Both the position numbers and the translations under genes were made by a program. Below are positions 1 through 64,000 of a stretch of 64,000 nt of DNA, piece by piece; within the stretch, counting starts at the first letter, position 1, and each line of letters opens with the position of its first letter. The notes below the pieces were generated by a model. It saw only the letters and a list, made by a program, of their open reading frames with translations, was not told the DNA's origin and did not search any database. Location of the stretch: assembly GCF_000158175.1 (NCBI RefSeq), contig NZ_DS999411.1:1347483-1411482 (forward strand), read 5' to 3'. This stretch comes from Luminiphilus syltensis NOR5-1B. Lineage in GTDB: Bacteria; Pseudomonadota; Gammaproteobacteria; Pseudomonadales; Halieaceae.

Positions 1-350
1 GGTTCATCGAGGAGTTCAGGGGCCGTTCATCTCCCCGCATAGGCTTCGCCTACGACGTCATAGCTGGTCCGGGCGGCTCAGCCGCGGATTACCCGAGCTG
101 TCCGCTTTGCTCCATCGGCACCGGTGTCCTAAACGACTCGCCCGTCGATGCTCGGGCCAACCTGCGCCGAGCCTCCCGCAGCGGTCGCCGCAAGTACGCT
201 CTAAATACTGCTGAATGGGGCAATGGCTAGGTGTGGTGGGCGGGGAGCTCTTTGAGCGTCGTCGAGCGACTCTGGCAGTGCGCTGACCTTGCTGGCGCTA
301 CGCGAGTGGTTCAAAGGGCTGCCGACTGCATTACCGGCCTCAAAACAGAA
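1..350. repeat. Dispersed intergenic repeat, copy A (left edge of window)
   Basis: From about position 36 to 350 this stretch aligns by eye, with short gaps, to 32875-33199. The best block is 271-295 against 33117-33141, which differs at only about one base; other shared blocks lie near 128-155, 184-210 and 310-330. One plus frame is open from position 3 to a stop at about 230 and contains a CPLC motif, but copy B carries indels and stops in the matching part, so I treat this as non-coding. The copy may continue beyond the window. No RNA family was recognised. Confidence 0.55.
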
Positions 351-373
351 GATGTACCCCGTGAGGCGGGTTT

Positions 374-1114
374 TCAGCGGTTATCGTCCTGATCAAACCG
401 TTCGAGATCGTTGTTCCGAATCATCGCCTGAATCTCGCGGACGTATTGTTCGCCCCGGGAGGAGTACCGCTCGAGTCCGGCGGCGAGGGCGCTGCCGGTC
501 GCGGGGGTGCCACGGGTTGAAGCGCTCGCCCGAATAGTTCGCAGCGTTTCGTAGGCGGGGTGTCGGTTCAGGTTGGCGATATAGGCTTCCACGGATTCAG
601 CCGGCGATGAAAAATCGGCGACTTCGTGGGCTTTCCCGCTTTTTCGATCTCGCGGAACCAGTCCGCAGCCGGGTTCAAAGCACCATTGACCAAAGTAGTT
701 ATTGCCCTCGCGCGCAAAGCGTGACGTTCCCCAGCCGCTCTCTTTTGCTGCCTGGGCGATGGCAAGCGACGGCGGGATCTGGTCGACGCGCTGCAGCAGG
801 GTTTGCCAGTGGGTGTCATTGGTCTCATCAAAATCAGCCAGGTCGTAATAGTCCACCAACCCGGACAGGAAATGCCGTTCCATGAGGCCCAGATCGTCCT
901 TATGCTCATAGATATCAACCAGTCGGCGCCGATCTTCCAGAATCTCTGCGTTGGTCTGATCAACCAGGGGCTGGATATAACTGATAAACGCGTGCTTGCG
1001 CTCAGGGCCGGCCTCGAAGTCAGAAAAGGCGGGTGCCGACGGCCACATGAGCGCCGCGATGACAACGGCTATTCCCAGAGAAACAAGTGCGCCAATGGTT
1101 TTACGAGTGTTCAT
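374..1114 (-). CDS. bax: Bax-like glucosaminidase-family protein
   Basis: The 246-aa product starts with an uncleaved anchor or signal segment (about residues 6-30). A glucosaminidase-type domain follows, with the signature QAAKESGWGTSRFA; Glu125 sits where this peptidoglycan-hydrolase family has its catalytic acid. Length and layout match the Bax family of gammaproteobacteria, thought to act on the cell wall or on glycans in the periplasm. The start is supported by AGGAGACAC directly before the ATG. It is probably a single-gene unit, transcribed toward the window edge. The catalytic role is inferred from family resemblance; the physiological role of Bax is poorly defined. Confidence 0.85.
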   Translation of the reverse strand: MNTRKTIGALVSLGIAVVIAALMWPSAPAFSDFEAGPERKHAFISYIQPLVDQTNAEILEDRRRLVDIYEHKDDLGLMERHFLSGLVDYYDLADFDETNDTHWQTLLQRVDQIPPSLAIAQAAKESGWGTSRFAREGNNYFGQWCFEPGCGLVPRDRKSGKAHEVADFSSPAESVEAYIANLNRHPAYETLRTIRASASTRGTPATGSALAAGLERYSSRGEQYVREIQAMIRNNDLERFDQDDNR

Positions 1115-1239
1115 GTGTCTCCTGTTTTTTTATCAGTGGTTTACCAACAATGCCGATTGACGACACTGTTTTACAGTATAGGGATTAGTCGATGACGCGC
1201 GATGACAGGCGCCGCCATTTGAATCCGTACTTACCGCGC

Positions 1240-4200
1240 TCAGTCGCGATCGAATCGGTAGTAAATATCGAATGAATTCTCCAAACGGCTCACCACTTCG
1301 ACCCACAGTCGTGAACGCAGATAAAGCCGGGCAGTGAGTACATTAACGGGTTCATAAATACCCATACCGTAGCTGATAAACAGCCGCTCGCCGACATAGG
1401 CATTGATCGTCGCCGCGGTTTGTTCGTCGCTACCTTCCGTGCCAACGCTGACCTGCGACAACCCCGGTACCGCGTTCAGACGATCGAGGACGCCCGATCG
1501 GTTTATCGCCGAGGTACCCAGCGCCATAGCCATGGCCGTATCGTCCGCGCCCGCGCCGGCGTCGGGACCGCGCCCACGCAAAAGATACGATAGCGTATCG
1601 CGGTCAGGTCGTGCCGGGTCTGAGAAGAGCGACAGGCTGGGGGTGTCCAGCGTTCCCGTTACACGAACCCCCACACGCAGCTGCTCGCTCGGGATATCTC
1701 GCACCGCACTGAGTGACAGATCGGGGTTTTCCGGGTTCCCGACGAAGGCGACGCTGCCCTTTTCGAGGCGTAGTGCTTGTCCATAGGCTCGCATAACCCC
1801 GCCCAGCACGCGCATTTCACCGAATAACTGCGCCGGCTCTTCGTCAGTGGACCGGAAGCGAACTTCGCCTTCGAGTGTGGCTTCGACCTGGGGTGATCGC
1901 AGGGTAAAGCCCGGGTCGACGCGAGTTTTGATATCCGCTGAGAAGCCGAGTCGTCGCGGTGGTGCTTCTGGCGCATCGAGCCGGACAACATCCTTCGAAA
2001 CGGCTACCCCGTTGGAGACCAGTTCGCTGTGCTGGTAGGTTCCACCGTGAACGCGCAAAGTGCCCGAGAGGGCGGCATGTTGGGACGTGACCGCCAATCC
2101 CAGGTTGGGTGTCACGATGGCATCAAGTCCCACCGGCAGTTGCAGACGATTCTTATCACCAACGATTGACAGTTGAAGTTGAGAATCCTCGCAGCACGAG
2201 CCGGTGACAGTAACCGGGCCCTCGCCAAGCACTGCCTTTCCGTTGAGGGTTAGCTGGTCCTGATCCGCCGCGACCTCAAGCGATAGATCTTCGAGCTCGA
2301 TATTCTCTTCACGCAGTCGAATGAAGCCTTGCTGCAAAGTCAGTGTACCGTCGAGCTCAGGTGCCTTGACCGACCCCCCAATCTGAAGGTCGCCGGAGAC
2401 AGTACCGCTTTCCAGATCGATCTCGGGCAGCAGGTCATCGAACGCGGCAAGGCGAATATCGCCGAGCTTCAGATCACCGGTGATCGCGTCATTACTGCGC
2501 CCAAGCCTTGCATCGAATGTGCCGTAACGTCGTGAGACAGCAGTGATGCTGAGTTGTTGAGCCGTGGGGGTGATGGTTCCGGCGACCTTGGCATCCTCCC
2601 ACTCTACCGGTTCGGCAGTGCCCTCTTTGGAAAACGGGTCGAAGATGACCAGTGGCAGTTGTAGGTCCACAACAGCCTCGCTTAATACGCCATCGGACCA
2701 GTGAATATCGACGTTTCCGTTACCCGATACCGTCAAACTGTAGGGGCGGCCGTCGATAGCCGATTCGAACGCCTCTTCGCCGTCGAGCTTGACCACAAGC
2801 TGGCCGCTTCGACCGAGTGTGGCAGCCTCTGTACACAGTGAGAGGGTTCTGATTCCAAGGCAAGTGGACTCGACAATGATTTCTGCAGACCGCTTTAACC
2901 ACTGACCTTCGATGGTCTCCTCGCTCAAGACGACCTGGTCAAATACCTGCAGTCGAAAAGGTGCCAGGGTGATGGCGGCACCATCGGTATTTTCCTCCGC
3001 ACGAAGCTGGAGATGACCTGTGACATCACCGGTGACGTCGAGATCGAGGCGCATGTCATCGTCGGGGTGGATTCTGCCCACCAGTGAATCCAGGGTTAGC
3101 TGCTCGGTTACGACTCCGCCGGGAAGGCTGATCTCGGCGGGATTATTGATGCCACCCCGCATGTACCCAATGGCGGTGGTACCGACGGTGGCGTCAAATC
3201 GACCCAGCGGAAAAAGAGCATGATCCGACGCCTCGCGGGCTTCTCCGCGCAGGACTATCGGTGTTTCATCCCGTTCGAGGGTCAACTCGGCATCGGCGAG
3301 GTACCAACCCGCTCGATTCAGGCCACCGTTGCCCGCGCCCGATAGATGGCGTAAATCAGGGTTACCCGGTAGGGATAAGTCCGCCAGCCGAAACTCCAGC
3401 GCGGGAAGCCAGGCCTCAGGTCTGCCCAGTGTGCCGCTAACGTCCGCCCGCAGGCGCCCTGTATCGTCGATCATGGAAAGTCCAACCAGGTGCCATATGC
3501 CCTCGCGCTGGCGCACTTCCAGTGTGCTTTTGAGCGGACCTTCGGACCAGCCGGACAGCTGACTGTCCAGCGATAGAACGGTGGCGGCGGCACTGAGTTC
3601 GAAACGGCCCGATACCGGTGCCTCCAATACCACCCAGGGTGCCAGTGCGGCCACCTCCCGTAGCAAACCGAGCCCGCGGAGTTCGAAATCACCGGTAAGG
3701 TCGCGGTTGGAGCTTGCAACGGCCAGCGCGGCTTTGCCGGACAGCCCGGTCAGGTCGACACTGCTCCACGTAAGCTCGGGGGTTAACAGGGCTCCGTCGA
3801 CACGAATACGCCAGTTCCCGGGCAGCGTGCCGGGTAGTGAGCCATCGGTAAATTCCATCAGGAGACTGGCACTGATGGGCCACGATTGGCCAAGGCCTAT
3901 TGTGAGGCCGCCCCTTAAGGTCGCATTGGTGTGTTCAATATGCAGTTCCTGCAGACTAATGTGTTCGGCTTCGATACTGGCGCTGGCTTCCACACGGTTG
4001 AGTTGTTGACTTTCAGCGCCGCGATCGAGCAGCAATGTGCCGATACGCAACCGTTCGATGCGGGTTGTCAGCGGAATTGCGGGTGCTGGGGGCAACACTA
4101 GGGGTTCGCCAGGCCCCGTAGGTGTCTCGGTATCGCCCACTGCCACAGTAAGAGTCGCCAGCTCCAGCGTTTGCAGGCATATCTCGGTCTCGAGCAGACA

Positions 4201-4446
4201 CTGCAGGTTCCAGTTGAGCGCGATGCGGACATCGCGGGCTTCGATCTGAGTCTCTTCCTGGTGGTAGGCGATCCGATCAAAGTCCAGCCCCGTGAATACC
4301 GTACCGCCCCTGAAGGAAAACGCGAGACCGGACACTGCAGCTAGAGGAGTGAGCAGCAATCTGGCTCCCCGCTCGGTTCCCGCGAGAAACAGCGGCGGCG
4401 CTGTCAGTAATACCAGTAGTGCCGGAACGACAAGCCACTTTTTCAC
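1240..4446 (-). CDS. tamB: Translocation and assembly module inner-membrane subunit TamB
   Basis: This 1068-aa protein has an N-terminal signal-anchor (about residues 4-22) followed by a very long run of beta-rich repeats. The C-terminal part (roughly the last 350-400 residues) has the TamB/DUF490 signature, including segments such as GTLDTPSLSLFSDP and AYVGERLFISYGMGIYEP. TamB spans the periplasm as a hydrophobic beta-groove and works with TamA in outer-membrane protein assembly and lipid transport. The gene begins with GTG and overlaps the tamA stop codon by 4 bp (GTGA), so the two are translationally coupled. Its length is somewhat below E. coli TamB (about 1260 aa), within the family range. 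Confidence 0.93.
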   Translation of the reverse strand: MKKWLVVPALLVLLTAPPLFLAGTERGARLLLTPLAAVSGLAFSFRGGTVFTGLDFDRIAYHQEETQIEARDVRIALNWNLQCLLETEICLQTLELATLTVAVGDTETPTGPGEPLVLPPAPAIPLTTRIERLRIGTLLLDRGAESQQLNRVEASASIEAEHISLQELHIEHTNATLRGGLTIGLGQSWPISASLLMEFTDGSLPGTLPGNWRIRVDGALLTPELTWSSVDLTGLSGKAALAVASSNRDLTGDFELRGLGLLREVAALAPWVVLEAPVSGRFELSAAATVLSLDSQLSGWSEGPLKSTLEVRQREGIWHLVGLSMIDDTGRLRADVSGTLGRPEAWLPALEFRLADLSLPGNPDLRHLSGAGNGGLNRAGWYLADAELTLERDETPIVLRGEAREASDHALFPLGRFDATVGTTAIGYMRGGINNPAEISLPGGVVTEQLTLDSLVGRIHPDDDMRLDLDVTGDVTGHLQLRAEENTDGAAITLAPFRLQVFDQVVLSEETIEGQWLKRSAEIIVESTCLGIRTLSLCTEAATLGRSGQLVVKLDGEEAFESAIDGRPYSLTVSGNGNVDIHWSDGVLSEAVVDLQLPLVIFDPFSKEGTAEPVEWEDAKVAGTITPTAQQLSITAVSRRYGTFDARLGRSNDAITGDLKLGDIRLAAFDDLLPEIDLESGTVSGDLQIGGSVKAPELDGTLTLQQGFIRLREENIELEDLSLEVAADQDQLTLNGKAVLGEGPVTVTGSCCEDSQLQLSIVGDKNRLQLPVGLDAIVTPNLGLAVTSQHAALSGTLRVHGGTYQHSELVSNGVAVSKDVVRLDAPEAPPRRLGFSADIKTRVDPGFTLRSPQVEATLEGEVRFRSTDEEPAQLFGEMRVLGGVMRAYGQALRLEKGSVAFVGNPENPDLSLSAVRDIPSEQLRVGVRVTGTLDTPSLSLFSDPARPDRDTLSYLLRGRGPDAGAGADDTAMAMALGTSAINRSGVLDRLNAVPGLSQVSVGTEGSDEQTAATINAYVGERLFISYGMGIYEPVNVLTARLYLRSRLWVEVVSRLENSFDIYYRFDRD

Positions 4447-6326
4447 AGCTCGGCCCCGATATTGATATGCAGGCGCCAGTCGCCGCCGCTCTCCGTGACC
4501 GGATTTGCAATCTCCACCCGCAGGGCACCCAGTGGGCTCAGGTAATGCAAACCAACGCCGACACCGACCTTCGGATCCATATCACTGCCATTAAACGCAT
4601 CCCCGGCATCGACAAAAACCGCCGCCCGCCAGCTGTCTTTCACGTAGTGCTGATATTCAAGACTCGTGCTGAGTAATCGTGTGCCGCCGACCACCAGTGA
4701 TCGTGGCTCGCCGTCGCGAGACGATGCAGTAATATCGGGCCCCACCGATTGATAGGCATAACCGCGAATACTGTTATCGCCACCGGCAAAGAACGACAGT
4801 GAGGGGGGTAAAGCGAGCGAGCGTTCGGCGCCGCTCCACAAGATACCGGCAGACAATCGCCCGACCAGCCTCGACTTTCTGCCGAGCCGTGTAATGCCGA
4901 GAAGCTGGGTATTGAATCGAACCAGATCCTGATCGGATCCCAGGCCTGCGGCCCCCGCTTCGAGTTCATAAAACTGGCTGACTCCGCTGTCGGGGTCGAC
5001 CACATTGCCCTTTCTTGACCGACGCGACAGACTGGCGCCGGCCAGCAGATACGTAGCGTCAAAGCCCTCATCAATGATATCCCAGCGTTCATCGAGCGCT
5101 CTGAAGGACAGTCGGCTTACCTGAACGCCTCGCTTTCGTTCTCTGCCAATCGATAGTTCCCGTTGTTGACTCTCAATATCGCCAAACTCGTTTTGCTCGA
5201 TGCGTGCACCGAGTTGCAAGAGGTCATTTGCGGGATGATCAAGCGGTATGGAGTAAATAAAGCGCGCTTCGGGGTTGATTGGCGAATAGCTGAGCCGGGT
5301 CTGTTGGCTGTGACCGAAGCGGTTCAACCGTGGGCTCTGCCAGAGCAGGGACACCCGCTGTCGGATATCCGTCGAGTAGCCCAGACCGAGTTCATAGCTG
5401 TGCCGGGGCGCGCTGATAAGCTCGACCGCGATGGGGACCGTTCCCTCTACGCGCCCGACAATGTCCGGTACGACCACTACGCTGGTAAAAAAGCCCAGTC
5501 GCAAAAGTCGCGCACGTAGCTCGAGAAGGTGTGACTGCAGGTAGGGAGCGCCGGGCTGGTAAGGCAGCAGCGCATCGAGCAGTTCTTCAGACAGTATTTC
5601 CGAATCGGCGGTGGTCTCCCCGAACCGCGCCCGCTCGCCGCTGGTGAAGCGATACTCGACTTCGGCGAAGCCGCCGGCGACATCGACGCGCAGTTCGCTA
5701 CGGGTAAAGCGGGCGTCAAAATAGCCGCGCTCACGGGCCGTGCGGGTCAGTTCGGTCTTCAGGCGCTCATAGTGACCGTGATGCGCGTCGTCGCCGGTTT
5801 TGGGCGAATGGGTATCGATGACGCTGAGCAGGGCCGGGTCACCGGCACCGGGGCCATCAATGGTTGCAATCACCTCCCGGTACCTGAGCGGTGCTTCATG
5901 GGTGACTTCGAGTGTCACACCCCAGGGCTCCGCTTCACGATCGACCACAACCGACAGCGTGTACTGATAAATACCCAGGGCTTCCAGCGCCTTGCCAGCG
6001 CGTGCCTCCAGTGTGGTGATAAATCGCTCGGCGGCCAGCTCTGTGCCGGGGTTATTACCCAGGTGCGCCCTGATATTCGCATGGACCGCTTTGCTGACAC
6101 CCTCAATACGGTACTCAAGCCCCCCGGCGACGGCGGCTCCCGATAGACCAAGCGCAGAAACGATCGTGAGCAGCAGTGTGGAGCGTAAACAAAGCCACCG
6201 TAGGGAGTGTGCAATCGAAGCCCATGGTTGCGCCGCCGATGAGCGCCGGCCGTCGTCAGGCCAGGAAACTTCGGAGCGCGATTCGCGTGTCAATTGAGGA
6301 TTTATGGGGACGTTTTTCCGGCACAT
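4443..6326 (-). CDS. tamA: Outer-membrane assembly factor TamA (Omp85 family)
   Basis: The 627-aa product contains a hydrophobic export segment at about residues 48-68, then three POTRA-like domains, then a 16-strand Omp85 barrel. The barrel carries the conserved L6-loop motif RGY at residues 521-523 in a GGDNSIRGYAYQSVGP context, which defines Omp85 proteins. It is the outer-membrane partner of TamB, encoded immediately downstream with a 4-bp overlap. The first 45 residues are unusual and no good ribosome site precedes the ATG at 6326, so the true start may lie at an internal codon; I could not settle this. Confidence 0.92.
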   Translation of the reverse strand: MCRKNVPINPQLTRESRSEVSWPDDGRRSSAAQPWASIAHSLRWLCLRSTLLLTIVSALGLSGAAVAGGLEYRIEGVSKAVHANIRAHLGNNPGTELAAERFITTLEARAGKALEALGIYQYTLSVVVDREAEPWGVTLEVTHEAPLRYREVIATIDGPGAGDPALLSVIDTHSPKTGDDAHHGHYERLKTELTRTARERGYFDARFTRSELRVDVAGGFAEVEYRFTSGERARFGETTADSEILSEELLDALLPYQPGAPYLQSHLLELRARLLRLGFFTSVVVVPDIVGRVEGTVPIAVELISAPRHSYELGLGYSTDIRQRVSLLWQSPRLNRFGHSQQTRLSYSPINPEARFIYSIPLDHPANDLLQLGARIEQNEFGDIESQQRELSIGRERKRGVQVSRLSFRALDERWDIIDEGFDATYLLAGASLSRRSRKGNVVDPDSGVSQFYELEAGAAGLGSDQDLVRFNTQLLGITRLGRKSRLVGRLSAGILWSGAERSLALPPSLSFFAGGDNSIRGYAYQSVGPDITASSRDGEPRSLVVGGTRLLSTSLEYQHYVKDSWRAAVFVDAGDAFNGSDMDPKVGVGVGLHYLSPLGALRVEIANPVTESGGDWRLHINIGAEL

Positions 6327-6351
6327 AAGTCCGGCAGACGTTAACCCATCC

Positions 6352-6385
6352 CGGCAGCCTTTGCAGGTGTTATCGGGGGCTGCCG
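6352..6385 (-). terminator. Hairpin downstream of dabA
   Basis: CGGCAGCC (6352-6359) and GGCTGCCG (6378-6385) form a perfect 8-bp inverted repeat with an 18-nt loop, just 3' of the dabA stop and before tamA. There is no T-run after it on the minus strand, so it may stabilise or attenuate the transcript instead of terminating it. Confidence 0.3.
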
Positions 6386-6418
6386 AGAGGGGTCAGGTGT
6401 GGCATTGGCGAGTTACCG

Positions 6419-8845
6419 TTAGGCCGCGTTACTCCACTGGCCGCGATACAGCCGCTGGATTTCTGAGTGCTCATCGTCGATACGGAACAGGTAGAGCCAA
6501 TCGTTATCCAGTAACTGCTGTACGACCTCGTGGCGGCTGGCGATATCAGCGATCGCCTCCGCTGGCGCATCGATGTAGACCGAAAGGCGCAGCGGGTCGT
6601 GCATCCATTGCATGCCATCATGCAGCGATTGCAACGGGAGACCAATTCGCAGGTCACCGCCATTGCCCTCGAAGACACCGAGATTGCCGCCGACGATGTT
6701 GTGTAGCACCTTGTTACCCGAACCGTAGCGCCCGTTATCGACCACCGAGGTGTTGTACTGCATGTTGATCCAGTGGGTGACGAGCATCGGTGCGGTCATA
6801 ATCAGCTCGAGTACCGCGTAGCCATTGTCGCGATCGGCCTGCCACTGATAGTCGTGAAGAAAGCTGCGACCCTCGAAGTTCAGGTGCCGGGTGCGCGATC
6901 GTGGCGCGACAATAAAGCACGCGTTGCCTGCCAGACCCCACTCGGGACGTACCTGGGACCAGTCACGACTGCGTTTGATGATACCGCTATCGCTTTCATC
7001 GGACGCGACACCCAGCTTGGCGGCACGCTCACTGCGGGCCGCCCGTCCGGCGGCATCAAGCCAGTTCTGGATATTGCCCGCAGCAGTCGGGAGGTCGGTA
7101 AGACAGTGCAGTTCATCGGTAGTGGTGTCGTGAAGTCCGGCGACGAAATGGGTGTCGGCCGGAATCGCAATGCTGTGGCTTTCGGCAAGCCGCGCACGGA
7201 CGGCGCTGTCGTTGAGTACCTGGGCCAACACCCGAACATTAATTTCGCCGGTCTGTCCGCCGCAGGCACCGCAATCCAGCCCGGCGGCATGGGGGTTGTT
7301 GCGCGTGCTGCTGCCGTGACCCGCCAGAATCACGACGGGGGCAAAGTTGTCGGTCAGCGTGAGTGCGCCCAGAATGCCGGCGGCGAGCTCCGCGAGGGCG
7401 TCGGTATCTAAAGCGCCTTCCTCGTTATTGAGCACAAAGCGCGCGTGTTCACATCCTGCCTCGTTGATGGGATGCGCCGGTGCTTCACCCAGGAAAGCCT
7501 CACGAAGTAGTTTGATGGCGTAGCCAAGCCCGGCAGATTCCACATAACCGAAGGCCGCCGGCGCGGCTTTTCCTACCGCACCCCAGCGCGCCTTGCGGTT
7601 AAAGGTATTGGCAAAGGACTTCTCCGTGGTTTCGTCGATTTCCTCGGAGGCGGTCAGTGCCGGACTCAACAGTCCGGGCAGCTGCGGCCGCTGAAAGTTC
7701 GATCCGTTGGGTGAGTAGGCGATGGGTAAGCCAAAAAATCCAGCGAAGCCGATCGTCTGGATATCGTCGCTCTGCGCCTCCAGTGCCCGGCGATACACCT
7801 CAGAGCGAACATCAATACAAAGTGCTGCCTGAAGCGCCGGCCGCTCAGCGAGGCTGCCGGACTCGGGAACGGGTTGCATCAGCTGCTGCTGAATCGATTC
7901 CTGATAGGCGATCTCGGCGGCACGCTGCCATATCCACGCCGGCGCCTGCTGTTGGCGGTGCGCCCGATAAAGCTCGGGGAGTTGCGAGAACTGCGCCTTC
8001 CAATCGCCCTGCAGCGCTGTAGCTGCTTGCGGTTGTTGCTTGCTGTGGTGTCGCCACAGCGCCAATTCCCAGGCGAGACGGATGGACACCAGTTGTCCCA
8101 GGGCATCGTCGCTGCGGTTTTCGAGCCGTGCCTGCCAGCGTCGGTAAGCAATCCACGATGCCCAGCCGTTGATATCCAGTAGCAGCGCATGGAAGTAGTC
8201 CGCCAGTGATTCCTGCGGCAGGTCGAGTGTCTCGACAGCCTCTGCACGCAGCGCCCACTCATCCTCGGGTAGCGCGAGGAATTCCGCATGAAGACCGCGC
8301 TCTCCCATCATGATCTCGATGCCTCGATCGCCCCGCACATTTTCGAGCCAGGCCTCGTAAAGACAGCGATCGGGTTGCGCAGGAAGCGGCGTCCACTCGC
8401 TGTAAAAGCTCGCACAGAACTGGCTGATCTGATGGATAATCTCATCGTGCCAGGACACATGACGCGCGAGATCCCGACCCGAATCGACCGCGTCGCTGAA
8501 ATTCATCCAGTGGCTGGTGTCGTCATTTCCCTGCAACCACTGCTTTACGGAGGCGAGCGTCTGATCGGCATCTGACTCTTGCAAGGCAATTTCCAGGTGC
8601 TTTTCAGTGATGGCACCGGGGAAGCGTCCGCCGAACCAGTCCCGCTGCATATGCACGTCCGCATGGCCGAGGAGGGCGATGCGGGCACTGACTTCATCGA
8701 TCGGTTCATTGCGCATCTCCCACCAGGGATTAACCGCAATGAGTTGATCGAGCGGCCAGGTGGGCGCTATACGATCGCCGGCAATGCTGACGGCGCCTTC
8801 AACCGCAGGGTCATTATCCATGCTCTTGAGTGCCGTTGAATTCAT
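6419..8845 (-). CDS. dabA: Inorganic carbon transporter subunit DabA (DUF2309/UPF0753)
   Basis: DabA is the large soluble, membrane-associated subunit of the DAB pump, which hydrates CO2 vectorially to bicarbonate using ion motive force supplied through DabB. The beta-carbonic-anhydrase-like zinc site is visible: Cys343-x-Asp345-x-Arg347 (CIDVRS) and His510/Cys525 in the GHGSST...LDCGACGG region, with the His-Cys spacing of 15 seen in characterised DabA. I chose the ATG at 8845 (808 aa) because it overlaps the dabB stop as ATGA and follows AAAGGAG; an upstream start at 8944 would lie inside dabB. Family members occur in autotrophs and in many heterotrophs. Confidence 0.95.
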   Translation of the reverse strand: MNSTALKSMDNDPAVEGAVSIAGDRIAPTWPLDQLIAVNPWWEMRNEPIDEVSARIALLGHADVHMQRDWFGGRFPGAITEKHLEIALQESDADQTLASVKQWLQGNDDTSHWMNFSDAVDSGRDLARHVSWHDEIIHQISQFCASFYSEWTPLPAQPDRCLYEAWLENVRGDRGIEIMMGERGLHAEFLALPEDEWALRAEAVETLDLPQESLADYFHALLLDINGWASWIAYRRWQARLENRSDDALGQLVSIRLAWELALWRHHSKQQPQAATALQGDWKAQFSQLPELYRAHRQQQAPAWIWQRAAEIAYQESIQQQLMQPVPESGSLAERPALQAALCIDVRSEVYRRALEAQSDDIQTIGFAGFFGLPIAYSPNGSNFQRPQLPGLLSPALTASEEIDETTEKSFANTFNRKARWGAVGKAAPAAFGYVESAGLGYAIKLLREAFLGEAPAHPINEAGCEHARFVLNNEEGALDTDALAELAAGILGALTLTDNFAPVVILAGHGSSTRNNPHAAGLDCGACGGQTGEINVRVLAQVLNDSAVRARLAESHSIAIPADTHFVAGLHDTTTDELHCLTDLPTAAGNIQNWLDAAGRAARSERAAKLGVASDESDSGIIKRSRDWSQVRPEWGLAGNACFIVAPRSRTRHLNFEGRSFLHDYQWQADRDNGYAVLELIMTAPMLVTHWINMQYNTSVVDNGRYGSGNKVLHNIVGGNLGVFEGNGGDLRIGLPLQSLHDGMQWMHDPLRLSVYIDAPAEAIADIASRHEVVQQLLDNDWLYLFRIDDEHSEIQRLYRGQWSNAA

Positions 8846-10383
8846 GATAATTGCTCCTTTTCCAGGGCGCGATAAACGCCTCGCTTTCCCGCGCGTTGCG
8901 GCAGTTGTGCCGGCCAAAGCGCGAGGGTGGCTCGGGTTGCCCACTCGTCAAGATAAAAACCGGCGTAGAGGTTGCGATACAGGGCCTTGGTGAGACGCGA
9001 GTCACCGGCCTGCCGGAGAAGCCAGTAGGTGACGAAAAGAACGCTGACCAGAAGCAGACACCACAATGCCTGCGCCGGCGATGGCAGCGCACCCGTCGGT
9101 GCCAGTGTGTTAAATACCAATTTCTGCAGGGTGTAGGCCAGCAACAGCCCGGCGGATACACCCAGCATGAAGAGAATCGAGCCGCGATGGGTGGTACTGC
9201 TGCGCTCGCTGATCAGTACCAGCGGGAAGAGGAAGAGCAGGAGCCAGAGACTCGCATCGTTGGCAATCAAGCCGTTACCGATCAGTACCGCCAAAACAGC
9301 GACCGCGATGAGGAAAAACAGGGGCTGGACATGCGCTGAAGGGGATTCGAAGGGAGCGAGCCGGTCGCGCAGAAAATTTTCGACTTCGGATCCGGAGCTT
9401 AAGAAGGCGTAGGCTTTGTAGCAGGAGTGCGCTACGAGATGCAGCAGTGCGAGACCATATTGGCCCATAGCGCACTCGACCAGCATCAAGCCCATTTGCG
9501 CGACGGTAGACCAGGCGAGCAGCACCTTCACACTGACCCGAGTCATGGTAATCAGCGCGGCGCCGACAAAAGTGAAACCGGCGACGATCAGTAGGAGCCA
9601 GTTGGCGAGCTCAGCCTGGAGCATAAGGGGCGCCATGGAGATGATGAGAAAGCCTCCCATATTGATGATGCCGGCGTGCAGAAGGGCTGACACGGGTGTT
9701 GGCGCCTCTACCACCTGGATGAGCCAGCCGTGCATCGGGAATTGCGCGCACTTCACCATCGCCGCACTGGCGATCAGCAGGGCCGCCAGTTGCGCGCTGA
9801 TTGAGAGTTCAACATCCCCGGCGCTGTAAACGCTGAGAATCTCGCTGATAAAGAAGGTGTGGTGTTCGACATAAAGCAGTACCGCGGCAAACACCAGGCA
9901 AAGCTCGGCGAGTCGGGCAAACAGGAACTTCTTGTGGGCAGCGAGGGCGGCACGTTTGCGCTCGGGGTAAAACATCAGCAGCTGGTGCAGGCTCAGACTG
10001 ATGCCGGTCCAGGCAATGATTAACACCACCAGATGGTTGCTGGTTACCACCACACTGACACCACCCAATGTGAGCTGCAGCCAGCGTTGGAAGCGCGCCT
10101 CGCCGGACTCGCCGCTCAGGTATTGGGCGGAGTAGCCGGTAATGATCACCCCTATGAAGGCGACCAGCGTCAGCACGATGCAGGAGACGGCACTGGTGGA
10201 AAACAGCCGTGACCCCGATTCGGGTAGCAGCGCGGCAAACAGTGTGAGCAGGATCACCACACCGTTTGCCCCCTGCAGCAGACGCCAGCCCGACAGCGGC
10301 GGTCGCGACGGCGCGAGCATCGCCGAAATCAGATAGATCAGCGGTATGGTGATGAGAACCAGATCGGTAATATTGGTGTCCAC
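8842..10383 (-). CDS. dabB: DAB pump membrane subunit DabB (NuoL-like)
   Basis: This 513-aa polytopic protein belongs to the Proton_antipo_M (NuoL/MrpA) group, with about a dozen TM segments and the family signatures LLHAGIINMGGFLI and AWSTVAQMGLMLVE. In DAB systems it conducts cations to energise DabA. The downstream dabA start overlaps its stop codon, fixing the two as one operon. It lacks the full complement of NADH dehydrogenase or Mrp neighbours, which together with dabA argues for DabB over a respiratory or Na+/H+ antiporter subunit. A divergent AT-rich region with a perfect inverted repeat lies immediately upstream. Confidence 0.93.
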   Translation of the reverse strand: MDTNITDLVLITIPLIYLISAMLAPSRPPLSGWRLLQGANGVVILLTLFAALLPESGSRLFSTSAVSCIVLTLVAFIGVIITGYSAQYLSGESGEARFQRWLQLTLGGVSVVVTSNHLVVLIIAWTGISLSLHQLLMFYPERKRAALAAHKKFLFARLAELCLVFAAVLLYVEHHTFFISEILSVYSAGDVELSISAQLAALLIASAAMVKCAQFPMHGWLIQVVEAPTPVSALLHAGIINMGGFLIISMAPLMLQAELANWLLLIVAGFTFVGAALITMTRVSVKVLLAWSTVAQMGLMLVECAMGQYGLALLHLVAHSCYKAYAFLSSGSEVENFLRDRLAPFESPSAHVQPLFFLIAVAVLAVLIGNGLIANDASLWLLLFLFPLVLISERSSTTHRGSILFMLGVSAGLLLAYTLQKLVFNTLAPTGALPSPAQALWCLLLVSVLFVTYWLLRQAGDSRLTKALYRNLYAGFYLDEWATRATLALWPAQLPQRAGKRGVYRALEKEQLS

Positions 10384-10737
10384 AGGAGCCTCCAGCGTTG
10401 AGTGCGCGCAGTATCTGGATCATCAACTCTTTTGTAAAATATAAATATTTTTAATTTATATTTTAAAATAATTAAATATTGATCGTCGCACCCCGTTGCC
10501 TGTGGTTTTCTGGGGGTTGTGTCGCGAGTATGGATGAGCCAGCAGGCGCGTTTGTCGGCGAGAAAGCGATTTTTGGGGCCTGCTGCGGATACCCCTCGCC
10601 TCATCAGTAGGCACGAAGCCCGTTGTTGGCCCAATTCCCTGCTCGCCACCCTCCGCAGGAATGCCGACGTATAGGCTGTGAAACGACAGCTACCGGGTCG
10701 CGGTAACTTTTGGGTTCAACGTCGGGGTGACTTTTCC
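10384..10737. promoter_or_regulatory. Divergent region with AT-rich inverted repeat upstream of dabBA
   Basis: This 354-bp gap separates dabBA (minus) from the membrane protein gene (plus). Positions about 10433-10482 are almost pure A/T in an otherwise GC-rich window. They hold a perfect 11-bp inverted repeat, AAAATATAAAT (10436-10446) and ATTTATATTTT (10454-10464), with a 7-nt spacer. It could hold the dabB promoter, an operator, or an H-NS/IHF-type site. I see no convincing gene here. Confidence 0.4.
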
Positions 10738-11649
10738 ATGGAAAACGCACGGCCAGAACAGCGACCACAGCAGCAGTCGATGCAGACGAGCCCGGAGAAG
10801 ACCGGATGGCGACGCATTGATGCGCGCCAGATGGTCAAAATCGTCGTTTATGGCTTGCTGCTGATCAACTTTGGTCATTACATCATCAACGACATCACCA
10901 TAGCCGCCCATACGGCTCACTCTGGCTGGACACTGGTCGATTGGACGACTGCCTTCGCCACCACGCTGGATGAGGCGGCCTGGTTCCTGTTGCTGTTTCT
11001 CCTCGAGCTGGAGACCTATCTGCTGGACGATGCGGCGTTTACCCGGGGAAGGGTGATGGTCATGCACGGATTGAGACTGCTGTGCTACCTCGTTATTGGG
11101 CATACGGTGTTTGCCTACGCTGAGTATCTCCTTGACCTCAACAGTGCCACCGAATATGCCGGCGCGGCGTTGTGCGACTTCGTCGAGCAGGGTATTTCAT
11201 TTGCGCGAAACCTCGATTACCGGACGCTGGATCCCACGAATTGCCTGAGCCTTGCCCAGGGCGATGTGCTGTATCAGTTTTCCCAGGGGCAGGCGATCAC
11301 CGATGCCGCAGGCATGCAGGTGGAGTGGGAACTGGCCTGGATCGATCTTTTTGAGGTCGTGGTGTGGCTTCTGATCATGGCTATGATTGAAATAATGGTT
11401 CGCCTACAGGAAAAGCGGATCACCCACGGCCGGCGTCTGGGTGTTGCCCGGTCGGTAAAAGCCGTGCTTTACCTGCTGTTGTGGTCTGCGGCCGCCTACT
11501 GGGCCTATCGTGGCCATTGGCTGTTTGCCTGGGATGAGGCCTTGTGGATTCTTGGCTTTATCGCCATCGACGGCAACCTGAGCGAGTGGCGCGAAGAGAT
11601 TGATGAAGACACCGCAGCGGGTGCGGCCTCTGACGCAAGCGCAGCCTAG
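10738..11649 (+). CDS. Conserved-looking multi-pass membrane protein of unknown function
   Basis: I do not recognise this family. From the ATG at 10738 it encodes 303 aa with a short basic, Gln-rich cytoplasmic N-terminus. About five or six hydrophobic segments follow: residues roughly 35-55, 75-100, 110-130, 195-220 and 235-280. An acidic tail ends in DEDTAAGAAS. Between the third and fourth TM segments is a soluble stretch of about 60 residues. A GTG at 10678 would add 20 residues; GGGGTGA about ten bases before the ATG favours the shorter form. It stands alone, divergent from dabBA, and is followed by a good terminator, so it is likely monocistronic. Confidence 0.65.
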   Translation: MENARPEQRPQQQSMQTSPEKTGWRRIDARQMVKIVVYGLLLINFGHYIINDITIAAHTAHSGWTLVDWTTAFATTLDEAAWFLLLFLLELETYLLDDAAFTRGRVMVMHGLRLLCYLVIGHTVFAYAEYLLDLNSATEYAGAALCDFVEQGISFARNLDYRTLDPTNCLSLAQGDVLYQFSQGQAITDAAGMQVEWELAWIDLFEVVVWLLIMAMIEIMVRLQEKRITHGRRLGVARSVKAVLYLLLWSAAAYWAYRGHWLFAWDEALWILGFIAIDGNLSEWREEIDEDTAAGAASDASAA

Positions 11650-11706
11650 CGCAGCGTCCTGCACTGCCCGCTCGCCCCCGCGTGGAGGCCGAAGAACGGT
11701 GCAGAC

Positions 11707-11730
11707 GGGGGCGAAACGCCCCCTCTTATT
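11707..11730 (+). terminator. Rho-independent terminator after the membrane protein gene
   Basis: GGGGGCG (11707-11713), an AAA loop and CGCCCCC (11717-11723) form a perfect 7-bp stem followed by TCTTATT. It lies about 60 bp after the plus-strand stop at 11649 and before the convergent aldehyde dehydrogenase gene. Confidence 0.7.
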
Positions 11731-11799
11731 AACGTTGATTTTGACATGGATTCCTGGCGCGATGCCCAACCGCCGCCGGAACGGCGACGGTGGCAGAGG

Positions 11800-13293
11800 T
11801 CAGTCGAACTCGATCCAGGTCGTTTTCAGCTCGGTGTAGTCGTCAAACGCATGGATCGACTTGTCGCGGCCGTTGCCACTGAGTTTAAAGCCACCGAAAG
11901 GCACGGTGATATCACCGCCAAAGTAGTTGTTGATACCCATCGTGCCGACACGAACCGCCGCCGCGACCTTGTGCGCGGTGCTGAAGTCCCGGCTCCATAC
12001 AGCGCCCGCCAGACCGTAGATCGAATCATTGGCGATCTGCACCGCGTCATCGGCGTCCTTAAACGGAATTACCGATAGGACGGGTCCGAAAATTTCTTCC
12101 TGCGCGATCTGCATACGGTTGTGTACACCAGAGAAAATCGTCGGTTCATGGAAGGCGCCTCCGGTTTCCTCCAGCGTGGTACTGCCGCCGTAGACCAGCT
12201 CGGCACCTTCAGTCTTTCCGATACCCACATAGTCGGCGACCGAGTCGCACTGACTGCGATCGATCATGGGGCCCATGGTGGTATCGGGATCGAGGGGATC
12301 ACCCGGCGCCCAGTTCGCGGCAGCGGCGATGACCGATTCCAGAAACTGGTCGTGGATCGATTCGTGGACAATAAGCCGGGTGCCCGCCGTGCAAACCTGG
12401 CCGCTGTTGAAGAATACCGCGAGGGCCGCCGCGCTGGCGGCCGCCTCCAGATTGGCATCGGGGAAGACAATATTGGGCCCCTTGCCGCCCAGCTCGAGGA
12501 AGGTCCGTTTGAGGTTTGATTGCCCCGAGCAGGTCATGAGTTGCTGCCCCACCGGTGTTGATCCCGTAAAGGTCATGCCATCAATGTCCATGTGCATACC
12601 CAGATGCTGGCCCAGACTGCCACCCGGACCGGGGAGAACGTGCAGTGCCCCTTTGGGAAGCCCGGCTTCAAATGCCAGATCGGCGATGCGCAGCGCCGAA
12701 AGCGGCGTATTCGAGGCCGGTTTCAGGATCACCGAGTTGCCCGTTGCCAGCGCCGGCGCCAGTTTCCAGGCGGTGGTCGATAGCGGGAAATTCCACGGCA
12801 CGATGGCCGCTACAACGCCCAGTGGAAGGCGAGTGACCAGTGCCAGTGCATCGTGTCCGGTGGGGGATATCTGTTCGTAAATCTTATCGATCGCCTCGCC
12901 GCTCCAGCGAATGGTGCGCACCGCCGATGGCACATCGACATTCACCGTGTCGGAGATGGGCTTGCCGACGTCGATGGTTTCCAGCAAGGCGATTTCCTGG
13001 GCGTGCTTTTCGATCAGCTCCGCCCAGCGCACCAGCACCATTTTTCTATCAGCAGGTGCCATGCCCGACCAGACGCCGCTCTCGAAGGTCTCCCGGGCAA
13101 TTTGTATCGCCCGATCCGCATCTGCGGTACCACAGCTAGCCACTTCAACAATGGGCTGGCCGGTGGCCGGATTGAAGGTGGTTCGGGTCTCGCCGGAGAG
13201 TGCGTCGGTGCGCGCGCCATTGATGACGGCCCGACCATCGATTTGTAGCGCTTGCGCTGCCGCATGCCATTCGGCTTTGCTCATTCCTGTCAT
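11800..13293 (-). CDS. NAD(P)+-dependent aldehyde dehydrogenase
   Basis: The 497-aa product has the full ALDH superfamily layout. Asn168 lies in VPWNFP, the general base Glu267 in LELGGK, and the catalytic Cys301 in FFNSGQVCTAGTR. It oxidises an aldehyde to the acid; overall resemblance is to the betaine/gamma-aminobutyraldehyde/phenylacetaldehyde dehydrogenase group, but the substrate cannot be set from sequence alone. The start at 13293 follows AGGGAGCCCC; an upstream open frame to 13521 has no family similarity and overlaps the divergent GFA gene, so I exclude it. Monocistronic. Confidence 0.92.
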   Translation of the reverse strand: MTGMSKAEWHAAAQALQIDGRAVINGARTDALSGETRTTFNPATGQPIVEVASCGTADADRAIQIARETFESGVWSGMAPADRKMVLVRWAELIEKHAQEIALLETIDVGKPISDTVNVDVPSAVRTIRWSGEAIDKIYEQISPTGHDALALVTRLPLGVVAAIVPWNFPLSTTAWKLAPALATGNSVILKPASNTPLSALRIADLAFEAGLPKGALHVLPGPGGSLGQHLGMHMDIDGMTFTGSTPVGQQLMTCSGQSNLKRTFLELGGKGPNIVFPDANLEAAASAAALAVFFNSGQVCTAGTRLIVHESIHDQFLESVIAAAANWAPGDPLDPDTTMGPMIDRSQCDSVADYVGIGKTEGAELVYGGSTTLEETGGAFHEPTIFSGVHNRMQIAQEEIFGPVLSVIPFKDADDAVQIANDSIYGLAGAVWSRDFSTAHKVAAAVRVGTMGINNYFGGDITVPFGGFKLSGNGRDKSIHAFDDYTELKTTWIEFD

Positions 13294-13468
13294 TTCTGGG
13301 GCTCCCTGATTTCGAATTAGGCCGAAAAAGTAGCACAGGCTGGGGCAGTTACCATTCCCTCCAGCGGGTAGGTGAGACGCTGTGCAGAGGCAATATTCTG
13401 TTTCAAAGTCATTGTGCTTCGGGCTCGGTCTACCCATAGTAGCGACAGGATAATAAGAGGACGAACCC

Positions 13469-13864
13469 ATGCAGGGACGGTGTGAATGCGGACAAATCCA
13501 GTTTCGGGTGGACGGGGACATTGAGGACTACAGCCATTGTCATTGCAGTCAGTGTCGGCGGCTGCATGGCGCGGCATTCGCCTCGTTTGCCGGTGTTCAA
13601 CGGGATAATGTGACGTGGCTATGTGCGCAGGATGAACCGCGTCTTTACACGTCGTCTCCCGGTCATGAGCGCTGGTTTTGTGGTCATTGTGGCTCGAGTC
13701 TCGCTGTGACAATCAGTAACGAGCCCGCCGCCCTCTATCTAGCCCTGGGTGCGATTGAGGGAAATCCTGAGCTACCCGCGGGCTACCATATTTTTGTAGG
13801 ATCCAAGGCGGAGTGGTATCCCATTACTGATGGCTTACCCCAGTTTTTTGAAGAGCCTGATTAG
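13469..13864 (+). CDS. GFA/CENP-V family zinc protein (copy 1)
   Basis: This 131-aa protein has the Cys pattern of the glutathione-dependent formaldehyde-activating (GFA) fold. Cys5 and Cys7 lie in RCECG, Cys24/26/29 in SHCHCSQC, and Cys71/Cys74 in WFCGHCG. These residues bind one structural and one catalytic-type zinc. Most bacterial members have no proven substrate, and the formaldehyde role is doubtful outside the founding enzyme. AGAGG lies about eight bases before the ATG. It is divergent from the aldehyde dehydrogenase, so a shared role in aldehyde detoxification is possible but only inferred. A second, different member is encoded at 38895-39278. Confidence 0.88.
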   Translation: MQGRCECGQIQFRVDGDIEDYSHCHCSQCRRLHGAAFASFAGVQRDNVTWLCAQDEPRLYTSSPGHERWFCGHCGSSLAVTISNEPAALYLALGAIEGNPELPAGYHIFVGSKAEWYPITDGLPQFFEEPD

Positions 13865-13915
13865 TACGGTCATTCTCGGCACCAAGCTGCGATATAGCCA
13901 CCGGCGCCCCGCGTT

Positions 13916-14704
13916 TCAGGATCGATAAAAGTTTCCGTCAGGATCGCCGGGATAGACACCCAGGTCGTTGTGGGATTGATACCCCATCAGGCGTCGCACG
14001 TGGTCCGGGTAGCTGTCGGCGATCTCCCGCGGAATAGTCAGGTATTGATTCTCCTCCTGCCGCAGCCAGCCGAGTGCATAGGTGTTGATGAGACCCGAGC
14101 GCGGCTTATCGCTTAAATTAGCGCCACCTCCATGTACGGTGGCACCGAGATAAAACAGCACCGAGCCCCGCTGCATGGGCGCCTGCTCGGCGTCCGATTC
14201 CGGGATGTCATCGATGTCGCGGAGATCGTGGCTGCCCATCACCACCCGGGTGGCACCGTTTTCCAGGGTGAAGTCATCGAGGGGCCACATTGCCGAAATT
14301 TGGAATTCGACATCGGGAATGCGCAGGGGGTAAAAGCTGTCATCCCGGTGTAGTACCTGATCCTTTTCACCGGGAAGAATCTCGATCGCGGTACAGCTGC
14401 CAATGCGGTAGTTAAGGCAATGTCGCAGCAACACGGCGTCGGCAACTTTGAGCACCAGAGGGTGTGCGATCAGGTCCGCCGAAGAACGGGACAGCGCCAG
14501 AATGCCGCTCAGGCGCAGGGTCTTGTAACCGTTGAAATCCGTTTGGAAGCTCTCACCCTGTTTATCGTAGTGGGGGCGAAGCTCGCGGGAAATGGCATCG
14601 AGCGTCGCCTCATCGGCGACATTGCGGACCACCACCGCGCCGTCTTGCAGCAGCTGATTACTGATAGCGGCAGGGTCTGCGGTATTGTCAAAAGTCGGTA
14701 TCAT
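13916..14704 (-). CDS. Phytanoyl-CoA dioxygenase-like Fe(II)/2-oxoglutarate oxygenase
   Basis: The 262-aa protein has the double-stranded beta-helix features of the PhyH family. The iron-binding HxD is His119-Arg-Asp121 in VLHRDD, the distal His191 lies in ATVHGGGAN, and Arg202 (SDKPRSGL) sits where the 2-oxoglutarate carboxylate is held. It would hydroxylate an aliphatic substrate, possibly an acyl chain, an osmolyte or an alkylphosphonate; the specificity is not evident. I chose the ATG at 14704 because GGGGAGA lies about nine bases upstream; a start at 14728 would add eight residues but has no ribosome site. No linked substrate genes. Confidence 0.87.
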
Positions 14705-14878
14705 ACGATGGTGTCTCCCCACTTTCATTCAGATCCGTCGAATAGTGTCTTGCTGGGCAGTCGCCGAATTATACGGACTTAGGCGAACGCCACAAAACGC
14801 AAGCCTTGAATACCACTGACCTCAGTGCCGACACGGCGCTATTGATGCCGGGTCGATTATTGCTTTGTGGCAGCGATA

Positions 14879-15829
14879 TCAAAGCTTACTCAATTTCTCG
14901 ATGGAATAGTGAACACGATCAGCGGCGTCGCGCCGCGGTGTCTCGCGCAAGCCTTCAATGTGGCGTAATCGCGGCAATAAACCGCAGTTATTGGCGAGCT
15001 GTATGGCGAGGCCGGGTCGGGCATTGAGCTCAAGTAACACCGGGCCGCGGTCTCGATCGATCACAATATCGGTTCCCAGATAACCGAGCCCGGTCACCTC
15101 GAAACACTGTGCGGCGAGATACAGAATCGTTGGCCATTCAGGGATGGCAATCTGATTGAGAGGCTTTTGTGTGTCGGGATGCTCCTGAATGGGATGCCCA
15201 TTTTGCACGGCATTTGCATAGTGGCCTTCTTCCAATGTCAGCCCCACGCCAACGGCGCCTTGATGAAGGTTCGCTTTGCCGTCGGACTGGTGAGTCGCCA
15301 GTCGTAGCATGGCCATCACGGGATAGCCTTTGAACACGATCACACGGATATCGGGAATGCCTTCGACCGATAGCCCATCAAATCGTGGATCAAGCTGGAT
15401 CAGATCTTCGATAATGACCGAGTCAGCGCCACCCCCGAGCGAATACAGACCGGCCAGTGTATTGCTCATATGCCGCCGAAGATCATCATGATCGACGACT
15501 ATGCCCGAACTTTTGACAAACTTGCCATCCCGGCGATCCGTGATTACCCAGATACCTCTTCCACCGCTGCCTTTGGCAGGCTTCATGGCAAAGCCGCTCA
15601 TGGTATCGAGTTGCTGGATGGTTGCTTCGACATCGTGCTGCTGCGTCAGCGAGAATCGCAACGCAGGCACGGCAAGTTGGTGTTCCTGGGCGATCATTTT
15701 GGTTTTTAATTTGTTATCGACCAAGGGGTATTGCTCACGCTGGTTATAGCGGCCTATAAAGTCCAGATTGCGCGCGTTAATCCCCAACATGCCAAAGCGG
15801 CTTAGTGCCCCGGGCGATATCAGCTTCAT
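14879..15829 (-). CDS. RimK-related ATP-grasp ligase (alpha-L-glutamate ligase-like)
   Basis: This 316-aa protein is an ATP-grasp enzyme of the RimK-related glutamate-ligase group. The nucleotide-binding loop FAMKPAKGSGGRGIWV lies about residues 80-95, and the C-terminal Mg-ligand motif VLLELNARPGLAIQ is present. It should join an amino acid to an acceptor through an acyl-phosphate intermediate; the acceptor is unknown. Its ATG overlaps the preceding stop as ATGA, so it is translationally coupled as the third gene of the retropepsin-like / 7TM inactive-transglutaminase / ligase trio, a combination that recurs in proteobacteria and suggests an envelope-linked peptide modification. Confidence 0.88.
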   Translation of the reverse strand: MKLISPGALSRFGMLGINARNLDFIGRYNQREQYPLVDNKLKTKMIAQEHQLAVPALRFSLTQQHDVEATIQQLDTMSGFAMKPAKGSGGRGIWVITDRRDGKFVKSSGIVVDHDDLRRHMSNTLAGLYSLGGGADSVIIEDLIQLDPRFDGLSVEGIPDIRVIVFKGYPVMAMLRLATHQSDGKANLHQGAVGVGLTLEEGHYANAVQNGHPIQEHPDTQKPLNQIAIPEWPTILYLAAQCFEVTGLGYLGTDIVIDRDRGPVLLELNARPGLAIQLANNCGLLPRLRHIEGLRETPRRDAADRVHYSIEKLSKL

Positions 15830-17346
15830 TTGTGGCCTAGATTACGCAGTGGTGCGAACCGGTGTAATTCGAATAATTTGTAACCGGTGTACTGTCCCAT
15901 TGCCAGAATGCAGGCCAGTAAAACGAAGTTCAGTTCAGGGAAGTTAAAACTCAGGTGCTGGATCACCGTGGAGTCCATTAGAAGGTAGGCCACAACGGCC
16001 ACCATCAGCGTGCCACTACCCTGAATGAGCACATCACGAGGTCCTTCTTCCTCCCAGAGAATCGACAGTCGCTCAATGGTCCAGGCGATAATGATCATCG
16101 GGAAGAACGTGATGACCATGCCGGTGCTGAATCCCAGTTGATAACCGATGACCGACAGCGCCGAGATGACAAAGATAACCAGCACAATCAAAGCGGCCAG
16201 CCTGGCCACGAGCAGCAGATTGAGTTGGCTGAGATAGCCGCGCATGAGCAAGCCGAGTAAAACCACCGATACGAAACTGATCAGGCCCGGGACCAGCTCG
16301 GTCTGAAGGAACACCAGCGCGATCAGAACGGGCATGAACGTCCCGGTGGTTTGTAGGCCGATGAGCACCCTGAAAAACACCACCACGGTTGCGCCCAGCG
16401 GTAGCAGCAGTAATAGCTTGAACATACTCTGCTCTTCGATGGGCAGTCGATGAACACCGAGTTGGGCAAAGAGACTGTTTTTTGTTCGCGCCTCGAGAAG
16501 CTCCACCGGTGCAACCGACTGGCGGATGATGGAGAAACTCAGCCGCGAGTTCTGTCCGCCGATCACGTCGAGCACCGAGCGACCACTGCGATGCCAAAGC
16601 AGGAGATTTTCGGGCGTATCGATAACACCCTTGCCGGGATCTACCAGCCGCCATTGCTCCCCGTCGTGAAATTCGAGCAATGGAACCAGTGATTGTCTTC
16701 GGCGTGCGTCCTCGAGCGGTAAGCCCATGACATCGCGGGTCGGTAGTGCCGCATCAGTTAACAGCTTGCGCATCAAATCAACGGGACTGTCGCTCTTTGC
16801 AAGCAACAAGGCCGCGTTTTGCGTGGGCGTGGCGACGCGTTCATTAATCTCTCGAGCAAAGCTGTAGTCATTACTGGAGGTTGAGCGTGCCGCTTCGATC
16901 AGTTCGGTCGCCGCGGTCACCTGAGCGGCATCCCAGAACACAGGCTCGGGCGCCGGGATCGGCAATTGACCCCGTTTTGAATCCTCCTTGGCGTTGCCCG
17001 GCAAAAAGCTGGCGCTAAAGTACAGGGACTGAGCTCCGCTGGCCTCGCGCCGTGTCCACTCGCCGCGGCGGTCGTTAGCGTCGGTCACTATCGCGAATCC
17101 GTACCCCGCCGACGCCGCCTGCTCATTGAAAATGGAAAACCCGGGGGCGGTCTCGGGAATGCTCAGACTTGCAGTAACCGGACCGCCGGTGGCGTAAAAG
17201 TCGACTCGTGCCTCTACCAGCCAGATCGATTCATTTTCACCGGGAAGCCACGGTAGCTGGGTAGCGTCGTGACGCAACAGTGCGGTGCCAATTCCCGCTG
17301 CAACGAGTATTGCAACGATAAACCAGAGCGTTGCGTTTCTATTCAC
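15826..17346 (-). CDS. Inactive-transglutaminase-family seven-TM protein (UUP1-type)
   Basis: The 506-aa protein has an N-terminal TM anchor (about residues 8-25), a periplasmic region of about 270 residues resembling an inactive transglutaminase-like domain, and then about seven closely packed TM segments from residue 300 to 495. It starts with GTG at 17346, overlapping the stop of the upstream gene by 8 bp (GTGAATAG), and its stop overlaps the ATP-grasp start. The arrangement suggests a membrane sensor or scaffold that presents a substrate to the ligase, but no activity is established by sequence. Loss of transglutaminase catalysis is a family trait, inferred here. Confidence 0.85.
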   Translation of the reverse strand: MNRNATLWFIVAILVAAGIGTALLRHDATQLPWLPGENESIWLVEARVDFYATGGPVTASLSIPETAPGFSIFNEQAASAGYGFAIVTDANDRRGEWTRREASGAQSLYFSASFLPGNAKEDSKRGQLPIPAPEPVFWDAAQVTAATELIEAARSTSSNDYSFAREINERVATPTQNAALLLAKSDSPVDLMRKLLTDAALPTRDVMGLPLEDARRRQSLVPLLEFHDGEQWRLVDPGKGVIDTPENLLLWHRSGRSVLDVIGGQNSRLSFSIIRQSVAPVELLEARTKNSLFAQLGVHRLPIEEQSMFKLLLLLPLGATVVVFFRVLIGLQTTGTFMPVLIALVFLQTELVPGLISFVSVVLLGLLMRGYLSQLNLLLVARLAALIVLVIFVISALSVIGYQLGFSTGMVITFFPMIIIAWTIERLSILWEEEGPRDVLIQGSGTLMVAVVAYLLMDSTVIQHLSFNFPELNFVLLACILAMGQYTGYKLFELHRFAPLRNLGHK

Positions 17347-18127
17347 CGGATGTGGGACTTCTGGTTTTGTCTATCGATCGAGGTAGTGCCACCAGATTAA
17401 CGCCACTGACATCGACCAGCATGACGTCCTGGAGAATATTGCGTCCGACCAACATCTGGTAATCGAGATGGCTTCGATCCGACAGCGTAAATTCAGCCAT
17501 TTGGCGAATATTACCGATCTGTATTCCCAACTCGATGACGTGTCGGCGCTCGGGTTCTTCGGAGTTGGCCTGAATAATTAATGCGTTTCGTACGAGGGGA
17601 CGCTCAAGTGTGAGCTGATTGCCCTGTGTTGGGTCGGGAATATCAAAGCGGACCCAGGATTCTCCGTCGCGTTCGAAAGCTGTGATATTGCGTGCATCCA
17701 GCGAGGCCGTCTCGGCGCCGGTATCGATACGCGCCGGTAGCGCCAGTTGCAGGTCCTCCACCCATATCTGTTCGTTGCGACCGACAACCAGTTTTTGAGG
17801 TTCGGGTGGCTCCTGCAGCGCAGCAATGCTGATCGGCGGGTCTGAAGGCGCCTCCTTAACAGGGGGGCAGGCCGCTTTCGCCTGCATAGCCGCAAGCTCC
17901 GATTCAATTTTCGTGAACTGCGAGCCCAGTTTTGCTAAGCCGTCCACAATGGTCTTATCGCCCGCCAATAGCTCACTATGCTGCACGCGACAGGTACTGA
18001 GCTCTTCGCGCATCTTCGCCAGCTCAGGGTCGACAAGTTGCGGGCTGACCGCACAGCTACTGAGAGCAGCGATGACTGCTATCGGGATAAATTGTCGACT
18101 TTTTTTAATCGCGTGGTGATAGACCAT
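17339..18127 (-). CDS. Retropepsin-like aspartic protease lipoprotein (Zn_protease/RimB family)
   Basis: The 262-aa protein begins with a basic segment, a hydrophobic stretch and a lipobox ending at Cys25 (ALSSC), so it is probably a lipoprotein. A helical, probably coiled-coil region spans about residues 35-85. The C-terminal domain carries the retropepsin-type motif ARIDTGAETASL with the putative catalytic Asp135. The family was named an ATP-dependent zinc protease, but the motif points to a pepsin-like fold. It is first in an overlapping three-gene operon with the 7TM protein and the ATP-grasp ligase; it may cut what the ligase makes, which is inference. No good Shine-Dalgarno precedes the chosen ATG. 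Confidence 0.85.
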   Translation of the reverse strand: MVYHHAIKKSRQFIPIAVIAALSSCAVSPQLVDPELAKMREELSTCRVQHSELLAGDKTIVDGLAKLGSQFTKIESELAAMQAKAACPPVKEAPSDPPISIAALQEPPEPQKLVVGRNEQIWVEDLQLALPARIDTGAETASLDARNITAFERDGESWVRFDIPDPTQGNQLTLERPLVRNALIIQANSEEPERRHVIELGIQIGNIRQMAEFTLSDRSHLDYQMLVGRNILQDVMLVDVSGVNLVALPRSIDKTRSPTSGE

Positions 18128-18184
18128 TGGAAAGGTGGGTCTGGCTTAAGGTGGGCTATTATTGACCAGAATGGGGTTAGCGTC

Positions 18185-18214
18185 ACCTTGCAAATTTGAA
18201 AGTGGTTGCAAGGT
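18185..18214. promoter_or_regulatory. Perfect inverted repeat in the divergent region before the protease trio and MDR gene
   Basis: ACCTTGCAA (18185-18193) and TTGCAAGGT (18206-18214) are a perfect 9-bp inverted repeat with a 12-nt spacer in the 270-bp divergent gap. It lies 58 bp before the protease start and 186 bp before the reductase start. This could be an operator for a dimeric regulator or an RNA hairpin in the minus-strand leader. A second small hairpin, GGCGC-TTC-GCGCC, occurs at 18261-18273. Confidence 0.4.
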
Positions 18215-18399
18215 CATCCCATCCCGCCAGCGCGACGTGGTTTTCAGACGAATCCCGTCCGGCGCTTCGCGCCAGTTATTGATTAACGACCAAATGCGAG
18301 TCACCGGTGGATGTCTCGTTGTTACCGCGGTGCTATCGTGCTGTGACATAAGGGGGGTCGGAATTGTCTGACCGTGCGGATCGAGGAGGAGTAGTGACC

Positions 18400-19404
18400 G
18401 TGCAAGTAATGAAATTGAAAAACCCGGCGAGTCTGGACAATCTGTGGCTTGACGAGGTCACTCCCCGAGCGCCCGGTCCGGGAGAGATTCAGGTTGCGAT
18501 CAAGGCGAGCTCATTGAACTTCCACGATTACGCGGTGGTCGCCGGTATGATCCCGGTCGAAGATGGCCGCGTCCCCATGTCGGATGGTGCCGGGGAGGTG
18601 CTTGCCATCGGCGATGGGGTTACCGAATTTTCCGTGGGTGATGGCGTCCTGAGTTACTTCTTTCCGAAATGGGTGAGCGGCAGGCCCGTCGCTTCGCGGC
18701 TTCTGGGCGTTCCCGGTGATCATGTTGACGGCTTTGCATCGCAGGTAGTGACCATGCCCGCGTCCTGGTTCAGCCGAATGCCCAGCAACCTCGATTTCGC
18801 CGCCGCATCTACCTTGACCTGCGCTGGCCTGACCGCGTGGCGTGCGCTGATGGTGGAGACCAAACTCGCGCCGGGGGACTGGGTATTGGTGCAGGGTAGT
18901 GGCGGTGTATCGGTGTTTGCATTACAGCTCGCTCGGGCAATGGGTTGCCGCGTGATCGCCACATCATCGTCCAATGAAAAATTGGCGAAACTGGGTGTTC
19001 TCGGCGCCGAGGTACTGATCAATTACCGCGAGGATCCAAATTGGGGTAATGCGGCGTTGGAGGCGACAGGTGGCGAGGGTGTGTCGCTGGTGGTTGAAGT
19101 CGGTGGCCCGGGCAACCTGCCCCAGTCGGTACGTGCCATAGCCTTCGACGGCTGTATCAGTTTGATCGGCATTCTCACGGGTATCTCAGGGGATGTTCCC
19201 ACCGCTGCGTTAATGCAGAAAAACGCGCGTATTAGCGGGATCACCGTAGGTAGCCAGTCGGATCAGGCGGCACTGATCAAGGCAGTAGAAGCCCATGATA
19301 TCCAGCCGGTGATCGATCGACACTTTCCGCTAGCTGAGTTGAAGGCGGCCTTTGAATTTCAGGCTTCGCAGCAGCATTTCGGCAAAATCTGTGTCAGCTT
19401 CTAA
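18400..19404 (+). CDS. Medium-chain dehydrogenase/reductase, quinone-oxidoreductase-like
   Basis: The protein (334 aa from GTG at 18400) is an MDR enzyme with an N-terminal GroES-like fold and a C-terminal Rossmann domain (VQGSGGVSVFALQLARAMG). It lacks the usual catalytic-zinc cysteine cluster of alcohol dehydrogenases, so it is more likely an NADPH-dependent enoyl or quinone reductase. I chose GTG 18400 since GAGGAGGA lies nine bases upstream at 18383-18390; in-frame TTG 18364 and ATG 18409 are alternatives. It stands alone, divergent from the protease trio. Substrate unknown. Confidence 0.85.
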   Translation: MQVMKLKNPASLDNLWLDEVTPRAPGPGEIQVAIKASSLNFHDYAVVAGMIPVEDGRVPMSDGAGEVLAIGDGVTEFSVGDGVLSYFFPKWVSGRPVASRLLGVPGDHVDGFASQVVTMPASWFSRMPSNLDFAAASTLTCAGLTAWRALMVETKLAPGDWVLVQGSGGVSVFALQLARAMGCRVIATSSSNEKLAKLGVLGAEVLINYREDPNWGNAALEATGGEGVSLVVEVGGPGNLPQSVRAIAFDGCISLIGILTGISGDVPTAALMQKNARISGITVGSQSDQAALIKAVEAHDIQPVIDRHFPLAELKAAFEFQASQQHFGKICVSF

Positions 19405-19513
19405 TGCACGTGCCACAGTAATCACGCCGTTGGTTTGTTCTGTTTGCCGCGTATTCAAACGCTGTCGACTATCGCCGTCTCGCTTCCACTCATACCTGTC
19501 AGAGACTCCAGCC

Positions 19514-19993
19514 ATGACCAAAAAGCTCTTTCGCCGTTTTCCTGCGGCGCTATTTTTCTTAGCTACTCTTGCCGTTGCGGCGCCGGATGATGGCATGGCT
19601 TCGAGTACCGCGAAGCGAGCACCTGTATTCACTCCCTCTGTATTGCCCTATCCCTTCTCGAGCGCTGTTCAGGTCGGCGATATTCTTTATCTCTCGGGCG
19701 ATATCGGCGTGGACGCGAGCGGTCGGGCTTTGGTGCCTGGCGGTATTGTTGCCGAGACACGGACCATGTTTGATCGTATCGGGGCCACGCTACAGCGGCA
19801 CGGTTTGGATTTCGATGACCTGTTCAAATGCACGGTGATGCTGGCTGATATGTCGGAATGGCCCGCGTTTAACGCTATTTATGCCGAATATTTTGAGGCG
19901 GGTAGTTACCCCACCCGATCTGCAATGGGGGTGGCGGGGTTGGCGCTCGGCGCCAGGGTTGAAATGGAATGTGTGGCCTGGAATCCGCAGTAG
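19514..19993 (+). CDS. RidA family protein with signal peptide
   Basis: The 159-aa product has a signal peptide (about residues 1-25, basic start then hydrophobic core, ending near AVAAPDDGMA) and a RidA/YjgF fold. RidA deaminates reactive enamine/imine intermediates in the cytosol. Here the conserved Arg (SYPTRSAMGVAG) and Glu (VEMECVAW) of the active pocket are kept, but the signal peptide implies a periplasmic location, which is less usual. The start is the ATG at 19514; an upstream in-frame open stretch overlaps the MDR gene and has no similarity. It follows the MDR gene by about 110 bp and may be co-transcribed. Confidence 0.85.
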   Translation: MTKKLFRRFPAALFFLATLAVAAPDDGMASSTAKRAPVFTPSVLPYPFSSAVQVGDILYLSGDIGVDASGRALVPGGIVAETRTMFDRIGATLQRHGLDFDDLFKCTVMLADMSEWPAFNAIYAEYFEAGSYPTRSAMGVAGLALGARVEMECVAWNPQ

Positions 19994-20002
19994 CGTAACC
20001 GC

Positions 20003-21568
20003 TCACGGCGCCTTGTAGGCCGCGATCAAGTCCTTGAGTTCTTCCTGCAGTGGCTGAAGGGGCTTCCCGTAACGCGTCCAACGGCCGACGGAGGTTTGGT
20101 AGAGCGGCTGTCGTACCTGTACCGAACTGGCGGTGCTGACGGGCGCGGCATTATTCTGAAAATCCAGACACGCGTCTTCCCAGGGCAGATTACAAAACTC
20201 AAGAAGCCGATGTGTTGTGGCTTCCTGCTCAAACACAAAAGACTCATAGGCAAATTCACTGAATCGTTCCCGGGGCAGGACCGCCCGCCAGTGCGCCATC
20301 AATTGATCGAAGGCGCGGTAGTAGTTGGCCGTGTCCTCCAGCGATAGCGAATAGTTGTAGTACGAGAACCCGGTAGAAAATAGCTGTCGGTAATTGGAGA
20401 GGCAGCTATCCATGGGGTGTCGCCGCAGCGCCACTATTCGCGCATCGGGAAAGGCCTTTAAAATCAGACCGGCGTAAAAGAAATTCAGTGGCATTTTGTC
20501 GGTGAATCGCGGTGAATCACCCACGAGGTGGGCCACCCGCTTCAGATACTCGGGAGCGACCGACTCGAGATCGACGGCGGTTGCCGCTTGCAGGGTTTCC
20601 GTGTCGAGTACGCGATGGGAGCCGGTGCCCGCCGCCTCCTTAATGAGCCCGGCGAAGGTATTCAATTCACCGGCGGAGACGACGTGGCTATGACTCCCCA
20701 GAATACGATCGACCAGCGTGGTGCCGGTGCGCGGTAAGCCCACTATAAAAATTGGGGGAGTGGTGGATGCAGGGGAATGGGCTGCGGGCGCAGCAGTATA
20801 GGTAGCCCGGGCCGCCGCAAATAGATCGAGATCGTTGTTGTGGTCGGATAAGGATTCGCGCTTGGCCGCTTTGGCGCGGTTTAGCCAATCGAGGCTCGCG
20901 TCGTAATTGCCCAGGTCTTCGTGGGTTTTGGCGATGGCATGGCCTATTTGCAATTGCCCATCGGCGCTGGCCTCCTTATGAAACAGGGGTTCAAGCACCG
21001 CCAGCCCGTTATCGTCGGTCGTTTGTTTTCTCAGTGATACCAGGGCTGTATAGGCGCGAAAGGCGCCCGGTTCGCGTTCAATGCAGGCCCGGTAGGCGGC
21101 ATCGGCCAGGTCGAATTCGCCAGAGAATTGCAGCGAGGCGCCGAGGTTGTAATGATAATTTGCGGGGATGGGGTTTAGGGCAATAGCTCGACGAAAGAAG
21201 TGGATCGCCGCGGCGTGCAGACCGAGGCGGCTGAGGATTACGCCTGCGCTGTCGGCGGTGTGTGAATCGTCGACACGCTCGGCAGCAATGCCCTCGACGA
21301 GCGCTACCGCCTGCTGGTGATCGCCGCGAGTAACAAGGTATTGCGCAAAGCCGACCCTGAAGATGGGCGCGTTATCGAGCTCGATGGCGCGAGTGAACAG
21401 TTCTTCAGCCTTCTCGTGGTTGCCGTGGTCTGCAGCGATGCGTGCGAGCAGGAGATAGGGTGCCGGATCGCGGGCATCGGTTTTGATGGCATTGATCGCG
21501 ATATCATGGGCCTTCTCGTAGCGCTTACTCTCCAGGAGGGTAAAGCCCTGTTTTAACGTAGCGTTCAT
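20003..21568 (-). CDS. Tetratricopeptide-repeat sulfotransferase
   Basis: This 521-aa protein has TPR repeats over about residues 1-230 (alternating small and large residues in 34-residue units, such as NPIPANYHYNLGASLQFSGE). A PAPS-dependent sulfotransferase domain follows; its 5'-phosphosulfate loop is in PIFIVGLPRTGTTLVDRIL and the 3'-phosphate-binding part near RRHPMDSCLSNYRQLF. It would transfer sulfate to a carbohydrate, lipid or protein. Start ATG 21568 was chosen over 21583; neither has a strong ribosome site. Such TPR-sulfotransferases are common in marine gammaproteobacteria and sphingomonads, often near TonB receptors as here (divergent receptor gene). Target unknown. Confidence 0.85.
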   Translation of the reverse strand: MNATLKQGFTLLESKRYEKAHDIAINAIKTDARDPAPYLLLARIAADHGNHEKAEELFTRAIELDNAPIFRVGFAQYLVTRGDHQQAVALVEGIAAERVDDSHTADSAGVILSRLGLHAAAIHFFRRAIALNPIPANYHYNLGASLQFSGEFDLADAAYRACIEREPGAFRAYTALVSLRKQTTDDNGLAVLEPLFHKEASADGQLQIGHAIAKTHEDLGNYDASLDWLNRAKAAKRESLSDHNNDLDLFAAARATYTAAPAAHSPASTTPPIFIVGLPRTGTTLVDRILGSHSHVVSAGELNTFAGLIKEAAGTGSHRVLDTETLQAATAVDLESVAPEYLKRVAHLVGDSPRFTDKMPLNFFYAGLILKAFPDARIVALRRHPMDSCLSNYRQLFSTGFSYYNYSLSLEDTANYYRAFDQLMAHWRAVLPRERFSEFAYESFVFEQEATTHRLLEFCNLPWEDACLDFQNNAAPVSTASSVQVRQPLYQTSVGRWTRYGKPLQPLQEELKDLIAAYKAP

Positions 21569-21701
21569 GTGAATTTTCCACAAGTCACGGGTCTAACCGG
21601 CGTTGATGGGTGAATTTTGCCAGTGTTTTCGGACACGAAGGCTGTCATTTTAGTTATATTTCGGGCTTCCCGCTTCCCAAACCATTTACGAGCACTCACT
21701 C

Positions 21702-24188
21702 ATGGCAAAAACTCCTTCTTTTGAACGTAAGCCGCTGTCCCGATTCCTCAGCTCGCACCGACTGCAGGCCGGTTTGCTCGCTATCCCCATGAGCGTCGTC
21801 AGTACACTTTCCCAGGCGCAACTTGAAGAGGTCGTTGTCACCGCAACCCGTCGCTCGGAATCGGTGCAGGACATCCCCATTAATATCGCTGCCATTGGTG
21901 GCACCCAGATCGCTCAGCAGGGCTTTGACGATCTTTCGGAGCTGATTGCCTATGTTCCGGGTATTAACGTGATTGACCAGGGGGGGCGTGACGGCAACCG
22001 GATCGTCGCCCGAGGCCTTAATGCGGAGCCGGTTTCGAATCCTTTTGGACAGGAGAACGGCGGCGGTACGGTAGCCACCTATATCGGCGAAGTGCCCTTT
22101 TATGTCGATCTGCGGTTGAACGACCTCGAGCGTGTCGAGATTTTGCTCGGGCCTCAGGGTACGCTTTACGGCGCGGGCACCATGGGTGGTGCCATTCGAT
22201 ACATCCCCAACAAGCCGGATTTTGAAGACACCACCATCAGCTTCCGAGCCGATGGCTACAGTTATTCCGAAGGCGACGGTATCAGCTCCGATATCGGCGT
22301 AACCTTCAACCTGCCCCTCTCTGACACCTTCGCCATTCGCGGCTCGATCGATCGCTTTGACGACAAGGGTTTTATTGATGCGCCTTTCATCGTCAGCGAG
22401 CCCGGGGTTTCGAACCCCGACCCGGATTTTAGTGATCCGGCGGAGCGAGACGCCAACTTTGACCCGATTGATGACGTGAACACGGAAGAGATTCTCTCCG
22501 GGCGAGTAGCACTGCGCTGGCAGCCCAACGATTACCTCGATTCAACCCTGACTTATTACTTCCAGAAGACCGAGCATGGCGGTAGAAACAGCACAGGCTT
22601 TTTGAGTCCGATCCCTGCTGGAAAATATGAATCATCGACTCGTGTTCAGGAGTTCAACGACCGCGACAGTGATCTCGTAGCGCTGGAAATCATTGCCGAC
22701 CTCGGTTTTGCAGAACTGACCTCCTCAACGGGTCTGGGATCCGTAGAGGAAGCCGGCCAGCGTGATCAGACCGACCTTCTGATCACACTCGAATACAGCT
22801 ACGAAAACTTCCCGACTTTTACCGGCTTCACTGCCGAAGATGAGGAGACCGAGACCCTGACGCAGGAATTTCGTCTCGTATCCACCTCAGAAGGGCCGTT
22901 AAGCTGGATCGTGGGTGCCTTTTACAACCGCAACGAGTACGAAGCGCTGTCTTCTGAGTTCACTCCGGGCTATGGGGCTTTCGTCAACTCACCGGAGCTG
23001 GACTTTGGTTACAGGGATGACCTGAACGATCTGGAATATTTCTCTGCCGATCGAACAAGACTGGAAGAAATGGCCTTTTACGGTGAGGTGGGTTACGACA
23101 TCACCGAAAACTGGAATGTCACCATAGGCGCGCGCTATTACGATTATGAATTTGAGACAGGTTCATCTACCGACTTCCCGTATTTCACTACGCCTGAAAC
23201 CTTCCAGCCGTATCCATTGAGTGAGATTGGGCAGAATATTGATCTTGAGCCCAACCAGGAATTTGATGGCGACCTTTTCAAGGTCAATACCTCTTATCAG
23301 CTCACTGATGACGCCAATATCTATTTTACCTTCAGCCAGGGCTATCGAGTGGGTGCGTCGAATCAAGGCCAACCTTGTGATGACGTCTTTGTGCCGGGCA
23401 ACCAGTCGCTGTGTCTGTATGCGCCTGGCCAGCAGTTTGGCCCCAATCCCGGTGATATCGTGGAGATCAATGAACGCGATTACTTCCCCGATACCGTCGA
23501 CAGCTTTGAACTCGGTGCCAAGACCGTCTGGCTTGATGGCAAGCTGACCCTGAACGGCTCGATTTACTTTATCGACTGGCAGGACCCCCAGGTTTCCAGC
23601 GCGTCGATTAATGCCAATACGCCTATCACCGTCAACGCAGGTGCCGCTGAATCGAAGGGTCTTGATGTTGCGGGCTCCTGGCAGGTGACCGATGCTTTGA
23701 GTGTTCGCGGTAGTTACAGCTATAACAATGCTGAGCTGACCGAGGACGTTGCCTCGCTGGTGCGTAGCATTCAACCTCCGGGCTTCGGCACTGGCTTCGA
23801 AGACGGTCAGTCGGGAGACCGATTGCCGGGTACGCCGGAAAATCAGTTCTCGGTATTTGCCAGCTACGTCATGATGCTTGGCGATGGCAACGAACTGATC
23901 TTTGATGCCGGCTATTCCTGGCAGGATGAAGTGCTTTCGCGAACTGCCGGCCGGGGTAATAGTTACACCCTCGATGCCTTTGGTCGCGCGATGTTCAACG
24001 CGACCTATCAGACCGAAACGTGGCGTTTAACCGCCTATGTCAATAATGCTTTTGACGATTATTCCGAGGCCAGTGTTGTCGGCACCCCCGATTTCAACCA
24101 GACGGTGGCGGGTGCCAATGTACGTACCTTTAACGCGAACGTCCTGCCGCCGCGCACCCTGGGTGTGCGCGCGACGATCGATTTCTGA
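21702..24188 (+). CDS. TonB-dependent outer-membrane receptor
   Basis: The 828-aa protein has an N-terminal signal (about residues 1-38) and then a TonB-box-like segment and plug domain beginning EEVVVTATRRSESVQDIPI. The plug core has GPQGTLYGAGTMGGAIRYI, the standard motif of these receptors, and a 22-strand barrel ends in the terminal Phe (ATIDF). It imports a scarce ligand across the outer membrane with energy from TonB-ExbBD, none of which are encoded here. The ligand cannot be named: there is no siderophore gene nearby. A strong hairpin follows the stop. The divergent sulfotransferase and downstream PQQ dehydrogenase are the only functional hints. Confidence 0.92.
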   Translation: MAKTPSFERKPLSRFLSSHRLQAGLLAIPMSVVSTLSQAQLEEVVVTATRRSESVQDIPINIAAIGGTQIAQQGFDDLSELIAYVPGINVIDQGGRDGNRIVARGLNAEPVSNPFGQENGGGTVATYIGEVPFYVDLRLNDLERVEILLGPQGTLYGAGTMGGAIRYIPNKPDFEDTTISFRADGYSYSEGDGISSDIGVTFNLPLSDTFAIRGSIDRFDDKGFIDAPFIVSEPGVSNPDPDFSDPAERDANFDPIDDVNTEEILSGRVALRWQPNDYLDSTLTYYFQKTEHGGRNSTGFLSPIPAGKYESSTRVQEFNDRDSDLVALEIIADLGFAELTSSTGLGSVEEAGQRDQTDLLITLEYSYENFPTFTGFTAEDEETETLTQEFRLVSTSEGPLSWIVGAFYNRNEYEALSSEFTPGYGAFVNSPELDFGYRDDLNDLEYFSADRTRLEEMAFYGEVGYDITENWNVTIGARYYDYEFETGSSTDFPYFTTPETFQPYPLSEIGQNIDLEPNQEFDGDLFKVNTSYQLTDDANIYFTFSQGYRVGASNQGQPCDDVFVPGNQSLCLYAPGQQFGPNPGDIVEINERDYFPDTVDSFELGAKTVWLDGKLTLNGSIYFIDWQDPQVSSASINANTPITVNAGAAESKGLDVAGSWQVTDALSVRGSYSYNNAELTEDVASLVRSIQPPGFGTGFEDGQSGDRLPGTPENQFSVFASYVMMLGDGNELIFDAGYSWQDEVLSRTAGRGNSYTLDAFGRAMFNATYQTETWRLTAYVNNAFDDYSEASVVGTPDFNQTVAGANVRTFNANVLPPRTLGVRATIDF

Positions 24189-24205
24189 TGGTCGGTTAAT
24201 ACCAT

Positions 24206-24240
24206 CCGCCGCTGGGCCGAAAATTCCGGCTCAGCGGCGG
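24206..24240 (+). terminator. Strong GC-rich hairpin after the TonB receptor gene
   Basis: CCGCCGCTGGGCCG at 24206-24219 pairs with CGGCTCAGCGGCGG at 24227-24240, a 14-bp stem with one mismatch, 18 bp after the receptor stop. No T-run follows, so it may act as a 3' stabiliser or Rho-linked signal as much as an intrinsic terminator. Confidence 0.5.
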
Positions 24241-24578
24241 CTGAAGCGCTCATACTCCGGACACCCTTATCGAGAACGGCTTACTGCCGCCACTTAAAGG
24301 TATCGCCTTGCCTGTATTTTTTCGGCATTGCAGTCTGCCCGGTAATATTGTGCGCCGCGGACGATGCAGCCGGTTTCCGTGCCGCCACGGATCGATAAAG
24401 TCCGCCTTACGATGGGCTTGGGCACCAATACGGTGGGTAAGGCAATTCATCACTTACAGACCCACGGGCCGCCTGCTCTCGCCCCCGGGTAACTTCTCGC
24501 ACCCCGGGGAGACGCCCGCCTTAAGCCGTGCCTATAATCACGCGTCAACAAACTGTCTTTATGACTGCAGGGTACGCA

Positions 24579-26687
24579 ATGATTAACTTCCGTCTTTTGG
24601 TGGGTCTCATTCTTCTGCTGTCCGGTGGGCTCTTTATCAATGCGGGCCAGGCTGCAGAAACCCAGGAACACGCGACGCGGACCGCCAACGTCGATGCCCG
24701 GCGTATCATCGACGCCGATCGGGAGCCCGGCAACTGGATAGCCCATGGCCGCACCTACGATGAACAGCGCTTTTCGCCGCTGGACTCGATCAACCGCGAG
24801 ACCGTGCCCCGAATGGGTTTTGCCTGGCAGCAGGATATGGCGTCGACCCGCGGCCTGGAGGCAACGCCAATCGTGGTCGACGGGGTCATGTACACCACCA
24901 GTACCTGGTCACGGGTTACCGCACTCGATGCCCGCTCCGGGGAGGTGCTCTGGCAATTTGACCCCGAGGTGGATCGTGCCTGGGGTAAGAAACTTTGCTG
25001 TGATGTCGTCAATAGAGGCGTGGCGGTCTGGAAGGGCCGGGTCTATTTTGGCACGCTGGATGGTTACCTGATTGCGCTGGATGCCGCGACCGGCGATCTG
25101 GTCTGGCGTGTCGATACCCTGATTAATCGCGACGCCTGGTATTCGATTACCGGCGCTCCGCGAATCGTTAAGGGCAAGGTCATCATTGGCAACGGCGGCG
25201 CAGAGTTTCAGGTTCGCGGTTACATCTCTGCGTTCGATGCCGAGAGTGGCGACCTCGATTGGCGTTTTTACACCGTGCCCGGCGGTCCTGAGGGTCCGTT
25301 TGAGCACCCGGAGCTCGAGGCGGCCGCAGCGACCTGGGATAAAAACAGCGATTGGACCGGGGTAGGCGGCACGGCCTGGGACTCCATGGCCTATGACCCG
25401 GATTTGGACCTGCTCTATATCGGCACGGGCAACGGATCGCCCTGGCCACAGTATGTAAGAAGCCCCGAGGGTGGCGATAATCTGTACCTGGCATCCATTC
25501 TGGCGTTGCGCCCCGATACCGGTCGCCTGGTCTGGCATTACCAAACCGTGCCCGGTGATGCCTGGGACTTCACGGCTACGCAGCACATTATCCTCGCCGA
25601 TCTGGAGATTGAGGGTGAGCTGCGCAAGGTGCTCTTGCAGGCGCCCAAAAATGGATTTTTCTATGTGATTGATCGCGCCAGCGGTGAACTGATCTCCGCG
25701 GAAAATTATGTTTTTGCGAATTGGGCCAGTGAGATCGATATCAAAACCGGTCGGCCGGTATTGACGGGGCTTGCGGATTTCAGCGATCAGGAGCGGTACG
25801 TGTTTCCGTCCGCTGCAGGTGGCCACAATTGGCAGCCGATGGCGTTCAGCCCCGACACCGGTCTTGTGTACATACCCGCGCGGGATGCCGGTTGGGTGCA
25901 CAATATCGCGGGGGATAAATGGTTTACCTACGGCGTTAAAAATGTAGCTGAACTGAGCGAGGGACAGGATATCCCCCCACTTAGCGGTTATCTCAAAGCC
26001 TGGGATCCCGTCGCCCAATCGCTGGCCTGGGAGATTCCCATGCCCAATATCTGGAATGGCGGTGTGCTCGCTACCGCCGGCGGGTTGGTCTTTCACGGTA
26101 CCGCTACCGGCCATTTGCTGGTGATTGACGATCGCAGCGGTGAGGTACTGAAGGACCTGTTTCTCGGTACCGGTGTGATTGCACCCCCCATGACCTATGA
26201 CGTCGATGGCGAACAGTACGTCGCGCTAATGGCGGGGTGGGGCGGCCCGGCATTCAATACCCTCGGTGGGGATGAAGCACTGCTGCAATACAACAACGCC
26301 GGCCGATTGATCGCATTCAAACTCGATGGAATAGAGGTGCCCAAGCCCGATCGTATTGCGGCTCGTGGCCCCTTCCCTGAGCCGCCCGAGAGCGATGCCA
26401 GTGCTGAGGTTGTGGAGCAGGGACGCCAGCTCTACGTCATGTTCTGTGGTGGTTGCCACGGCATGTACGGCAGTACGCCAATGCTTCCCGATCTGCGACG
26501 GCTCAGCAAGCAAAAGCACACCCTATTCAATGACATCGTGCTCGGCGGTGCCCTGGAGCCGCTGGGCATGTCCAGCTTTGCCGCGGAGTTGAATGAGCAG
26601 CAGGCGAGCGCCATTCAGGCCTACGTGATCAGTTTGGCCCGTGAGGCATTTGCCAGTCAGGGCGCTGCCACCGAGCCAACGCCATAA
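24579..26687 (+). CDS. PQQ-dependent alcohol dehydrogenase with C-terminal cytochrome c domain
   Basis: The 702-aa product has a signal peptide and then an eight-bladed PQQ propeller with Trp-docking repeats. The vicinal disulfide pair Cys140-Cys141 (KKLCC) is typical of quinoprotein alcohol dehydrogenases, and GDAWDF contains the likely catalytic Asp. A C-terminal cytochrome c domain has CxxCH at Cys623-Cys626-His627. It is thus a type II quinohaemoprotein ADH, acting in the periplasm and passing electrons to a cytochrome or quinone. AGGG lies six bases before the chosen ATG; 24528 or 24561 are weaker starts. No PQQ-synthesis genes are in the window. Substrate class uncertain (primary alcohols likely). 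Confidence 0.92.
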   Translation: MINFRLLVGLILLLSGGLFINAGQAAETQEHATRTANVDARRIIDADREPGNWIAHGRTYDEQRFSPLDSINRETVPRMGFAWQQDMASTRGLEATPIVVDGVMYTTSTWSRVTALDARSGEVLWQFDPEVDRAWGKKLCCDVVNRGVAVWKGRVYFGTLDGYLIALDAATGDLVWRVDTLINRDAWYSITGAPRIVKGKVIIGNGGAEFQVRGYISAFDAESGDLDWRFYTVPGGPEGPFEHPELEAAAATWDKNSDWTGVGGTAWDSMAYDPDLDLLYIGTGNGSPWPQYVRSPEGGDNLYLASILALRPDTGRLVWHYQTVPGDAWDFTATQHIILADLEIEGELRKVLLQAPKNGFFYVIDRASGELISAENYVFANWASEIDIKTGRPVLTGLADFSDQERYVFPSAAGGHNWQPMAFSPDTGLVYIPARDAGWVHNIAGDKWFTYGVKNVAELSEGQDIPPLSGYLKAWDPVAQSLAWEIPMPNIWNGGVLATAGGLVFHGTATGHLLVIDDRSGEVLKDLFLGTGVIAPPMTYDVDGEQYVALMAGWGGPAFNTLGGDEALLQYNNAGRLIAFKLDGIEVPKPDRIAARGPFPEPPESDASAEVVEQGRQLYVMFCGGCHGMYGSTPMLPDLRRLSKQKHTLFNDIVLGGALEPLGMSSFAAELNEQQASAIQAYVISLAREAFASQGAATEPTP

Positions 26688-26936
26688 CGGGATCTCGACA
26701 TCTCAAGGGCGCATGAGGCGCTTAAGGGGTGACGTCCGTTGGCGACGATAGGCGTAGCACGGTTCTTGTTACAACGCGATCAGTGGGGCCGGGTTTTCTG
26801 GTTGGTAACGCAGGTGACGCTTTATTCTTATGACGGGCGATGTTCCGAGGTAGGTGCTGGTCGCGCGGAGTGATAGCTGGTTGGGTTACCCGTTGTTACA
26901 ACAATAGCTTCAGCTTGCCGGATGTTTCGTCATTAT

Positions 26937-27467
26937 TCAGTGTGAGCTGACATCAAGGAGTGGGATAACCCCCACTTTCAGCGCCGGGTCGCCGCTGCCG
27001 CCGGCCGCGAAAGCAGGAGTGGATTCGTTACTGATAGCGGCACGCTCCCTTGACCATGTGGAAATATCCGCCGCACCCGATGGCGATAGGGCGAGGGCAT
27101 ATTCGAAGCCCTGATCCCTGAGGGCTGATTTCAGGTGGCGCGAAAACAGGGGCGTGAGAGCCGTCGATTTAACACGGAAAGCTCCGAGCTCAACAACCAC
27201 CTCACGAGATGGGCTAACCCCGCAGTAGCGATTGACATAGTCGCAGGCGGTCTCCTCCATGAATTGCTCCAGCATCAGCCCGCCTGCAGCGCTTCGATAG
27301 CCACAAACCGCCACCAGAGCGCCGTGTCGGGACATCACCAAATAGTGAGGAAACGCTTGCCGAACCGGATGCAACAGTGAACTGTCATAAATAGACAATG
27401 CGAACTGGACGGCTTCCCCGTACTCGCTATCATCCGTGTGCACCAATCGAAAGTGATAATCCTGCAT
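26937..27467 (-). CDS. Thermostable-hemolysin-family protein
   Basis: The 176-aa protein resembles the T-hemolysin family: a PHYLVM strand, AVCGYRSA, then LEQFMEE and VVELGAF, in the order found in members from Vibrio and relatives. Despite the name, the fold looks like an acetyltransferase-type (GNAT-like) domain and a toxin role is not established for most members. It is slightly shorter than the usual length of about 200 aa, with a poorly conserved C-terminus after residue 140. The family partners sometimes found nearby (AMP-dependent synthetase, SDR) are absent. Monocistronic, convergent with the PQQ dehydrogenase. Confidence 0.6.
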   Translation of the reverse strand: MQDYHFRLVHTDDSEYGEAVQFALSIYDSSLLHPVRQAFPHYLVMSRHGALVAVCGYRSAAGGLMLEQFMEETACDYVNRYCGVSPSREVVVELGAFRVKSTALTPLFSRHLKSALRDQGFEYALALSPSGAADISTWSRERAAISNESTPAFAAGGSGDPALKVGVIPLLDVSSH

Positions 27468-27581
27468 TACCGTGCTCTAGGCGACCTCGGATGTCATGAT
27501 GTGAATCAGAATACACCTGTGGGTCACGGGTTGGGCGACTCACGAAGAAAAAAATCAACGAACTCAAGAGGTGGATAGATT

Positions 27582-28136
27582 ATGCAAGGACATAGCGTCA
27601 GTTACTCCCAGACAACGCTCACGGAGTTGATGATCCCGGCATATACCAATTTCGGTGGCAAGATCCACGGTGGGATATTGCTGTCGCTAATGGATAAAGT
27701 CGCTTATGTATGCGCGAGTAAACACGCGGGCAACTACTGCGTTACGGTTTCAGTTGATAACGTGAATTTTATCGCGCCCGTTGAGGTAGGGGATCTTGTT
27801 TCCCTCAAGGCCTCGGTGAACTACGTGGGCAGTACGTCGCTGGTGGTCGGTATCCGCGTTATTGCGGAAAATGTCCAGCACGGGACCGTCAAGCACACCA
27901 ATACCTGTTACTTCACGATGGTCGCCAAAGACTCTGAGGGTGTGAAGGCCCAGGTTCCGCCGTTAATACTCGAGCAGCCCGATGATATTCGACGCTTTGC
28001 CAGCGCTTTGAGACGTCGCACACTCCGCAGTAATGTCTCCAAACGTATGCAGGACTTCAAGACCGACTTTGAAGTGAACGATGAAGTTCGTGATTTCATC
28101 GCCGACCAGCGCTGCGAAATCAATCTGGTTGACTAG
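27582..28136 (+). CDS. Acyl-CoA thioesterase (hotdog fold)
   Basis: The 184-aa protein has the single-hotdog thioesterase pattern of the YciA/cytosolic acyl-CoA hydrolase group. The N-terminal NFGGKIHGGILLSLMD carries His29-Gly-Gly and Asp38, which position the thioester, and the fold continues with VDNVNFIAPVEVGDLV. A C-terminal helical, basic extension of about 45 residues (ASALRRRTLRSN...) is longer than in YciA and may affect oligomerisation. AGGTGG precedes the ATG. The substrate is probably a medium- or long-chain acyl-CoA. Divergent from the hemolysin-like gene and 125 bp before an iron alcohol dehydrogenase. Confidence 0.88.
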   Translation: MQGHSVSYSQTTLTELMIPAYTNFGGKIHGGILLSLMDKVAYVCASKHAGNYCVTVSVDNVNFIAPVEVGDLVSLKASVNYVGSTSLVVGIRVIAENVQHGTVKHTNTCYFTMVAKDSEGVKAQVPPLILEQPDDIRRFASALRRRTLRSNVSKRMQDFKTDFEVNDEVRDFIADQRCEINLVD

Positions 28137-28261
28137 TAGTGCTGCCGCTTTTCTTTGGAGAAGATCGGGAACTTCCTTATCAGTTATTCGTCGGCCGTGG
28201 GTATCGTTTTTATCTGGCTACGATGCTACCTGGCAGTGTGGCGACAGGGGAGGTGGGGTAG

Positions 28262-29458
28262 ATGCCCTCGGTGTTCAAAACGGCGTGGTACCGCGCGCTA
28301 CTAACCGTTAAAAAGCAGATTGTCATGCAGCCCCAACCCCGGCCGGTGGTGTACGTGGGCGCTGAGTCGTCCCATCGATTGTGTGACAGCCTGGCTCAAT
28401 TTGGTCTTCGCAAAGTTCTGGTCGTTACTGACATGCCACTGGTGGCTGCTCACATTCCACAACCGCTAATTTCCCGGATTGAGAGCCACGGTATTACGAC
28501 GGTGGTCTACGACGAGGTCATGCCCGATCCTACGATTGGTGTCGTGGACAACGGGCTCAGCCTTCTCCGGCGTGAGTCCTGCGATGGTGTGCTGGCCATT
28601 GGGGGAGGCAGCGTGATCGATGCTGCGAAGGTCATCGCACTGGCTGCGGCCAATGGGTTTCAGGCGAAAGACTGCGTGGGTCTCAAGAAGTCAAAACGGC
28701 TTCGTTACCGTGTTTGCGGTGCTACCACGGCAGGAACCGGTTCAGAAGTGACCATTGCCGCGGTGATTTCTGATGATCTCACCCATGAAAAATTGATTGT
28801 GGCGGACCCCAGAATTATACCCACCGCGGCGGCATTGGATCCGGTGATCAGTAAAACCCTGCCGCCCGCGATCACTGCCGCAACGGGTATGGATGCGCTT
28901 ACCCATGCCATCGAGTCCTACACCAATACCTGGGATACCCCCGAGTGTTTGCACTATGGACGGTTGGCAACGCGCCTTATTTTGCAAAACCTTGAACGGG
29001 CGTGTTTGCACGGCGATGACCTCGAGGCCAGAGAAGCAATGGCGCTTGCGTCCTATTATGCGGGTCTTGCATTCTCAACCTGCCTGGTGGGTTATGTTCA
29101 TGCGTTCTCCCATCAGCTGGGTACCCGCTACGGTACACCCCACGGGCTCGCCAATGCCGTGGTTTTACCCCACGTTTTAAAGTTGCTGAAAGGCGCCTGC
29201 TCGATGCGTCTTGCGGAGCTCGCTGTGTATTGCAACCTGGGTGAGGAGCAGGAGTCTGCGGATGTGCTCGCGCAAAAACTCATCGATCGCATCGTCGAAC
29301 TGAGCCATACCGTGGATATTCCCAACACAGTGGAGTCACTTCGCGAAGTTGATTTCGACGCCATTATCGCTAGAGCCCTCAAGGAAGGCAGTGGTTACCC
29401 GGTGCCCCGGTTTATCGACTATAGGGAATGCAAGGACATCCTACGGCGTCTGATTTAG
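28262..29458 (+). CDS. Iron-containing alcohol dehydrogenase
   Basis: The 398-aa protein has the group III (iron-dependent) ADH layout. The NAD(P)-binding GGGSVIDAAKVIAL lies in the first half, followed by TTAGTGSEVT, and the metal-binding region holds DALTHAIESY and HAFSHQLGTRYGTPHG with the expected Asp/His ligands. It interconverts alcohols and aldehydes or ketones; direction and substrate are not predictable. GGGAGG sits about eight bases before the ATG at 28262; an internal Met at 28325 would also keep the whole domain. Possibly co-transcribed with the thioesterase, though the 125-bp gap weakens this. Confidence 0.9.
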   Translation: MPSVFKTAWYRALLTVKKQIVMQPQPRPVVYVGAESSHRLCDSLAQFGLRKVLVVTDMPLVAAHIPQPLISRIESHGITTVVYDEVMPDPTIGVVDNGLSLLRRESCDGVLAIGGGSVIDAAKVIALAAANGFQAKDCVGLKKSKRLRYRVCGATTAGTGSEVTIAAVISDDLTHEKLIVADPRIIPTAAALDPVISKTLPPAITAATGMDALTHAIESYTNTWDTPECLHYGRLATRLILQNLERACLHGDDLEAREAMALASYYAGLAFSTCLVGYVHAFSHQLGTRYGTPHGLANAVVLPHVLKLLKGACSMRLAELAVYCNLGEEQESADVLAQKLIDRIVELSHTVDIPNTVESLREVDFDAIIARALKEGSGYPVPRFIDYRECKDILRRLI

Positions 29459-29599
29459 ATCCTGTCAGGAGCCTTTGCCTCGGATTAACATCATTCAGGG
29501 TCCCGATGGTACGCATAGGCCGAGTGTAACGGGCTGCAGTCTGCGATGTACGCGCTAACGGCTATGTATGCCGGTTTTTAAGGGCATCGTGGGGGCTCG

Positions 29600-30715
29600 C
29601 TAGAAGCTGAATTTTTCCTGAGTCAGGGCCTTAGTCGCTGGCTCTGCTGACGATGTCGGTGCATCACTGGACTCCAGTGACGACAGGGTCAAGCCGATCA
29701 ACCGAACACCACGCTCAACGGGCAAGACGGTTTCGAGCAGGGCATGGGCAATTTGTGAAAAGCCTTCAAGGGAGTCAATGCAGGAATGCACACTGCGCGC
29801 GCGAGTGATCTGCCGAAAATCCGAGAATTTGATTTTCAGGGTTACCGTGCGACCGCGTGCTGTGCGCGCTTCGATGCGCCGCCAGACCAGGTCGATAATA
29901 TCCACTAGCGCGGCACGCAGTTCCTGCGAGTGCTTCAGATCCGTCGAGTAGGTGCGCTCGCCGCCTATCGATTTGCGCTCTCGGTTGGGTCTGACCTCTC
30001 GAAAATCCTCACCGCGTGAAGCACGGTACAGGTAAAGGGCTGATTTACCGAAATGCTGTTGCAGAAAATCCAGCGATTGTGCACGCAGATCGGCGCCGGA
30101 ATGAATGCCGAGCGCCGCCATTCGTTGCGCCGTCTTCGGTCCCACGCCAAAGAAACGCCGTGCGGGCAGCCCGGCGGCAAATGCGGCCCCTTCGTGGGGA
30201 CGAATGACACAGAGACCATTCGGCTTGTTCTGGTCCGAGGCGACCTTGGCGAGAAACTTGTTATAGCTGACCCCGGCGCTGGCGGTCAGCCCAACCTCTT
30301 CAAAGATCTCACGACGAATACGCTCGGCGGTCTCGGTCGCGCTACCGACTCTTTCACGGTCTTCGCTCACGTCGAGGTAGGCTTCATCGAGGGACAGCGG
30401 CTCAACCAGCGCGGTATAGCGGCGGAAGATCGCCTGAATCTGCTGCGATACTGTGCGATAAACATCGAATCGCGGCTTTACAAAAAGAAGTTCTGAGCAT
30501 TTGCGTTTGGCGGTGATACTGGGCATGGCTGAGCGGACACCAAACGTTCTGGCTTCATAACTTGCTGCCGCCACAACCCCCCGTTGCGCTGAGCCACCTA
30601 CGGCGATGGGTTTGCCCCGTAGATCCGGGTTATCCCGTTGCTCGACGCTCGCATAAAAGGCATCCATATCTACGTGGATGATTTTTCGCTGTGGGCGAGG
30701 CGCAGAAGGATTCAT
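29600..30715 (-). CDS. dinB: DNA polymerase IV (Y family)
   Basis: The 371-aa protein is a full-length translesion polymerase. The Mg-binding catalytic residues are Asp16 (HVDMDAFYASVE) and Asp110-Glu111 (SLDEAYLDVS), followed by the thumb and little-finger domains, which carry the RSVH-type segment. The C-terminal QEKFSF may be the beta-clamp-binding motif. I chose the ATG at 30715; the upstream TTG start at 30751 lacks similarity. No SOS (LexA) box was seen in the roughly 140 bp upstream, so SOS control is not supported. It is convergent with the iron ADH. Confidence 0.95.
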   Translation of the reverse strand: MNPSAPRPQRKIIHVDMDAFYASVEQRDNPDLRGKPIAVGGSAQRGVVAAASYEARTFGVRSAMPSITAKRKCSELLFVKPRFDVYRTVSQQIQAIFRRYTALVEPLSLDEAYLDVSEDRERVGSATETAERIRREIFEEVGLTASAGVSYNKFLAKVASDQNKPNGLCVIRPHEGAAFAAGLPARRFFGVGPKTAQRMAALGIHSGADLRAQSLDFLQQHFGKSALYLYRASRGEDFREVRPNRERKSIGGERTYSTDLKHSQELRAALVDIIDLVWRRIEARTARGRTVTLKIKFSDFRQITRARSVHSCIDSLEGFSQIAHALLETVLPVERGVRLIGLTLSSLESSDAPTSSAEPATKALTQEKFSF

Positions 30716-30852
30716 CCGCGAAATAGTAGGAGGTCGGTGTCGCTCCCGCAATACAAGGTGGCTTGACCATCGCGGGTCTTACGCGAGCACCAGCGGATCG
30801 CCAACGAATATCGGCTGCTTTTCGGAAGATGTAGCTGTGACCCGTGGCTCGT

Positions 30853-31497
30853 TTATCGCGAGCGGGAGGCTGATTCCAGTAGTGTGAGTCGACCGTCAAC
30901 GAGCGAGTAAATCATGCCGTGAATTTCTATGGGTAATCCCCTGGCCCAGGCCTTGCGCAAAATGGGGGTTTCCGCCACTCGAGTGACACTCTCGAGCACG
31001 TTGAGCTCGGCGAGGCGGTCTGCGCGGGAAGGCCCGTCGAGGGGCTCAAGCTCGGCGGCGTGCAGGCGACGGAGCGATCGTATCGGCTCAATCCAGTGAT
31101 CGACCAATCCGCTTTCCAGGTGGTCTGCGCAGGCCGCATTGACGCCCCCGCATCCGTAGTGACCACAAACGATAATTTTGCGGATGCCAATACCCTCAAT
31201 CGCAAACTGCAGGGCGCTCAGTACATTGAGATCGGCTGAATGAACGATGTTTGCCACATTACGGTGAACGAAGACTTCGCCGGGCTCCAATCCTGCGATG
31301 ACGTTTGCGGGCACACGAGCGTCGGCACAACCTATCCAGAAGTAGTCAGGCCGCTGAAGCGCAGCAAGTCCGCGGAAATACTCCGGCGACTGCTCATTGA
31401 TGCGTCCGGCCCACTCTCTGTTTCGTCGGATCAATTCGTCTGGCAACGAGGGCTCCTTGTGCGTTGCGGTAACGGCAACGGTGTCATTTTTGATCAC
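30853..31497 (-). CDS. can: Beta-carbonic anhydrase, Can type
   Basis: The 214-aa protein is a beta-class carbonic anhydrase: zinc ligands Cys57, His113 and Cys116, with the catalytic dyad Asp59/Arg61 (CADARVP; CGHYGCGG). Its length and the SPEYFRGL N-terminal region match the Can/CynT clade of E. coli. It interconverts CO2 and bicarbonate in the cytosol, supplying carboxylases such as the pyruvate carboxylase encoded at 39278-42724. It lies 137 bp upstream of dinB on the same strand, with no sign of coupling. Confidence 0.95.
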   Translation of the reverse strand: MIKNDTVAVTATHKEPSLPDELIRRNREWAGRINEQSPEYFRGLAALQRPDYFWIGCADARVPANVIAGLEPGEVFVHRNVANIVHSADLNVLSALQFAIEGIGIRKIIVCGHYGCGGVNAACADHLESGLVDHWIEPIRSLRRLHAAELEPLDGPSRADRLAELNVLESVTRVAETPILRKAWARGLPIEIHGMIYSLVDGRLTLLESASRSR

Positions 31498-31775
31498 TGT
31501 ATCCTGCCACGCATTACGACCGATGCATAAAGGATTTTCGATTTAATATCATGAAAGCTGCGGTTGGCACGGGCGCTTGATAAACTGCCTCGCCCGCCAG
31601 TTGACAGGACCAGGGCGTCCGATAAAGACCCTCGGTTGGCTTCAATTTCGCCAGTCGCAGAAAGCGCGAGTAATTATGGTTCAGATGATGTTCGTTGTTT
31701 ACGCTAATCGCTGATCGACAAGCGCAGCCATAAATTTGATGCTGTGAAGCCTGCGCCCAACCGAGGTAATAAAAA

Positions 31776-32054
31776 TTGTTATTCGTCATTCAATGCACTG
31801 ATAAACCAGACCACCTGTCGGTGCGTCTCGAGACACGCGAGGCCCATTTGGAATACATCAAAGGCTTTGGCGAACAATTGGTGATGGCTGGTCCCTTTCT
31901 CGATGATGCTGACAATATGACGGGCTCATTACTGATTCTGGATTTCGACGACAGAGTGGCCGCCGAGGCATTTTGTGATAACGACCCATATGCAAGGGCA
32001 GGGTTGTTTGAGTCGGTAACGATCAACCGCTGGAAGAAAACGTTACCCGCCTGA
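31776..32054 (+). CDS. YciI-like protein
   Basis: The 92-aa protein has the YCII ferredoxin-like fold: an N-terminal FVIQCTD strand, the HLEYIKGF helix, then MAGPFLDDADN and FCDNDPYARAGLF, including the family's conserved Asp/His-type positions. Function in most members is unproven. It starts with TTG at 31776, preceded by GAGGTAA at a normal distance, which supports this unusual start; no ATG occurs earlier in frame. It faces the SDR gene convergently and is separated from the carbonic anhydrase by 278 bp, in which I see no gene. Confidence 0.8.
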   Translation: MLFVIQCTDKPDHLSVRLETREAHLEYIKGFGEQLVMAGPFLDDADNMTGSLLILDFDDRVAAEAFCDNDPYARAGLFESVTINRWKKTLPA

Positions 32055-32081
32055 TGGGTAGACGGGCTCAGCTGTTTGCGG

Positions 32082-32783
32082 CTACCAGTTTTCGACGTAA
32101 GGCCGCAGATCAAGCTCAAACGTCCAGGCCTGTTTGTCCTGCTCAGTGAGCGTGAATGCCGCATCGGCGATGCCGGCTGCGGCGAGAAAAAATTCCTTCG
32201 GCTTATCGGACATTCGCGCCATAGTGGTCTCGATATCGATAACGCCATCGAGAATCAGCAAGGCGACATGAATGCCTTCGGGTCCCAACTGGCGGGCGAG
32301 TGATTGTGCAGCTGAGCGTTGGGCGGCCTTGGCGGCTGCAAAACCTAATGTTGCAGGACGCCCGCGCAGTGCAGCGCCGGCACCGACCACGATGATATTG
32401 CCGGTTCCTCGCGCCCGCATCCCGGGCAGCACCGACTGAGTGGCGCGTACCAGGCCCGCAACATTGACATCAAAACCGGGGAGCAGCTCGGCCGGGGCGA
32501 TGTCATCGATCGTGCCCCATTTAGCGTTGCCCGCGTTGTATATCAGCGTATCTATGGGCCCCTGCTCACGCTCGATCGCGCGGAAGCAATCCTCCATCGA
32601 CCGATCATCGGTCGCATCGACGACATAGCCTGCTGCGGCCTCGCCCAGGGCTTTGGCCTCTGCCTCAACTATTTCCTGACGTCGCGCGCACAGGGCAACC
32701 TGGTAGCCCCCGGCAACAAAACGCTGTGCAAATGCGCGACCGTTACCCGGTCCCACGCCTACGATGGCACATACTTTTCCCAT
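32082..32783 (-). CDS. Short-chain dehydrogenase/reductase with atypical active site
   Basis: The 233-aa protein is an SDR Rossmann-fold protein with the cofactor motif GVGPGNGRAF (residues 9-18) and the NAG motif (YNAGNAKWG). At the active site the usual Tyr-x-x-x-Lys reads Phe148-Ala-Ala-Ala-Lys152, and the catalytic Ser position falls on Ala within GAGAALRG. Similar Phe variants occur in a recognised SDR subgroup, so this is probably inherited and not decay. It may be catalytically altered or serve a different reaction. AAAGGATA precedes the ATG at 32783; an extension to 32831 is unsupported. Convergent with the yciI-like gene. Confidence 0.85.
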   Translation of the reverse strand: MGKVCAIVGVGPGNGRAFAQRFVAGGYQVALCARRQEIVEAEAKALGEAAAGYVVDATDDRSMEDCFRAIEREQGPIDTLIYNAGNAKWGTIDDIAPAELLPGFDVNVAGLVRATQSVLPGMRARGTGNIIVVGAGAALRGRPATLGFAAAKAAQRSAAQSLARQLGPEGIHVALLILDGVIDIETTMARMSDKPKEFFLAAAGIADAAFTLTEQDKQAWTFELDLRPYVENW

Positions 32784-32874
32784 GGATACGTATCCTTTGG
32801 CAGTCATTGGTTTTGACACCTGCGTGATCAATGCGGATCACTGACAATGGCGATTGATGGCGACTATCGTCGCT

Positions 32875-33199
32875 CACAAAGGTGCGGCTGTCGAACGTAT
32901 CATAGGGTTCTTTACGGTTTCATTGCGGATTTCAGAGATCGTCTCTTCGCATTGCGCCATGGGCTAGTTGTTACTAAACGGCTAGCTCATCGACGCTCGA
33001 GCAAGCCGGGACCGAGCCACCCCCAGTAGTCGCTGCAAGTATGGTCGAAACACTCCTGAAGGTGGCACTGGCGCGAAGTGAGATGAGCGGCAGTCCTTTG
33101 AGCGTCGACGAGTGATTCTGGCAGTGTGCTGACCTTGCTGGAGCATCGGAGGAGTTCAAAGGACTCCCGACTGCCGCAGCGACTTCAAGACATAAGGGT
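32875..33199. repeat. Dispersed intergenic repeat, copy B
   Basis: This part of the long SDR-to-QOR gap (32784-33428) aligns with about 36-350 (copy A). Shared landmarks are the CTAAACG...CGACGCTCG block near 32973-33000, GTCGCTGCAAGTA near 33028, TTTGAGCGTCG near 33097 and the 25-base block at 33117-33141. By eye, identity is moderate overall and high in the last blocks. Neither copy has a shared long reading frame. No transposase, terminal repeats or tRNA-like fold were found. Confidence 0.55.
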
Positions 33200-33204
33200 A
33201 GTCG

Positions 33205-33396
33205 TCAGCGAGTATCGTATAACGCGCTGATTGAGGAATCGCGTGGGCCTTTGTGCTGCCAGCCCGCGATGTACCGCTTTAACGCCGCCTGAATTCTGCC
33301 AAAGAGAAGTCTTCCGATGACTATCGAAGACACCGGCAACCGGTATAGTCTTGGATTAAAGTGTGTGGTCATGGCGGCGTGCGGCTGATCAGGCAT
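33205..33396 (-). CDS. Possible small basic protein (63 aa)
   Basis: In the SDR-to-QOR gap, a minus-strand frame of 63 codons starts at an ATG preceded by AGGATAAGC, a plausible ribosome site, and stops at the edge of repeat copy B. The product is basic, with a hydrophobic stretch around SSIVIGRLLF and a Trp/Tyr-containing end (KRYIAGW). I do not recognise it. It is divergent from the QOR gene and does not overlap it. Homologues are needed to show that it is real. Confidence 0.3.
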   Translation of the reverse strand: MPDQPHAAMTTHFNPRLYRLPVSSIVIGRLLFGRIQAALKRYIAGWQHKGPRDSSISALYDTR

Positions 33397-33428
33397 GCTT
33401 ATCCTGGATTCAATCAGAGGATGTAACG

Positions 33429-34394
33429 ATGCGGGCAGTGTATTACCACGAACATGGCGGGGCTGACGTACTGGAAGTCGGCGACCTACCCGTGCCTGAA
33501 ATCGCACCGAACCAGGTGCTGGTCGAGGTGGCGGCTGCCGGTGTGAACCCTATCGATCGCCGGCTTCGAGGCGGTGAGTTGCAGGAATACATCAGCCGGA
33601 CCTTCCCCGTGGTCCCGGGTTGGGATGTGGCTGGTCGCATCGTTGCGGTTGGTGATGAGGTCAGCGACTGGGAGGTGGGTGATGATGTGATCGGACTGGC
33701 TTTTACCTGGTCGATCCAGCATGGCAGTTACGCCGAGTTCCTGCCCATCAACGCCGATGCCATTGCCCGTAAACCAAGTCGGTTTTCTTTTGCCGAGGCC
33801 GCGGGATTGCCTCTGGTCAGTCTTACTGCGTGGCAGTCGTTGTATGAGTTCGGACAGTTGAGTGAAGGCAAGACTGTCTTGATACAGGCGGGTGCTGGTG
33901 GTGTAGGCAGTGTCGCTATTCCCATGGCGAAATTTCTCGGTGCCAAGGTGTACACCACGACCAGTTCGGCGAATGTGGATTATGTGAAGTCGCTGGGTGC
34001 CGATGTGGTGATCGATTACCGCGAGCAATCCTACGAGGCGGTGATCAACGCGGCCGAGCCCGATGGACTCGACCTGGTCCTGGAGACGCTGCTCGATGAC
34101 GACGTTGCCAAAACGGCGATTCGCCTGGCGAAACCCGGTGGTGCTGTGGCCTATATGAATAACGAGCCGCCGGAGATGCCTGATATCAAGCAGAAAGGCG
34201 TGCGTGCCGAGTTCATTCACCATCGACCCGATGGTGAAATGCTCGCTTATCTGGCGGCTCTTTATGAGGCGGGTACGCTGCCGGTTCCTGTTACTGAGGT
34301 GCTGCCTCTCGATCAGGCTGCTGAGGCGCATCGACGATCGGAGAGTGGGCGGACGCGGGGCAAGCTGGTGCTGGAGGTAAAAGTCCTTGATTGA
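33429..34394 (+). CDS. NADPH:quinone-oxidoreductase-like MDR protein
   Basis: The 321-aa protein is a zinc-free medium-chain reductase. It has an N-terminal GroES-like domain (AAAGVNPIDRRLRGG), the nucleotide-binding QAGAGGVGSVAIPMAKFLGA, and the family's C-terminal end with RTRGKLVLEV. This fits the QOR/NADP-dependent oxidoreductase group that reduces quinones or alpha,beta-unsaturated carbonyls. The start at ATG 33429 follows AGAGGA; a longer frame to 33363 is unsupported. A secreted-protein gene lies about 110 bp downstream and may share the transcript. Confidence 0.88.
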   Translation: MRAVYYHEHGGADVLEVGDLPVPEIAPNQVLVEVAAAGVNPIDRRLRGGELQEYISRTFPVVPGWDVAGRIVAVGDEVSDWEVGDDVIGLAFTWSIQHGSYAEFLPINADAIARKPSRFSFAEAAGLPLVSLTAWQSLYEFGQLSEGKTVLIQAGAGGVGSVAIPMAKFLGAKVYTTTSSANVDYVKSLGADVVIDYREQSYEAVINAAEPDGLDLVLETLLDDDVAKTAIRLAKPGGAVAYMNNEPPEMPDIKQKGVRAEFIHHRPDGEMLAYLAALYEAGTLPVPVTEVLPLDQAAEAHRRSESGRTRGKLVLEVKVLD

Positions 34395-34504
34395 AAGCGA
34401 CGACCCTCTCACTGTACGAAGTGTGGTCTCGGCAGCCGGTGTTGACGAGTTGCCAGGAAGCGTCAATGATTGAAACACTCTTTTTCCACCATCGGGTCGA
34501 TATT

Positions 34505-35158
34505 ATGCGAAACGCCACACTGACAATACTCATCGCGATTTTAGTCCTTCCGTCATTCTCTCTGGCCGACTCTACCGGTGCCGCCTGCGTGATTTATCCC
34601 GCGGACTCTGATCAAAGCACCGCAACGCTCCCCTGTCGTTTTTACCAGGCGCAGGGGCATGTCGTTATTACCCGATCCGACGGTGTCGAGCACGATCTAC
34701 TGCCCGTGGGCGAGACGGACGGAACGTATTCAGATGCGAGTGGCGACACGGTGTACCGCCAAAGTGATTTGGGTGACCAGGGACTGATTTTCCGATTCCC
34801 CGAGGAGAGCGTCTACGTTTACTGGAATACATCGATGTTGGAGGCCGCTGACCCCGGTAACCCTACCGAGCCATTTACCACCGACGACTATGATGCGACC
34901 GCGTTGTTTCGCTGCAAGGTGGCGGGAGAGGCCGATTATGGAAGCTGTCCGGGGGGGATTCTTCGAATGGCCGGTGGTGAGGCGTCGATTGTCGTACTGA
35001 GTCCTGCTGGTGATCGATTCACGATCAATTTTATGGCCGATTACGTGAACGCCACTAACCGCGAGGTATCTGCCCGTCTCGAAGGTGATATCTGGATGCT
35101 TGAATTCGATAATGGTGATCGTTGGGAAATCCCGCTGGCCGCCATTGAAGGGGGCTGA
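34505..35158 (+). CDS. Secreted protein of unknown function
   Basis: I do not recognise this family. The 217-aa product has a clear signal peptide (residues 1-19, MRNATLTILIAILVL... then SLADS) and a mature part that looks all-beta and acidic. Four Cys in the mature part could form disulfides (ACVIY, LPCRFY, FRCKVA, GSCPGG). It is predicted periplasmic. It follows the QOR gene on the same strand and ends nine bases before the convergent META-domain gene. An upstream frame from 34391 overlaps the QOR stop and is not used because the signal peptide starts at 34505. Confidence 0.7.
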   Translation: MRNATLTILIAILVLPSFSLADSTGAACVIYPADSDQSTATLPCRFYQAQGHVVITRSDGVEHDLLPVGETDGTYSDASGDTVYRQSDLGDQGLIFRFPEESVYVYWNTSMLEAADPGNPTEPFTTDDYDATALFRCKVAGEADYGSCPGGILRMAGGEASIVVLSPAGDRFTINFMADYVNATNREVSARLEGDIWMLEFDNGDRWEIPLAAIEGG

Positions 35159-35167
35159 CTACGCCAC

Positions 35168-36118
35168 TCAGTCGTTGGTTACCCAGGGCGGATTGTCAAA
35201 GACGCCGGCTTCATCCAGTTTCTCCGTCGTGTAAAACGAATGCCGCTCGTCGTCCTCAAAAAATGCCCAGAATGCCGATGCCAGATCGGTTGAATGGATG
35301 CTGAACCGGCCTTGCTGCTCTTGCCCGGCCAGGAATAGACGATAGGCATCCATCGGTTCCGGCCCCAGTTGTTGAAAAACCACCCGCCCACCGTACTGCT
35401 CGTAGAGGGCTTTGTTAGTTTTCCAATTTTTAATCATTGATTCAGCCATGCTTCGCTGAATGCGCTCGACTTCTTCGCGCTCGCCCTCGTCCAGTTTCGC
35501 AGTATCCTCGTAATCAGATCCCAACATCTCTTTGAGGCGCTTATCTTTCTGGGCAATATAACGATTAATGTCGGCGTCGCGGGCAACGATATTGTTTTCG
35601 AGCGCATAACGATCCAGTAATTGGGTGAGGATAATGCTGCGCAGGCTGTCGGGATCAGTGGTAATGATGCTGATGCCCTCAACTGTGGCAGTCGCTACGG
35701 CGTCGGGTACTGGTTTGAATTCGAGGATGGAGCCGTCCGCCATAGTTGCCAGATACAGCCGATGATTGTCGTAGACAAAACTGCGCACCCATCCCAGTTC
35801 GCTCAGAAAACGATCGGATAGTGAGGAGGGTCCGCAATGTGCCCGGGTGGATGCAAACTGGGAAAACTCCAATCGGGGTGGGCGCCAGTCGGTGAGACTC
35901 CCTGAGCCGCGATTGCAGCCCGCGGTAACCGAGACCGAGCCATCCACGCCGAAGATCAATCGATAATCACCGTCAGCGGTGGGATGGCTGATGGTGTCAT
36001 TCATCGATTGGATAGATACCAGATCCCAGGCAGTGCCTGTAAGATCGGGGAGCGTGGTCTGCGAATCGGCGGAAGAAGACAGCAGTGCAAGCAAACCTAT
36101 TGCGGCCCGTAAAAACAT
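35168..36118 (-). CDS. META-domain protein with long C-terminal helical extension
   Basis: The 316-aa product has a signal peptide (about residues 1-19), then a META (HslJ-like) domain of about 110 residues: LTGTAWDLVSI, GCNRGSGSL and the FSQFASTRAHC/LYL pattern. The rest, roughly residues 135-316, is charged and helical and recalls the SurA N-terminal/PpiC chaperone region (LLDRYALENNIVARDADINRYIA), followed by a GRVVFQQLGPEPMDAY segment. META plus this extension is not an arrangement I know. The start is set by GAGGGGAA before the ATG at 36118; upstream frame to 36193 is not supported. It is likely periplasmic. Heat-shock or envelope-stress roles are speculation. Confidence 0.75.
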   Translation of the reverse strand: MFLRAAIGLLALLSSSADSQTTLPDLTGTAWDLVSIQSMNDTISHPTADGDYRLIFGVDGSVSVTAGCNRGSGSLTDWRPPRLEFSQFASTRAHCGPSSLSDRFLSELGWVRSFVYDNHRLYLATMADGSILEFKPVPDAVATATVEGISIITTDPDSLRSIILTQLLDRYALENNIVARDADINRYIAQKDKRLKEMLGSDYEDTAKLDEGEREEVERIQRSMAESMIKNWKTNKALYEQYGGRVVFQQLGPEPMDAYRLFLAGQEQQGRFSIHSTDLASAFWAFFEDDERHSFYTTEKLDEAGVFDNPPWVTND

Positions 36119-36463
36119 GCTTTCCCCTCGATGTGATCGCATTAGTCGTCGCAGCGAATGATAAGCCAGATGATGGCGTCTCTGGTAGCGCATTAGCTCA
36201 GGCTCGGGTCCGCCATAACTGTCGAGGATACCGGGGTACCTCGTGATCCGGGGAGTGCTATCGAGTGTTTGCTCGGATTATTAAAGAGGCTCCCAGGCGC
36301 ATCTTCTGCGATGGGTATGTTTCCCCTGCAAAGTGATCGGGCACCCCAGGCCTATCCGCGCAGACAAAAGTAGTGACTTATAGGCGCGATGGACAGACGC
36401 GGCCCGGCGCATGAAGAATTGAGTCTGGCATCAGCTAATACTTACAGTTTCGGAGGTGAAAGC
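36119..36463. promoter_or_regulatory. Divergent region with hairpin, META gene / Tat oxidoreductase
   Basis: This 345-bp gap has no convincing gene. It contains CGAGGATACC-GG-GGTACCTCG-like symmetry at 36223-36243 (a near-perfect palindrome with one bulged A), a possible operator or leader hairpin. The ribosome site GGAGGTGA at 36452-36459 ends the gap. Confidence 0.3.
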
Positions 36464-38338
36464 GTGAGTCCAAAACAGCCTAAATCGCACAAACGGAACG
36501 GCATCTCACGCAGAGACTTTCTCAATGGCGTCAGCATTGCGATCGGAGGATCGATGCTGGGAATGGGTCGATCGGATTTGACCTATGCCGGGGCTGGTGC
36601 GTATTACCCGCCGGCTCTGACCGGTATGCGCGGCTCGCACCCCGGCTCCTTCGAAGTGGCACACGGTGTGGTGAAGGGTAAACACTGGGAGGGCGGGCGC
36701 AGCGACGAGCAGTTCGATCTCATCATTGTGGGCGCGGGCATCAGCGGCTTATCCGCCGCCTATTTTTACCGCCGCGACGTCGATCCCGACGCTCGAATAT
36801 TGATTCTTGATAATCACGACGATTTCGGCGGCCACGCCAAGCGCAACGAATTTTCCCTCGACGGGGAGACGCTGATCGGTTTCGGGGGCACCATGCTCGT
36901 CGAATCCCCCCGGGGCTACCCCCAGGTGGCACGGGATCTGATTCAGGAACTCGGCGTGACTTACGACACGGATGAGGCGTTCAATCACTTCGATCGGTTT
37001 CGTGAAATGGGCCTCACGTCGGGTTACTTTCTCGATAAGGAAACCTTCGGTGCTGACCGGGTTATTGTTGATGATCTGTCAGTCCCTGAAGCACTGGCGG
37101 CTATGCCGCTATCCGACCGTGCCAAGGCCGACATCCGGCGTTTGTTTGCCGATAAAATAACCTACCTCGATAGCCAGACGACGGCGGAGCGTAAGTGGAT
37201 TCTTGAGACCTTGAGCTACCGCGACTATCTGAAGCAATACGCGGGTATGGGAGAGGAGGCGCTGGCCATCATTCAGAAGCGGCCCGAGGGTGTATGGGCC
37301 ATCGGCGCAGATGCCTGCCCCGCCTGGCTCGCCTGGGATTCCGGTTACCCCGGATTCGGCGACATTGATCTGGGTGAGTTAACCATTGCCGGTACCGGCG
37401 GCCATTCCGATTCGGATCGTGTGCGCTTTCCCGATGGCAATGCGACGATTGCACGGCTGCTGGTCACTCGCCTCGTTCCCGAAACGACACCGGCGCGATC
37501 GGTCGACGACGTCGTGACGGCCGTGTTTGATTACAGCGTTCTGGACCAACCTGCCAATCCAACCTGCATTCGATTGAACAGTACGGTGGTGCGAACGGCG
37601 CACCGGGGAGGTGATCTCAATGCACCGGTGGATGTGACGTACGTCAAAAACGGGAAAGCGACAACCGTCGCTGCCACCAAGGTCATTTGGGCGGGTTATC
37701 ACGCCATGCTCCCCTATGTTTGCCCTGATTTGACGCCGCAGCAAACAGCTTTGTTATCGACCTCGGTCCGAGCGCCGTTGGTCTACGTCAGCGTGCTGCT
37801 CAAGAACTGGCGTGCCATCGCCGAGTCGCAAGCCTGGCGGTTGAACTGCCCGGGCAGCTTTTTTCAGTATGCGATGCTGACGCATCCCGTGAGTTACGGT
37901 GATTACCGTTATGCACAAACGCCGGATGATCCGGTGATTCTACATATGCAGCACATTCCGCTGGCACCTGGCGAGCCGGCTGCCGATCAATTTCGAATCG
38001 GTCGAGCGCGATTGCTGGAAACGCCGTTTTCAACTTTTGAAGACAATATTCGGGAGCAGTGCGGTCGCATGTATGGTCCTGCGGGCTTTGATCCCGATCG
38101 AGATATTGGGGGTATTACGGTCAATCGCTGGTCCCATGGTTATGCCTATTCCACCCACCCTGAGACCGGAGAGGTGGCCTGGTACCCCGAGCACTGGGAA
38201 GGGGGCAAACCCTGGGTGGAGGGTAGAGGCAGTATTGGCAATATCGCGATCGCGGGCACCGATGCGGCGTCAAATGCAATGACCGAAGCGGCAATTGAAC
38301 AGGCGCACCGGGCGGTCAGTGGTATGACCGAGCGGTAG
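36464..38338 (+). CDS. Tat-exported FAD-dependent oxidoreductase, spermidine-dehydrogenase-like
   Basis: The 624-aa protein starts with GTG at 36464, since GGAGGTGA lies five bases upstream; this gives a twin-arginine signal SRRDFL at residues 15-20 and export after FAD insertion. The flavin-binding GAGISGLSAAYF lies at about residues 90-101, followed by DNHDDFGGHAKRNEF. The fold and the GSHPGSFEVAHG motif agree with the periplasmic spermidine dehydrogenase (SpdH) group, of similar length (about 620 aa). It would oxidise a polyamine or another amine; substrate is not proven. It is divergent from the META-domain gene and convergent with the His-rich gene. Confidence 0.88.
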   Translation: MSPKQPKSHKRNGISRRDFLNGVSIAIGGSMLGMGRSDLTYAGAGAYYPPALTGMRGSHPGSFEVAHGVVKGKHWEGGRSDEQFDLIIVGAGISGLSAAYFYRRDVDPDARILILDNHDDFGGHAKRNEFSLDGETLIGFGGTMLVESPRGYPQVARDLIQELGVTYDTDEAFNHFDRFREMGLTSGYFLDKETFGADRVIVDDLSVPEALAAMPLSDRAKADIRRLFADKITYLDSQTTAERKWILETLSYRDYLKQYAGMGEEALAIIQKRPEGVWAIGADACPAWLAWDSGYPGFGDIDLGELTIAGTGGHSDSDRVRFPDGNATIARLLVTRLVPETTPARSVDDVVTAVFDYSVLDQPANPTCIRLNSTVVRTAHRGGDLNAPVDVTYVKNGKATTVAATKVIWAGYHAMLPYVCPDLTPQQTALLSTSVRAPLVYVSVLLKNWRAIAESQAWRLNCPGSFFQYAMLTHPVSYGDYRYAQTPDDPVILHMQHIPLAPGEPAADQFRIGRARLLETPFSTFEDNIREQCGRMYGPAGFDPDRDIGGITVNRWSHGYAYSTHPETGEVAWYPEHWEGGKPWVEGRGSIGNIAIAGTDAASNAMTEAAIEQAHRAVSGMTER

Positions 38339-38366
38339 TGCCTACGCTTTCCCCTATCCGGACCTG

Positions 38367-38711
38367 CTAGCTTTCGCTCTGGTGATGATGCTCGTGATCA
38401 CCAGCGCCCTCGACATCATGGTGCTCGTGTTCGTCATTATGGCCATCGTCCCCATGATGATGCTCATGATCACCGCCGTGATCGTCGTCGTGATGGTGAT
38501 CATGCTCGTTGTCGTGACCATCCGAGTCATGATGATGGTCATGTTCGCTCATATGCCCATCGTCGCCGTGATGATGCTCGTGGTCGGACATATGTTTATC
38601 GGACTCGTGGTGTGCGGCCTGCGCCGTGATGGAGAGCGCCAGGCCACCCGCCGACAAGGCCCCGGTCATCGCGACTATCAGTACGTTACGGGAAAACGTG
38701 TTTGTGTCCAT
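38367..38711 (-). CDS. Histidine-rich periplasmic metal-binding protein
   Basis: The 114-aa product has a signal peptide (residues 1-33, ending TAQAA) and a mature part that is about one third His plus many Asp, Glu and Gly, in imperfect repeats of the HEHHHGDDGH type. Such tracts bind zinc, nickel or copper and may buffer or deliver metal to a transporter. No transporter is linked. A 27-bp palindromic site lies 20 bp upstream of the start (38731-38757), consistent with metal-dependent control; this is inference. Repetition makes it prone to copy-number change, so its exact length may vary between strains. Confidence 0.85.
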   Translation of the reverse strand: MDTNTFSRNVLIVAMTGALSAGGLALSITAQAAHHESDKHMSDHEHHHGDDGHMSEHDHHHDSDGHDNEHDHHHDDDHGGDHEHHHGDDGHNDEHEHHDVEGAGDHEHHHQSES

Positions 38712-38730
38712 GATGTTAGCCTTGTATTAA

Positions 38731-38757
38731 ATTATTGACGTAATAAATGTCAATAAT
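38731..38757. promoter_or_regulatory. Palindromic operator candidate upstream of the His-rich gene
   Basis: ATTATTGAC (38731-38739) and GTCAATAAT (38749-38757) form a perfect 9-bp inverted repeat with a 9-nt spacer. It is the only obvious AT-rich block in the 180-bp gap and ends 20 bp before the start codon. The placement suits a repressor site overlapping the promoter. It does not match a Fur, Zur or FNR consensus that I can state with confidence. Confidence 0.5.
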
Positions 38758-38894
38758 ATTTGACATTGATGGGGTGCGCAATCACAAATTTCCGGTTCCC
38801 CTGGTCACTCAGGCTAATACCATAGCGGGGCTAAAACCGTTTGGCGCGATCGGAGCGACCGGCACGATGGGTAGTGACACCCATGTGGCACGCC

Positions 38895-39278
38895 CTACTG
38901 GATACTCCCCACGTTCGCTTCCCAGTTTTGCCCGTCGAATACCGCAATCTCCCAGTCGTCCACACCCTCATCCAGACAGCGACCATTCACATCATAGGCC
39001 CCCGGATGTGAGCGCGGGCGGCTAAAGGGGTGAATACCGCAGTGACTGCAAAACAAATGCTCGGCCTTGCGTGTATTGAAGCGGTAGCCGGTCAGGGCCT
39101 CGTCTCCCGTTAGCAATCTGAAATCCTGAGGCTCCACTATCACATTAACCATGCCCTTTTTGGCGCACATCGAGCAGTTGCAGGCGATGGCACGCTGTTC
39201 CTGTACCCGTATGGAAAAACGCACTGCGCCGCAGTGGCAGCCACCCTCCAGCCACTCATCGGGTGCTTTCATTGCCAT
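38895..39278 (-). CDS. GFA/CENP-V family zinc protein (copy 2)
   Basis: The 127-aa protein has the GFA zinc-Cys pattern: Cys14-x-Cys16 (GGCHCG), Cys33/Cys35/Cys38 (ACNCSMC) and Cys77/Cys80 (LFCSHCG), ending with a variable tail. It is clearly different from the copy at 13469-13864. Its ATG overlaps the pyruvate carboxylase stop by one base (TGATG), so the two are very likely co-transcribed and translationally coupled. The pairing with an anaplerotic biotin enzyme is unexplained. The substrate is unknown. Confidence 0.88.
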   Translation of the reverse strand: MAMKAPDEWLEGGCHCGAVRFSIRVQEQRAIACNCSMCAKKGMVNVIVEPQDFRLLTGDEALTGYRFNTRKAEHLFCSHCGIHPFSRPRSHPGAYDVNGRCLDEGVDDWEIAVFDGQNWEANVGSIQ

Positions 39279-42200
39279 CAGTTCTCAAATTCCACCAGCA
39301 GGTCCTTGGCATCAATTTGCGCCCCGGGCTGGACATGAACCTGACCGATGGTGCCGTCGCGATCGGAGCGGATTGATGATTCCATCTTCATCGCCTCAAT
39401 GGTCATCAGCAAGTCACCCTGTTTGACCTCGTTCCCCGGTTGCACGGCAATGGACACCACGGCGCCGGGCATGGGGGCACCGAGATGCAGTGGATTACCC
39501 ACCTCGGCGACAGGCTGTCGGGTTCGCGTCGCCGCAATGCGACGATCCTCGATGCGAACCACCCTAGGTTGGCCATTAATCTCGAAGAATACTTTGACGA
39601 CCCCTTCCTCGTTGGGCTCGGAGGTGGTCAGGCAGCGAATCTCCAGTGTCTTCCCCGGTTCGATATCCAGCGAAATTTCTTCACCGTCGTTCATGCCGTA
39701 GAAATACACGTTGGTGGGCAGCACCCGTACCGGGCCATAAATCGCATGCCGTTGCATATAGTCCGTGAAGACCTTGGGGTACATGAGGTACCCGTTCAGA
39801 TCTTCGTCATCGATATCGATGCCACCGAGTTGCTCGCTGAGTTCTTTACGCGTGGCTTCGAGGTCGATGGCTTCCAATCGTGAACCGGGTCGCTCGGTGT
39901 ACGGCGATTCGTCGCCGAGAATCCGTTGCTGTATGGCCTCCGGCCAACCACCTGGCGGTTGGCCCAGATCGCCGCGCATCATATCGACAGCGCTGTCCGG
40001 AAAGGACACGTCCACTTCGGGGTTTGCCAGATCATTGGCACTGAGCCCTTGGGAAATCATCATCAGGGCCGTATCACCGACGACCTTTGAACTGGGTGTA
40101 ACTTTCACAATATCGCCAAAGAGCTGATTCACGTCAGCGTAGGCCTGCGCGACTTCGTGCCAACGGTCTTCTAAACCCAGCGACCGTGCCTGGGACTTGA
40201 GATTGGTGAACTGGCCGCCCGGCATCTCGTGCAAATACACTTCGGAAGAGGGCGCCTGAAGACCCGATTCAAAGGCTGCGTAGTGTTCCCGCGCCGCCTC
40301 CCAGTAATTGGAGATCTCCCTAATTTTGGCGGGGTCGAGGCCTGTCGCGCGATCGGTTCCCTCGAGGGCCGCAACGATGGAGCCGAGTGTCGGTTGTGAG
40401 GTGTTGCCTGACAGTGCATCCATGGCGCCGTCAATAATGTCGACCCCGACTTCTGCAGCGACCAGACAGGTGGCAACGGACGCGCCGCTGGTATCGTGGG
40501 TGTGGAAATGGATGGGAAGGCCGACTTCATCGCGTAATGCGGTGAACAGCGGGCGCGCCGCGGAGGCCTTTAACAGCCCAGCCATATCCTTGACGCCAAG
40601 AATATGTGCGCCGCCATCGCGCAGGGCTTTGCCCATTTCTACGTAATAGTTCAGGCTGTATTTGGCGCGATCGGGATCGAGAATATCGCCGGTGTAGCAA
40701 ATGGTACCCTCACAGACTTTGCCGGCATCGATCACGGCGTCCATGGCAACCCGCATATTCTCGACCCAGTTGAGGCTGTCGAAGACACGAAACACATCGA
40801 CGCCGGTCTCGGCCGCCTGAGCGACAAAGTGGCGCACCACGTTGTCGGGGTAATTGGTATAACCCACGCCGTTGGCGCCGCGGAGCAGCATTTGTAGCAT
40901 GATATTGGGTACCGCCGCCCGAATATCACGCAATCGCTGCCAAGGGCATTCCTGAAGGAAGCGGTAGGCCACGTCAAAGGTGGCGCCTCCCCAGCATTCC
41001 AGTGAGAACAGTTGCGGCAGGTTGGCGGCATAGGCGGGCGCTACACGGACCATATCGATGGAGCGCATGCGCGTCGCCAGTAGCGACTGGTGGGCATCCC
41101 GCATGCTGGTATCGGTCATAAGAACCTGTTTTTGGTCACACAGCCACTCGACTAAACCTGGTGCACCGCGCTCCTCCAGTATCTGTTTAGAGCCATTGGG
41201 CGGGGACTTAACCGTGAGTGCCGGTCGACGCGGCGTGCGCGCCTTGGCAGATGGCTTGGGCCGACCCTCAGTTTCCGGGTGGCCGTTGACAATAATCTCA
41301 CCGATGTAATTCAGCAGCTTGGAGCCGCGATCGGCGGGCATCCTGAAATCAAAGAGTTCATCGGTCGTATCGATAAACTGGGTGGTGTATTTCTTCTCAA
41401 GAAAGACCGGGTGTTTGAGCAGATTCTGTACGAACGCGATATTGGTACTCACGCCGCGAATACGAAACTCGCGTAGTGCGCGATCCATTCGCGCAATCGC
41501 CTGATCTTCGGTCCTCGCCCAGGCGGTAATTTTTTCCAATAGGGAATCGTAATAACGGGTGATGACGGCGCCGGAGTAGGCGGTGCCGCCATCGAGGCGA
41601 ATCCCCATGCCGGTGGCACCGCGGTACGCGGTGATCCGACCGTAATCGGGAATAAACTCGTTGAGGGGGTCTTCGGTGGTGATACGGCACTGAATCGCGT
41701 GGCCATCGAGTTTGACCGCGTCCTGGTCCGCAGCCCCCGTGGCCTCAGCCAGCGTGTGTCCCTCGGCAATCAGGATTTGCGCCCTGACGATATCAATGCC
41801 GGTGACCTCTTCGGTGACCGTATGCTCGACCTGAACCCGCGGATTCACCTCAATGAAATAGAACTTCTCGGTATCCATATCCATGAGGAACTCAACGGTG
41901 CCGGCACACTCATAACCGACGTGGGCGGCGATACGTCGGCCCAGCTCGCAGACTTCGGTACGCTGCTCGTCGCTGAGGTACGGTGCCGGTGCGCGCTCCA
42001 CGACCTTTTGGTTGCGGCGTTGTATGGAGCAGTCGCGCTCCCAGAGGTGGTAAATCGCGCCGTGCTGGTCACCGAGGATCTGCACCTCAACGTGGCGGGC
42101 GCGCTCGATCATTTTTTCAAGATAGCCCGCACCGTTGCCGAACGCGGCCTCGGCTTCCCGGCGGCCTTCCCGAATTTTTTCCTCCAGTTCATCGGGTCCG

Positions 42201-42724
42201 GCAATGGGCCGCATGCCTCGACCGCCACCACCCCAGCTCGCCTTCAGCATCAGTGGGTAACCGATTTCAGCCGCCTGCTCGGCAATGCCGCTCAAGGATT
42301 CCTCGATAAGATCCGTCGCCGGAATGACCGGCACATTGGCCTCAATGGCAATGGCGCGGGCCGAGGCTTTATCACCGAGCGCGCGCATGGTCTCCGCGGT
42401 CGGGCCGATAAAGGCAATACCGTTCTCGCGACAGGCATCGACGAGATCGGGGTTCTCGCTGAGCAAACCATAGCCCGGATGCAGGGCATCGGCCCCGGTC
42501 TCCCTGGCGACGCGGATGAGTTCATCAATCGAGAGATACGCACCCACGGGGCCCAGGCCTTCCCCGATCTGATAGGCCTCATCGGCTTTGAATCGATGCA
42601 GGCTAAGCTTGTCTTCCTCGGCGTAAACGCCAACCGTACGTTTGCCCAGCTCATTGGCGGCGCGCATCACCCTGATCGCGATTTCCGATCGATTGGCGAC
42701 CAGGATTTTCTCAAAGGACTTCAT
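39278..42724 (-). CDS. pyc: Pyruvate carboxylase
   Basis: The 1148-aa protein is a single-chain pyruvate carboxylase: ATP-grasp biotin carboxylase (about residues 1-460, with GGGGRGMRP), a carboxyltransferase TIM barrel (about 535-1000, including the LFSLECWGGATFDVAYRFL segment) and a C-terminal biotinyl domain with EAMKME, where Lys1113 is the biotin site. It makes oxaloacetate from pyruvate and bicarbonate to refill the TCA cycle. Length matches the family (about 1150). GGAGAGGTG precedes the ATG. It is first in an operon with the GFA protein. Bicarbonate could come from the DabAB pump and carbonic anhydrases in this window (inference). Confidence 0.96.
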   Translation of the reverse strand: MKSFEKILVANRSEIAIRVMRAANELGKRTVGVYAEEDKLSLHRFKADEAYQIGEGLGPVGAYLSIDELIRVARETGADALHPGYGLLSENPDLVDACRENGIAFIGPTAETMRALGDKASARAIAIEANVPVIPATDLIEESLSGIAEQAAEIGYPLMLKASWGGGGRGMRPIAGPDELEEKIREGRREAEAAFGNGAGYLEKMIERARHVEVQILGDQHGAIYHLWERDCSIQRRNQKVVERAPAPYLSDEQRTEVCELGRRIAAHVGYECAGTVEFLMDMDTEKFYFIEVNPRVQVEHTVTEEVTGIDIVRAQILIAEGHTLAEATGAADQDAVKLDGHAIQCRITTEDPLNEFIPDYGRITAYRGATGMGIRLDGGTAYSGAVITRYYDSLLEKITAWARTEDQAIARMDRALREFRIRGVSTNIAFVQNLLKHPVFLEKKYTTQFIDTTDELFDFRMPADRGSKLLNYIGEIIVNGHPETEGRPKPSAKARTPRRPALTVKSPPNGSKQILEERGAPGLVEWLCDQKQVLMTDTSMRDAHQSLLATRMRSIDMVRVAPAYAANLPQLFSLECWGGATFDVAYRFLQECPWQRLRDIRAAVPNIMLQMLLRGANGVGYTNYPDNVVRHFVAQAAETGVDVFRVFDSLNWVENMRVAMDAVIDAGKVCEGTICYTGDILDPDRAKYSLNYYVEMGKALRDGGAHILGVKDMAGLLKASAARPLFTALRDEVGLPIHFHTHDTSGASVATCLVAAEVGVDIIDGAMDALSGNTSQPTLGSIVAALEGTDRATGLDPAKIREISNYWEAAREHYAAFESGLQAPSSEVYLHEMPGGQFTNLKSQARSLGLEDRWHEVAQAYADVNQLFGDIVKVTPSSKVVGDTALMMISQGLSANDLANPEVDVSFPDSAVDMMRGDLGQPPGGWPEAIQQRILGDESPYTERPGSRLEAIDLEATRKELSEQLGGIDIDDEDLNGYLMYPKVFTDYMQRHAIYGPVRVLPTNVYFYGMNDGEEISLDIEPGKTLEIRCLTTSEPNEEGVVKVFFEINGQPRVVRIEDRRIAATRTRQPVAEVGNPLHLGAPMPGAVVSIAVQPGNEVKQGDLLMTIEAMKMESSIRSDRDGTIGQVHVQPGAQIDAKDLLVEFEN

Positions 42725-43049
42725 GACACCTCTCCAGACGGTTCTGCCGTCGATACCGACACCCTACCGTGAGCGAGGCGTGTGGTGAAATTTTTTCATC
42801 GACTTCAAAAAGGCCGGCTCCGCCGGGTGAGGGCGGTATCGTGGGTGCAAGCAGGCACTACGCTGGGGCGAAAGACCGGGGTGCAGGCAATGACGCTCTG
42901 ACGCTTATTCGGCGCGCCTCATCGAATAGTCTCTCAAAGCCAGATGGGCTCTTGCTTGATACCCGCAGACTCGAAAGCAGCAGGGACGGGGCCAGTCATC
43001 AACGCACGAGTGCTGGCCTTTTACACCAGCGCTCGTGCGTTATTATGGC
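42725..43049. other. 325-bp pyc upstream gap with strong stem-loop
   Basis: No gene is supported. It holds the pyc promoter region. Near its right end, 43001-43016 and 43026-43041 pair in a 16-bp stem with a single G-U and a 9-nt loop, close to the 3' end of the HiPIP gene. On the minus strand this would stabilise or terminate HiPIP mRNA, though no T-run follows. Confidence 0.6.
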
Positions 43050-43592
43050 TTAGCCGGCTTTGTTGTACGCCGTGCACCAGCCGGTTGCTTTCACCTGTTG
43101 GCCGGCAAACAGTGGGCAGCCACCCCATTCGGCGTCGCCACCCTGCCACAATGCACAGTTACTGCACTGTTGCCCGGCGGCGTAGCGCGGCTGCGCCGAC
43201 GTGTCGATGGTGGTGGCATCATGACGGTATCCGAGGCCCTGTGCCTGAGCACCATTTTCGTCGACCTTCGCCATGGCGCTGCTGGCATCGGAGGCAATGG
43301 TTTGGGCTCCTTCCGCGGTTTCTTCAACCACGTCTTCGGCGGCCTCCATGGTTTCGGTCATTGCTTCCCCGGCGGTATCAGCGGCAGTTGCCGCCTCTTC
43401 CATCGCGCTCTCCGCGGTGTCTTCCATTGCCGCAGCCGCGTCGCTGGCTGAGTCCTGCAGCGAAGCGGCGGTGGGCGAACTGTCATCGCCACCGCAGCCG
43501 GTAAGTCCCAGTACCGGTAATGCCACGGCTCCGGTGCCCAAAAGCGCCAGCAACTTGCGCCGTTGTTCGAAATTGGTCTTGTCAGACTGCAT
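43050..43592 (-). CDS. High-potential iron-sulfur protein with lipobox and Ala-rich tether
   Basis: The 180-aa protein ends in a HiPIP domain with the [4Fe-4S] Cys pattern Cys143-x2-Cys146-x12-Cys159-x13-Cys173. HiPIPs are small periplasmic electron carriers exported by the Tat path. The N-terminus has RRKLLALLG, a Tat-like signal, and then VLGLTGC, which is a lipobox: the protein may be a lipoprotein on Cys31 or so. Between is a tether of about 85 residues rich in Ala, Glu, Thr and Met, likely helical, which is not usual in short soluble HiPIPs. GGGAGAAC sets the start at 43592. It could serve the PQQ dehydrogenase or the respiratory chain; this is inferred. Confidence 0.85.
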   Translation of the reverse strand: MQSDKTNFEQRRKLLALLGTGAVALPVLGLTGCGGDDSSPTAASLQDSASDAAAAMEDTAESAMEEAATAADTAGEAMTETMEAAEDVVEETAEGAQTIASDASSAMAKVDENGAQAQGLGYRHDATTIDTSAQPRYAAGQQCSNCALWQGGDAEWGGCPLFAGQQVKATGWCTAYNKAG

Positions 43593-43952
43593 GGGTGTTC
43601 TCCCGATTGGTGTTTTGAACGGACGTATAAAAGGCCCTACGCACAACGTGGAAGTGCCGATCACGCGTATGATCTTATCCGCCTTGGCGACCCGGCGCAC
43701 CCCGTAGATTGAATGGGTGCTTCAGATCCTGATCAAGTGATCGACCGGACGACCCCGTGTCCCAGTGAATGACGGCCATTACCCTCCGCTGTTTCCCTGT
43801 GGGCGCAACTCGTTGGGGACACTGCGTAGGAACATGAAGTCTGTGTGCGGACTCACCTGTGTCCTGAGGAGCGACTGACATTAGCGGAAAATAGTGGGAA
43901 ACTTATCGCTCTGGAAATCCTTCCTTCATTCCGCTTCAGATGGGGCCCGAAT
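43593..43952. other. Divergent intergenic region, HiPIP / outer-membrane protein
   Basis: A 360-bp gap with no supported gene. It must hold the two divergent promoters. I see no clear -10/-35 pairs and no strong repeats. Confidence 0.4.
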
Positions 43953-44777
43953 ATGCACGACGCGTTGACACCAGTAAGGGCCCTTCGTGCCCTTTTGCTC
44001 CCGGCCCTCGTTATTATCCTTTTTCCCTTGGGCGCCTCTGCAGCCGATACTCGTATAGAGCCTGAGTTCAGCGCCGCTGTCGGTTTATTTCTTACCGACC
44101 AGAATAGTAAAACGCGGATAAGCGGTGATGTGGATCCGGGTGATGAAATCGACCTGGAAGCGGACCTCGGTGTTAAAAACTCCGATACCGTGTTTCGCTT
44201 CGACGGCTATTGGCGATTTGCGGAGAACCATCGGGTAGACGTCAGTGTATTTGATCTTTCCCGTTCAAGAAGCAAAGAGTTAGAAAAAGAGTTCACGTGG
44301 CAAGACAAACTCTACACGATCGATACTCAGCTAGACACCGATGTGGATCTCTCTATTTATAAAGTCTCCTACACCTGGCTGTTTATGAAACGGGACTGGG
44401 GTTTTCTGGGTGCAACGGGAGGACTTTACATCGCCGATATTGGTGTCAGGGTTGCCGTCAGGGGATTGGAGGGTGCCGCCGCCGGGGGAGGGGCGACGGC
44501 TCCGTTACCGGTGGGTGGGCTGAGGGGCGCGTATTACCTATCCGATCGCTGGACGTTGCGCGGCGCCGTGGAAATTTTTGCGCTCGAGTACGAGGAGTAC
44601 ACAGGCTCGCTTTCGGATGCTCGCGTGAGCATTGATTACCGGGCAACGGATCGTTTTTCACTAGGGCTGGGCTACAACGCCGTTAATTTCAATATCGGTA
44701 TCGAGCGCGGTAATTTCGACGGCGATTTCGACTGGGGCTACTCTGGCGCCATTGTCTACCTGAAGTTCGACCTGTAA
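43953..44777 (+). CDS. Outer-membrane beta-barrel protein of unknown ligand
   Basis: The 275-aa product has a signal peptide (residues 1-30, ending GASA-ADT) and repeated amphipathic strands with aromatic girdles (FRFDGYWRFA, WGFLGATGGLYIADI, FSLGLGYNAVNF, IVYLKFDL), typical of an 8-10 strand barrel. It ends in Leu, not Phe, which still fits an outer-membrane protein. I cannot assign a family closer than a general porin/OmpW-like group. The ATG at 43953 is used; a longer frame from 43845 would place the signal peptide internally. A PLD-type lipoprotein gene follows after about 150 bp. Confidence 0.7.
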   Translation: MHDALTPVRALRALLLPALVIILFPLGASAADTRIEPEFSAAVGLFLTDQNSKTRISGDVDPGDEIDLEADLGVKNSDTVFRFDGYWRFAENHRVDVSVFDLSRSRSKELEKEFTWQDKLYTIDTQLDTDVDLSIYKVSYTWLFMKRDWGFLGATGGLYIADIGVRVAVRGLEGAAAGGGATAPLPVGGLRGAYYLSDRWTLRGAVEIFALEYEEYTGSLSDARVSIDYRATDRFSLGLGYNAVNFNIGIERGNFDGDFDWGYSGAIVYLKFDL

Positions 44778-44933
44778 TCGTCATTGCATTAGGCGCGATG
44801 CAGTGCCGACGGGATGGGCGCTGATGTCTTCCCTTCCTGAGTGTTCCCCGGTTCAGGCCTGTACAAGGGCTTACGCCATACGTTACAAGTACCCCATAGA
44901 ATTCCAGCTTGGGGTTAGTCTCGGGAGTTAGCT

Positions 44934-46436
44934 ATGCCACAGTGTTCAACACGTACGCTGTTTTTCGGTTGGATTGTGCTGTTGGGGATTGCAGGCTGTT
45001 CACCGCTGGCTCCAGAAAACAAGGCGCCCGAGCTGTCCAGTGGCGTTAGCAACGATCGGGTGTGGGAGCCACTGAGTGTTCGCCCCGATCACGACGAGCA
45101 TGTGTTGCTGAATCGGGGTATGAATGCACTGGATGTCCGGTTGCGCGCGATTGACAGCGCCGCAACCTCGATCGATTTGCAGACTTTTCTCTGGAGCTCT
45201 GACACTGCCGGGGTGGCCGTTACCCGTCATTTATTGGCGGCAGCTGAGCGCGGGGTCAGGGTGCGCATCCTGATTGACGATACCTTTCTGACCGGGAGAG
45301 ACCGGACTCTTTTGCAGTTTGCTGACCACGAGCGCATCGCGTTTCGAGTCTATAACCCGCACAAGCAACGGGGCATCGATTTCATCAGCGCGGAAGCGTT
45401 GAACCTGCTCGAACTGCAGCGACTCGATCATCGAATGCACAACAAGGCGATGATTGTCGACGGACAAATTGCGGTCGCCGGCGGTCGCAATCTGGCTGAC
45501 GAATACTTTGGGCTGCATCCTGAGGGTAATTTCCGTGATGTTGAAGTGCTGCTTCGGGGGCCCGTGATCGGCGACTTGTCTGCCGCCTTTGATGATTATT
45601 GGAATGGTCCATGGTCGATTCCCCTTGAGGAGATTGCCGATCCATCGATCGACACTCGGGAGCAACAGGTTGATCCTCCGACTCTGCATAAGGAGCACCC
45701 GGCAGACAGGCTTGCCCGGTATTGGAGCTCAGTGTTCGAACGTAGCAGTCGCGGTGGCGCTACTGTTGTTGCGGACCGACCTCCGCAGGAAAACCCGGCG
45801 CTGGAATCGGAGGCGCCGGTCCAGGTCGCCGATTTTATCGTCGAACTTTTCGACGGCGCCTCTGAAGAGGTCATTATTCTGTCCGCCTACCTGATACCCA
45901 CGGCAGAGCTTGAAAGTGCTGTTGCGCGCGCGCGCCAGCGCAATGTCCGCGTGCGCATGCTGACCAATTCATTGCGCTCGAATAACCATCTCTCAGCGCA
46001 CAGCGCGTACCGAAATCATATTGAGACCCTCGTCGATATGGGCGTCGAGCTCTACGAGGTGCGTGCTGATGCCAGTGAGCGTGACTTGTATATGCTAGAG
46101 CCAATTGCGCAAAAGGAGCTCGCGATCCATGCCAAAGTGTTACTGATTGATCATGACCTTGTTTTTCTGGGCAGTGCCAATCTGGATCCGCGTTCGCTGA
46201 AGATCAACACCGAGCTGGGGCTGCTTATCGAGAGTGCACCGCTGAACGCACAATTGCGCCAGGCTACGGCGGTGGATTTCTCGGCCGGTAATGCCTGGAA
46301 CGTGGCGCGCAATGAGGAGGGCCAATTGATGTGGCGTTCTGGGGAAACCTTACTGAACGAACCTCCCGCGGATTCCTTTATGCAGCGGATCGAGGATTGG
46401 TTTCTTTCTACGCTGCCTCTGGAGTCGGAGCTCTAG
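44934..46436 (+). CDS. Phospholipase-D-family lipoprotein, cardiolipin-synthase-C-like
   Basis: The 500-aa protein has a lipobox at Cys22 (GIAGC) and two HKD motifs: His169-x-Lys171-x4-Asp176 (HNKAMIVDG) and His399-x-Lys401-x4-Asp406 (HAKVLLID, then LGSANLDPRS). Both are intact, so it should be catalytic. The arrangement matches ClsC/YmdC-type cardiolipin synthases, which condense phospholipids, or secreted phospholipases. GGGAG lies six bases before the ATG. The lipid anchor places it on the periplasmic side of a membrane, unlike the usual cytosolic ClsC, so membrane topology deserves attention. Convergent with the NTF2-like gene. Confidence 0.85.
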   Translation: MPQCSTRTLFFGWIVLLGIAGCSPLAPENKAPELSSGVSNDRVWEPLSVRPDHDEHVLLNRGMNALDVRLRAIDSAATSIDLQTFLWSSDTAGVAVTRHLLAAAERGVRVRILIDDTFLTGRDRTLLQFADHERIAFRVYNPHKQRGIDFISAEALNLLELQRLDHRMHNKAMIVDGQIAVAGGRNLADEYFGLHPEGNFRDVEVLLRGPVIGDLSAAFDDYWNGPWSIPLEEIADPSIDTREQQVDPPTLHKEHPADRLARYWSSVFERSSRGGATVVADRPPQENPALESEAPVQVADFIVELFDGASEEVIILSAYLIPTAELESAVARARQRNVRVRMLTNSLRSNNHLSAHSAYRNHIETLVDMGVELYEVRADASERDLYMLEPIAQKELAIHAKVLLIDHDLVFLGSANLDPRSLKINTELGLLIESAPLNAQLRQATAVDFSAGNAWNVARNEEGQLMWRSGETLLNEPPADSFMQRIEDWFLSTLPLESEL

Positions 46437-46513
46437 AGGACGCGCATTTGTCATCGGTTTAAAACGCGAAATTCCTACGCTAGCCTTTGACGTAATGAAT
46501 ACCGCAGTGCTTT

Positions 46514-46993
46514 TCAGTCGGTAGCGTCGGGTATTTCACTGTAATGCAGGCTGATGATCTTCCATTCCCCGTCAATTTTCTGCCAAACATCGGTTTCGAA
46601 CGCACGGGCCTCCGAAATTTCGCCGTCTGGGTAGCGTGTGCGATTATCGATGAACGAAGTGGCAACGGCGACGTCGCCGCTGGGCATGATCTGGACCACC
46701 AGATCGGATACCTCATTTTTGTCTACGCCACCGCCGGCGCCTATCATTTCTTTCCAGAACTGTTGATACTCCGCCATATCCTGACGCGCGCCGAAGAAAT
46801 AAACCGTAGCGTTTTCAGCGTAGAGACCGAAGTAGGTATCGGGGTCATTGGTAGAATAAGACTCGTCGAAGGCCGCAATGGCCGCATACAGATCGGCGTG
46901 CTCGTCGCCGTGGTGTTCGGCGCAGACAGCAAAAGGTAGCATGACCAAGAACAGACAGGACACGGCTTTGCCGATGAATGCAAATAACTTCAT
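46514..46993 (-). CDS. Secreted NTF2/SnoaL-like protein
   Basis: The 159-aa protein has a signal peptide (about residues 1-25) and a cone-shaped NTF2-like domain with the DUF4440/SnoaL pattern (AFDESYSTNDPDTYFGLYAENATV, then VAVATSFIDNRTRYPDG and WKIISLHYSEIP). Such domains bind small molecules or mediate enzyme activity, and no active-site residues stand out. AGGA precedes the ATG. It is likely periplasmic and single-gene; the next minus-strand gene ahead of it is the mscS-like gene, about 140 bp away. Function unknown. Confidence 0.78.
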   Translation of the reverse strand: MKLFAFIGKAVSCLFLVMLPFAVCAEHHGDEHADLYAAIAAFDESYSTNDPDTYFGLYAENATVYFFGARQDMAEYQQFWKEMIGAGGGVDKNEVSDLVVQIMPSGDVAVATSFIDNRTRYPDGEISEARAFETDVWQKIDGEWKIISLHYSEIPDATD

Positions 46994-47131
46994 AACGAAA
47001 TCCTGTAAATGGAGTGTGTGTTAAAACCTAACTGCGTGTGTACTAAATTGCAATGCAAATCAATGAGGCAGCTTGGGCCAGTGATCGGGCTTAGGACGTA
47101 AGAGCGCTGGTGAATCTTGACGGTAAGGCCA

Positions 47132-47947
47132 TCATAATCGACTGGGTCGCTCAATCCCGGCTTCGATAAATAACTTCGAAACCCGACGTGTAATGTCCGT
47201 GAGAAACGGCTTCTCGTAATCCACATCGAGAACGTAGGCTCTTGCTCTCAGCCGTATGGCGATTCGCTCGGCAATCTCTACCTCTTCAACAATAAATTTG
47301 ATGGGTTTCTTCAGGTAGGTGAAACGACTGGTCACGATCACCTGCTGCAGGATCTCCTCAGCCTTATCGACGTCAGCATCGAGCGCGAGGTGGAAGTCCG
47401 CCGTGACCATCATGTCCATCGCCCCCATGTTTCCAGACGAGACGATATCGGTAATAAAGCTGGAATTGGGAATTGTGACCGTATTGTCGTCGAGTGTTTG
47501 TAAACGAACCGATCGCAATGTGATGGCGGTAATGGTGCCGTAGGTTTCACCATAGGTCACCCGATCGCCCACCTGAAAAGGCCGTTCGAATAGCAACAGA
47601 ATACCGGCGACCAGAGAGGACGCGATATCCTTTAACGCAAAACCAATCGCGACCGCCGCGGAGCCGGCGATGGCAAGCAAAAATTCTCTCGGGGGCTGTA
47701 GTACGGCGACGATGAGCACAATGACACCGCCGATGTAAAGAATGAAAGAGGTCAGAGTGACAAATTGAAGGATGATAAAACGGCGAGAAGGCAAGCGCTT
47801 CATCACGCCCTCAGCGAGTTGCCGCAGTATCCAGTTTGCAGCCCAGATGCCAAGAATGCCGATGAACAGCGCGAGTAACTTGCCGCCCTCCAGCATATCG
47901 GCAACCATAGAAAGCTCGCCCATCAGTGCTGACGCCTCTTCATTCAT
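47132..47947 (-). CDS. Small MscS-family mechanosensitive channel
   Basis: The 271-aa protein has TM1-TM3 (about residues 24-44, 57-82, 88-121) with the pore-lining helix AGSAAVAIGFALKDIASSL and the beta-domain signature ERPFQVGD that follows it. Length is near E. coli MscS (286). It would form a heptameric channel opened by membrane tension. Its ATG at 47947 lies inside the end of the upstream ATPase gene, an 8-bp overlap that couples their translation. I therefore suspect the channel acts as the output of, or is gated with, the ATPase; this is inference. A longer start at 48004 would extend the overlap and adds no similarity. Confidence 0.92.
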   Translation of the reverse strand: MNEEASALMGELSMVADMLEGGKLLALFIGILGIWAANWILRQLAEGVMKRLPSRRFIILQFVTLTSFILYIGGVIVLIVAVLQPPREFLLAIAGSAAVAIGFALKDIASSLVAGILLLFERPFQVGDRVTYGETYGTITAITLRSVRLQTLDDNTVTIPNSSFITDIVSSGNMGAMDMMVTADFHLALDADVDKAEEILQQVIVTSRFTYLKKPIKFIVEEVEIAERIAIRLRARAYVLDVDYEKPFLTDITRRVSKLFIEAGIERPSRL

Positions 47948-50807
47948 GGAGCAGATTCTTCCGTGCGAGTAGTCGTGTAATCGGGTAATACCACATGGGC
48001 TCAATTCGATATCGTCGGTCTACGCTGCGACGAATGAATCCCAGCTCAAATCCTTTGCGCAGTGCTGAGCGGACCTGACTTTCCGGAATGGCGGTACTCT
48101 CGACCAACTCAGTAGTACTCAGGTTTTCGTGAATAAGGAGTGCCGCGTAGACGAAGAAGCGATCCTCTCCCAGTCGCTCAAGAGCGGCGGCATTGGTCTC
48201 TTCCGGGAGCCCGACGTTGACTGCCCCGGGCCGGACTACCAGCGAACTCAGCCAGAGCTCAAGTGCGAGCCCCGGACAACCCTTGCAGGCATCCCAGAGC
48301 AGGCTGAAGTAGAGTTGTTCGGCGTTACGCAGACTTCCAGCTTCGGGTCCACGTGTAGACAGTAAAATCTGATCATAGGTGATTTTGTAGCCACTGAGTT
48401 GGTTGCGCGAGAGAATCAGTGAGCGAATGTCACCCTGACTCCAGCGAGGACATTGCAGCAAAATATTGAACTGATGGTAGCGACCGAATACGTTGGCCAG
48501 GTAAGCCCAGCTTTGGCTATCGATCGATACGACCCAAAAGACATTGCGCAGCCGCGATCGGGTAAGCGTGAGCAGGAATTCCCACCCGGCAAGTCCGCCC
48601 ACTGAACGGAGAAAGAGATTCTGGGCGTTGTCGATCATCACCACCGTTGTCGGTCTGTCTTCATCTGAGCGAACGAGTTCGGAGGGTCCATCTGCCAGCG
48701 ATACGCCAAGCAAAGGCTCGAGCAGTGCTGCCAGCTGTGCTTTTGTATTGGTCTTCGCTGGAACATCAACGTGTATCAGCGCAATATCCGCATCGGCGCC
48801 CTGGCTCGCAACCCTCAGCAGTGAGCTGGTTTTGCCAGCACCGCGTTCGCCATACAGCAACAAGGTATTTTCTTCGGAGCGTTCGGCCAACCAGTCGCTG
48901 ATATGCTTCTGAAGTCGATCGGCCAGTTCATTGCGAATAAAGGGAGTTTCCCGGTTTTCGCTGGTGCGAAACCATTGCTGATAGTCGTTAAAGGCCTTCT
49001 CATCAGAGACCTTGTCGGCGATGCCTTCCTGTACTGTGGAACGCAGCAGGAAGCTGCGAGCCATTAAGCGGCGGTACCAGTCAAAGTGAACGAATAGCTT
49101 GTGCAGGAAAGAAAGAAGCGTCATCAGCACCAGTAATGGCGCGCTTAGCGGAGCCAGTATCAGAAAGCGAAAACCTCTGAATATACGTTCGCAAGTGGCA
49201 TTGAGCCTCTCTGGCAGGAAATACTCCAATGCTTTCACGAACTCGGTTTCCCAGGGTTTCAGGAGCACTCCAAAAGCGATCAACAGCGTTACCAGGCTGA
49301 CGATGTCGAGCAGTCTCAGGGTCAGGGACGGGCCAATAATCAGATCGTATACGACCTCTGTAAACAGGGGCAGCAAAACGATGAGCGTCGCATTGGAGGC
49401 GCCACGCCATATGGCTTTTTGCTGTTCGTCCTGTAAGTAGACCCCGGCCAGTTCGGTCATGCGTTGCAAAAACCAAACGCCGCAGAGACGCAAAAAACCG
49501 TAAAGCACGAAGAGCTTTGCCAGCGGCAAAATGGGCAGTAGCAGAAACAGCTTGTTGTCTATCAGTATTTGTTCGAGCAGATCCAGCCCAAACCAGCCGA
49601 TGATCCAGGGCAGCCACCGCGGTAGTCCGCTGGTCAGGCGTACGATCTGGATTCGATTGCGATTGCCGCGGGAATGCAATGCAAATCGTTGCTGCCAGGC
49701 CTCTCCCATAGTCTGGCTGCGGTTTGCAACCAACGCCAGAACGGCGAAAGCACCCAAGCCCAGTAAGTATTCGATACCCAGAAGAATTCGCCACAGCAGG
49801 GCGTCTTCACGATGCTGTGTGCTGAATTGTCCGGCAAGTGTATTCAGGTAAAGCCAGTGAACCCCATTTTTCATTGCCAGTGCTTCATCGCCAAGCATTT
49901 GGGCTCGGTCTTCAAGGCGCGGCAAGACCTTCAAGAAATCTTTTCGATGCTCTGTCCACAAATGAGCTCGGATGCGATTGAAGACGATCGCTACTTTACC
50001 TGCGGTGAGTGCAAGCAGCTTGAAGTGATTCTGAAGATCGAATTGAGACTGAGGGCTCAGTTGCTCCAGGGTATCTTCCCTTGCTTCCAAAGAAGCGACC
50101 AGGGCAACAGCCTCACGCCACCGGTTGAGCCAGGTTTGAATTTCGGCGGAGGAAATGTCTGCATCCAATGTTGGAAGCAAGGTGGCATAGGCCGAGCGCA
50201 GCTTGTCCAACTCGGCTAATGAGTTCTCCAACGCGCCATCAGCCGGTGTTCCTCTGCTCATGGCCGAAGAGGTCGAAAAGCTTTCGCGCAGTGTTTGGAA
50301 CGCTCCCAGGATATCGCGCAATCCCTGACGTGCCACTTCGGGCAGCGCGACCCAGTAATTTTGCTGAAGCACCTCGAGTTCAACCAGATTCGCTTCGACA
50401 TTCCCTCGGGCCGCGGTGTAGTCGGCTCTTAGTTCCCCGCAGGCAAGGCTTTCCGGCCAGGAGCGCATAGACTCTTCAGCCGCCGTAAGATCTGAATCCA
50501 GCACATCGATGACATCGCTCAACGCGAAATCCCGATGCTGCTCACCCGCCATAACCGCCTTAATCTGGTTGAGGGTAGTGTCCAATTTTTCAGCGCGCCG
50601 TTGCGCTTTTGACAGTAGAACCGCCTCGTCCTGACACAATCCTCCCGCGGCGGCGGACTCCTGGGCAGACGCGCTCTGGCTTATCGTCAATAACAAGCAG
50701 GTTCCAAAAACCAACGAGCTGAGCAGCGCTCCCCATCGTCTCAATGGGTGCGGACTATTGTTAAGGAGCACCCCTGTGTGTGCGATGCTGCTGTTAGGTA
50801 ATGCCAT
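47940..50807 (-). CDS. Membrane protein with periplasmic helical domain, TM bundle, P-loop NTPase and winged helix
   Basis: The 955-aa protein is not one I can name. It has a signal or first TM (about 27-47) and a periplasmic, helix-rich region (50-335), like that of large MscK-type channels. About six TM segments follow between 337 and 570. A cytosolic P-loop NTPase has Walker A GERGAGKT (653-660) and a Walker B-like TVVMIDNAQN (721-730, the acidic residue after Asp replaced by Asn). A winged-helix-like C-terminus (about 884-930) is last. The NTPase resembles AAA/STAND-type domains. Its stop overlaps the start of the mscS-like gene. The Asn in Walker B may weaken hydrolysis. Likely a stress-sensing ATPase tied to the channel; mechanism unknown. 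Confidence 0.8.
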   Translation of the reverse strand: MALPNSSIAHTGVLLNNSPHPLRRWGALLSSLVFGTCLLLTISQSASAQESAAAGGLCQDEAVLLSKAQRRAEKLDTTLNQIKAVMAGEQHRDFALSDVIDVLDSDLTAAEESMRSWPESLACGELRADYTAARGNVEANLVELEVLQQNYWVALPEVARQGLRDILGAFQTLRESFSTSSAMSRGTPADGALENSLAELDKLRSAYATLLPTLDADISSAEIQTWLNRWREAVALVASLEAREDTLEQLSPQSQFDLQNHFKLLALTAGKVAIVFNRIRAHLWTEHRKDFLKVLPRLEDRAQMLGDEALAMKNGVHWLYLNTLAGQFSTQHREDALLWRILLGIEYLLGLGAFAVLALVANRSQTMGEAWQQRFALHSRGNRNRIQIVRLTSGLPRWLPWIIGWFGLDLLEQILIDNKLFLLLPILPLAKLFVLYGFLRLCGVWFLQRMTELAGVYLQDEQQKAIWRGASNATLIVLLPLFTEVVYDLIIGPSLTLRLLDIVSLVTLLIAFGVLLKPWETEFVKALEYFLPERLNATCERIFRGFRFLILAPLSAPLLVLMTLLSFLHKLFVHFDWYRRLMARSFLLRSTVQEGIADKVSDEKAFNDYQQWFRTSENRETPFIRNELADRLQKHISDWLAERSEENTLLLYGERGAGKTSSLLRVASQGADADIALIHVDVPAKTNTKAQLAALLEPLLGVSLADGPSELVRSDEDRPTTVVMIDNAQNLFLRSVGGLAGWEFLLTLTRSRLRNVFWVVSIDSQSWAYLANVFGRYHQFNILLQCPRWSQGDIRSLILSRNQLSGYKITYDQILLSTRGPEAGSLRNAEQLYFSLLWDACKGCPGLALELWLSSLVVRPGAVNVGLPEETNAAALERLGEDRFFVYAALLIHENLSTTELVESTAIPESQVRSALRKGFELGFIRRSVDRRYRIEPMWYYPITRLLARKNLLHE

Positions 50808-51379
50808 GATAAGAGGCAGAAATGCCAGTCTCCCTAAACCTAGTCACGCGAGCCGAATCATTTACTGATTTCAACAAAGTTTATCAGCGCAAAGCATAAA
50901 CCCAATGGATTGTTTCGATAAGAGTTCCAAGGTCCCCGGGACGTTGCTGGGTTCAGACCGCGTTCGGCAGCAGAACAGCGGTGATGACGACCGTCGAACA
51001 TCGGTAGAGGCTGTTACGGTCAAGTAATGACAGATGCAGATTTTTAGTCATCTCATTGAGTTTACGGAGTCTTTTCCAGTAAGTTGATACGTTTCCAGTG
51101 TACTACCAAGTGCGCGTATGTACCCTTGCGCCCACCGGCTTTATCGATAACGTTCTCGCAGTAGCCACCGATATAAATCAGAAATGCCTTGGGTGGGGCG
51201 AATGTTAGCGATTCAGGATCTTATTTCTGGGATTGCAGGACTGCTATCTCAGCGAAACTTTGGAAGACTCATGCATAATGGGTAGAGCTGGGAGCATTGT
51301 AATTGAGAGCAGTATTAACATGTCGCGGTCAAACGGCGGGTCCGCGCATCATCGGTTAGATCATTACTGGAGTACCCCA
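50808..51379. other. 572-bp divergent intergenic region
   Basis: This long gap separates the membrane ATPase (minus) from yjgR (plus). I see no supported gene; one minus frame of about 50 codons around 51070-51220 without a start codon is the best coding-like hint. The GGAG at 51369-51372 serves yjgR. No clear promoter or repeat was found. Confidence 0.35.
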
Positions 51380-52843
51380 ATGGAAAAAGGCCTTCTTATC
51401 GGTGGTTCGGATGCAGGGCAGGTTTTTCTCAATCCGCGTTATGCCAATCGGCACGGTCTGGTCGCCGGTGCCACGGGCACCGGAAAGACGGTGACCCTGC
51501 AATGTCTGGCGGAGGGCTTCTCCGATCTCGGCGTCCCCGTGTTTCTGGCGGACGTGAAAGGCGATATTTCCGGAATCAGTCAATCGGGTAAGCCACACAA
51601 GAAGATTGATGAGCGGGTGCAGAATATCGGTATTGAAGGTTATAGCCAGCGCGGTTATCCGGTTGCCTTTTGGGATGTCTTTGGGAAGAAGGGCACGCCT
51701 GTGCGCTCGACGATTTCGGAAATGGGGCCGCAGTTACTGTCGCGGCTGCTCGATTTGAACGAGACCCAGGAAAGTGTGATTAATCTGGTATTCGAGTTCG
51801 CCGACAACGAGGGCATGCTGCTGGTCGATCTCGCCGACCTGCGCACAACACTCGACTATCTGGGTGAACACAGCAAAGAGCTGGGTTCTGGTTACGGCGT
51901 TTCCAAGGCATCGATCAATGCGATTTTGCGGCGCCTGCTGATGCTCGAGCGCGAGGGGGGCAAACAGTTCTTCGGTGAACCTGCCCTGGAGCTTGAAGAT
52001 TTCATGCAGGTGAGCCGCGATGGTCGCGGTGTCATCAATGTACTCGCGGCCGATCAGCTCATTATGAGCCCCCGCGTTTATTCCACATTTTTATTATGGT
52101 TACTTTCCGAGCTGTTTGAAAATCTACCCGAGTTGGGAGATCCGGAGCAGCCCGTTGTCGTGTTTTTCTTTGATGAGGCCCATTTATTATTCAAGGATGC
52201 GCCAAAACACCTACTCGAGAAAATTGAGCAGGTAGTCCGGTTGATACGGTCAAAGGGCGTGGGAGTGTACTTCATCTCCCAGAGCCCGGCAGATATTCCC
52301 GACGCTGTTCTGGGTCAGTTGGGCAACCGGGTCCAGCATGCGCTTCGTGCTTACACGCCAAAGGAACAGAAGGCGGTCAAGGTCGCAGCGCAATCGTTCC
52401 GGGCTAATCCCAAACTCGATACGGTCACCGCGATCACTGAGCTGGCGGTTGGCGAAGCCCTGGTGTCGATGTTGCAAGATAAAGGTATTCCTTCAGTGGT
52501 GGAGCGGGTTCTGATTCGCCCGCCGCATTCACGTATGGGCAAGGCGACCATGGAGGAGCGCAAGGCCCTGATGGATCGTGATATCAACCAGCGCCGTTAC
52601 GGTGAATCGATCGACCCCCGGTCGGCTCATGAGGTCTTGCTTGAGCGTATGGCGGCGAGGCTGAAGGCGCAGGAGGAGGCATCCCTTGCCGAGCGCGCTG
52701 CCAAAACACAGGGTAAAAAGAAATCGCCGGGTCGAGGTCGCGAAAGTGCGGGTGAGGCATTCGTCAAAAGTCTCGCGCGCGCCGCCGGCAGCAGTCTGGG
52801 GCGCAAACTGTTTCGCGGTTTGATGGGGTCCCTACTCAAATAG
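51380..52843 (+). CDS. yjgR: HerA-type P-loop ATPase of the YjgR/DUF853 family
   Basis: The 488-aa protein is a HerA/FtsK-like ATPase with Walker A GATGTGKT at residues 30-37 and a Walker B FFFDEAHLLF. The N-terminal layout (GSDAGQVFLNPRYANRHGLVAG) agrees with E. coli YjgR (about 500 aa), whose role is unclear. I set the start at 51380, where GGAG lies seven bases upstream; frames reaching 51233 or 51320 are not needed. The C-terminal 60 residues are basic with Lys/Arg and small residues. No NurA nuclease partner is encoded, so double-strand break resection as in archaeal HerA is not implied. Confidence 0.88.
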   Translation: MEKGLLIGGSDAGQVFLNPRYANRHGLVAGATGTGKTVTLQCLAEGFSDLGVPVFLADVKGDISGISQSGKPHKKIDERVQNIGIEGYSQRGYPVAFWDVFGKKGTPVRSTISEMGPQLLSRLLDLNETQESVINLVFEFADNEGMLLVDLADLRTTLDYLGEHSKELGSGYGVSKASINAILRRLLMLEREGGKQFFGEPALELEDFMQVSRDGRGVINVLAADQLIMSPRVYSTFLLWLLSELFENLPELGDPEQPVVVFFFDEAHLLFKDAPKHLLEKIEQVVRLIRSKGVGVYFISQSPADIPDAVLGQLGNRVQHALRAYTPKEQKAVKVAAQSFRANPKLDTVTAITELAVGEALVSMLQDKGIPSVVERVLIRPPHSRMGKATMEERKALMDRDINQRRYGESIDPRSAHEVLLERMAARLKAQEEASLAERAAKTQGKKKSPGRGRESAGEAFVKSLARAAGSSLGRKLFRGLMGSLLK

Positions 52844-52973
52844 CTAACCCTCGATCGATTGCCGGATCATCAGTGCTTGCCCGCGGCCCCCAGTGTTGAA
52901 AACTACCGATGGATTGGGCGGGTAACTGGGCTAGGATAACTTCACCTTCTTCTCAATATTGAGCTTGCAGCGG

Positions 52974-55241
52974 ATGCGCATAATTCTCTCATCGATGCTG
53001 ACCACCTGTTGGCTTTTCACTGTTGCCGCTAACGCCTGGGGACAGTTTTCCCCGGTGCAGGGTTTTCCGGCTGAGATAAAGCCCATCGTCGAGCAGCGTT
53101 GTGTGGTGTGTCACGGTTGTTATGACGCCCCTTGCCAGTTGAAGCTGGATGCCTGGCCGGGTCTGGAGCGCGGTGCCAGCAAGAGCAAAGTCTACGATGG
53201 TACCCGGCTGCGCCCTGCTGAACTGACACGACTTTTTGAAGACGCCCACAGCATTGAAGAATGGCGCAGCAAGGGGTTCTACCCCGTGCTCGATGACAAT
53301 GACCCGACTCAGGGGACGATGTTCAAAATGCTGCAGTTGAAGCAGGATTTTCCATTACCCCGGAAAGGGCGACTGCCCGATACGTTTGATTTCAGTCTCG
53401 ACCGTGATCAGAGCTGCCCAAAGCCCGATGAATTTTCCGGGTATCGAGAGCAGCGGCCCTATCAGGGCATGCCATTTGGTTTTCCTGGCCTGGATGACGA
53501 GCGCCTCGACACACTGACTCGCTGGCTGAAGGCGGGTGCACCCGGTGTCAGCGTGCCGGCGGTGCCGGATTCAGAGCGCGCCACTGTTCGCAATTGGGAG
53601 CAATTTCTCAATGCGCCGGACAATAAGACCCGGCTCATGAGCCGCTATGTTTACGAGCATCTGTTCATTGGTGATTTGCATTTCGATACGCTCGAGCAGC
53701 CCTCGGGTTGGTACAAACTGGTGCGCTCGCGGACCCCCCCCGGGGAGCCTGTAGATCTGATCGCGTCGCGAAGGCCCTATGATGATCCGGGCGTGGAGCA
53801 TTTTTATTATCGATTGCAGCTCCGGCATATGACGCGTCTGGCCAAGCGGCATATGCCCTATGCGCTGAATCCGGCGCGCCAGGCGCGCTGGACCGCGCTA
53901 TTCCTCGAGCCCGATTACAGCGTGGATACCCTTCCGGGGTACGGGGAAAAAACGACCTCCAATCCTTTCATTACCTTTCAGCAACTGCCTGTAGATACCC
54001 GTTATCGCTTCATGCTGGATGAGGCGCACTTCACCATCATGGCCTATATCAAAGGGCCGGTTTGTCGGGGGCAGGTAGCGCTCAACGTGATTGATGACCA
54101 TTTCTGGGTGGCCTTTGTACAGCCGGATCAACGTGATCCGGATCAACAGGCGTCGTTTTTGGCATCCCAGGCTGATCGTATGCGCCTGCCGCAGGCGAAG
54201 AAGAGCCTGCTTATGACGGCGCTGCGCTGGCGAAGCTATGCCAAAAGTCAGCGGCGTTATTTGGAAGCGAGGGCAGAGGCGATTGCCAAGGTGGTCGACG
54301 CTGATCAGATCAAGCTGGATATGGATCTGATCTGGAACGGCGGCGCCGAGCAAAACGAAAACGCGGCACTCACAGTGTTTCGCCACTTTGACAGCGCGTC
54401 GGTGGTAAAGGGGTTTGTTGGCCAGCAACCGAAAACCATGTGGGTGATCGATTATTCGTTACTCGAGCGCATACACTATCTTCTGGTTGCGGATTTTGAT
54501 GTCTATGGTGCGGTCGGACATCAACTCGAAAGCCGCCTCTACATGGACTTTTTGCGTATGGAGGGCGAGCAGGGTTTTCTTATGCTTTTGCCCAAAGCCG
54601 ATCGCGATGCCCTGCGGAACTACTGGTATCGGGGTGCGGAGTCTGAAGCCCGGGCGTATATCCTGTCGCCCAGGCATGGCGAGTTCGAGCGAGAGTCCGA
54701 TATCGCTTTTAGCAGCGATGACACCAAGGCGGAGTTGATGGGGTTATTCGAGAATCATATTCCGGCGGCTGATGCATCGCGCTACGCCGTCACGGAATCG
54801 TCGTTGCTATCGTTGATGGAGGGTCCCAGTTCAGTCTTCCACTATCTGCCGCAGACCTCCTTTGTTCAGGTTCTAAAGCCAGACGGCGCGCGCGAAACCT
54901 ATACTCTGCTGACAAACAGTGCCCACAGTAATATTGCGCAACTCTTCGCCGAGGAGGAACGACGATTACCTGAGGAGGATACGCTGACTGTGGCCCGTGG
55001 GTTTATCGGCGCTTACCCGAATATGTTCTTCCAGATCACGCAGGGTCAATTGGAGGCATTCGCCCAGGCGATTCAAAACCTCGATAGTGACGATGATTAT
55101 CAGCGGTTTTTGGAGCGTTACGGCGAGCGCCGCACCGTGCCCTGGTTCTGGAAACTGAGCGACGATCTTTATGAGGAGTATCGTCGGGCCCAGCCGATTG
55201 AGGCGGGTCTTTTTGATCTCAATCGGTATGAAAATCGTTGA
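52974..55241 (+). CDS. cti: Fatty acid cis/trans isomerase
   Basis: The 755-aa protein is Cti, a periplasmic haem protein that turns cis double bonds of membrane lipids to trans without new synthesis, stiffening membranes under solvent or heat stress. It has a signal peptide (about residues 1-22) and the haem-binding CxxCH at Cys43/Cys46/His47 (RCVVCHGC), close to the N-terminus as in Pseudomonas Cti. Length agrees with known members (about 760). An in-frame TTG at 52959 is an alternative start. The perfect palindrome CTCAATATTGAG (52952-52963) just upstream may be part of the promoter or leader. Apparently monocistronic. Confidence 0.93.
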   Translation: MRIILSSMLTTCWLFTVAANAWGQFSPVQGFPAEIKPIVEQRCVVCHGCYDAPCQLKLDAWPGLERGASKSKVYDGTRLRPAELTRLFEDAHSIEEWRSKGFYPVLDDNDPTQGTMFKMLQLKQDFPLPRKGRLPDTFDFSLDRDQSCPKPDEFSGYREQRPYQGMPFGFPGLDDERLDTLTRWLKAGAPGVSVPAVPDSERATVRNWEQFLNAPDNKTRLMSRYVYEHLFIGDLHFDTLEQPSGWYKLVRSRTPPGEPVDLIASRRPYDDPGVEHFYYRLQLRHMTRLAKRHMPYALNPARQARWTALFLEPDYSVDTLPGYGEKTTSNPFITFQQLPVDTRYRFMLDEAHFTIMAYIKGPVCRGQVALNVIDDHFWVAFVQPDQRDPDQQASFLASQADRMRLPQAKKSLLMTALRWRSYAKSQRRYLEARAEAIAKVVDADQIKLDMDLIWNGGAEQNENAALTVFRHFDSASVVKGFVGQQPKTMWVIDYSLLERIHYLLVADFDVYGAVGHQLESRLYMDFLRMEGEQGFLMLLPKADRDALRNYWYRGAESEARAYILSPRHGEFERESDIAFSSDDTKAELMGLFENHIPAADASRYAVTESSLLSLMEGPSSVFHYLPQTSFVQVLKPDGARETYTLLTNSAHSNIAQLFAEEERRLPEEDTLTVARGFIGAYPNMFFQITQGQLEAFAQAIQNLDSDDDYQRFLERYGERRTVPWFWKLSDDLYEEYRRAQPIEAGLFDLNRYENR

Positions 55242-55377
55242 GTTCGTGTGAGCGTTGGCTCACCAACTCGCGTTCTTGGCACGCGCGGCCTCGCTTGTTC
55301 GCTACGCTTTCAGGATGAGTGCAGCCTTTAATCCGATTTGCTGACTTCACTTCTGCGCCGATGTCGGTGATCTGAAT

Positions 55378-55450
55378 GTATTTATAAAAGGTATAAAAAA
55401 ATCTATTTTAATTCCTTTGCATTTTATTAAAATCGGGAACCCCAAAAGAT
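55378..55450 (+). promoter_or_regulatory. AT-rich upstream region of the second carbonic anhydrase gene
   Basis: A 55-60 bp stretch rich in A/T (including TATTTATAAAAGG and TATAAAAAAAT) ends just before the ribosome site GGAG at about 55454. It stands out from the GC-rich surroundings and probably holds the promoter; I cannot place a -10/-35 pair with certainty. Confidence 0.35.
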
Positions 55451-55466
55451 TAATGGAGCAACGACT

Positions 55467-56048
55467 ATGAGCCAGATACTGAACGATGTTCTCGCCGCCA
55501 ATCAGGAATACGTCGCCGATTTTGGCGACAAAGGCGATCTGGCATTGCCTCCCAGCCGGCACTTTGCCGTCCTGACCTGCATGGATGCCCGTCTCGATCC
55601 CGCCAAATTTGCGGGTCTTGCCGAGGGTGATGCGCACGTGATTCGCAATGCTGGCGGTCGCGCAAGTGACGATGCCATTCGCTCGCTGGTGATCTCCCAT
55701 AAATTACTGGGCACCAACGAGTGGTTCGTAATCCATCATACCGATTGCGGGATGGAGCTGTTTACCAGTGAAATCATGGGTGACCTGCTGTCGCAGTCGC
55801 TGGATACCGCGACCGTCGACGAAAACGGCTGGCGGGATGTCGGCGAGGGTCCTGGTTCCACCGAGGGCCGTTACATCAACTGGATGACCTTCAAGGATAA
55901 CGCCGCGAGCGTGGTCGAGGATGTCTCTCGAATCAAAGCGCACCCGCTGGTGCCGAACGACATTCCGGTCTATGGCTATATTTACGACTGCAGGACCGGC
56001 GCGCTGGTCGAAGTCCCCGAGGCGACCACAGCGGGTAAGGCGGCTTAA
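55467..56048 (+). CDS. Beta-carbonic anhydrase, second and divergent type
   Basis: The 193-aa protein has the beta-class zinc site: Cys38 and the Asp40/Arg42 dyad in LTCMDARLD, then His91 and Cys94 in HHTDCGM. It is shorter and differs from the Can-type enzyme at 30853-31497 (TDCGM in place of YGCGG), so it belongs to another beta clade, like those of mycobacteria and some plant-type short enzymes. It interconverts CO2 and bicarbonate. GGAG precedes the ATG, behind an AT-rich leader. The stop region overlaps by a few bases the tail of a convergent pseudogene. The presence of two such enzymes fits the bicarbonate theme of this window. Confidence 0.92.
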
Positions 56049-56518
56049 GGCCGTAGTCCGCACCTTGGGTAGCTTGTGCCATTGGTGCGGGCCACTTTGC
56101 GGGCGGAGCCCCTGTCGTCACTACCGGTCGCTGAGGCCATTGTCTTTTTAGACAGGTCTTGCTGTTGCGATTCCTGATTGATCTCCCCGGCGATGTTTAG
56201 GACGTGCTTAATAAATTCATCGGTATCCGCGAGCCGTGTGCGGTGAGTATTGAACGCGCAGCGCAGGCCGTCTTCGCCCTGTGCGTTGGTGTCCGAAGGC
56301 ACGGCGAGCCCTCGCTACTGCAGCCGCCACATAATCGTTGTGTTCAGTGGCAGTGATGCCTGGAACGAGGCGCGAATGTCGTCTGGCATTGGCGTCCACA
56401 TGGAACGATCCCGCACGCGTTCGAGATGTTCCACTGCATCATTTACTACCCTATGGGCGATGGCGGGTGTTGCCGCCCAGTCGTCCGGGTCGAGTGTCTA
56501 TTGATCGAAACTCCGCAT
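56045..56518 (-). pseudogene. Internally deleted PLP-dependent decarboxylase remnant
   Basis: Reading the minus strand from the ATG at 56518 (after AGGAGTGA), the frame gives MRSFDQ, an amber stop at codon 7, and then TLDPDDW...RVVNDAVEHLERVRD and WTPMPDDIRASF, typical of the N-terminus of aromatic-amino-acid/group II decarboxylases. After a second amber stop at codon 68, in the same frame, RGLAVPSDTNAQGEDGLRC and FNTHRTRLADTDEF resemble the C-terminal end of the same family. The roughly 400 residues between, with the PLP lysine, are missing. So this is a dead gene with one large deletion and two nonsense codons. Frame continuity across the deletion is seen directly; family assignment is by resemblance. 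Confidence 0.65.
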
Positions 56519-56757
56519 CGGCTCACTCCTGCACGGAAAGAAGACGTTGTGAGATGTGATATTTATTCAACTGGTTTATGGGGCTTCTATTTGCCAGACT
56601 ATAGGTTGGTGGACGATCATGAGCGGTCAGCCTCTCCCGCCACCTAAAATGGCACGGTGGGGTTGGTTCATTCAATGAGGCCGGAGTCGGTCACTGGCGT
56701 AAGCTGCCATTTCCCAATGTTTTGGGGCTTGTGGGAGAGTCAAAGGGCGCAAAAGTT
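56049..56757. other. Long gap between carbonic anhydrase and the secreted-protein pair
   Basis: About 700 bp with no intact gene. Its left two-thirds are the decarboxylase pseudogene on the minus strand; the rest (56519-56757) is leader for the next plus-strand genes and shows no clear signal. Confidence 0.4.
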
Positions 56758-57471
56758 ATGATGTACTTTCGACAACTTGTCATCGGTTTACAGTTTCTAA
56801 CCAGCACTTTGGTCGCGACCGTCGCGCTGGGCGCTGAAGAGAGTCTTCTCCATGAATTCGATTTTTCGGGAGTGCCTGGCCAGGCACCCTACGAGTGGCT
56901 GGCCGCGAGAGAGTTCTCTCTCGAGCGACATGCTGATAATCGAGACAGAATAGAGCTCTATCACGCCAACGAGGCACTCCACGTACGCGTGAAAAAACCA
57001 TCCTTCGGTATGGTGGTCCATGAGTTGGATTTACCCGGCGCGAAACATCTCGACCTGGATTGGGGAGTGTCAGATTATCCGGAGGGCGCCTCCTACGAGC
57101 AGGGCGTCGATAACGAGGCCATTATGGTCTATGTTTTCTTCGGTCACGAGCGCCAGTCGAGCGGGGAGATGTTCGTGCCCGACAGCCCGTACTTTATAGG
57201 GTTTTACCTGTGTCCCCCTGGGCCCGACGACGTCGATGAGCCCTATGCAGGCCACCATTATCAGAAAACCGGGCGTTACATTTGTATGGCGCATCCTGAA
57301 GAGGGACAATCCGTCACCACGCGCATTGACCTCGAGGAAGAGTTCAGTCGCAGCTTCGACATACCGTATGTGCCGGTAATCAGTGGTATCAGCATTGAGG
57401 TGGACACCACCGATTCAAAGAATGACGGGCATGCAGCAGCGTTTATCCGTCGATTGGCCTTTTATCCCTGA
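56758..57471 (+). CDS. Secreted protein, possibly DUF3047-like
   Basis: The 237-aa product has a signal peptide (about residues 1-25, ending VALGA) and a mature beta-rich part. The pattern HEFDFSGV, LHVRVKKPSFGMVVHELDL, LDWGVSDYP and MVYVFFGHERQ recalls DUF3047-type jelly-roll proteins, but the match is uncertain. GHHYQKTGRYICMAH and other Cys/His residues might bind a metal. Start ATG 56758 was chosen; an in-frame TTG at 56722 is unsupported. The next gene begins 10 bp after its stop, so they form an operon. Function unknown. Confidence 0.7.
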   Translation: MMYFRQLVIGLQFLTSTLVATVALGAEESLLHEFDFSGVPGQAPYEWLAAREFSLERHADNRDRIELYHANEALHVRVKKPSFGMVVHELDLPGAKHLDLDWGVSDYPEGASYEQGVDNEAIMVYVFFGHERQSSGEMFVPDSPYFIGFYLCPPGPDDVDEPYAGHHYQKTGRYICMAHPEEGQSVTTRIDLEEEFSRSFDIPYVPVISGISIEVDTTDSKNDGHAAAFIRRLAFYP

Positions 57472-57481
57472 GGAGCGAACC

Positions 57482-57871
57482 ATGATAAAGCGATGCAAAT
57501 CTGTCCTGTTACTTGTGCCGTTTGTCCTGACGGGGTGTGGCACTTTGGGCGACACCGGCGCTATTCGGGATGCCAACGCGCTTGCGATCGATTGTCGACA
57601 GGAAGAGGCCCTGGCCGTGCTCGATCGTGCGGAGGCGTCAGGAGGGCTGAGTGCCTACCTCGCTGAACTCGAGAAGGTCGTCTTCCTGCTGGATCTTGGG
57701 CGGGAAGCAGACGCCGAAGACCTGTTGGCTCAGCGCAATGCTCGGGTGGGCGCTACCGCTGATGACGCCGCTGAGGCAAGATCCGCGGTTGAAGAAAGTC
57801 TTGCCGAGCTGCGCAAAGCCCGCAAGGAGAAAACCGGCCAGGCCACTTGCACAGATACGGTATCGGCCTGA
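57482..57871 (+). CDS. Small lipoprotein, unknown function
   Basis: The 129-aa product has a signal peptide with a lipobox at Cys19 (FVLTGC), followed by a helical, TPR-like part (AIDCRQEEALAVLDRAEA, LAELEKVVFLLDLGREADA) and a charged tail. GAGGAG lies seven bases before the ATG. It sits 10 bp after the secreted-protein gene and is likely made with it, perhaps anchoring it at the outer membrane; this is inference. I do not recognise the family. Confidence 0.75.
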   Translation: MIKRCKSVLLLVPFVLTGCGTLGDTGAIRDANALAIDCRQEEALAVLDRAEASGGLSAYLAELEKVVFLLDLGREADAEDLLAQRNARVGATADDAAEARSAVEESLAELRKARKEKTGQATCTDTVSA

Positions 57872-57930
57872 GGCATCGCATCGCACTGCCTTTCTGTTGC
57901 ACCCAGGCTCTGGGCGCTAAATTTTCTGCG

Positions 57931-59133
57931 CTACTCCGTAACCGCTTCGGTTAACGCGGTAAACAGCGCATTTTGAATCGCCCAATCCCGATCATTGTCC
58001 GCTTCCTCTCGGGCACTATGAATGGCGATCACCACGTTGTGTTCCGGGTCGATATGGATACCCTGGCCGAAAATACCCAGGGCCTGGTAGACGGGTGAAT
58101 CCGTCAGCCACCAAAAATAACCGTAGCCCTCATATCCCTTTGAGGGTGCGGTCGATTCCGCCATCCAGCCCTCGGCCAGCACGGGTGTCCCATCGGCGAG
58201 CTTGCCATCGTTCAATGCAAATAGGCCAAGTCGCCCATAGTCCCGCAGGGTTGCATTGATGCAGCACCCGCCGAATTCACCACCGCCGGGCTCGGTCAAG
58301 TTCCATGAGGCATCGCTCTCCATTCCGAACGGCCGCCAGATCTTTTCGCTTAGGTAGGTGGATAAATTATTGCCGACTGCGGAGCGTAGCAACGTCCCCG
58401 CGAGATTGGTCTCCGCCGAGTTGTAGTTGAACTTGTCGCCGGGAGCGGCATCTCGCGGTTTATCCGCAAGATAGTCGTAAAGTGCCAGCGTTTTATAAGG
58501 CGCGGAAGCGACGTCGGAGTCGGGATCGGCGTAGTCTTCATTCCAGGCAACACCCGATGCCATTTGCAGCAGATTCTTAATGCTTGACTGGGCGTACACA
58601 GAGCTCTTCAACCTTGGGAGATAATCGGTCACCTTTTCATCGACGCTTTTGATATAGCCATCTTTGATGGCGGCGCCGATCAACATCGCCACAACCGACT
58701 TCGCCACCGAGAAAGATATCCAGCGAGTCTGAGCCGAATTGCCAAGGCCGTAATACTCCAACACGACCTTTCCATCTTTCAACATCAACAGGCCACCGAC
58801 TCGCTCCTGCTGCAAATACTGATCGAGCGTTATGGTCGTTCCTTCGAATGAGAAATCGACATCACCCAGGTCAATCTCCGCGCGGGGCAGTGGAAGCACT
58901 TCAGTACCGGCTTCAATCTTTCGTGTAGGGATCAAGTATTCGGAGTTCCGGAAACCGATAATCTGGGTATCGCCTTCCCAAAAAAGAGGCGTGCTACCTT
59001 TTGGTGGCAAATTCTGTAAATCGTTTTCTGGCGGTGGTGCCGCCTGCTCGGCGCTTGCCAACATGGATGTGAGGATCGCTGCGGTAACAACGCCTACTAC
59101 GGCCGTCGATCTGATGATGGATATTGCCTTCAT
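57931..59133 (-). CDS. Serine hydrolase of the beta-lactamase class C family
   Basis: The 400-aa protein has a signal peptide (about residues 1-28) and a penicillin-binding/class C fold. The nucleophile is Ser142 in SVAK (Ser142-x-x-Lys145), and Tyr-Asn-Ser appears in FNYNSAETN, the second motif. A KTG-like third motif is not obvious, but HIDPEHNVV-type ends are common in these esterase relatives. Such enzymes include D-aminopeptidases, esterases and 6-aminohexanoate hydrolases; true beta-lactamase activity is not implied. It is the second of two minus-strand genes; yajQ lies just upstream. Confidence 0.88.
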   Translation of the reverse strand: MKAISIIRSTAVVGVVTAAILTSMLASAEQAAPPPENDLQNLPPKGSTPLFWEGDTQIIGFRNSEYLIPTRKIEAGTEVLPLPRAEIDLGDVDFSFEGTTITLDQYLQQERVGGLLMLKDGKVVLEYYGLGNSAQTRWISFSVAKSVVAMLIGAAIKDGYIKSVDEKVTDYLPRLKSSVYAQSSIKNLLQMASGVAWNEDYADPDSDVASAPYKTLALYDYLADKPRDAAPGDKFNYNSAETNLAGTLLRSAVGNNLSTYLSEKIWRPFGMESDASWNLTEPGGGEFGGCCINATLRDYGRLGLFALNDGKLADGTPVLAEGWMAESTAPSKGYEGYGYFWWLTDSPVYQALGIFGQGIHIDPEHNVVIAIHSAREEADNDRDWAIQNALFTALTEAVTE

Positions 59134-59175
59134 AGTTGCTCCTCCAATTGTAGTGTCGCCAATACCAGGACTCGA

Positions 59176-59658
59176 TTAATCCCTGAAGTTGTTGAACTGC
59201 AGTGGCGCACCGAAATCTCCCTCGCGAAGCAGCGCCATGACTTGCTGCAGGTCATCACGCTTCTTGCCGGTGACACGGACCTGATCCCCTTGAATTTGAG
59301 CTTGAACCTTGAGCTTGCTTTCCTTGATCCGTTTGACGATATCTTTGCATTGCGGGGTTTCCAGGCCATTTTTCAGCGTCACCGCCTGCTTGATGGTCTT
59401 CCCTGATTCCACAGGCTCACCGCAGTCCATGGCGTCGGAATCAATTCCGCACTTGATCAGGGCGGCGCGGAGCATATCGAGCATTTGCTGAATCTGGATG
59501 TCGGCCTCCGCGGTCAGGGTGACGGTGTATTCATTGCGCTCAAAGGAGGCATCGACTCCTTTAAAATCAAAGCGGTTGGCAACAACCCGGCCGGCCTGGT
59601 CGACCGCGTTGGTGAGTTGGTGAAGATCGACTTCGGATACGACGTCAAACGATGGCAC
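59176..59658 (-). CDS. yajQ: YajQ family nucleotide-binding protein
   Basis: The 160-aa protein matches YajQ (usual length 160-163): it opens MPSFDVVSEVD, has the SFERNEYTVTLTAEADIQI strand pair, and ends with the GDFGAPLQFNNFR pattern. The family binds nucleotides, reported as cyclic di-GMP in some pathogens, and acts in transcription and virulence. It lies 42 bp upstream of the serine hydrolase gene on the same strand, perhaps on one transcript. No regulatory site stands out. Confidence 0.95.
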   Translation of the reverse strand: MPSFDVVSEVDLHQLTNAVDQAGRVVANRFDFKGVDASFERNEYTVTLTAEADIQIQQMLDMLRAALIKCGIDSDAMDCGEPVESGKTIKQAVTLKNGLETPQCKDIVKRIKESKLKVQAQIQGDQVRVTGKKRDDLQQVMALLREGDFGAPLQFNNFRD

Positions 59659-59889
59659 AACGGGTCTCCCTGAATAAGCATAAGGTGGTGGCTATGGTAC
59701 CCGCGAATCGGTCGTCAGTTTAAGCGCGGATGACAAAAAATTAGGCGAGGCACCCACTGTATAACCGCAGGATGACTTTTTGCCGATTAACGTAAGATTC
59801 TCAACGAGGGGACAACAAAGACCCTGCGATCGATTTATTTGGATATCGCTTGTGAGGAGTCCCTCGGGGTGGAAGAGCTCGGTGGGCGT

Positions 59890-62088
59890 TTATAACCCGT
59901 CCAATTTTCGGATCCAGGCGTTGTGCGTGTGAAAGCGCTGGCTCGCACTCACGGCCTGTTCCCGGGTGGTGTAGTTGCCGACGAGCACCAGGAAGCGCTC
60001 GGTTCCGTCTTTCACAACCCGCCTGACCCGCGCGTCGTCATCCAGTGCCTGTTGGCGAATAAAGGCCAATGCGGATGCTTCGGTGGTAAAGGCGGCCAAC
60101 TGAACCGTAAATTGCGCGGAGGCCTTGGCAGCCTCAGTTTTGCGTGCTGCCGGGGTCATGGCCGTGGCCGATCCGGTGAGATCACCACCGAGGCAGCCCG
60201 ATACCGCCAGTTCGTTTCCCGCCGCCACCTGCTGGTATTTGTCCCAGAATAAGGCGTCAACTTTATTACCGTAGGCGCTCGCTTTTTTGCTGCGGTAGCG
60301 GGACAGTTTACTGGGCCCGCCGTTGTAGGCGGAGTAGCTCGCGCGGGCGAGATTGGTGATGCCGCCGGGCTGTTGGTGCTCCCCCTTGCGGATCGCGTAT
60401 TTGATCAGATAGTCGACCAGTACCTCGGCTCCGGCGGCACTGTTGTAGTCGATATCCCAGCGCAGTCGGTGCTGATCATAGAACCCCCGCCAGACACGCT
60501 CATTGACCTGCATCAGACCGACATCCCCCGTGCCTGAGCGCAGTGGCACCCGCTTCCGGTCGTCGCTGACCACGTAATGCCGCCAGCAACTCTCTTGCCA
60601 GGCGGTGGTCAACACCATATTCCGGAACAGTGTGTGGTACTTATCCTCGAGGCCGCGCTCGGAGGCCACGTTTTTTGCTGAACGCTTCAGCAACTGCGCA
60701 ACCAAAGGCAGGTACTCAGCCAGGTCCTGCTTTTTGGGGGCCCAACTGTTAAGCCGGCCGGTGGTGTCGGCCATCGCCTCCGGAAACAGCGAGATCGACA
60801 GCCGCCAGGCACTCGGCGGGGGAGTACTCCCGAGACTGTCTTCAAACAGGCGTCGCAATTGGGGGTCAACGTCCTCTGAGTAGTTCAGGAGTTCGTTACC
60901 GTCGTCGCCGATAATCATGCGCGCCAATCGGCGCAGTCCATCGGCGGATATATCCAGACCGATACTGGGACCGAGCTGATCCAGGGCACTGAGGGCATCG
61001 GTCGCGGCGATGACGCTAAGCAACAGCAATTGCTCCTGTCCCGGCTGCTCGAGACCAATGAGACGAATGCTCGGGACCAGCGTCTCCCAACTCTGCAAAA
61101 ACCAGTCGCGCACCGGGTCCGCACCAGCCGTCGGCGTCTCCACCAGGGCATCGCGCAGTCGATACCTGCTTTCAATCAGCGAATCCAGCAGGGCGTCGCG
61201 TATCGACTGTAGTGATGTTGCCGCTGCATAGTGCTTGACGGTGAGAACCAGCAACGAATCCATGAGCTGCCAGCGCTCCTCCCAGAGCGCGTACTCCTCT
61301 TCGCTCAGCGCCTGTTCGGGCAATAGGGGCTCAGCAATAGGTTCAACGGTAAAGGTGATCTCGGCATCCAGGGTGTCTTCGGTGGCCTGTAGGCGGGAAA
61401 CCTGCAGCGTCCGAACCAGCGCTTCGACCTGGTGACGCGAGTGCTGCGGTAGAACGGCGGGGAGAAAATCGCCCACGGAATTGAGTTGTGGCGTGAGATC
61501 GATGATGAGCTCACTGAAGATATTTCTTACCCCGGCCTCCGCGAGAGAGAGCAGGGTGGCGTTCTCGATGGGTTGATCTGTGTGATCAAGCAGCCAAACC
61601 CGATCGGGTTTAAATCCCAGTGCCTTGCCATTGCCGCGTATCTCCGGAATACCGCTGATACCCATCCTGCCCTGCCAATCCAGCAAGCCCGCGCAGGAGC
61701 CGCCACCGCCAATTCCGATACTCGCCTGCAGATCGGCCAGCAGTTCGAGCTGTGAATCGGCGGAAGCGAGCGCGGGCTTACTCAGTACGATGGTGCTGCA
61801 CCCCGTGGGATCATTGAGGACCTCTCGACTTTCACCCGCTTCGACAAACATCTGTGCCACCAACAGCTGTCGCAGGAGCGGGTAGTCCAGACGAATCGGA
61901 ATGGCGACCTGTTTGGAGTCAGCCCCATTTTCCGCCCCTAAAGTGGCATTCGGGTCGGCACTCGCGCCGGCGCTCATCAGCATCAGCGCAAAACCCAGGG
62001 CAATCGCCAGCCAATGGGAGCATTGATCAAATGAAGGGAAGCGCCGAAGAGCAGTATTACTGGGTGGATAATGCCGATTGATTCGCAC
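59890..62088 (-). CDS. SLT-type lytic transglycosylase with C-terminal SPOR domain
   Basis: The 732-aa protein has a signal peptide (about residues 27-45), a long N-terminal region of about 440 residues of unknown fold, and an SLT lytic-transglycosylase domain with the catalytic Glu499 (TAWQESCWRHY), GTGDVGLMQVNERVW and YSAYNGGPSKL. A C-terminal SPOR domain follows (FTVQLAAFTTEASA...FLVLVGNYTTREQA). SPOR binds denuded glycan at the septum, and SLT cuts glycan strands; so it likely acts in cell division. It begins with GTG at 62088. The N-terminal part may be a substrate or partner module. Convergence of the two modules in one protein is not rare, but the N-terminus is unusual. Confidence 0.9.
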   Translation of the reverse strand: MRINRHYPPSNTALRRFPSFDQCSHWLAIALGFALMLMSAGASADPNATLGAENGADSKQVAIPIRLDYPLLRQLLVAQMFVEAGESREVLNDPTGCSTIVLSKPALASADSQLELLADLQASIGIGGGGSCAGLLDWQGRMGISGIPEIRGNGKALGFKPDRVWLLDHTDQPIENATLLSLAEAGVRNIFSELIIDLTPQLNSVGDFLPAVLPQHSRHQVEALVRTLQVSRLQATEDTLDAEITFTVEPIAEPLLPEQALSEEEYALWEERWQLMDSLLVLTVKHYAAATSLQSIRDALLDSLIESRYRLRDALVETPTAGADPVRDWFLQSWETLVPSIRLIGLEQPGQEQLLLLSVIAATDALSALDQLGPSIGLDISADGLRRLARMIIGDDGNELLNYSEDVDPQLRRLFEDSLGSTPPPSAWRLSISLFPEAMADTTGRLNSWAPKKQDLAEYLPLVAQLLKRSAKNVASERGLEDKYHTLFRNMVLTTAWQESCWRHYVVSDDRKRVPLRSGTGDVGLMQVNERVWRGFYDQHRLRWDIDYNSAAGAEVLVDYLIKYAIRKGEHQQPGGITNLARASYSAYNGGPSKLSRYRSKKASAYGNKVDALFWDKYQQVAAGNELAVSGCLGGDLTGSATAMTPAARKTEAAKASAQFTVQLAAFTTEASALAFIRQQALDDDARVRRVVKDGTERFLVLVGNYTTREQAVSASQRFHTHNAWIRKLDGL

Positions 62089-62168
62089 AATGAGTCCAGT
62101 AGTTTATAGAGGCCGTCAGCTTACAGAAAAGCGATGGTAATTGGCGCCCTGCGATCGAAAATGGGGAA

Positions 62169-62191
62169 GGATTTGCTGTTTACAGCAATCC
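62169..62191 (-). terminator. Hairpin between the SPOR gene and the outer-membrane protein
   Basis: GGATT-T-GCTGT (62169-62179) and ACAGC-AATCC (62182-62191) form a 10-bp stem with one bulged T and a 2-nt loop. It lies 3' of the outer-membrane protein gene on the minus strand and may end or stabilise its transcript. The T-run is weak. Confidence 0.3.
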
Positions 62192-62377
62192 GTCGCGGTG
62201 ATGACCTGACGGAACAACGAGATCGTAGCTCCACTACCCAGGCCATTGAGACACTGCCGATCAGATAGGCTCAAGCCAGCGGTGCGGACCGCACTCGAGC
62301 CGGGGAAGCGCAATCTGGACGCCGCCCTGATTAACCCTGCCACCCATTAGTTTCCGCGGTTGGGGGGGGCGACTCGA

Positions 62378-63037
62378 CTAGAAACGCAGAGAAAAACCGG
62401 CGTTCAGCTGAAACTGACTGTAAAGACTCGAGTCGATACGAATTATGCATCCACCGCTACAAATCCCTGCTACCCCGGTGCCGGTCAGGATAGGTATCCA
62501 TCTCGCTTCAAAGCGCAGACGAAAAGCGTCGTTAATCGTGTATTGGGTACCGCCTGCGATATTGAACGAGAACTCGGTACTCGACTTCAGGGAACTGTCA
62601 TCGGGGTCCAGAAGGGTACCCCCGAGTCCTGCGCTGGCGAAAGCCTCCCAGCCCCCCATGGGATAGACCCGGGTTCCCGTGAAGTGCAGCTGGGTCGCAG
62701 TTATTCCACTCTCATTCAAGCCGGCGCCGGTTCCGATGTCGGTCGATTGCTGGCTTAGGTATAAGCCGATTTTGCCGGTGGGATCGGAGGGAAGGTCAAA
62801 ATCGAGGGCGACAGCAAAAGAGGGACCATTATCGACGCTGATATCAGTACCGGGCTGACCCGGTGCCTGAGGCGGTGGGTCAGTAGTGACGTCATCTGAG
62901 ACGATAAAGTCTGAGTTGAGCTGCATACCCCCGAGAATACTGATTTCTGCTGCGGGTGCTGTTGCGGTGGACATGAGGAGTAGCGCGCCGATGAGCAGTC
63001 GAAGCCTGGTGGTCAGTGAGCAAGAACGCTTATTCAT
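62378..63037 (-). CDS. Outer-membrane beta-barrel protein, OmpW/porin-like
   Basis: The 220-aa product has a signal peptide (about residues 1-29, ending TAPAA) and beta strands ending in a terminal Phe (NAGFSLRF), the usual barrel-assembly signal. The alternating pattern (VALDFDLP, GKIGLYLSQQ, ATQLHFTGTRVYP, FRLRFEARWIPI) agrees with an eight-strand barrel of OmpW/OmpX or general porin-like type. A Cys pair appears in GICSGGCI near the C-terminus. The ATG at 63037 was chosen over a TTG at 63076. Ligand unknown. It is flanked by unrelated envelope genes. Confidence 0.75.
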   Translation of the reverse strand: MNKRSCSLTTRLRLLIGALLLMSTATAPAAEISILGGMQLNSDFIVSDDVTTDPPPQAPGQPGTDISVDNGPSFAVALDFDLPSDPTGKIGLYLSQQSTDIGTGAGLNESGITATQLHFTGTRVYPMGGWEAFASAGLGGTLLDPDDSSLKSSTEFSFNIAGGTQYTINDAFRLRFEARWIPILTGTGVAGICSGGCIIRIDSSLYSQFQLNAGFSLRF

Positions 63038-63280
63038 TGGATTCGGTGGTGTAGTAGCTGGGATGAGTTGCCCCAAAGCATAGCTCTTATTCGACGCAGA
63101 AGATAAAGGTTTGCGGTTTTGTGGGCACTGGACGGGTAGCCGTCTAGCACGTCGCCAGATTCTCTACGGCAATGTGGGGTACCGCATTATCGAGGCGAGT
63201 GTCGAACAGCTCTCGCGTGACGGGACCGGTGACGAAGCTGGCTGGTGCTAAGTTTTCGGCGTTTTACCAGACACGGGTAC

Positions 63281-63883
63281 TTAGTAGGCGTACTTCATAT
63301 CCGGGAGCGTAGCGAGTAGCCGGGCTATTGCGGCATCCAGTCGTTGTAGTTGGATCTCCTCAGGAAGGTGGAGCTGATACGCGGAGTAGACTTCAACCGC
63401 CGCCTTCCACAGTGGATTACCGTCTCCCACTTTATCTCGCGTGGTTATTGCCAGAACCAGCATATCTCTCTCATAACGTCCGCTGCGGCCGCCCAGCATA
63501 GGATACAAACGAATCAGTTCCAGCAATTCGTTCTGCTCGTCGGATGGGTTTTTGGTGAGCCCCGCGACAACCGCGGCAACCAACACGTAGTCGCTGTCTT
63601 CTGCCGTATTAACGGTAAAACCGAGACTGCTAAGCCCCTGCTCCACTCGCGCCGTAATTTCGCTCGCTGCCCTATCCCTGACTTCGGTGGGGAAGTCGCC
63701 CGCGATGACAATATCGGTCAGCCACGTGATCTGCTCCCCCTGTTTGGGTTTGAATTGCGGCAATACCAGGCTGATGACCGAAAATTCCGGCAGGCGCTCT
63801 TCGGGCAATGATTGCGATATGCAGCCTGCCAGTGCCAAAAGCGCAGCAAACGCCGCGGTAACGATGATTGGTAATTTTCTCAA
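63281..63883 (-). CDS. DUF4136-type lipoprotein
   Basis: The 200-aa product has a lipobox at Cys21 (LALAGC) and a mature domain resembling DUF4136: TDIVIAGDFPTEVRDRAASEITARVEQGLSSLGF, then YVLVAAVVAGL and WKAAVEVYSAYQLHLP. The family is anchored in the outer membrane and of unknown role, often near other envelope genes. The protein is complete; its ATG at 63883 lies 117 bp from the window edge, so upstream regulation cannot be judged fully. No operon partner is seen. Confidence 0.75.
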   Translation of the reverse strand: MRKLPIIVTAAFAALLALAGCISQSLPEERLPEFSVISLVLPQFKPKQGEQITWLTDIVIAGDFPTEVRDRAASEITARVEQGLSSLGFTVNTAEDSDYVLVAAVVAGLTKNPSDEQNELLELIRLYPMLGGRSGRYERDMLVLAITTRDKVGDGNPLWKAAVEVYSAYQLHLPEEIQLQRLDAAIARLLATLPDMKYAY

Positions 63884-64000
63884 CGTTGAGTCCTCTCCCG
63901 GAGCCTGGTGCTCTATCCAAATAAGCGCAGCATCTCTGATAGATCCCAGCTGTCAGCCGATGCGCGATACGTTGATTATAACACTCGAGCCGGGACTCTA

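What the first reader, a model, noticed from the sequence alone, without database searches (positions are those of the whole stretch)
47132..50807. Two-gene module: membrane P-loop NTPase with periplasmic sensor-like domain, overlapping an MscS channel gene
The 955-aa protein joins a periplasmic helical region (about 50-335), a bundle of about six TM segments (337-570), a P-loop NTPase (Walker A 653-660, Walker B-like 721-730 ending in Asp-Asn) and a winged-helix-like end. Its stop codon overlaps the start of an intact small MscS gene by 8 bp. MscK-type large channels have a similar periplasmic and multi-TM region in one chain; here that region is separate from the pore and carries an ATPase. 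This suggests ATP-dependent or sensor-controlled gating of a mechanosensitive channel, which I do not recognise as a described system.
Basis: partly seen in the sequence, partly recalled or inferred. Interest (0 to 1): 0.75.

Follow-up and report, generated by a model that had tools for sequence, protein, structure and literature searches.

The report
AAA+ partner protein of MscS channels
A gene for an ATPase-like protein, often with a membrane-embedded sensor part, sits directly in front of a gene for a small pressure-relief channel; the pair recurs in widely different bacteria, so the protein is probably a dedicated control subunit of the channel, even though many copies have lost a key ATP-binding residue.

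Summary
In detail: a 955-aa protein (signal-peptide-like start, periplasmic part, multi-TM bundle, AAA+ domain, winged helix) whose stop overlaps an intact mscS start by 8 bp. The pairing is not accidental. In 77 of 77 genomes or plasmid records where a homologue of the ATPase half was read, mscS follows directly; 0 of 35 other AAA loci had one. From the channel side, 7 of 7 module-type MscS genes have the partner, 0 of 28 ordinary ones do. The module spans 17 families (Gamma- and Alphaproteobacteria) in soluble (392-791 aa) and membrane forms. The membrane form's TM bundle resembles the accessory TM region of MscK/MscM (best hhalign comparisons 83-92%, 51 control membrane sequences or families at most 1.5%; weak for subgroups taken alone): perhaps MscK's sensor half cut from its pore and joined to a Cdc6/STAND-type AAA+ domain. 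ATP hydrolysis cannot be the conserved job: the P-loop lysine is missing in 18 of 29 modules (at least three changes on the channel tree), and the window's Walker B reads Asp-Asn. Best reading: a dedicated regulatory subunit of an MscS channel, nucleotide-switched in some lineages, a pseudo-ATPase in others. My searches found no published description. Binding and gating are inferred.

The parts
47940..50807 (-). 955-aa AAA+ partner protein (membrane form)
50664..50807 (-). signal-peptide-like N-terminus, residues 1-48 (hydrophobic 25-43, then SASA-QE)
   Evidence: hydropathy; sequence; cleavage is inferred
49800..50663 (-). presumed periplasmic helical region, residues 49-336; no Pfam family above cut-off
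   Evidence: low-confidence model; location inferred from signal-like start
49098..49799 (-). multi-TM bundle, residues 337-570, resembling the accessory TM region of MscK/MscM
48363..48938 (-). AAA+ core, about residues 624-815
   Evidence: Pfam AAA_22, AF2 model, Foldseek Orc1/Cdc6 and CED-4
48828..48851 (-). Walker A GERGAGKT, residues 653-660 (lysine kept here)
48627..48647 (-). Walker B TVVMIDN, residues 721-727 (Asp-Asn: second acidic residue absent)
47982..48152 (-). winged helix, residues 886-942
   Evidence: sub-threshold TrmB match, AF2 model
47940..47947 (-). 8-bp overlap of partner stop and mscS ATG, the same in G165, G355 and G592
47132..47947 (-). small MscS-type channel, 271 aa
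47225..47242 (-). RAYVLD in the MscS C-terminal domain; pattern [KRV][AVP]Y[VP]xD marks module MscS
   Evidence: 7 of 7 module MscS, 0 of 28 ordinary MscS (pattern was derived from module sequences)

Best explanation
The module is a two-subunit channel system. The small MscS protein forms the usual heptameric pore. The partner is its dedicated regulatory subunit: a Cdc6/STAND-type AAA+ domain with a winged helix, encoded just before the channel and probably translationally coupled to it, that docks on the channel's cytoplasmic side. In the membrane form found here it also carries a periplasmic helical domain and a TM bundle probably homologous to the accessory part of MscK/MscM, as if a large MscS-type channel had been split into a sensor-plus-switch protein and a separate pore. 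A periplasmic, membrane or cytoplasmic signal sets the AAA+ domain, and its state allows or restrains opening. In lineages with an intact P-loop, such as the window's, nucleotide binding with little or no hydrolysis is the likely switch; elsewhere the same subunit works as a pseudo-ATPase. Shown by computation: linkage, domain make-up, missing catalytic residues in many members. Suggested by computation: similarity to the MscK/MscM TM region. Inferred: physical contact, docking site, effect on gating, nature of the signal.
For: ATPase side: 77 of 77 homologues read are followed directly by mscS (24; 3 plasmid records; 50 further genomes of one genus), against 0 of 35 other AAA loci read. Channel side: 7 of 7 module-type MscS have the partner, 0 of 28 ordinary MscS read do, 5 paralogues of the same genome among them. 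Spread: 15 families in whole genomes plus two alphaproteobacterial families on plasmids. Partner and MscS distances correlate (r 0.957 for 29 pairs, 0.892 for 19 less redundant pairs, 0 of 10,000 permutations as high in each). TM bundle: E. coli MscK first among 17 E. coli proteins (83-86%), MscM-type profile 91.5%, 20 block-shuffled versions at most 7.5%, 51 other TM-rich sequences or families at most 1.5%. AAA+ plus winged helix. P-loop lysine missing in 18 of 29, at least 3 changes on the MscS tree. Module MscS share a C-terminal-domain signature absent from 28 ordinary MscS.
Against: No direct evidence of binding or gating; conserved operons can also pair an assembly factor with its client. 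The distance correlation may only reflect the species tree. The TM similarity depends on the mixed profile of 19 sequences: with subgroups alone it is 5-16% (three long gammaproteobacterial sequences) or under 5% (g305-type, alphaproteobacterial), a three-sequence MscK profile gives 45%, single MscM 25-37%, YbiO 1.6%; leaving the three long sequences out lowers MscM to 44.6% and MscK to 5.7%; another group of MscS proteins (c800) scores 88% and one more (c1000) 7%. One of the 24 class/phylum homologues, G400, has an E-value (5.7e-7) within the range of the dropped AAA matches and was kept for its coverage of the C-terminal half; without it the counts are 76 of 76 and 1 of 36. AAA+ rings are usually hexameric and MscS is heptameric (recalled), so a simple ring-on-ring model does not fit.
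Confidence: 0.65

Rival explanations
1. ATP-driven gating: the partner hydrolyses ATP to open or close the channel.
For: P-loop lysine present in the window and 10 other modules; AAA+ fold.
Against: P-loop lysine missing in 18 of 29 modules and in all 55 P-loops readable in 56 g305 loci; Asp-Glu in Walker B occurs in only 2 of 29 (G165, G592); the window has Asp-Asn.
Confidence: 0.1
2. Assembly, insertion or quality-control factor for the MscS protein, not a gating subunit.
For: Gene order partner-then-channel with overlap or short gap in the 27 modules measured fits co-translational assembly; AAA+ proteins are often remodellers (recalled).
Against: Ordinary MscS need no such neighbour: 28 of 28 read here lack it. 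A periplasmic part and an MscK/MscM-like TM bundle are odd for a chaperone, and loss of the P-loop argues against a remodelling motor.
Confidence: 0.15
3. Membrane-anchored or soluble transcription regulator of the channel gene, acting through the winged helix.
For: TrmB-like winged helix; Orc- and MalT-complex structural neighbours.
Against: It lies upstream in the same coding unit with 8-bp overlap or short gap, and the AAA+ plus winged helix layout is standard in Cdc6/STAND proteins whether or not they bind DNA (recalled).
Confidence: 0.06
4. Anti-phage or stress-suicide pair: a STAND-type sensor that opens a channel to depolarise the cell.
For: STAND-like fold with CED-4 and Avs4 among neighbours; a membrane-depolarising defence effector is known (Cam1, title of PMC10808066 in the listing). 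The module is patchy: 58 of 99 genomes of one genus, 1 of 31 in the window's genus, 3 plasmids.
Against: No PADLOC match for the window pair; of 10 relatives' proteins 3 show only weak matches around the P-loop. No match to the window protein among 50,697 phage records, none in two pattern-based IMG/VR scans that reach close relatives only.
Confidence: 0.06

Closest known systems
MscK / MscM (YjeP), large MscS-superfamily channels of E. coli
   Same: Large N-terminal periplasmic domain, extra TM helices and an MscS core; profile similarity of the TM bundle. MscK: about 500-aa periplasmic domain and 11 TM helices (PMC9653487, passages seen).
   Different: There sensor and pore are one chain with no AAA+ domain; here the pore is a separate small MscS and the sensor half ends in an AAA+ plus winged-helix domain.
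KtrAB / TrkH-TrkA potassium channels
   Same: Ion channel with a separately encoded cytosolic nucleotide-binding regulatory subunit; TrkA closes TrkH with ADP and opens it with ATP (PMC6987127, abstract start seen; KtrAB in PMC4714889, abstract start, same call).
   Different: RCK domains, potassium channel, no sensor TM bundle (partly recalled). Likeness in working principle only; no homology claimed.
ExeA/GspA-type AAA_22 ATPases
   Same: AAA_22 is the Pfam domain matched here. A protein that I recognise from memory as ExeA/GspA-type gave a partial match to the A1 profile in G408.
   Different: That match covers 84 of 1062 profile positions. None of the 35 other AAA loci read has mscS beside it. 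I did not test such proteins for a winged helix.
Orc1/Cdc6 and STAND (CED-4, MalT) switch ATPases
   Same: AAA+ core, helical lid and winged helix; Foldseek matches 2v1u E 8.4e-9 and 4m9s E 8.6e-8.
   Different: TM-scores at most 0.50 among the 50 rows listed, on a model of pLDDT 62; no membrane part and no channel partner (recalled); P-loop often lost here.

Membership tests
MscS superfamily (window 47132-47947) | MscS beta domain (PF00924) and pore region | tested here: met
   E 6.6e-20; PDB MscS/MscK matches over residues 25-268
MscS superfamily (window 47132-47947) | tension-gated channel activity | not testable with these tools
   needs electrophysiology
MscK/MscM-type large channel (for the 955-aa protein) | accessory TM region upstream of the pore | tested here: inconclusive
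   83-92% in the best comparisons against controls of 7.5% or less, but 5-45% with other profiles or subgroups
MscK/MscM-type large channel (for the 955-aa protein) | MscS core in the same chain | tested here: not met
   no MscS domain in the 955 aa; it is the next gene
Catalytically active AAA+ ATPase | Walker A GxxxxGK[ST] | tested here: met
   met in the window; lysine missing in 18 of 29 family members
Catalytically active AAA+ ATPase | Walker B hhhhDE with catalytic Glu | tested here: not met
   VVMIDN in the window
STAND / Cdc6-type AAA+ | AAA+ core followed by winged helix | tested here: met
   (model of modest confidence)
Known anti-phage defence systems (PADLOC 2.0.0) | match to a defence model beyond the P-loop | tested here: not met
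KtrA/TrkA (RCK) regulatory subunits | RCK/TrkA_N domain | tested here: not met
   no such Pfam match among families listed to E 1

The most novel reading that the evidence does not exclude
MscS-superfamily channels exist that have a separately encoded, obligate AAA+/STAND-type gating subunit, so some bacterial osmotic valves are two-component and signal- or nucleotide-gated. In the membrane form this is an MscK-like channel split into a sensor/switch protein and a pore; in several lineages the switch has become a pseudo-ATPase.
Probability: 0.45. Interest if true: 0.85.

Novelty: new variant of a known kind. Interest (0 to 1): 0.68.

Why it matters
As far as I recall, MscS channels are regarded as self-contained, tension-gated valves; the literature searches made here turned up no separately encoded control subunit. 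A conserved partner would show that some are regulated by a second protein, give a natural experiment on how a sensor can be detached from its pore (the MscK/MscM accessory part as a separate chain), and make testable how turgor valves can be tied to energy state or an envelope signal. Loss of the P-loop in several lineages with retention of the partnership also makes this a good family for studying pseudo-ATPase regulators.

Tried and rejected
Pfam, NCBIfam and PADLOC: AAA_22 in most partners tested (AAA_16 too in one), nothing else above a cut-off that names the family. PDB by sequence: no match to E 1. Relatives of the window: 1 of 38 genomes, the window's own; within the genus, 31 genomes, only the window's has the module-type MscS, the others giving matches of at most 35% identity or none. 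Two genome-contig scans: nothing, then only the two long homologues already found. Rows dropped before the counts: G194 (residues 185-247 only, 41%, a probable helical chance match) and G408 (partial AAA match, ExeA/GspA-like). AlphaFold2 of residues 1-600: pLDDT 43, not used for a fold search. Motor-type gating rejected as the shared mechanism because the P-loop is often lost. Promoter and terminator scan: below the shuffled mean for both. Conserved third gene: apart from partner and MscS, protein clusters are shared by at most six of the loci compared. Module GC 0.539 against window 0.568 (sd of 3.7-kb windows 0.017): slightly low, not decisive for recent gain. Literature: ten searches, eight aimed at such a pair and two at comparison systems; only listings with abstract starts were seen, and no listed title or abstract start names an ATPase-MscS pair. 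PMC9035990 was checked by passages and has the two terms in different elements; PMC12375004 and PMC8775919 by passages, nothing on such a pair. Subscription journals and preprints are not covered.

Limits: most homologues come from genomes without names, so organisms cannot be given. That the window is gammaproteobacterial follows from G165 (same class), whose contig agrees in length and match with JAKFXL010000076.1, titled Gammaproteobacteria bacterium. Searches listed more weak matches than were fetched; at most 30 loci per call were read, with flanks of up to 1.5 kb. Searches looked at the same 369 genomes. The control consists mostly of single sequences (44 of the 51).
Full report
Observation. 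Pfam recognises AAA_22 at 644-750 (E 2.6e-8) and, just under cut-off, a TrmB-like winged helix at 886-942; nothing in residues 1-600 reaches a cut-off. The MscS gene is a normal member of its superfamily. No PDB sequence matches the 955-aa protein up to E 1.

Is the pairing real? The first search with the full protein matched 1 of 38 close relatives (the window itself) and 8 of 369 genomes of the class. The two long homologues (G165, G355) are followed by mscS with the same 8-bp overlap, and the four weak ATPase-only matches (G243, G138, G118, G301) also had an mscS beside them. The eighth match, G194, covers only a helical stretch and was dropped. A profile of seven ATPase halves (A3) was then run on the same 369 class genomes and on 398 phylum genomes. 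Of the 59 loci fetched there, 24 carry a homologue: 23 at E 1.1e-29 or better, plus the diverged G400 (5.7e-7), kept because it covers the C-terminal half (positions 144-366) rather than the P-loop region. All 24 have mscS directly downstream on the same strand; none of the other 35 AAA loci does. If G400 is set aside as a weak match, this reads 23 of 23 and 1 of 36. Three plasmid records (Caulobacter sp. NIBR2454; Novosphingobium pentaromativorans US6-1; Novosphingobium sp. PP1Y) add 3 of 3. In the genus of G581 ('g305'), 58 of 99 genomes have the partner; mscS lies beside it in 56 of 56 loci newly read, and the other two genomes (G641, G626) were read before. Four of the 58 have a partner gene in broken frames, and in one of them mscS is split too. 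Taking out the 8 genomes counted twice gives 77 of 77.

Reverse test. A profile of seven module MscS (A4) was run on 185 class genomes and on the window's own genome. Listed scores fall into two groups: 426-181 bits (7 loci) and 117 bits or less. All 7 high-scoring loci have the partner; the two most diverged (G164, G075) were found only this way. Of the 28 ordinary MscS loci read, including the 5 other MscS genes of the window's genome, none has it within the flanks. With these two, 79 modules are known here. The 26 whole genomes analysed in detail fall in 15 families, plus Sphingomonadaceae and Caulobacteraceae from the plasmids.

Anatomy across the family (29 modules). Gene order is always partner then mscS; in the 27 measured, the likely mscS start lies between an 8-bp overlap and a gap of about 20 nt. 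Ten partners (392-791 aa) have no TM segment before the ATPase half; the other 19 (670-1143 aa) have 3-7, in most a signal-like first one. On the MscS tree these two classes need a single change (a quick tree with some long branches). The P-loop lysine is present in 11 and missing in 18: replaced by R, L, I, V, T, S or A in 15, with no recognisable P-loop in G400, G164 and G075. The tree needs at least three changes of this state; if the lysine is ancestral these are losses. In the g305 loci it is absent in all 55 P-loops that the pattern could read, of 56 loci. Walker B reads Asp-Glu in only 2 of 29 (G165, G592). The window keeps the lysine but has Asp-Asn.

Fold. The 590-955 model (pLDDT 62.5) has the AAA+ core, lid and winged helix; Foldseek puts Orc1/Cdc6 first, then CED-4, with RuvB, a MalT complex and Avs4 further down. 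TM-scores are 0.50 or less, so this supports the class of fold, not a close relationship.

Relation to MscK/MscM. A profile of the pre-ATPase parts of the 19 membrane forms was compared with 17 E. coli proteins: MscK came first (83-86%, over MscK 508-664, the extra TM region), MscM second (25-37%); everything else, YbiO and reversed MscK, MscM and LacY included, gave at most 1.8%. A nine-sequence MscM-type profile gave 91.5% over 191 columns; its reverse gave 4.6% and 20 block-shuffled versions at most 7.5%. Of 52 TM-rich families or single sequences from all fetched loci, one is a broken copy of the partner itself; the other 51 (44 of them single sequences) score at most 1.5%. Against: a three-sequence MscK profile gave 45%, over 34 columns only; the three long gammaproteobacterial sequences alone gave 5-16%, the g305-type and alphaproteobacterial groups alone under 5%; leaving out the three long sequences lowered MscM to 44.6% and MscK to 5.7%; without the g305 genus and G561 the best match moves to the periplasmic part (96%, helical, possibly a coiled-coil artefact); and two other groups of large MscS proteins scored 88% and 7%. 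I read this as probable homology with the accessory TM bundle of large MscS channels, formally inconclusive.

Co-inheritance. Partner and MscS distances correlate at r 0.957 (29 pairs) and 0.892 (19 less redundant pairs), 0 of 10,000 permutations as high; the species tree alone could give this.

How it most likely works. A partner tied to one channel type, encoded just before it and not seen without it in the loci read, is best explained as a dedicated subunit of that channel. The MscK/MscM-like bundle suggests that the membrane form supplies the sensor part which large channels carry in the same chain, while the AAA+/winged-helix part sits on the cytoplasmic side as a switch. Since catalytic residues are missing in many members while the pairing stays, the conserved job cannot be ATP hydrolysis; nucleotide binding may be the switch where the P-loop is intact. 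Contact, docking and effect on gating are inferences. Nearest in working principle are KtrAB and TrkH-TrkA, where a cytosolic nucleotide-binding subunit regulates a channel (abstract starts); nearest in build is MscK (passages).

Novelty. No NCBIfam model reaches its cut-off on the partner, eight literature searches aimed at such a pair listed none, and the annotated plasmid copies are called only 'ATP-binding protein' and 'AAA family ATPase'. I file it as a new variant of a known kind: an MscS-superfamily channel with a detached sensor/switch subunit.

Noticed in passing
L087 (Caulobacter plasmid pNIBR24541) 6190-8033: Two mscS genes in tandem follow the partner; the second matches the module MscS profile only weakly (26 bits).
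   Followed up: partly
L091 (G483) 11114-12984: Two further MscS-type genes lie about 1-4 kb downstream of the module.
   Followed up: no
L198, L199, L200, L201: Four of 58 genomes of one genus have a partner gene in broken frames, and in L200 the mscS is split too; could be decay or assembly error.
   Followed up: no
window 51233-55241: A HerA_C-type ATPase gene and a fatty acid cis/trans isomerase (CTI) gene, read divergently from the module; CTI is a membrane-stress enzyme (recalled), the link is unexplored.
   Followed up: no
window 46514-46993: A DUF4440/SnoaL-like gene with a signal-like start lies downstream of mscS on the same strand, 138 nt away.
   Followed up: no
window 43845-44777: 310-aa ORF with no Pfam match, perhaps an outer-membrane barrel (impression from sequence only).
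   Followed up: no
window genome, genus of 31 genomes: Only the window's genome has the module-type MscS; the module's GC is 1.7 sd below the window mean, so recent gain or wide loss are both possible.
   Followed up: partly
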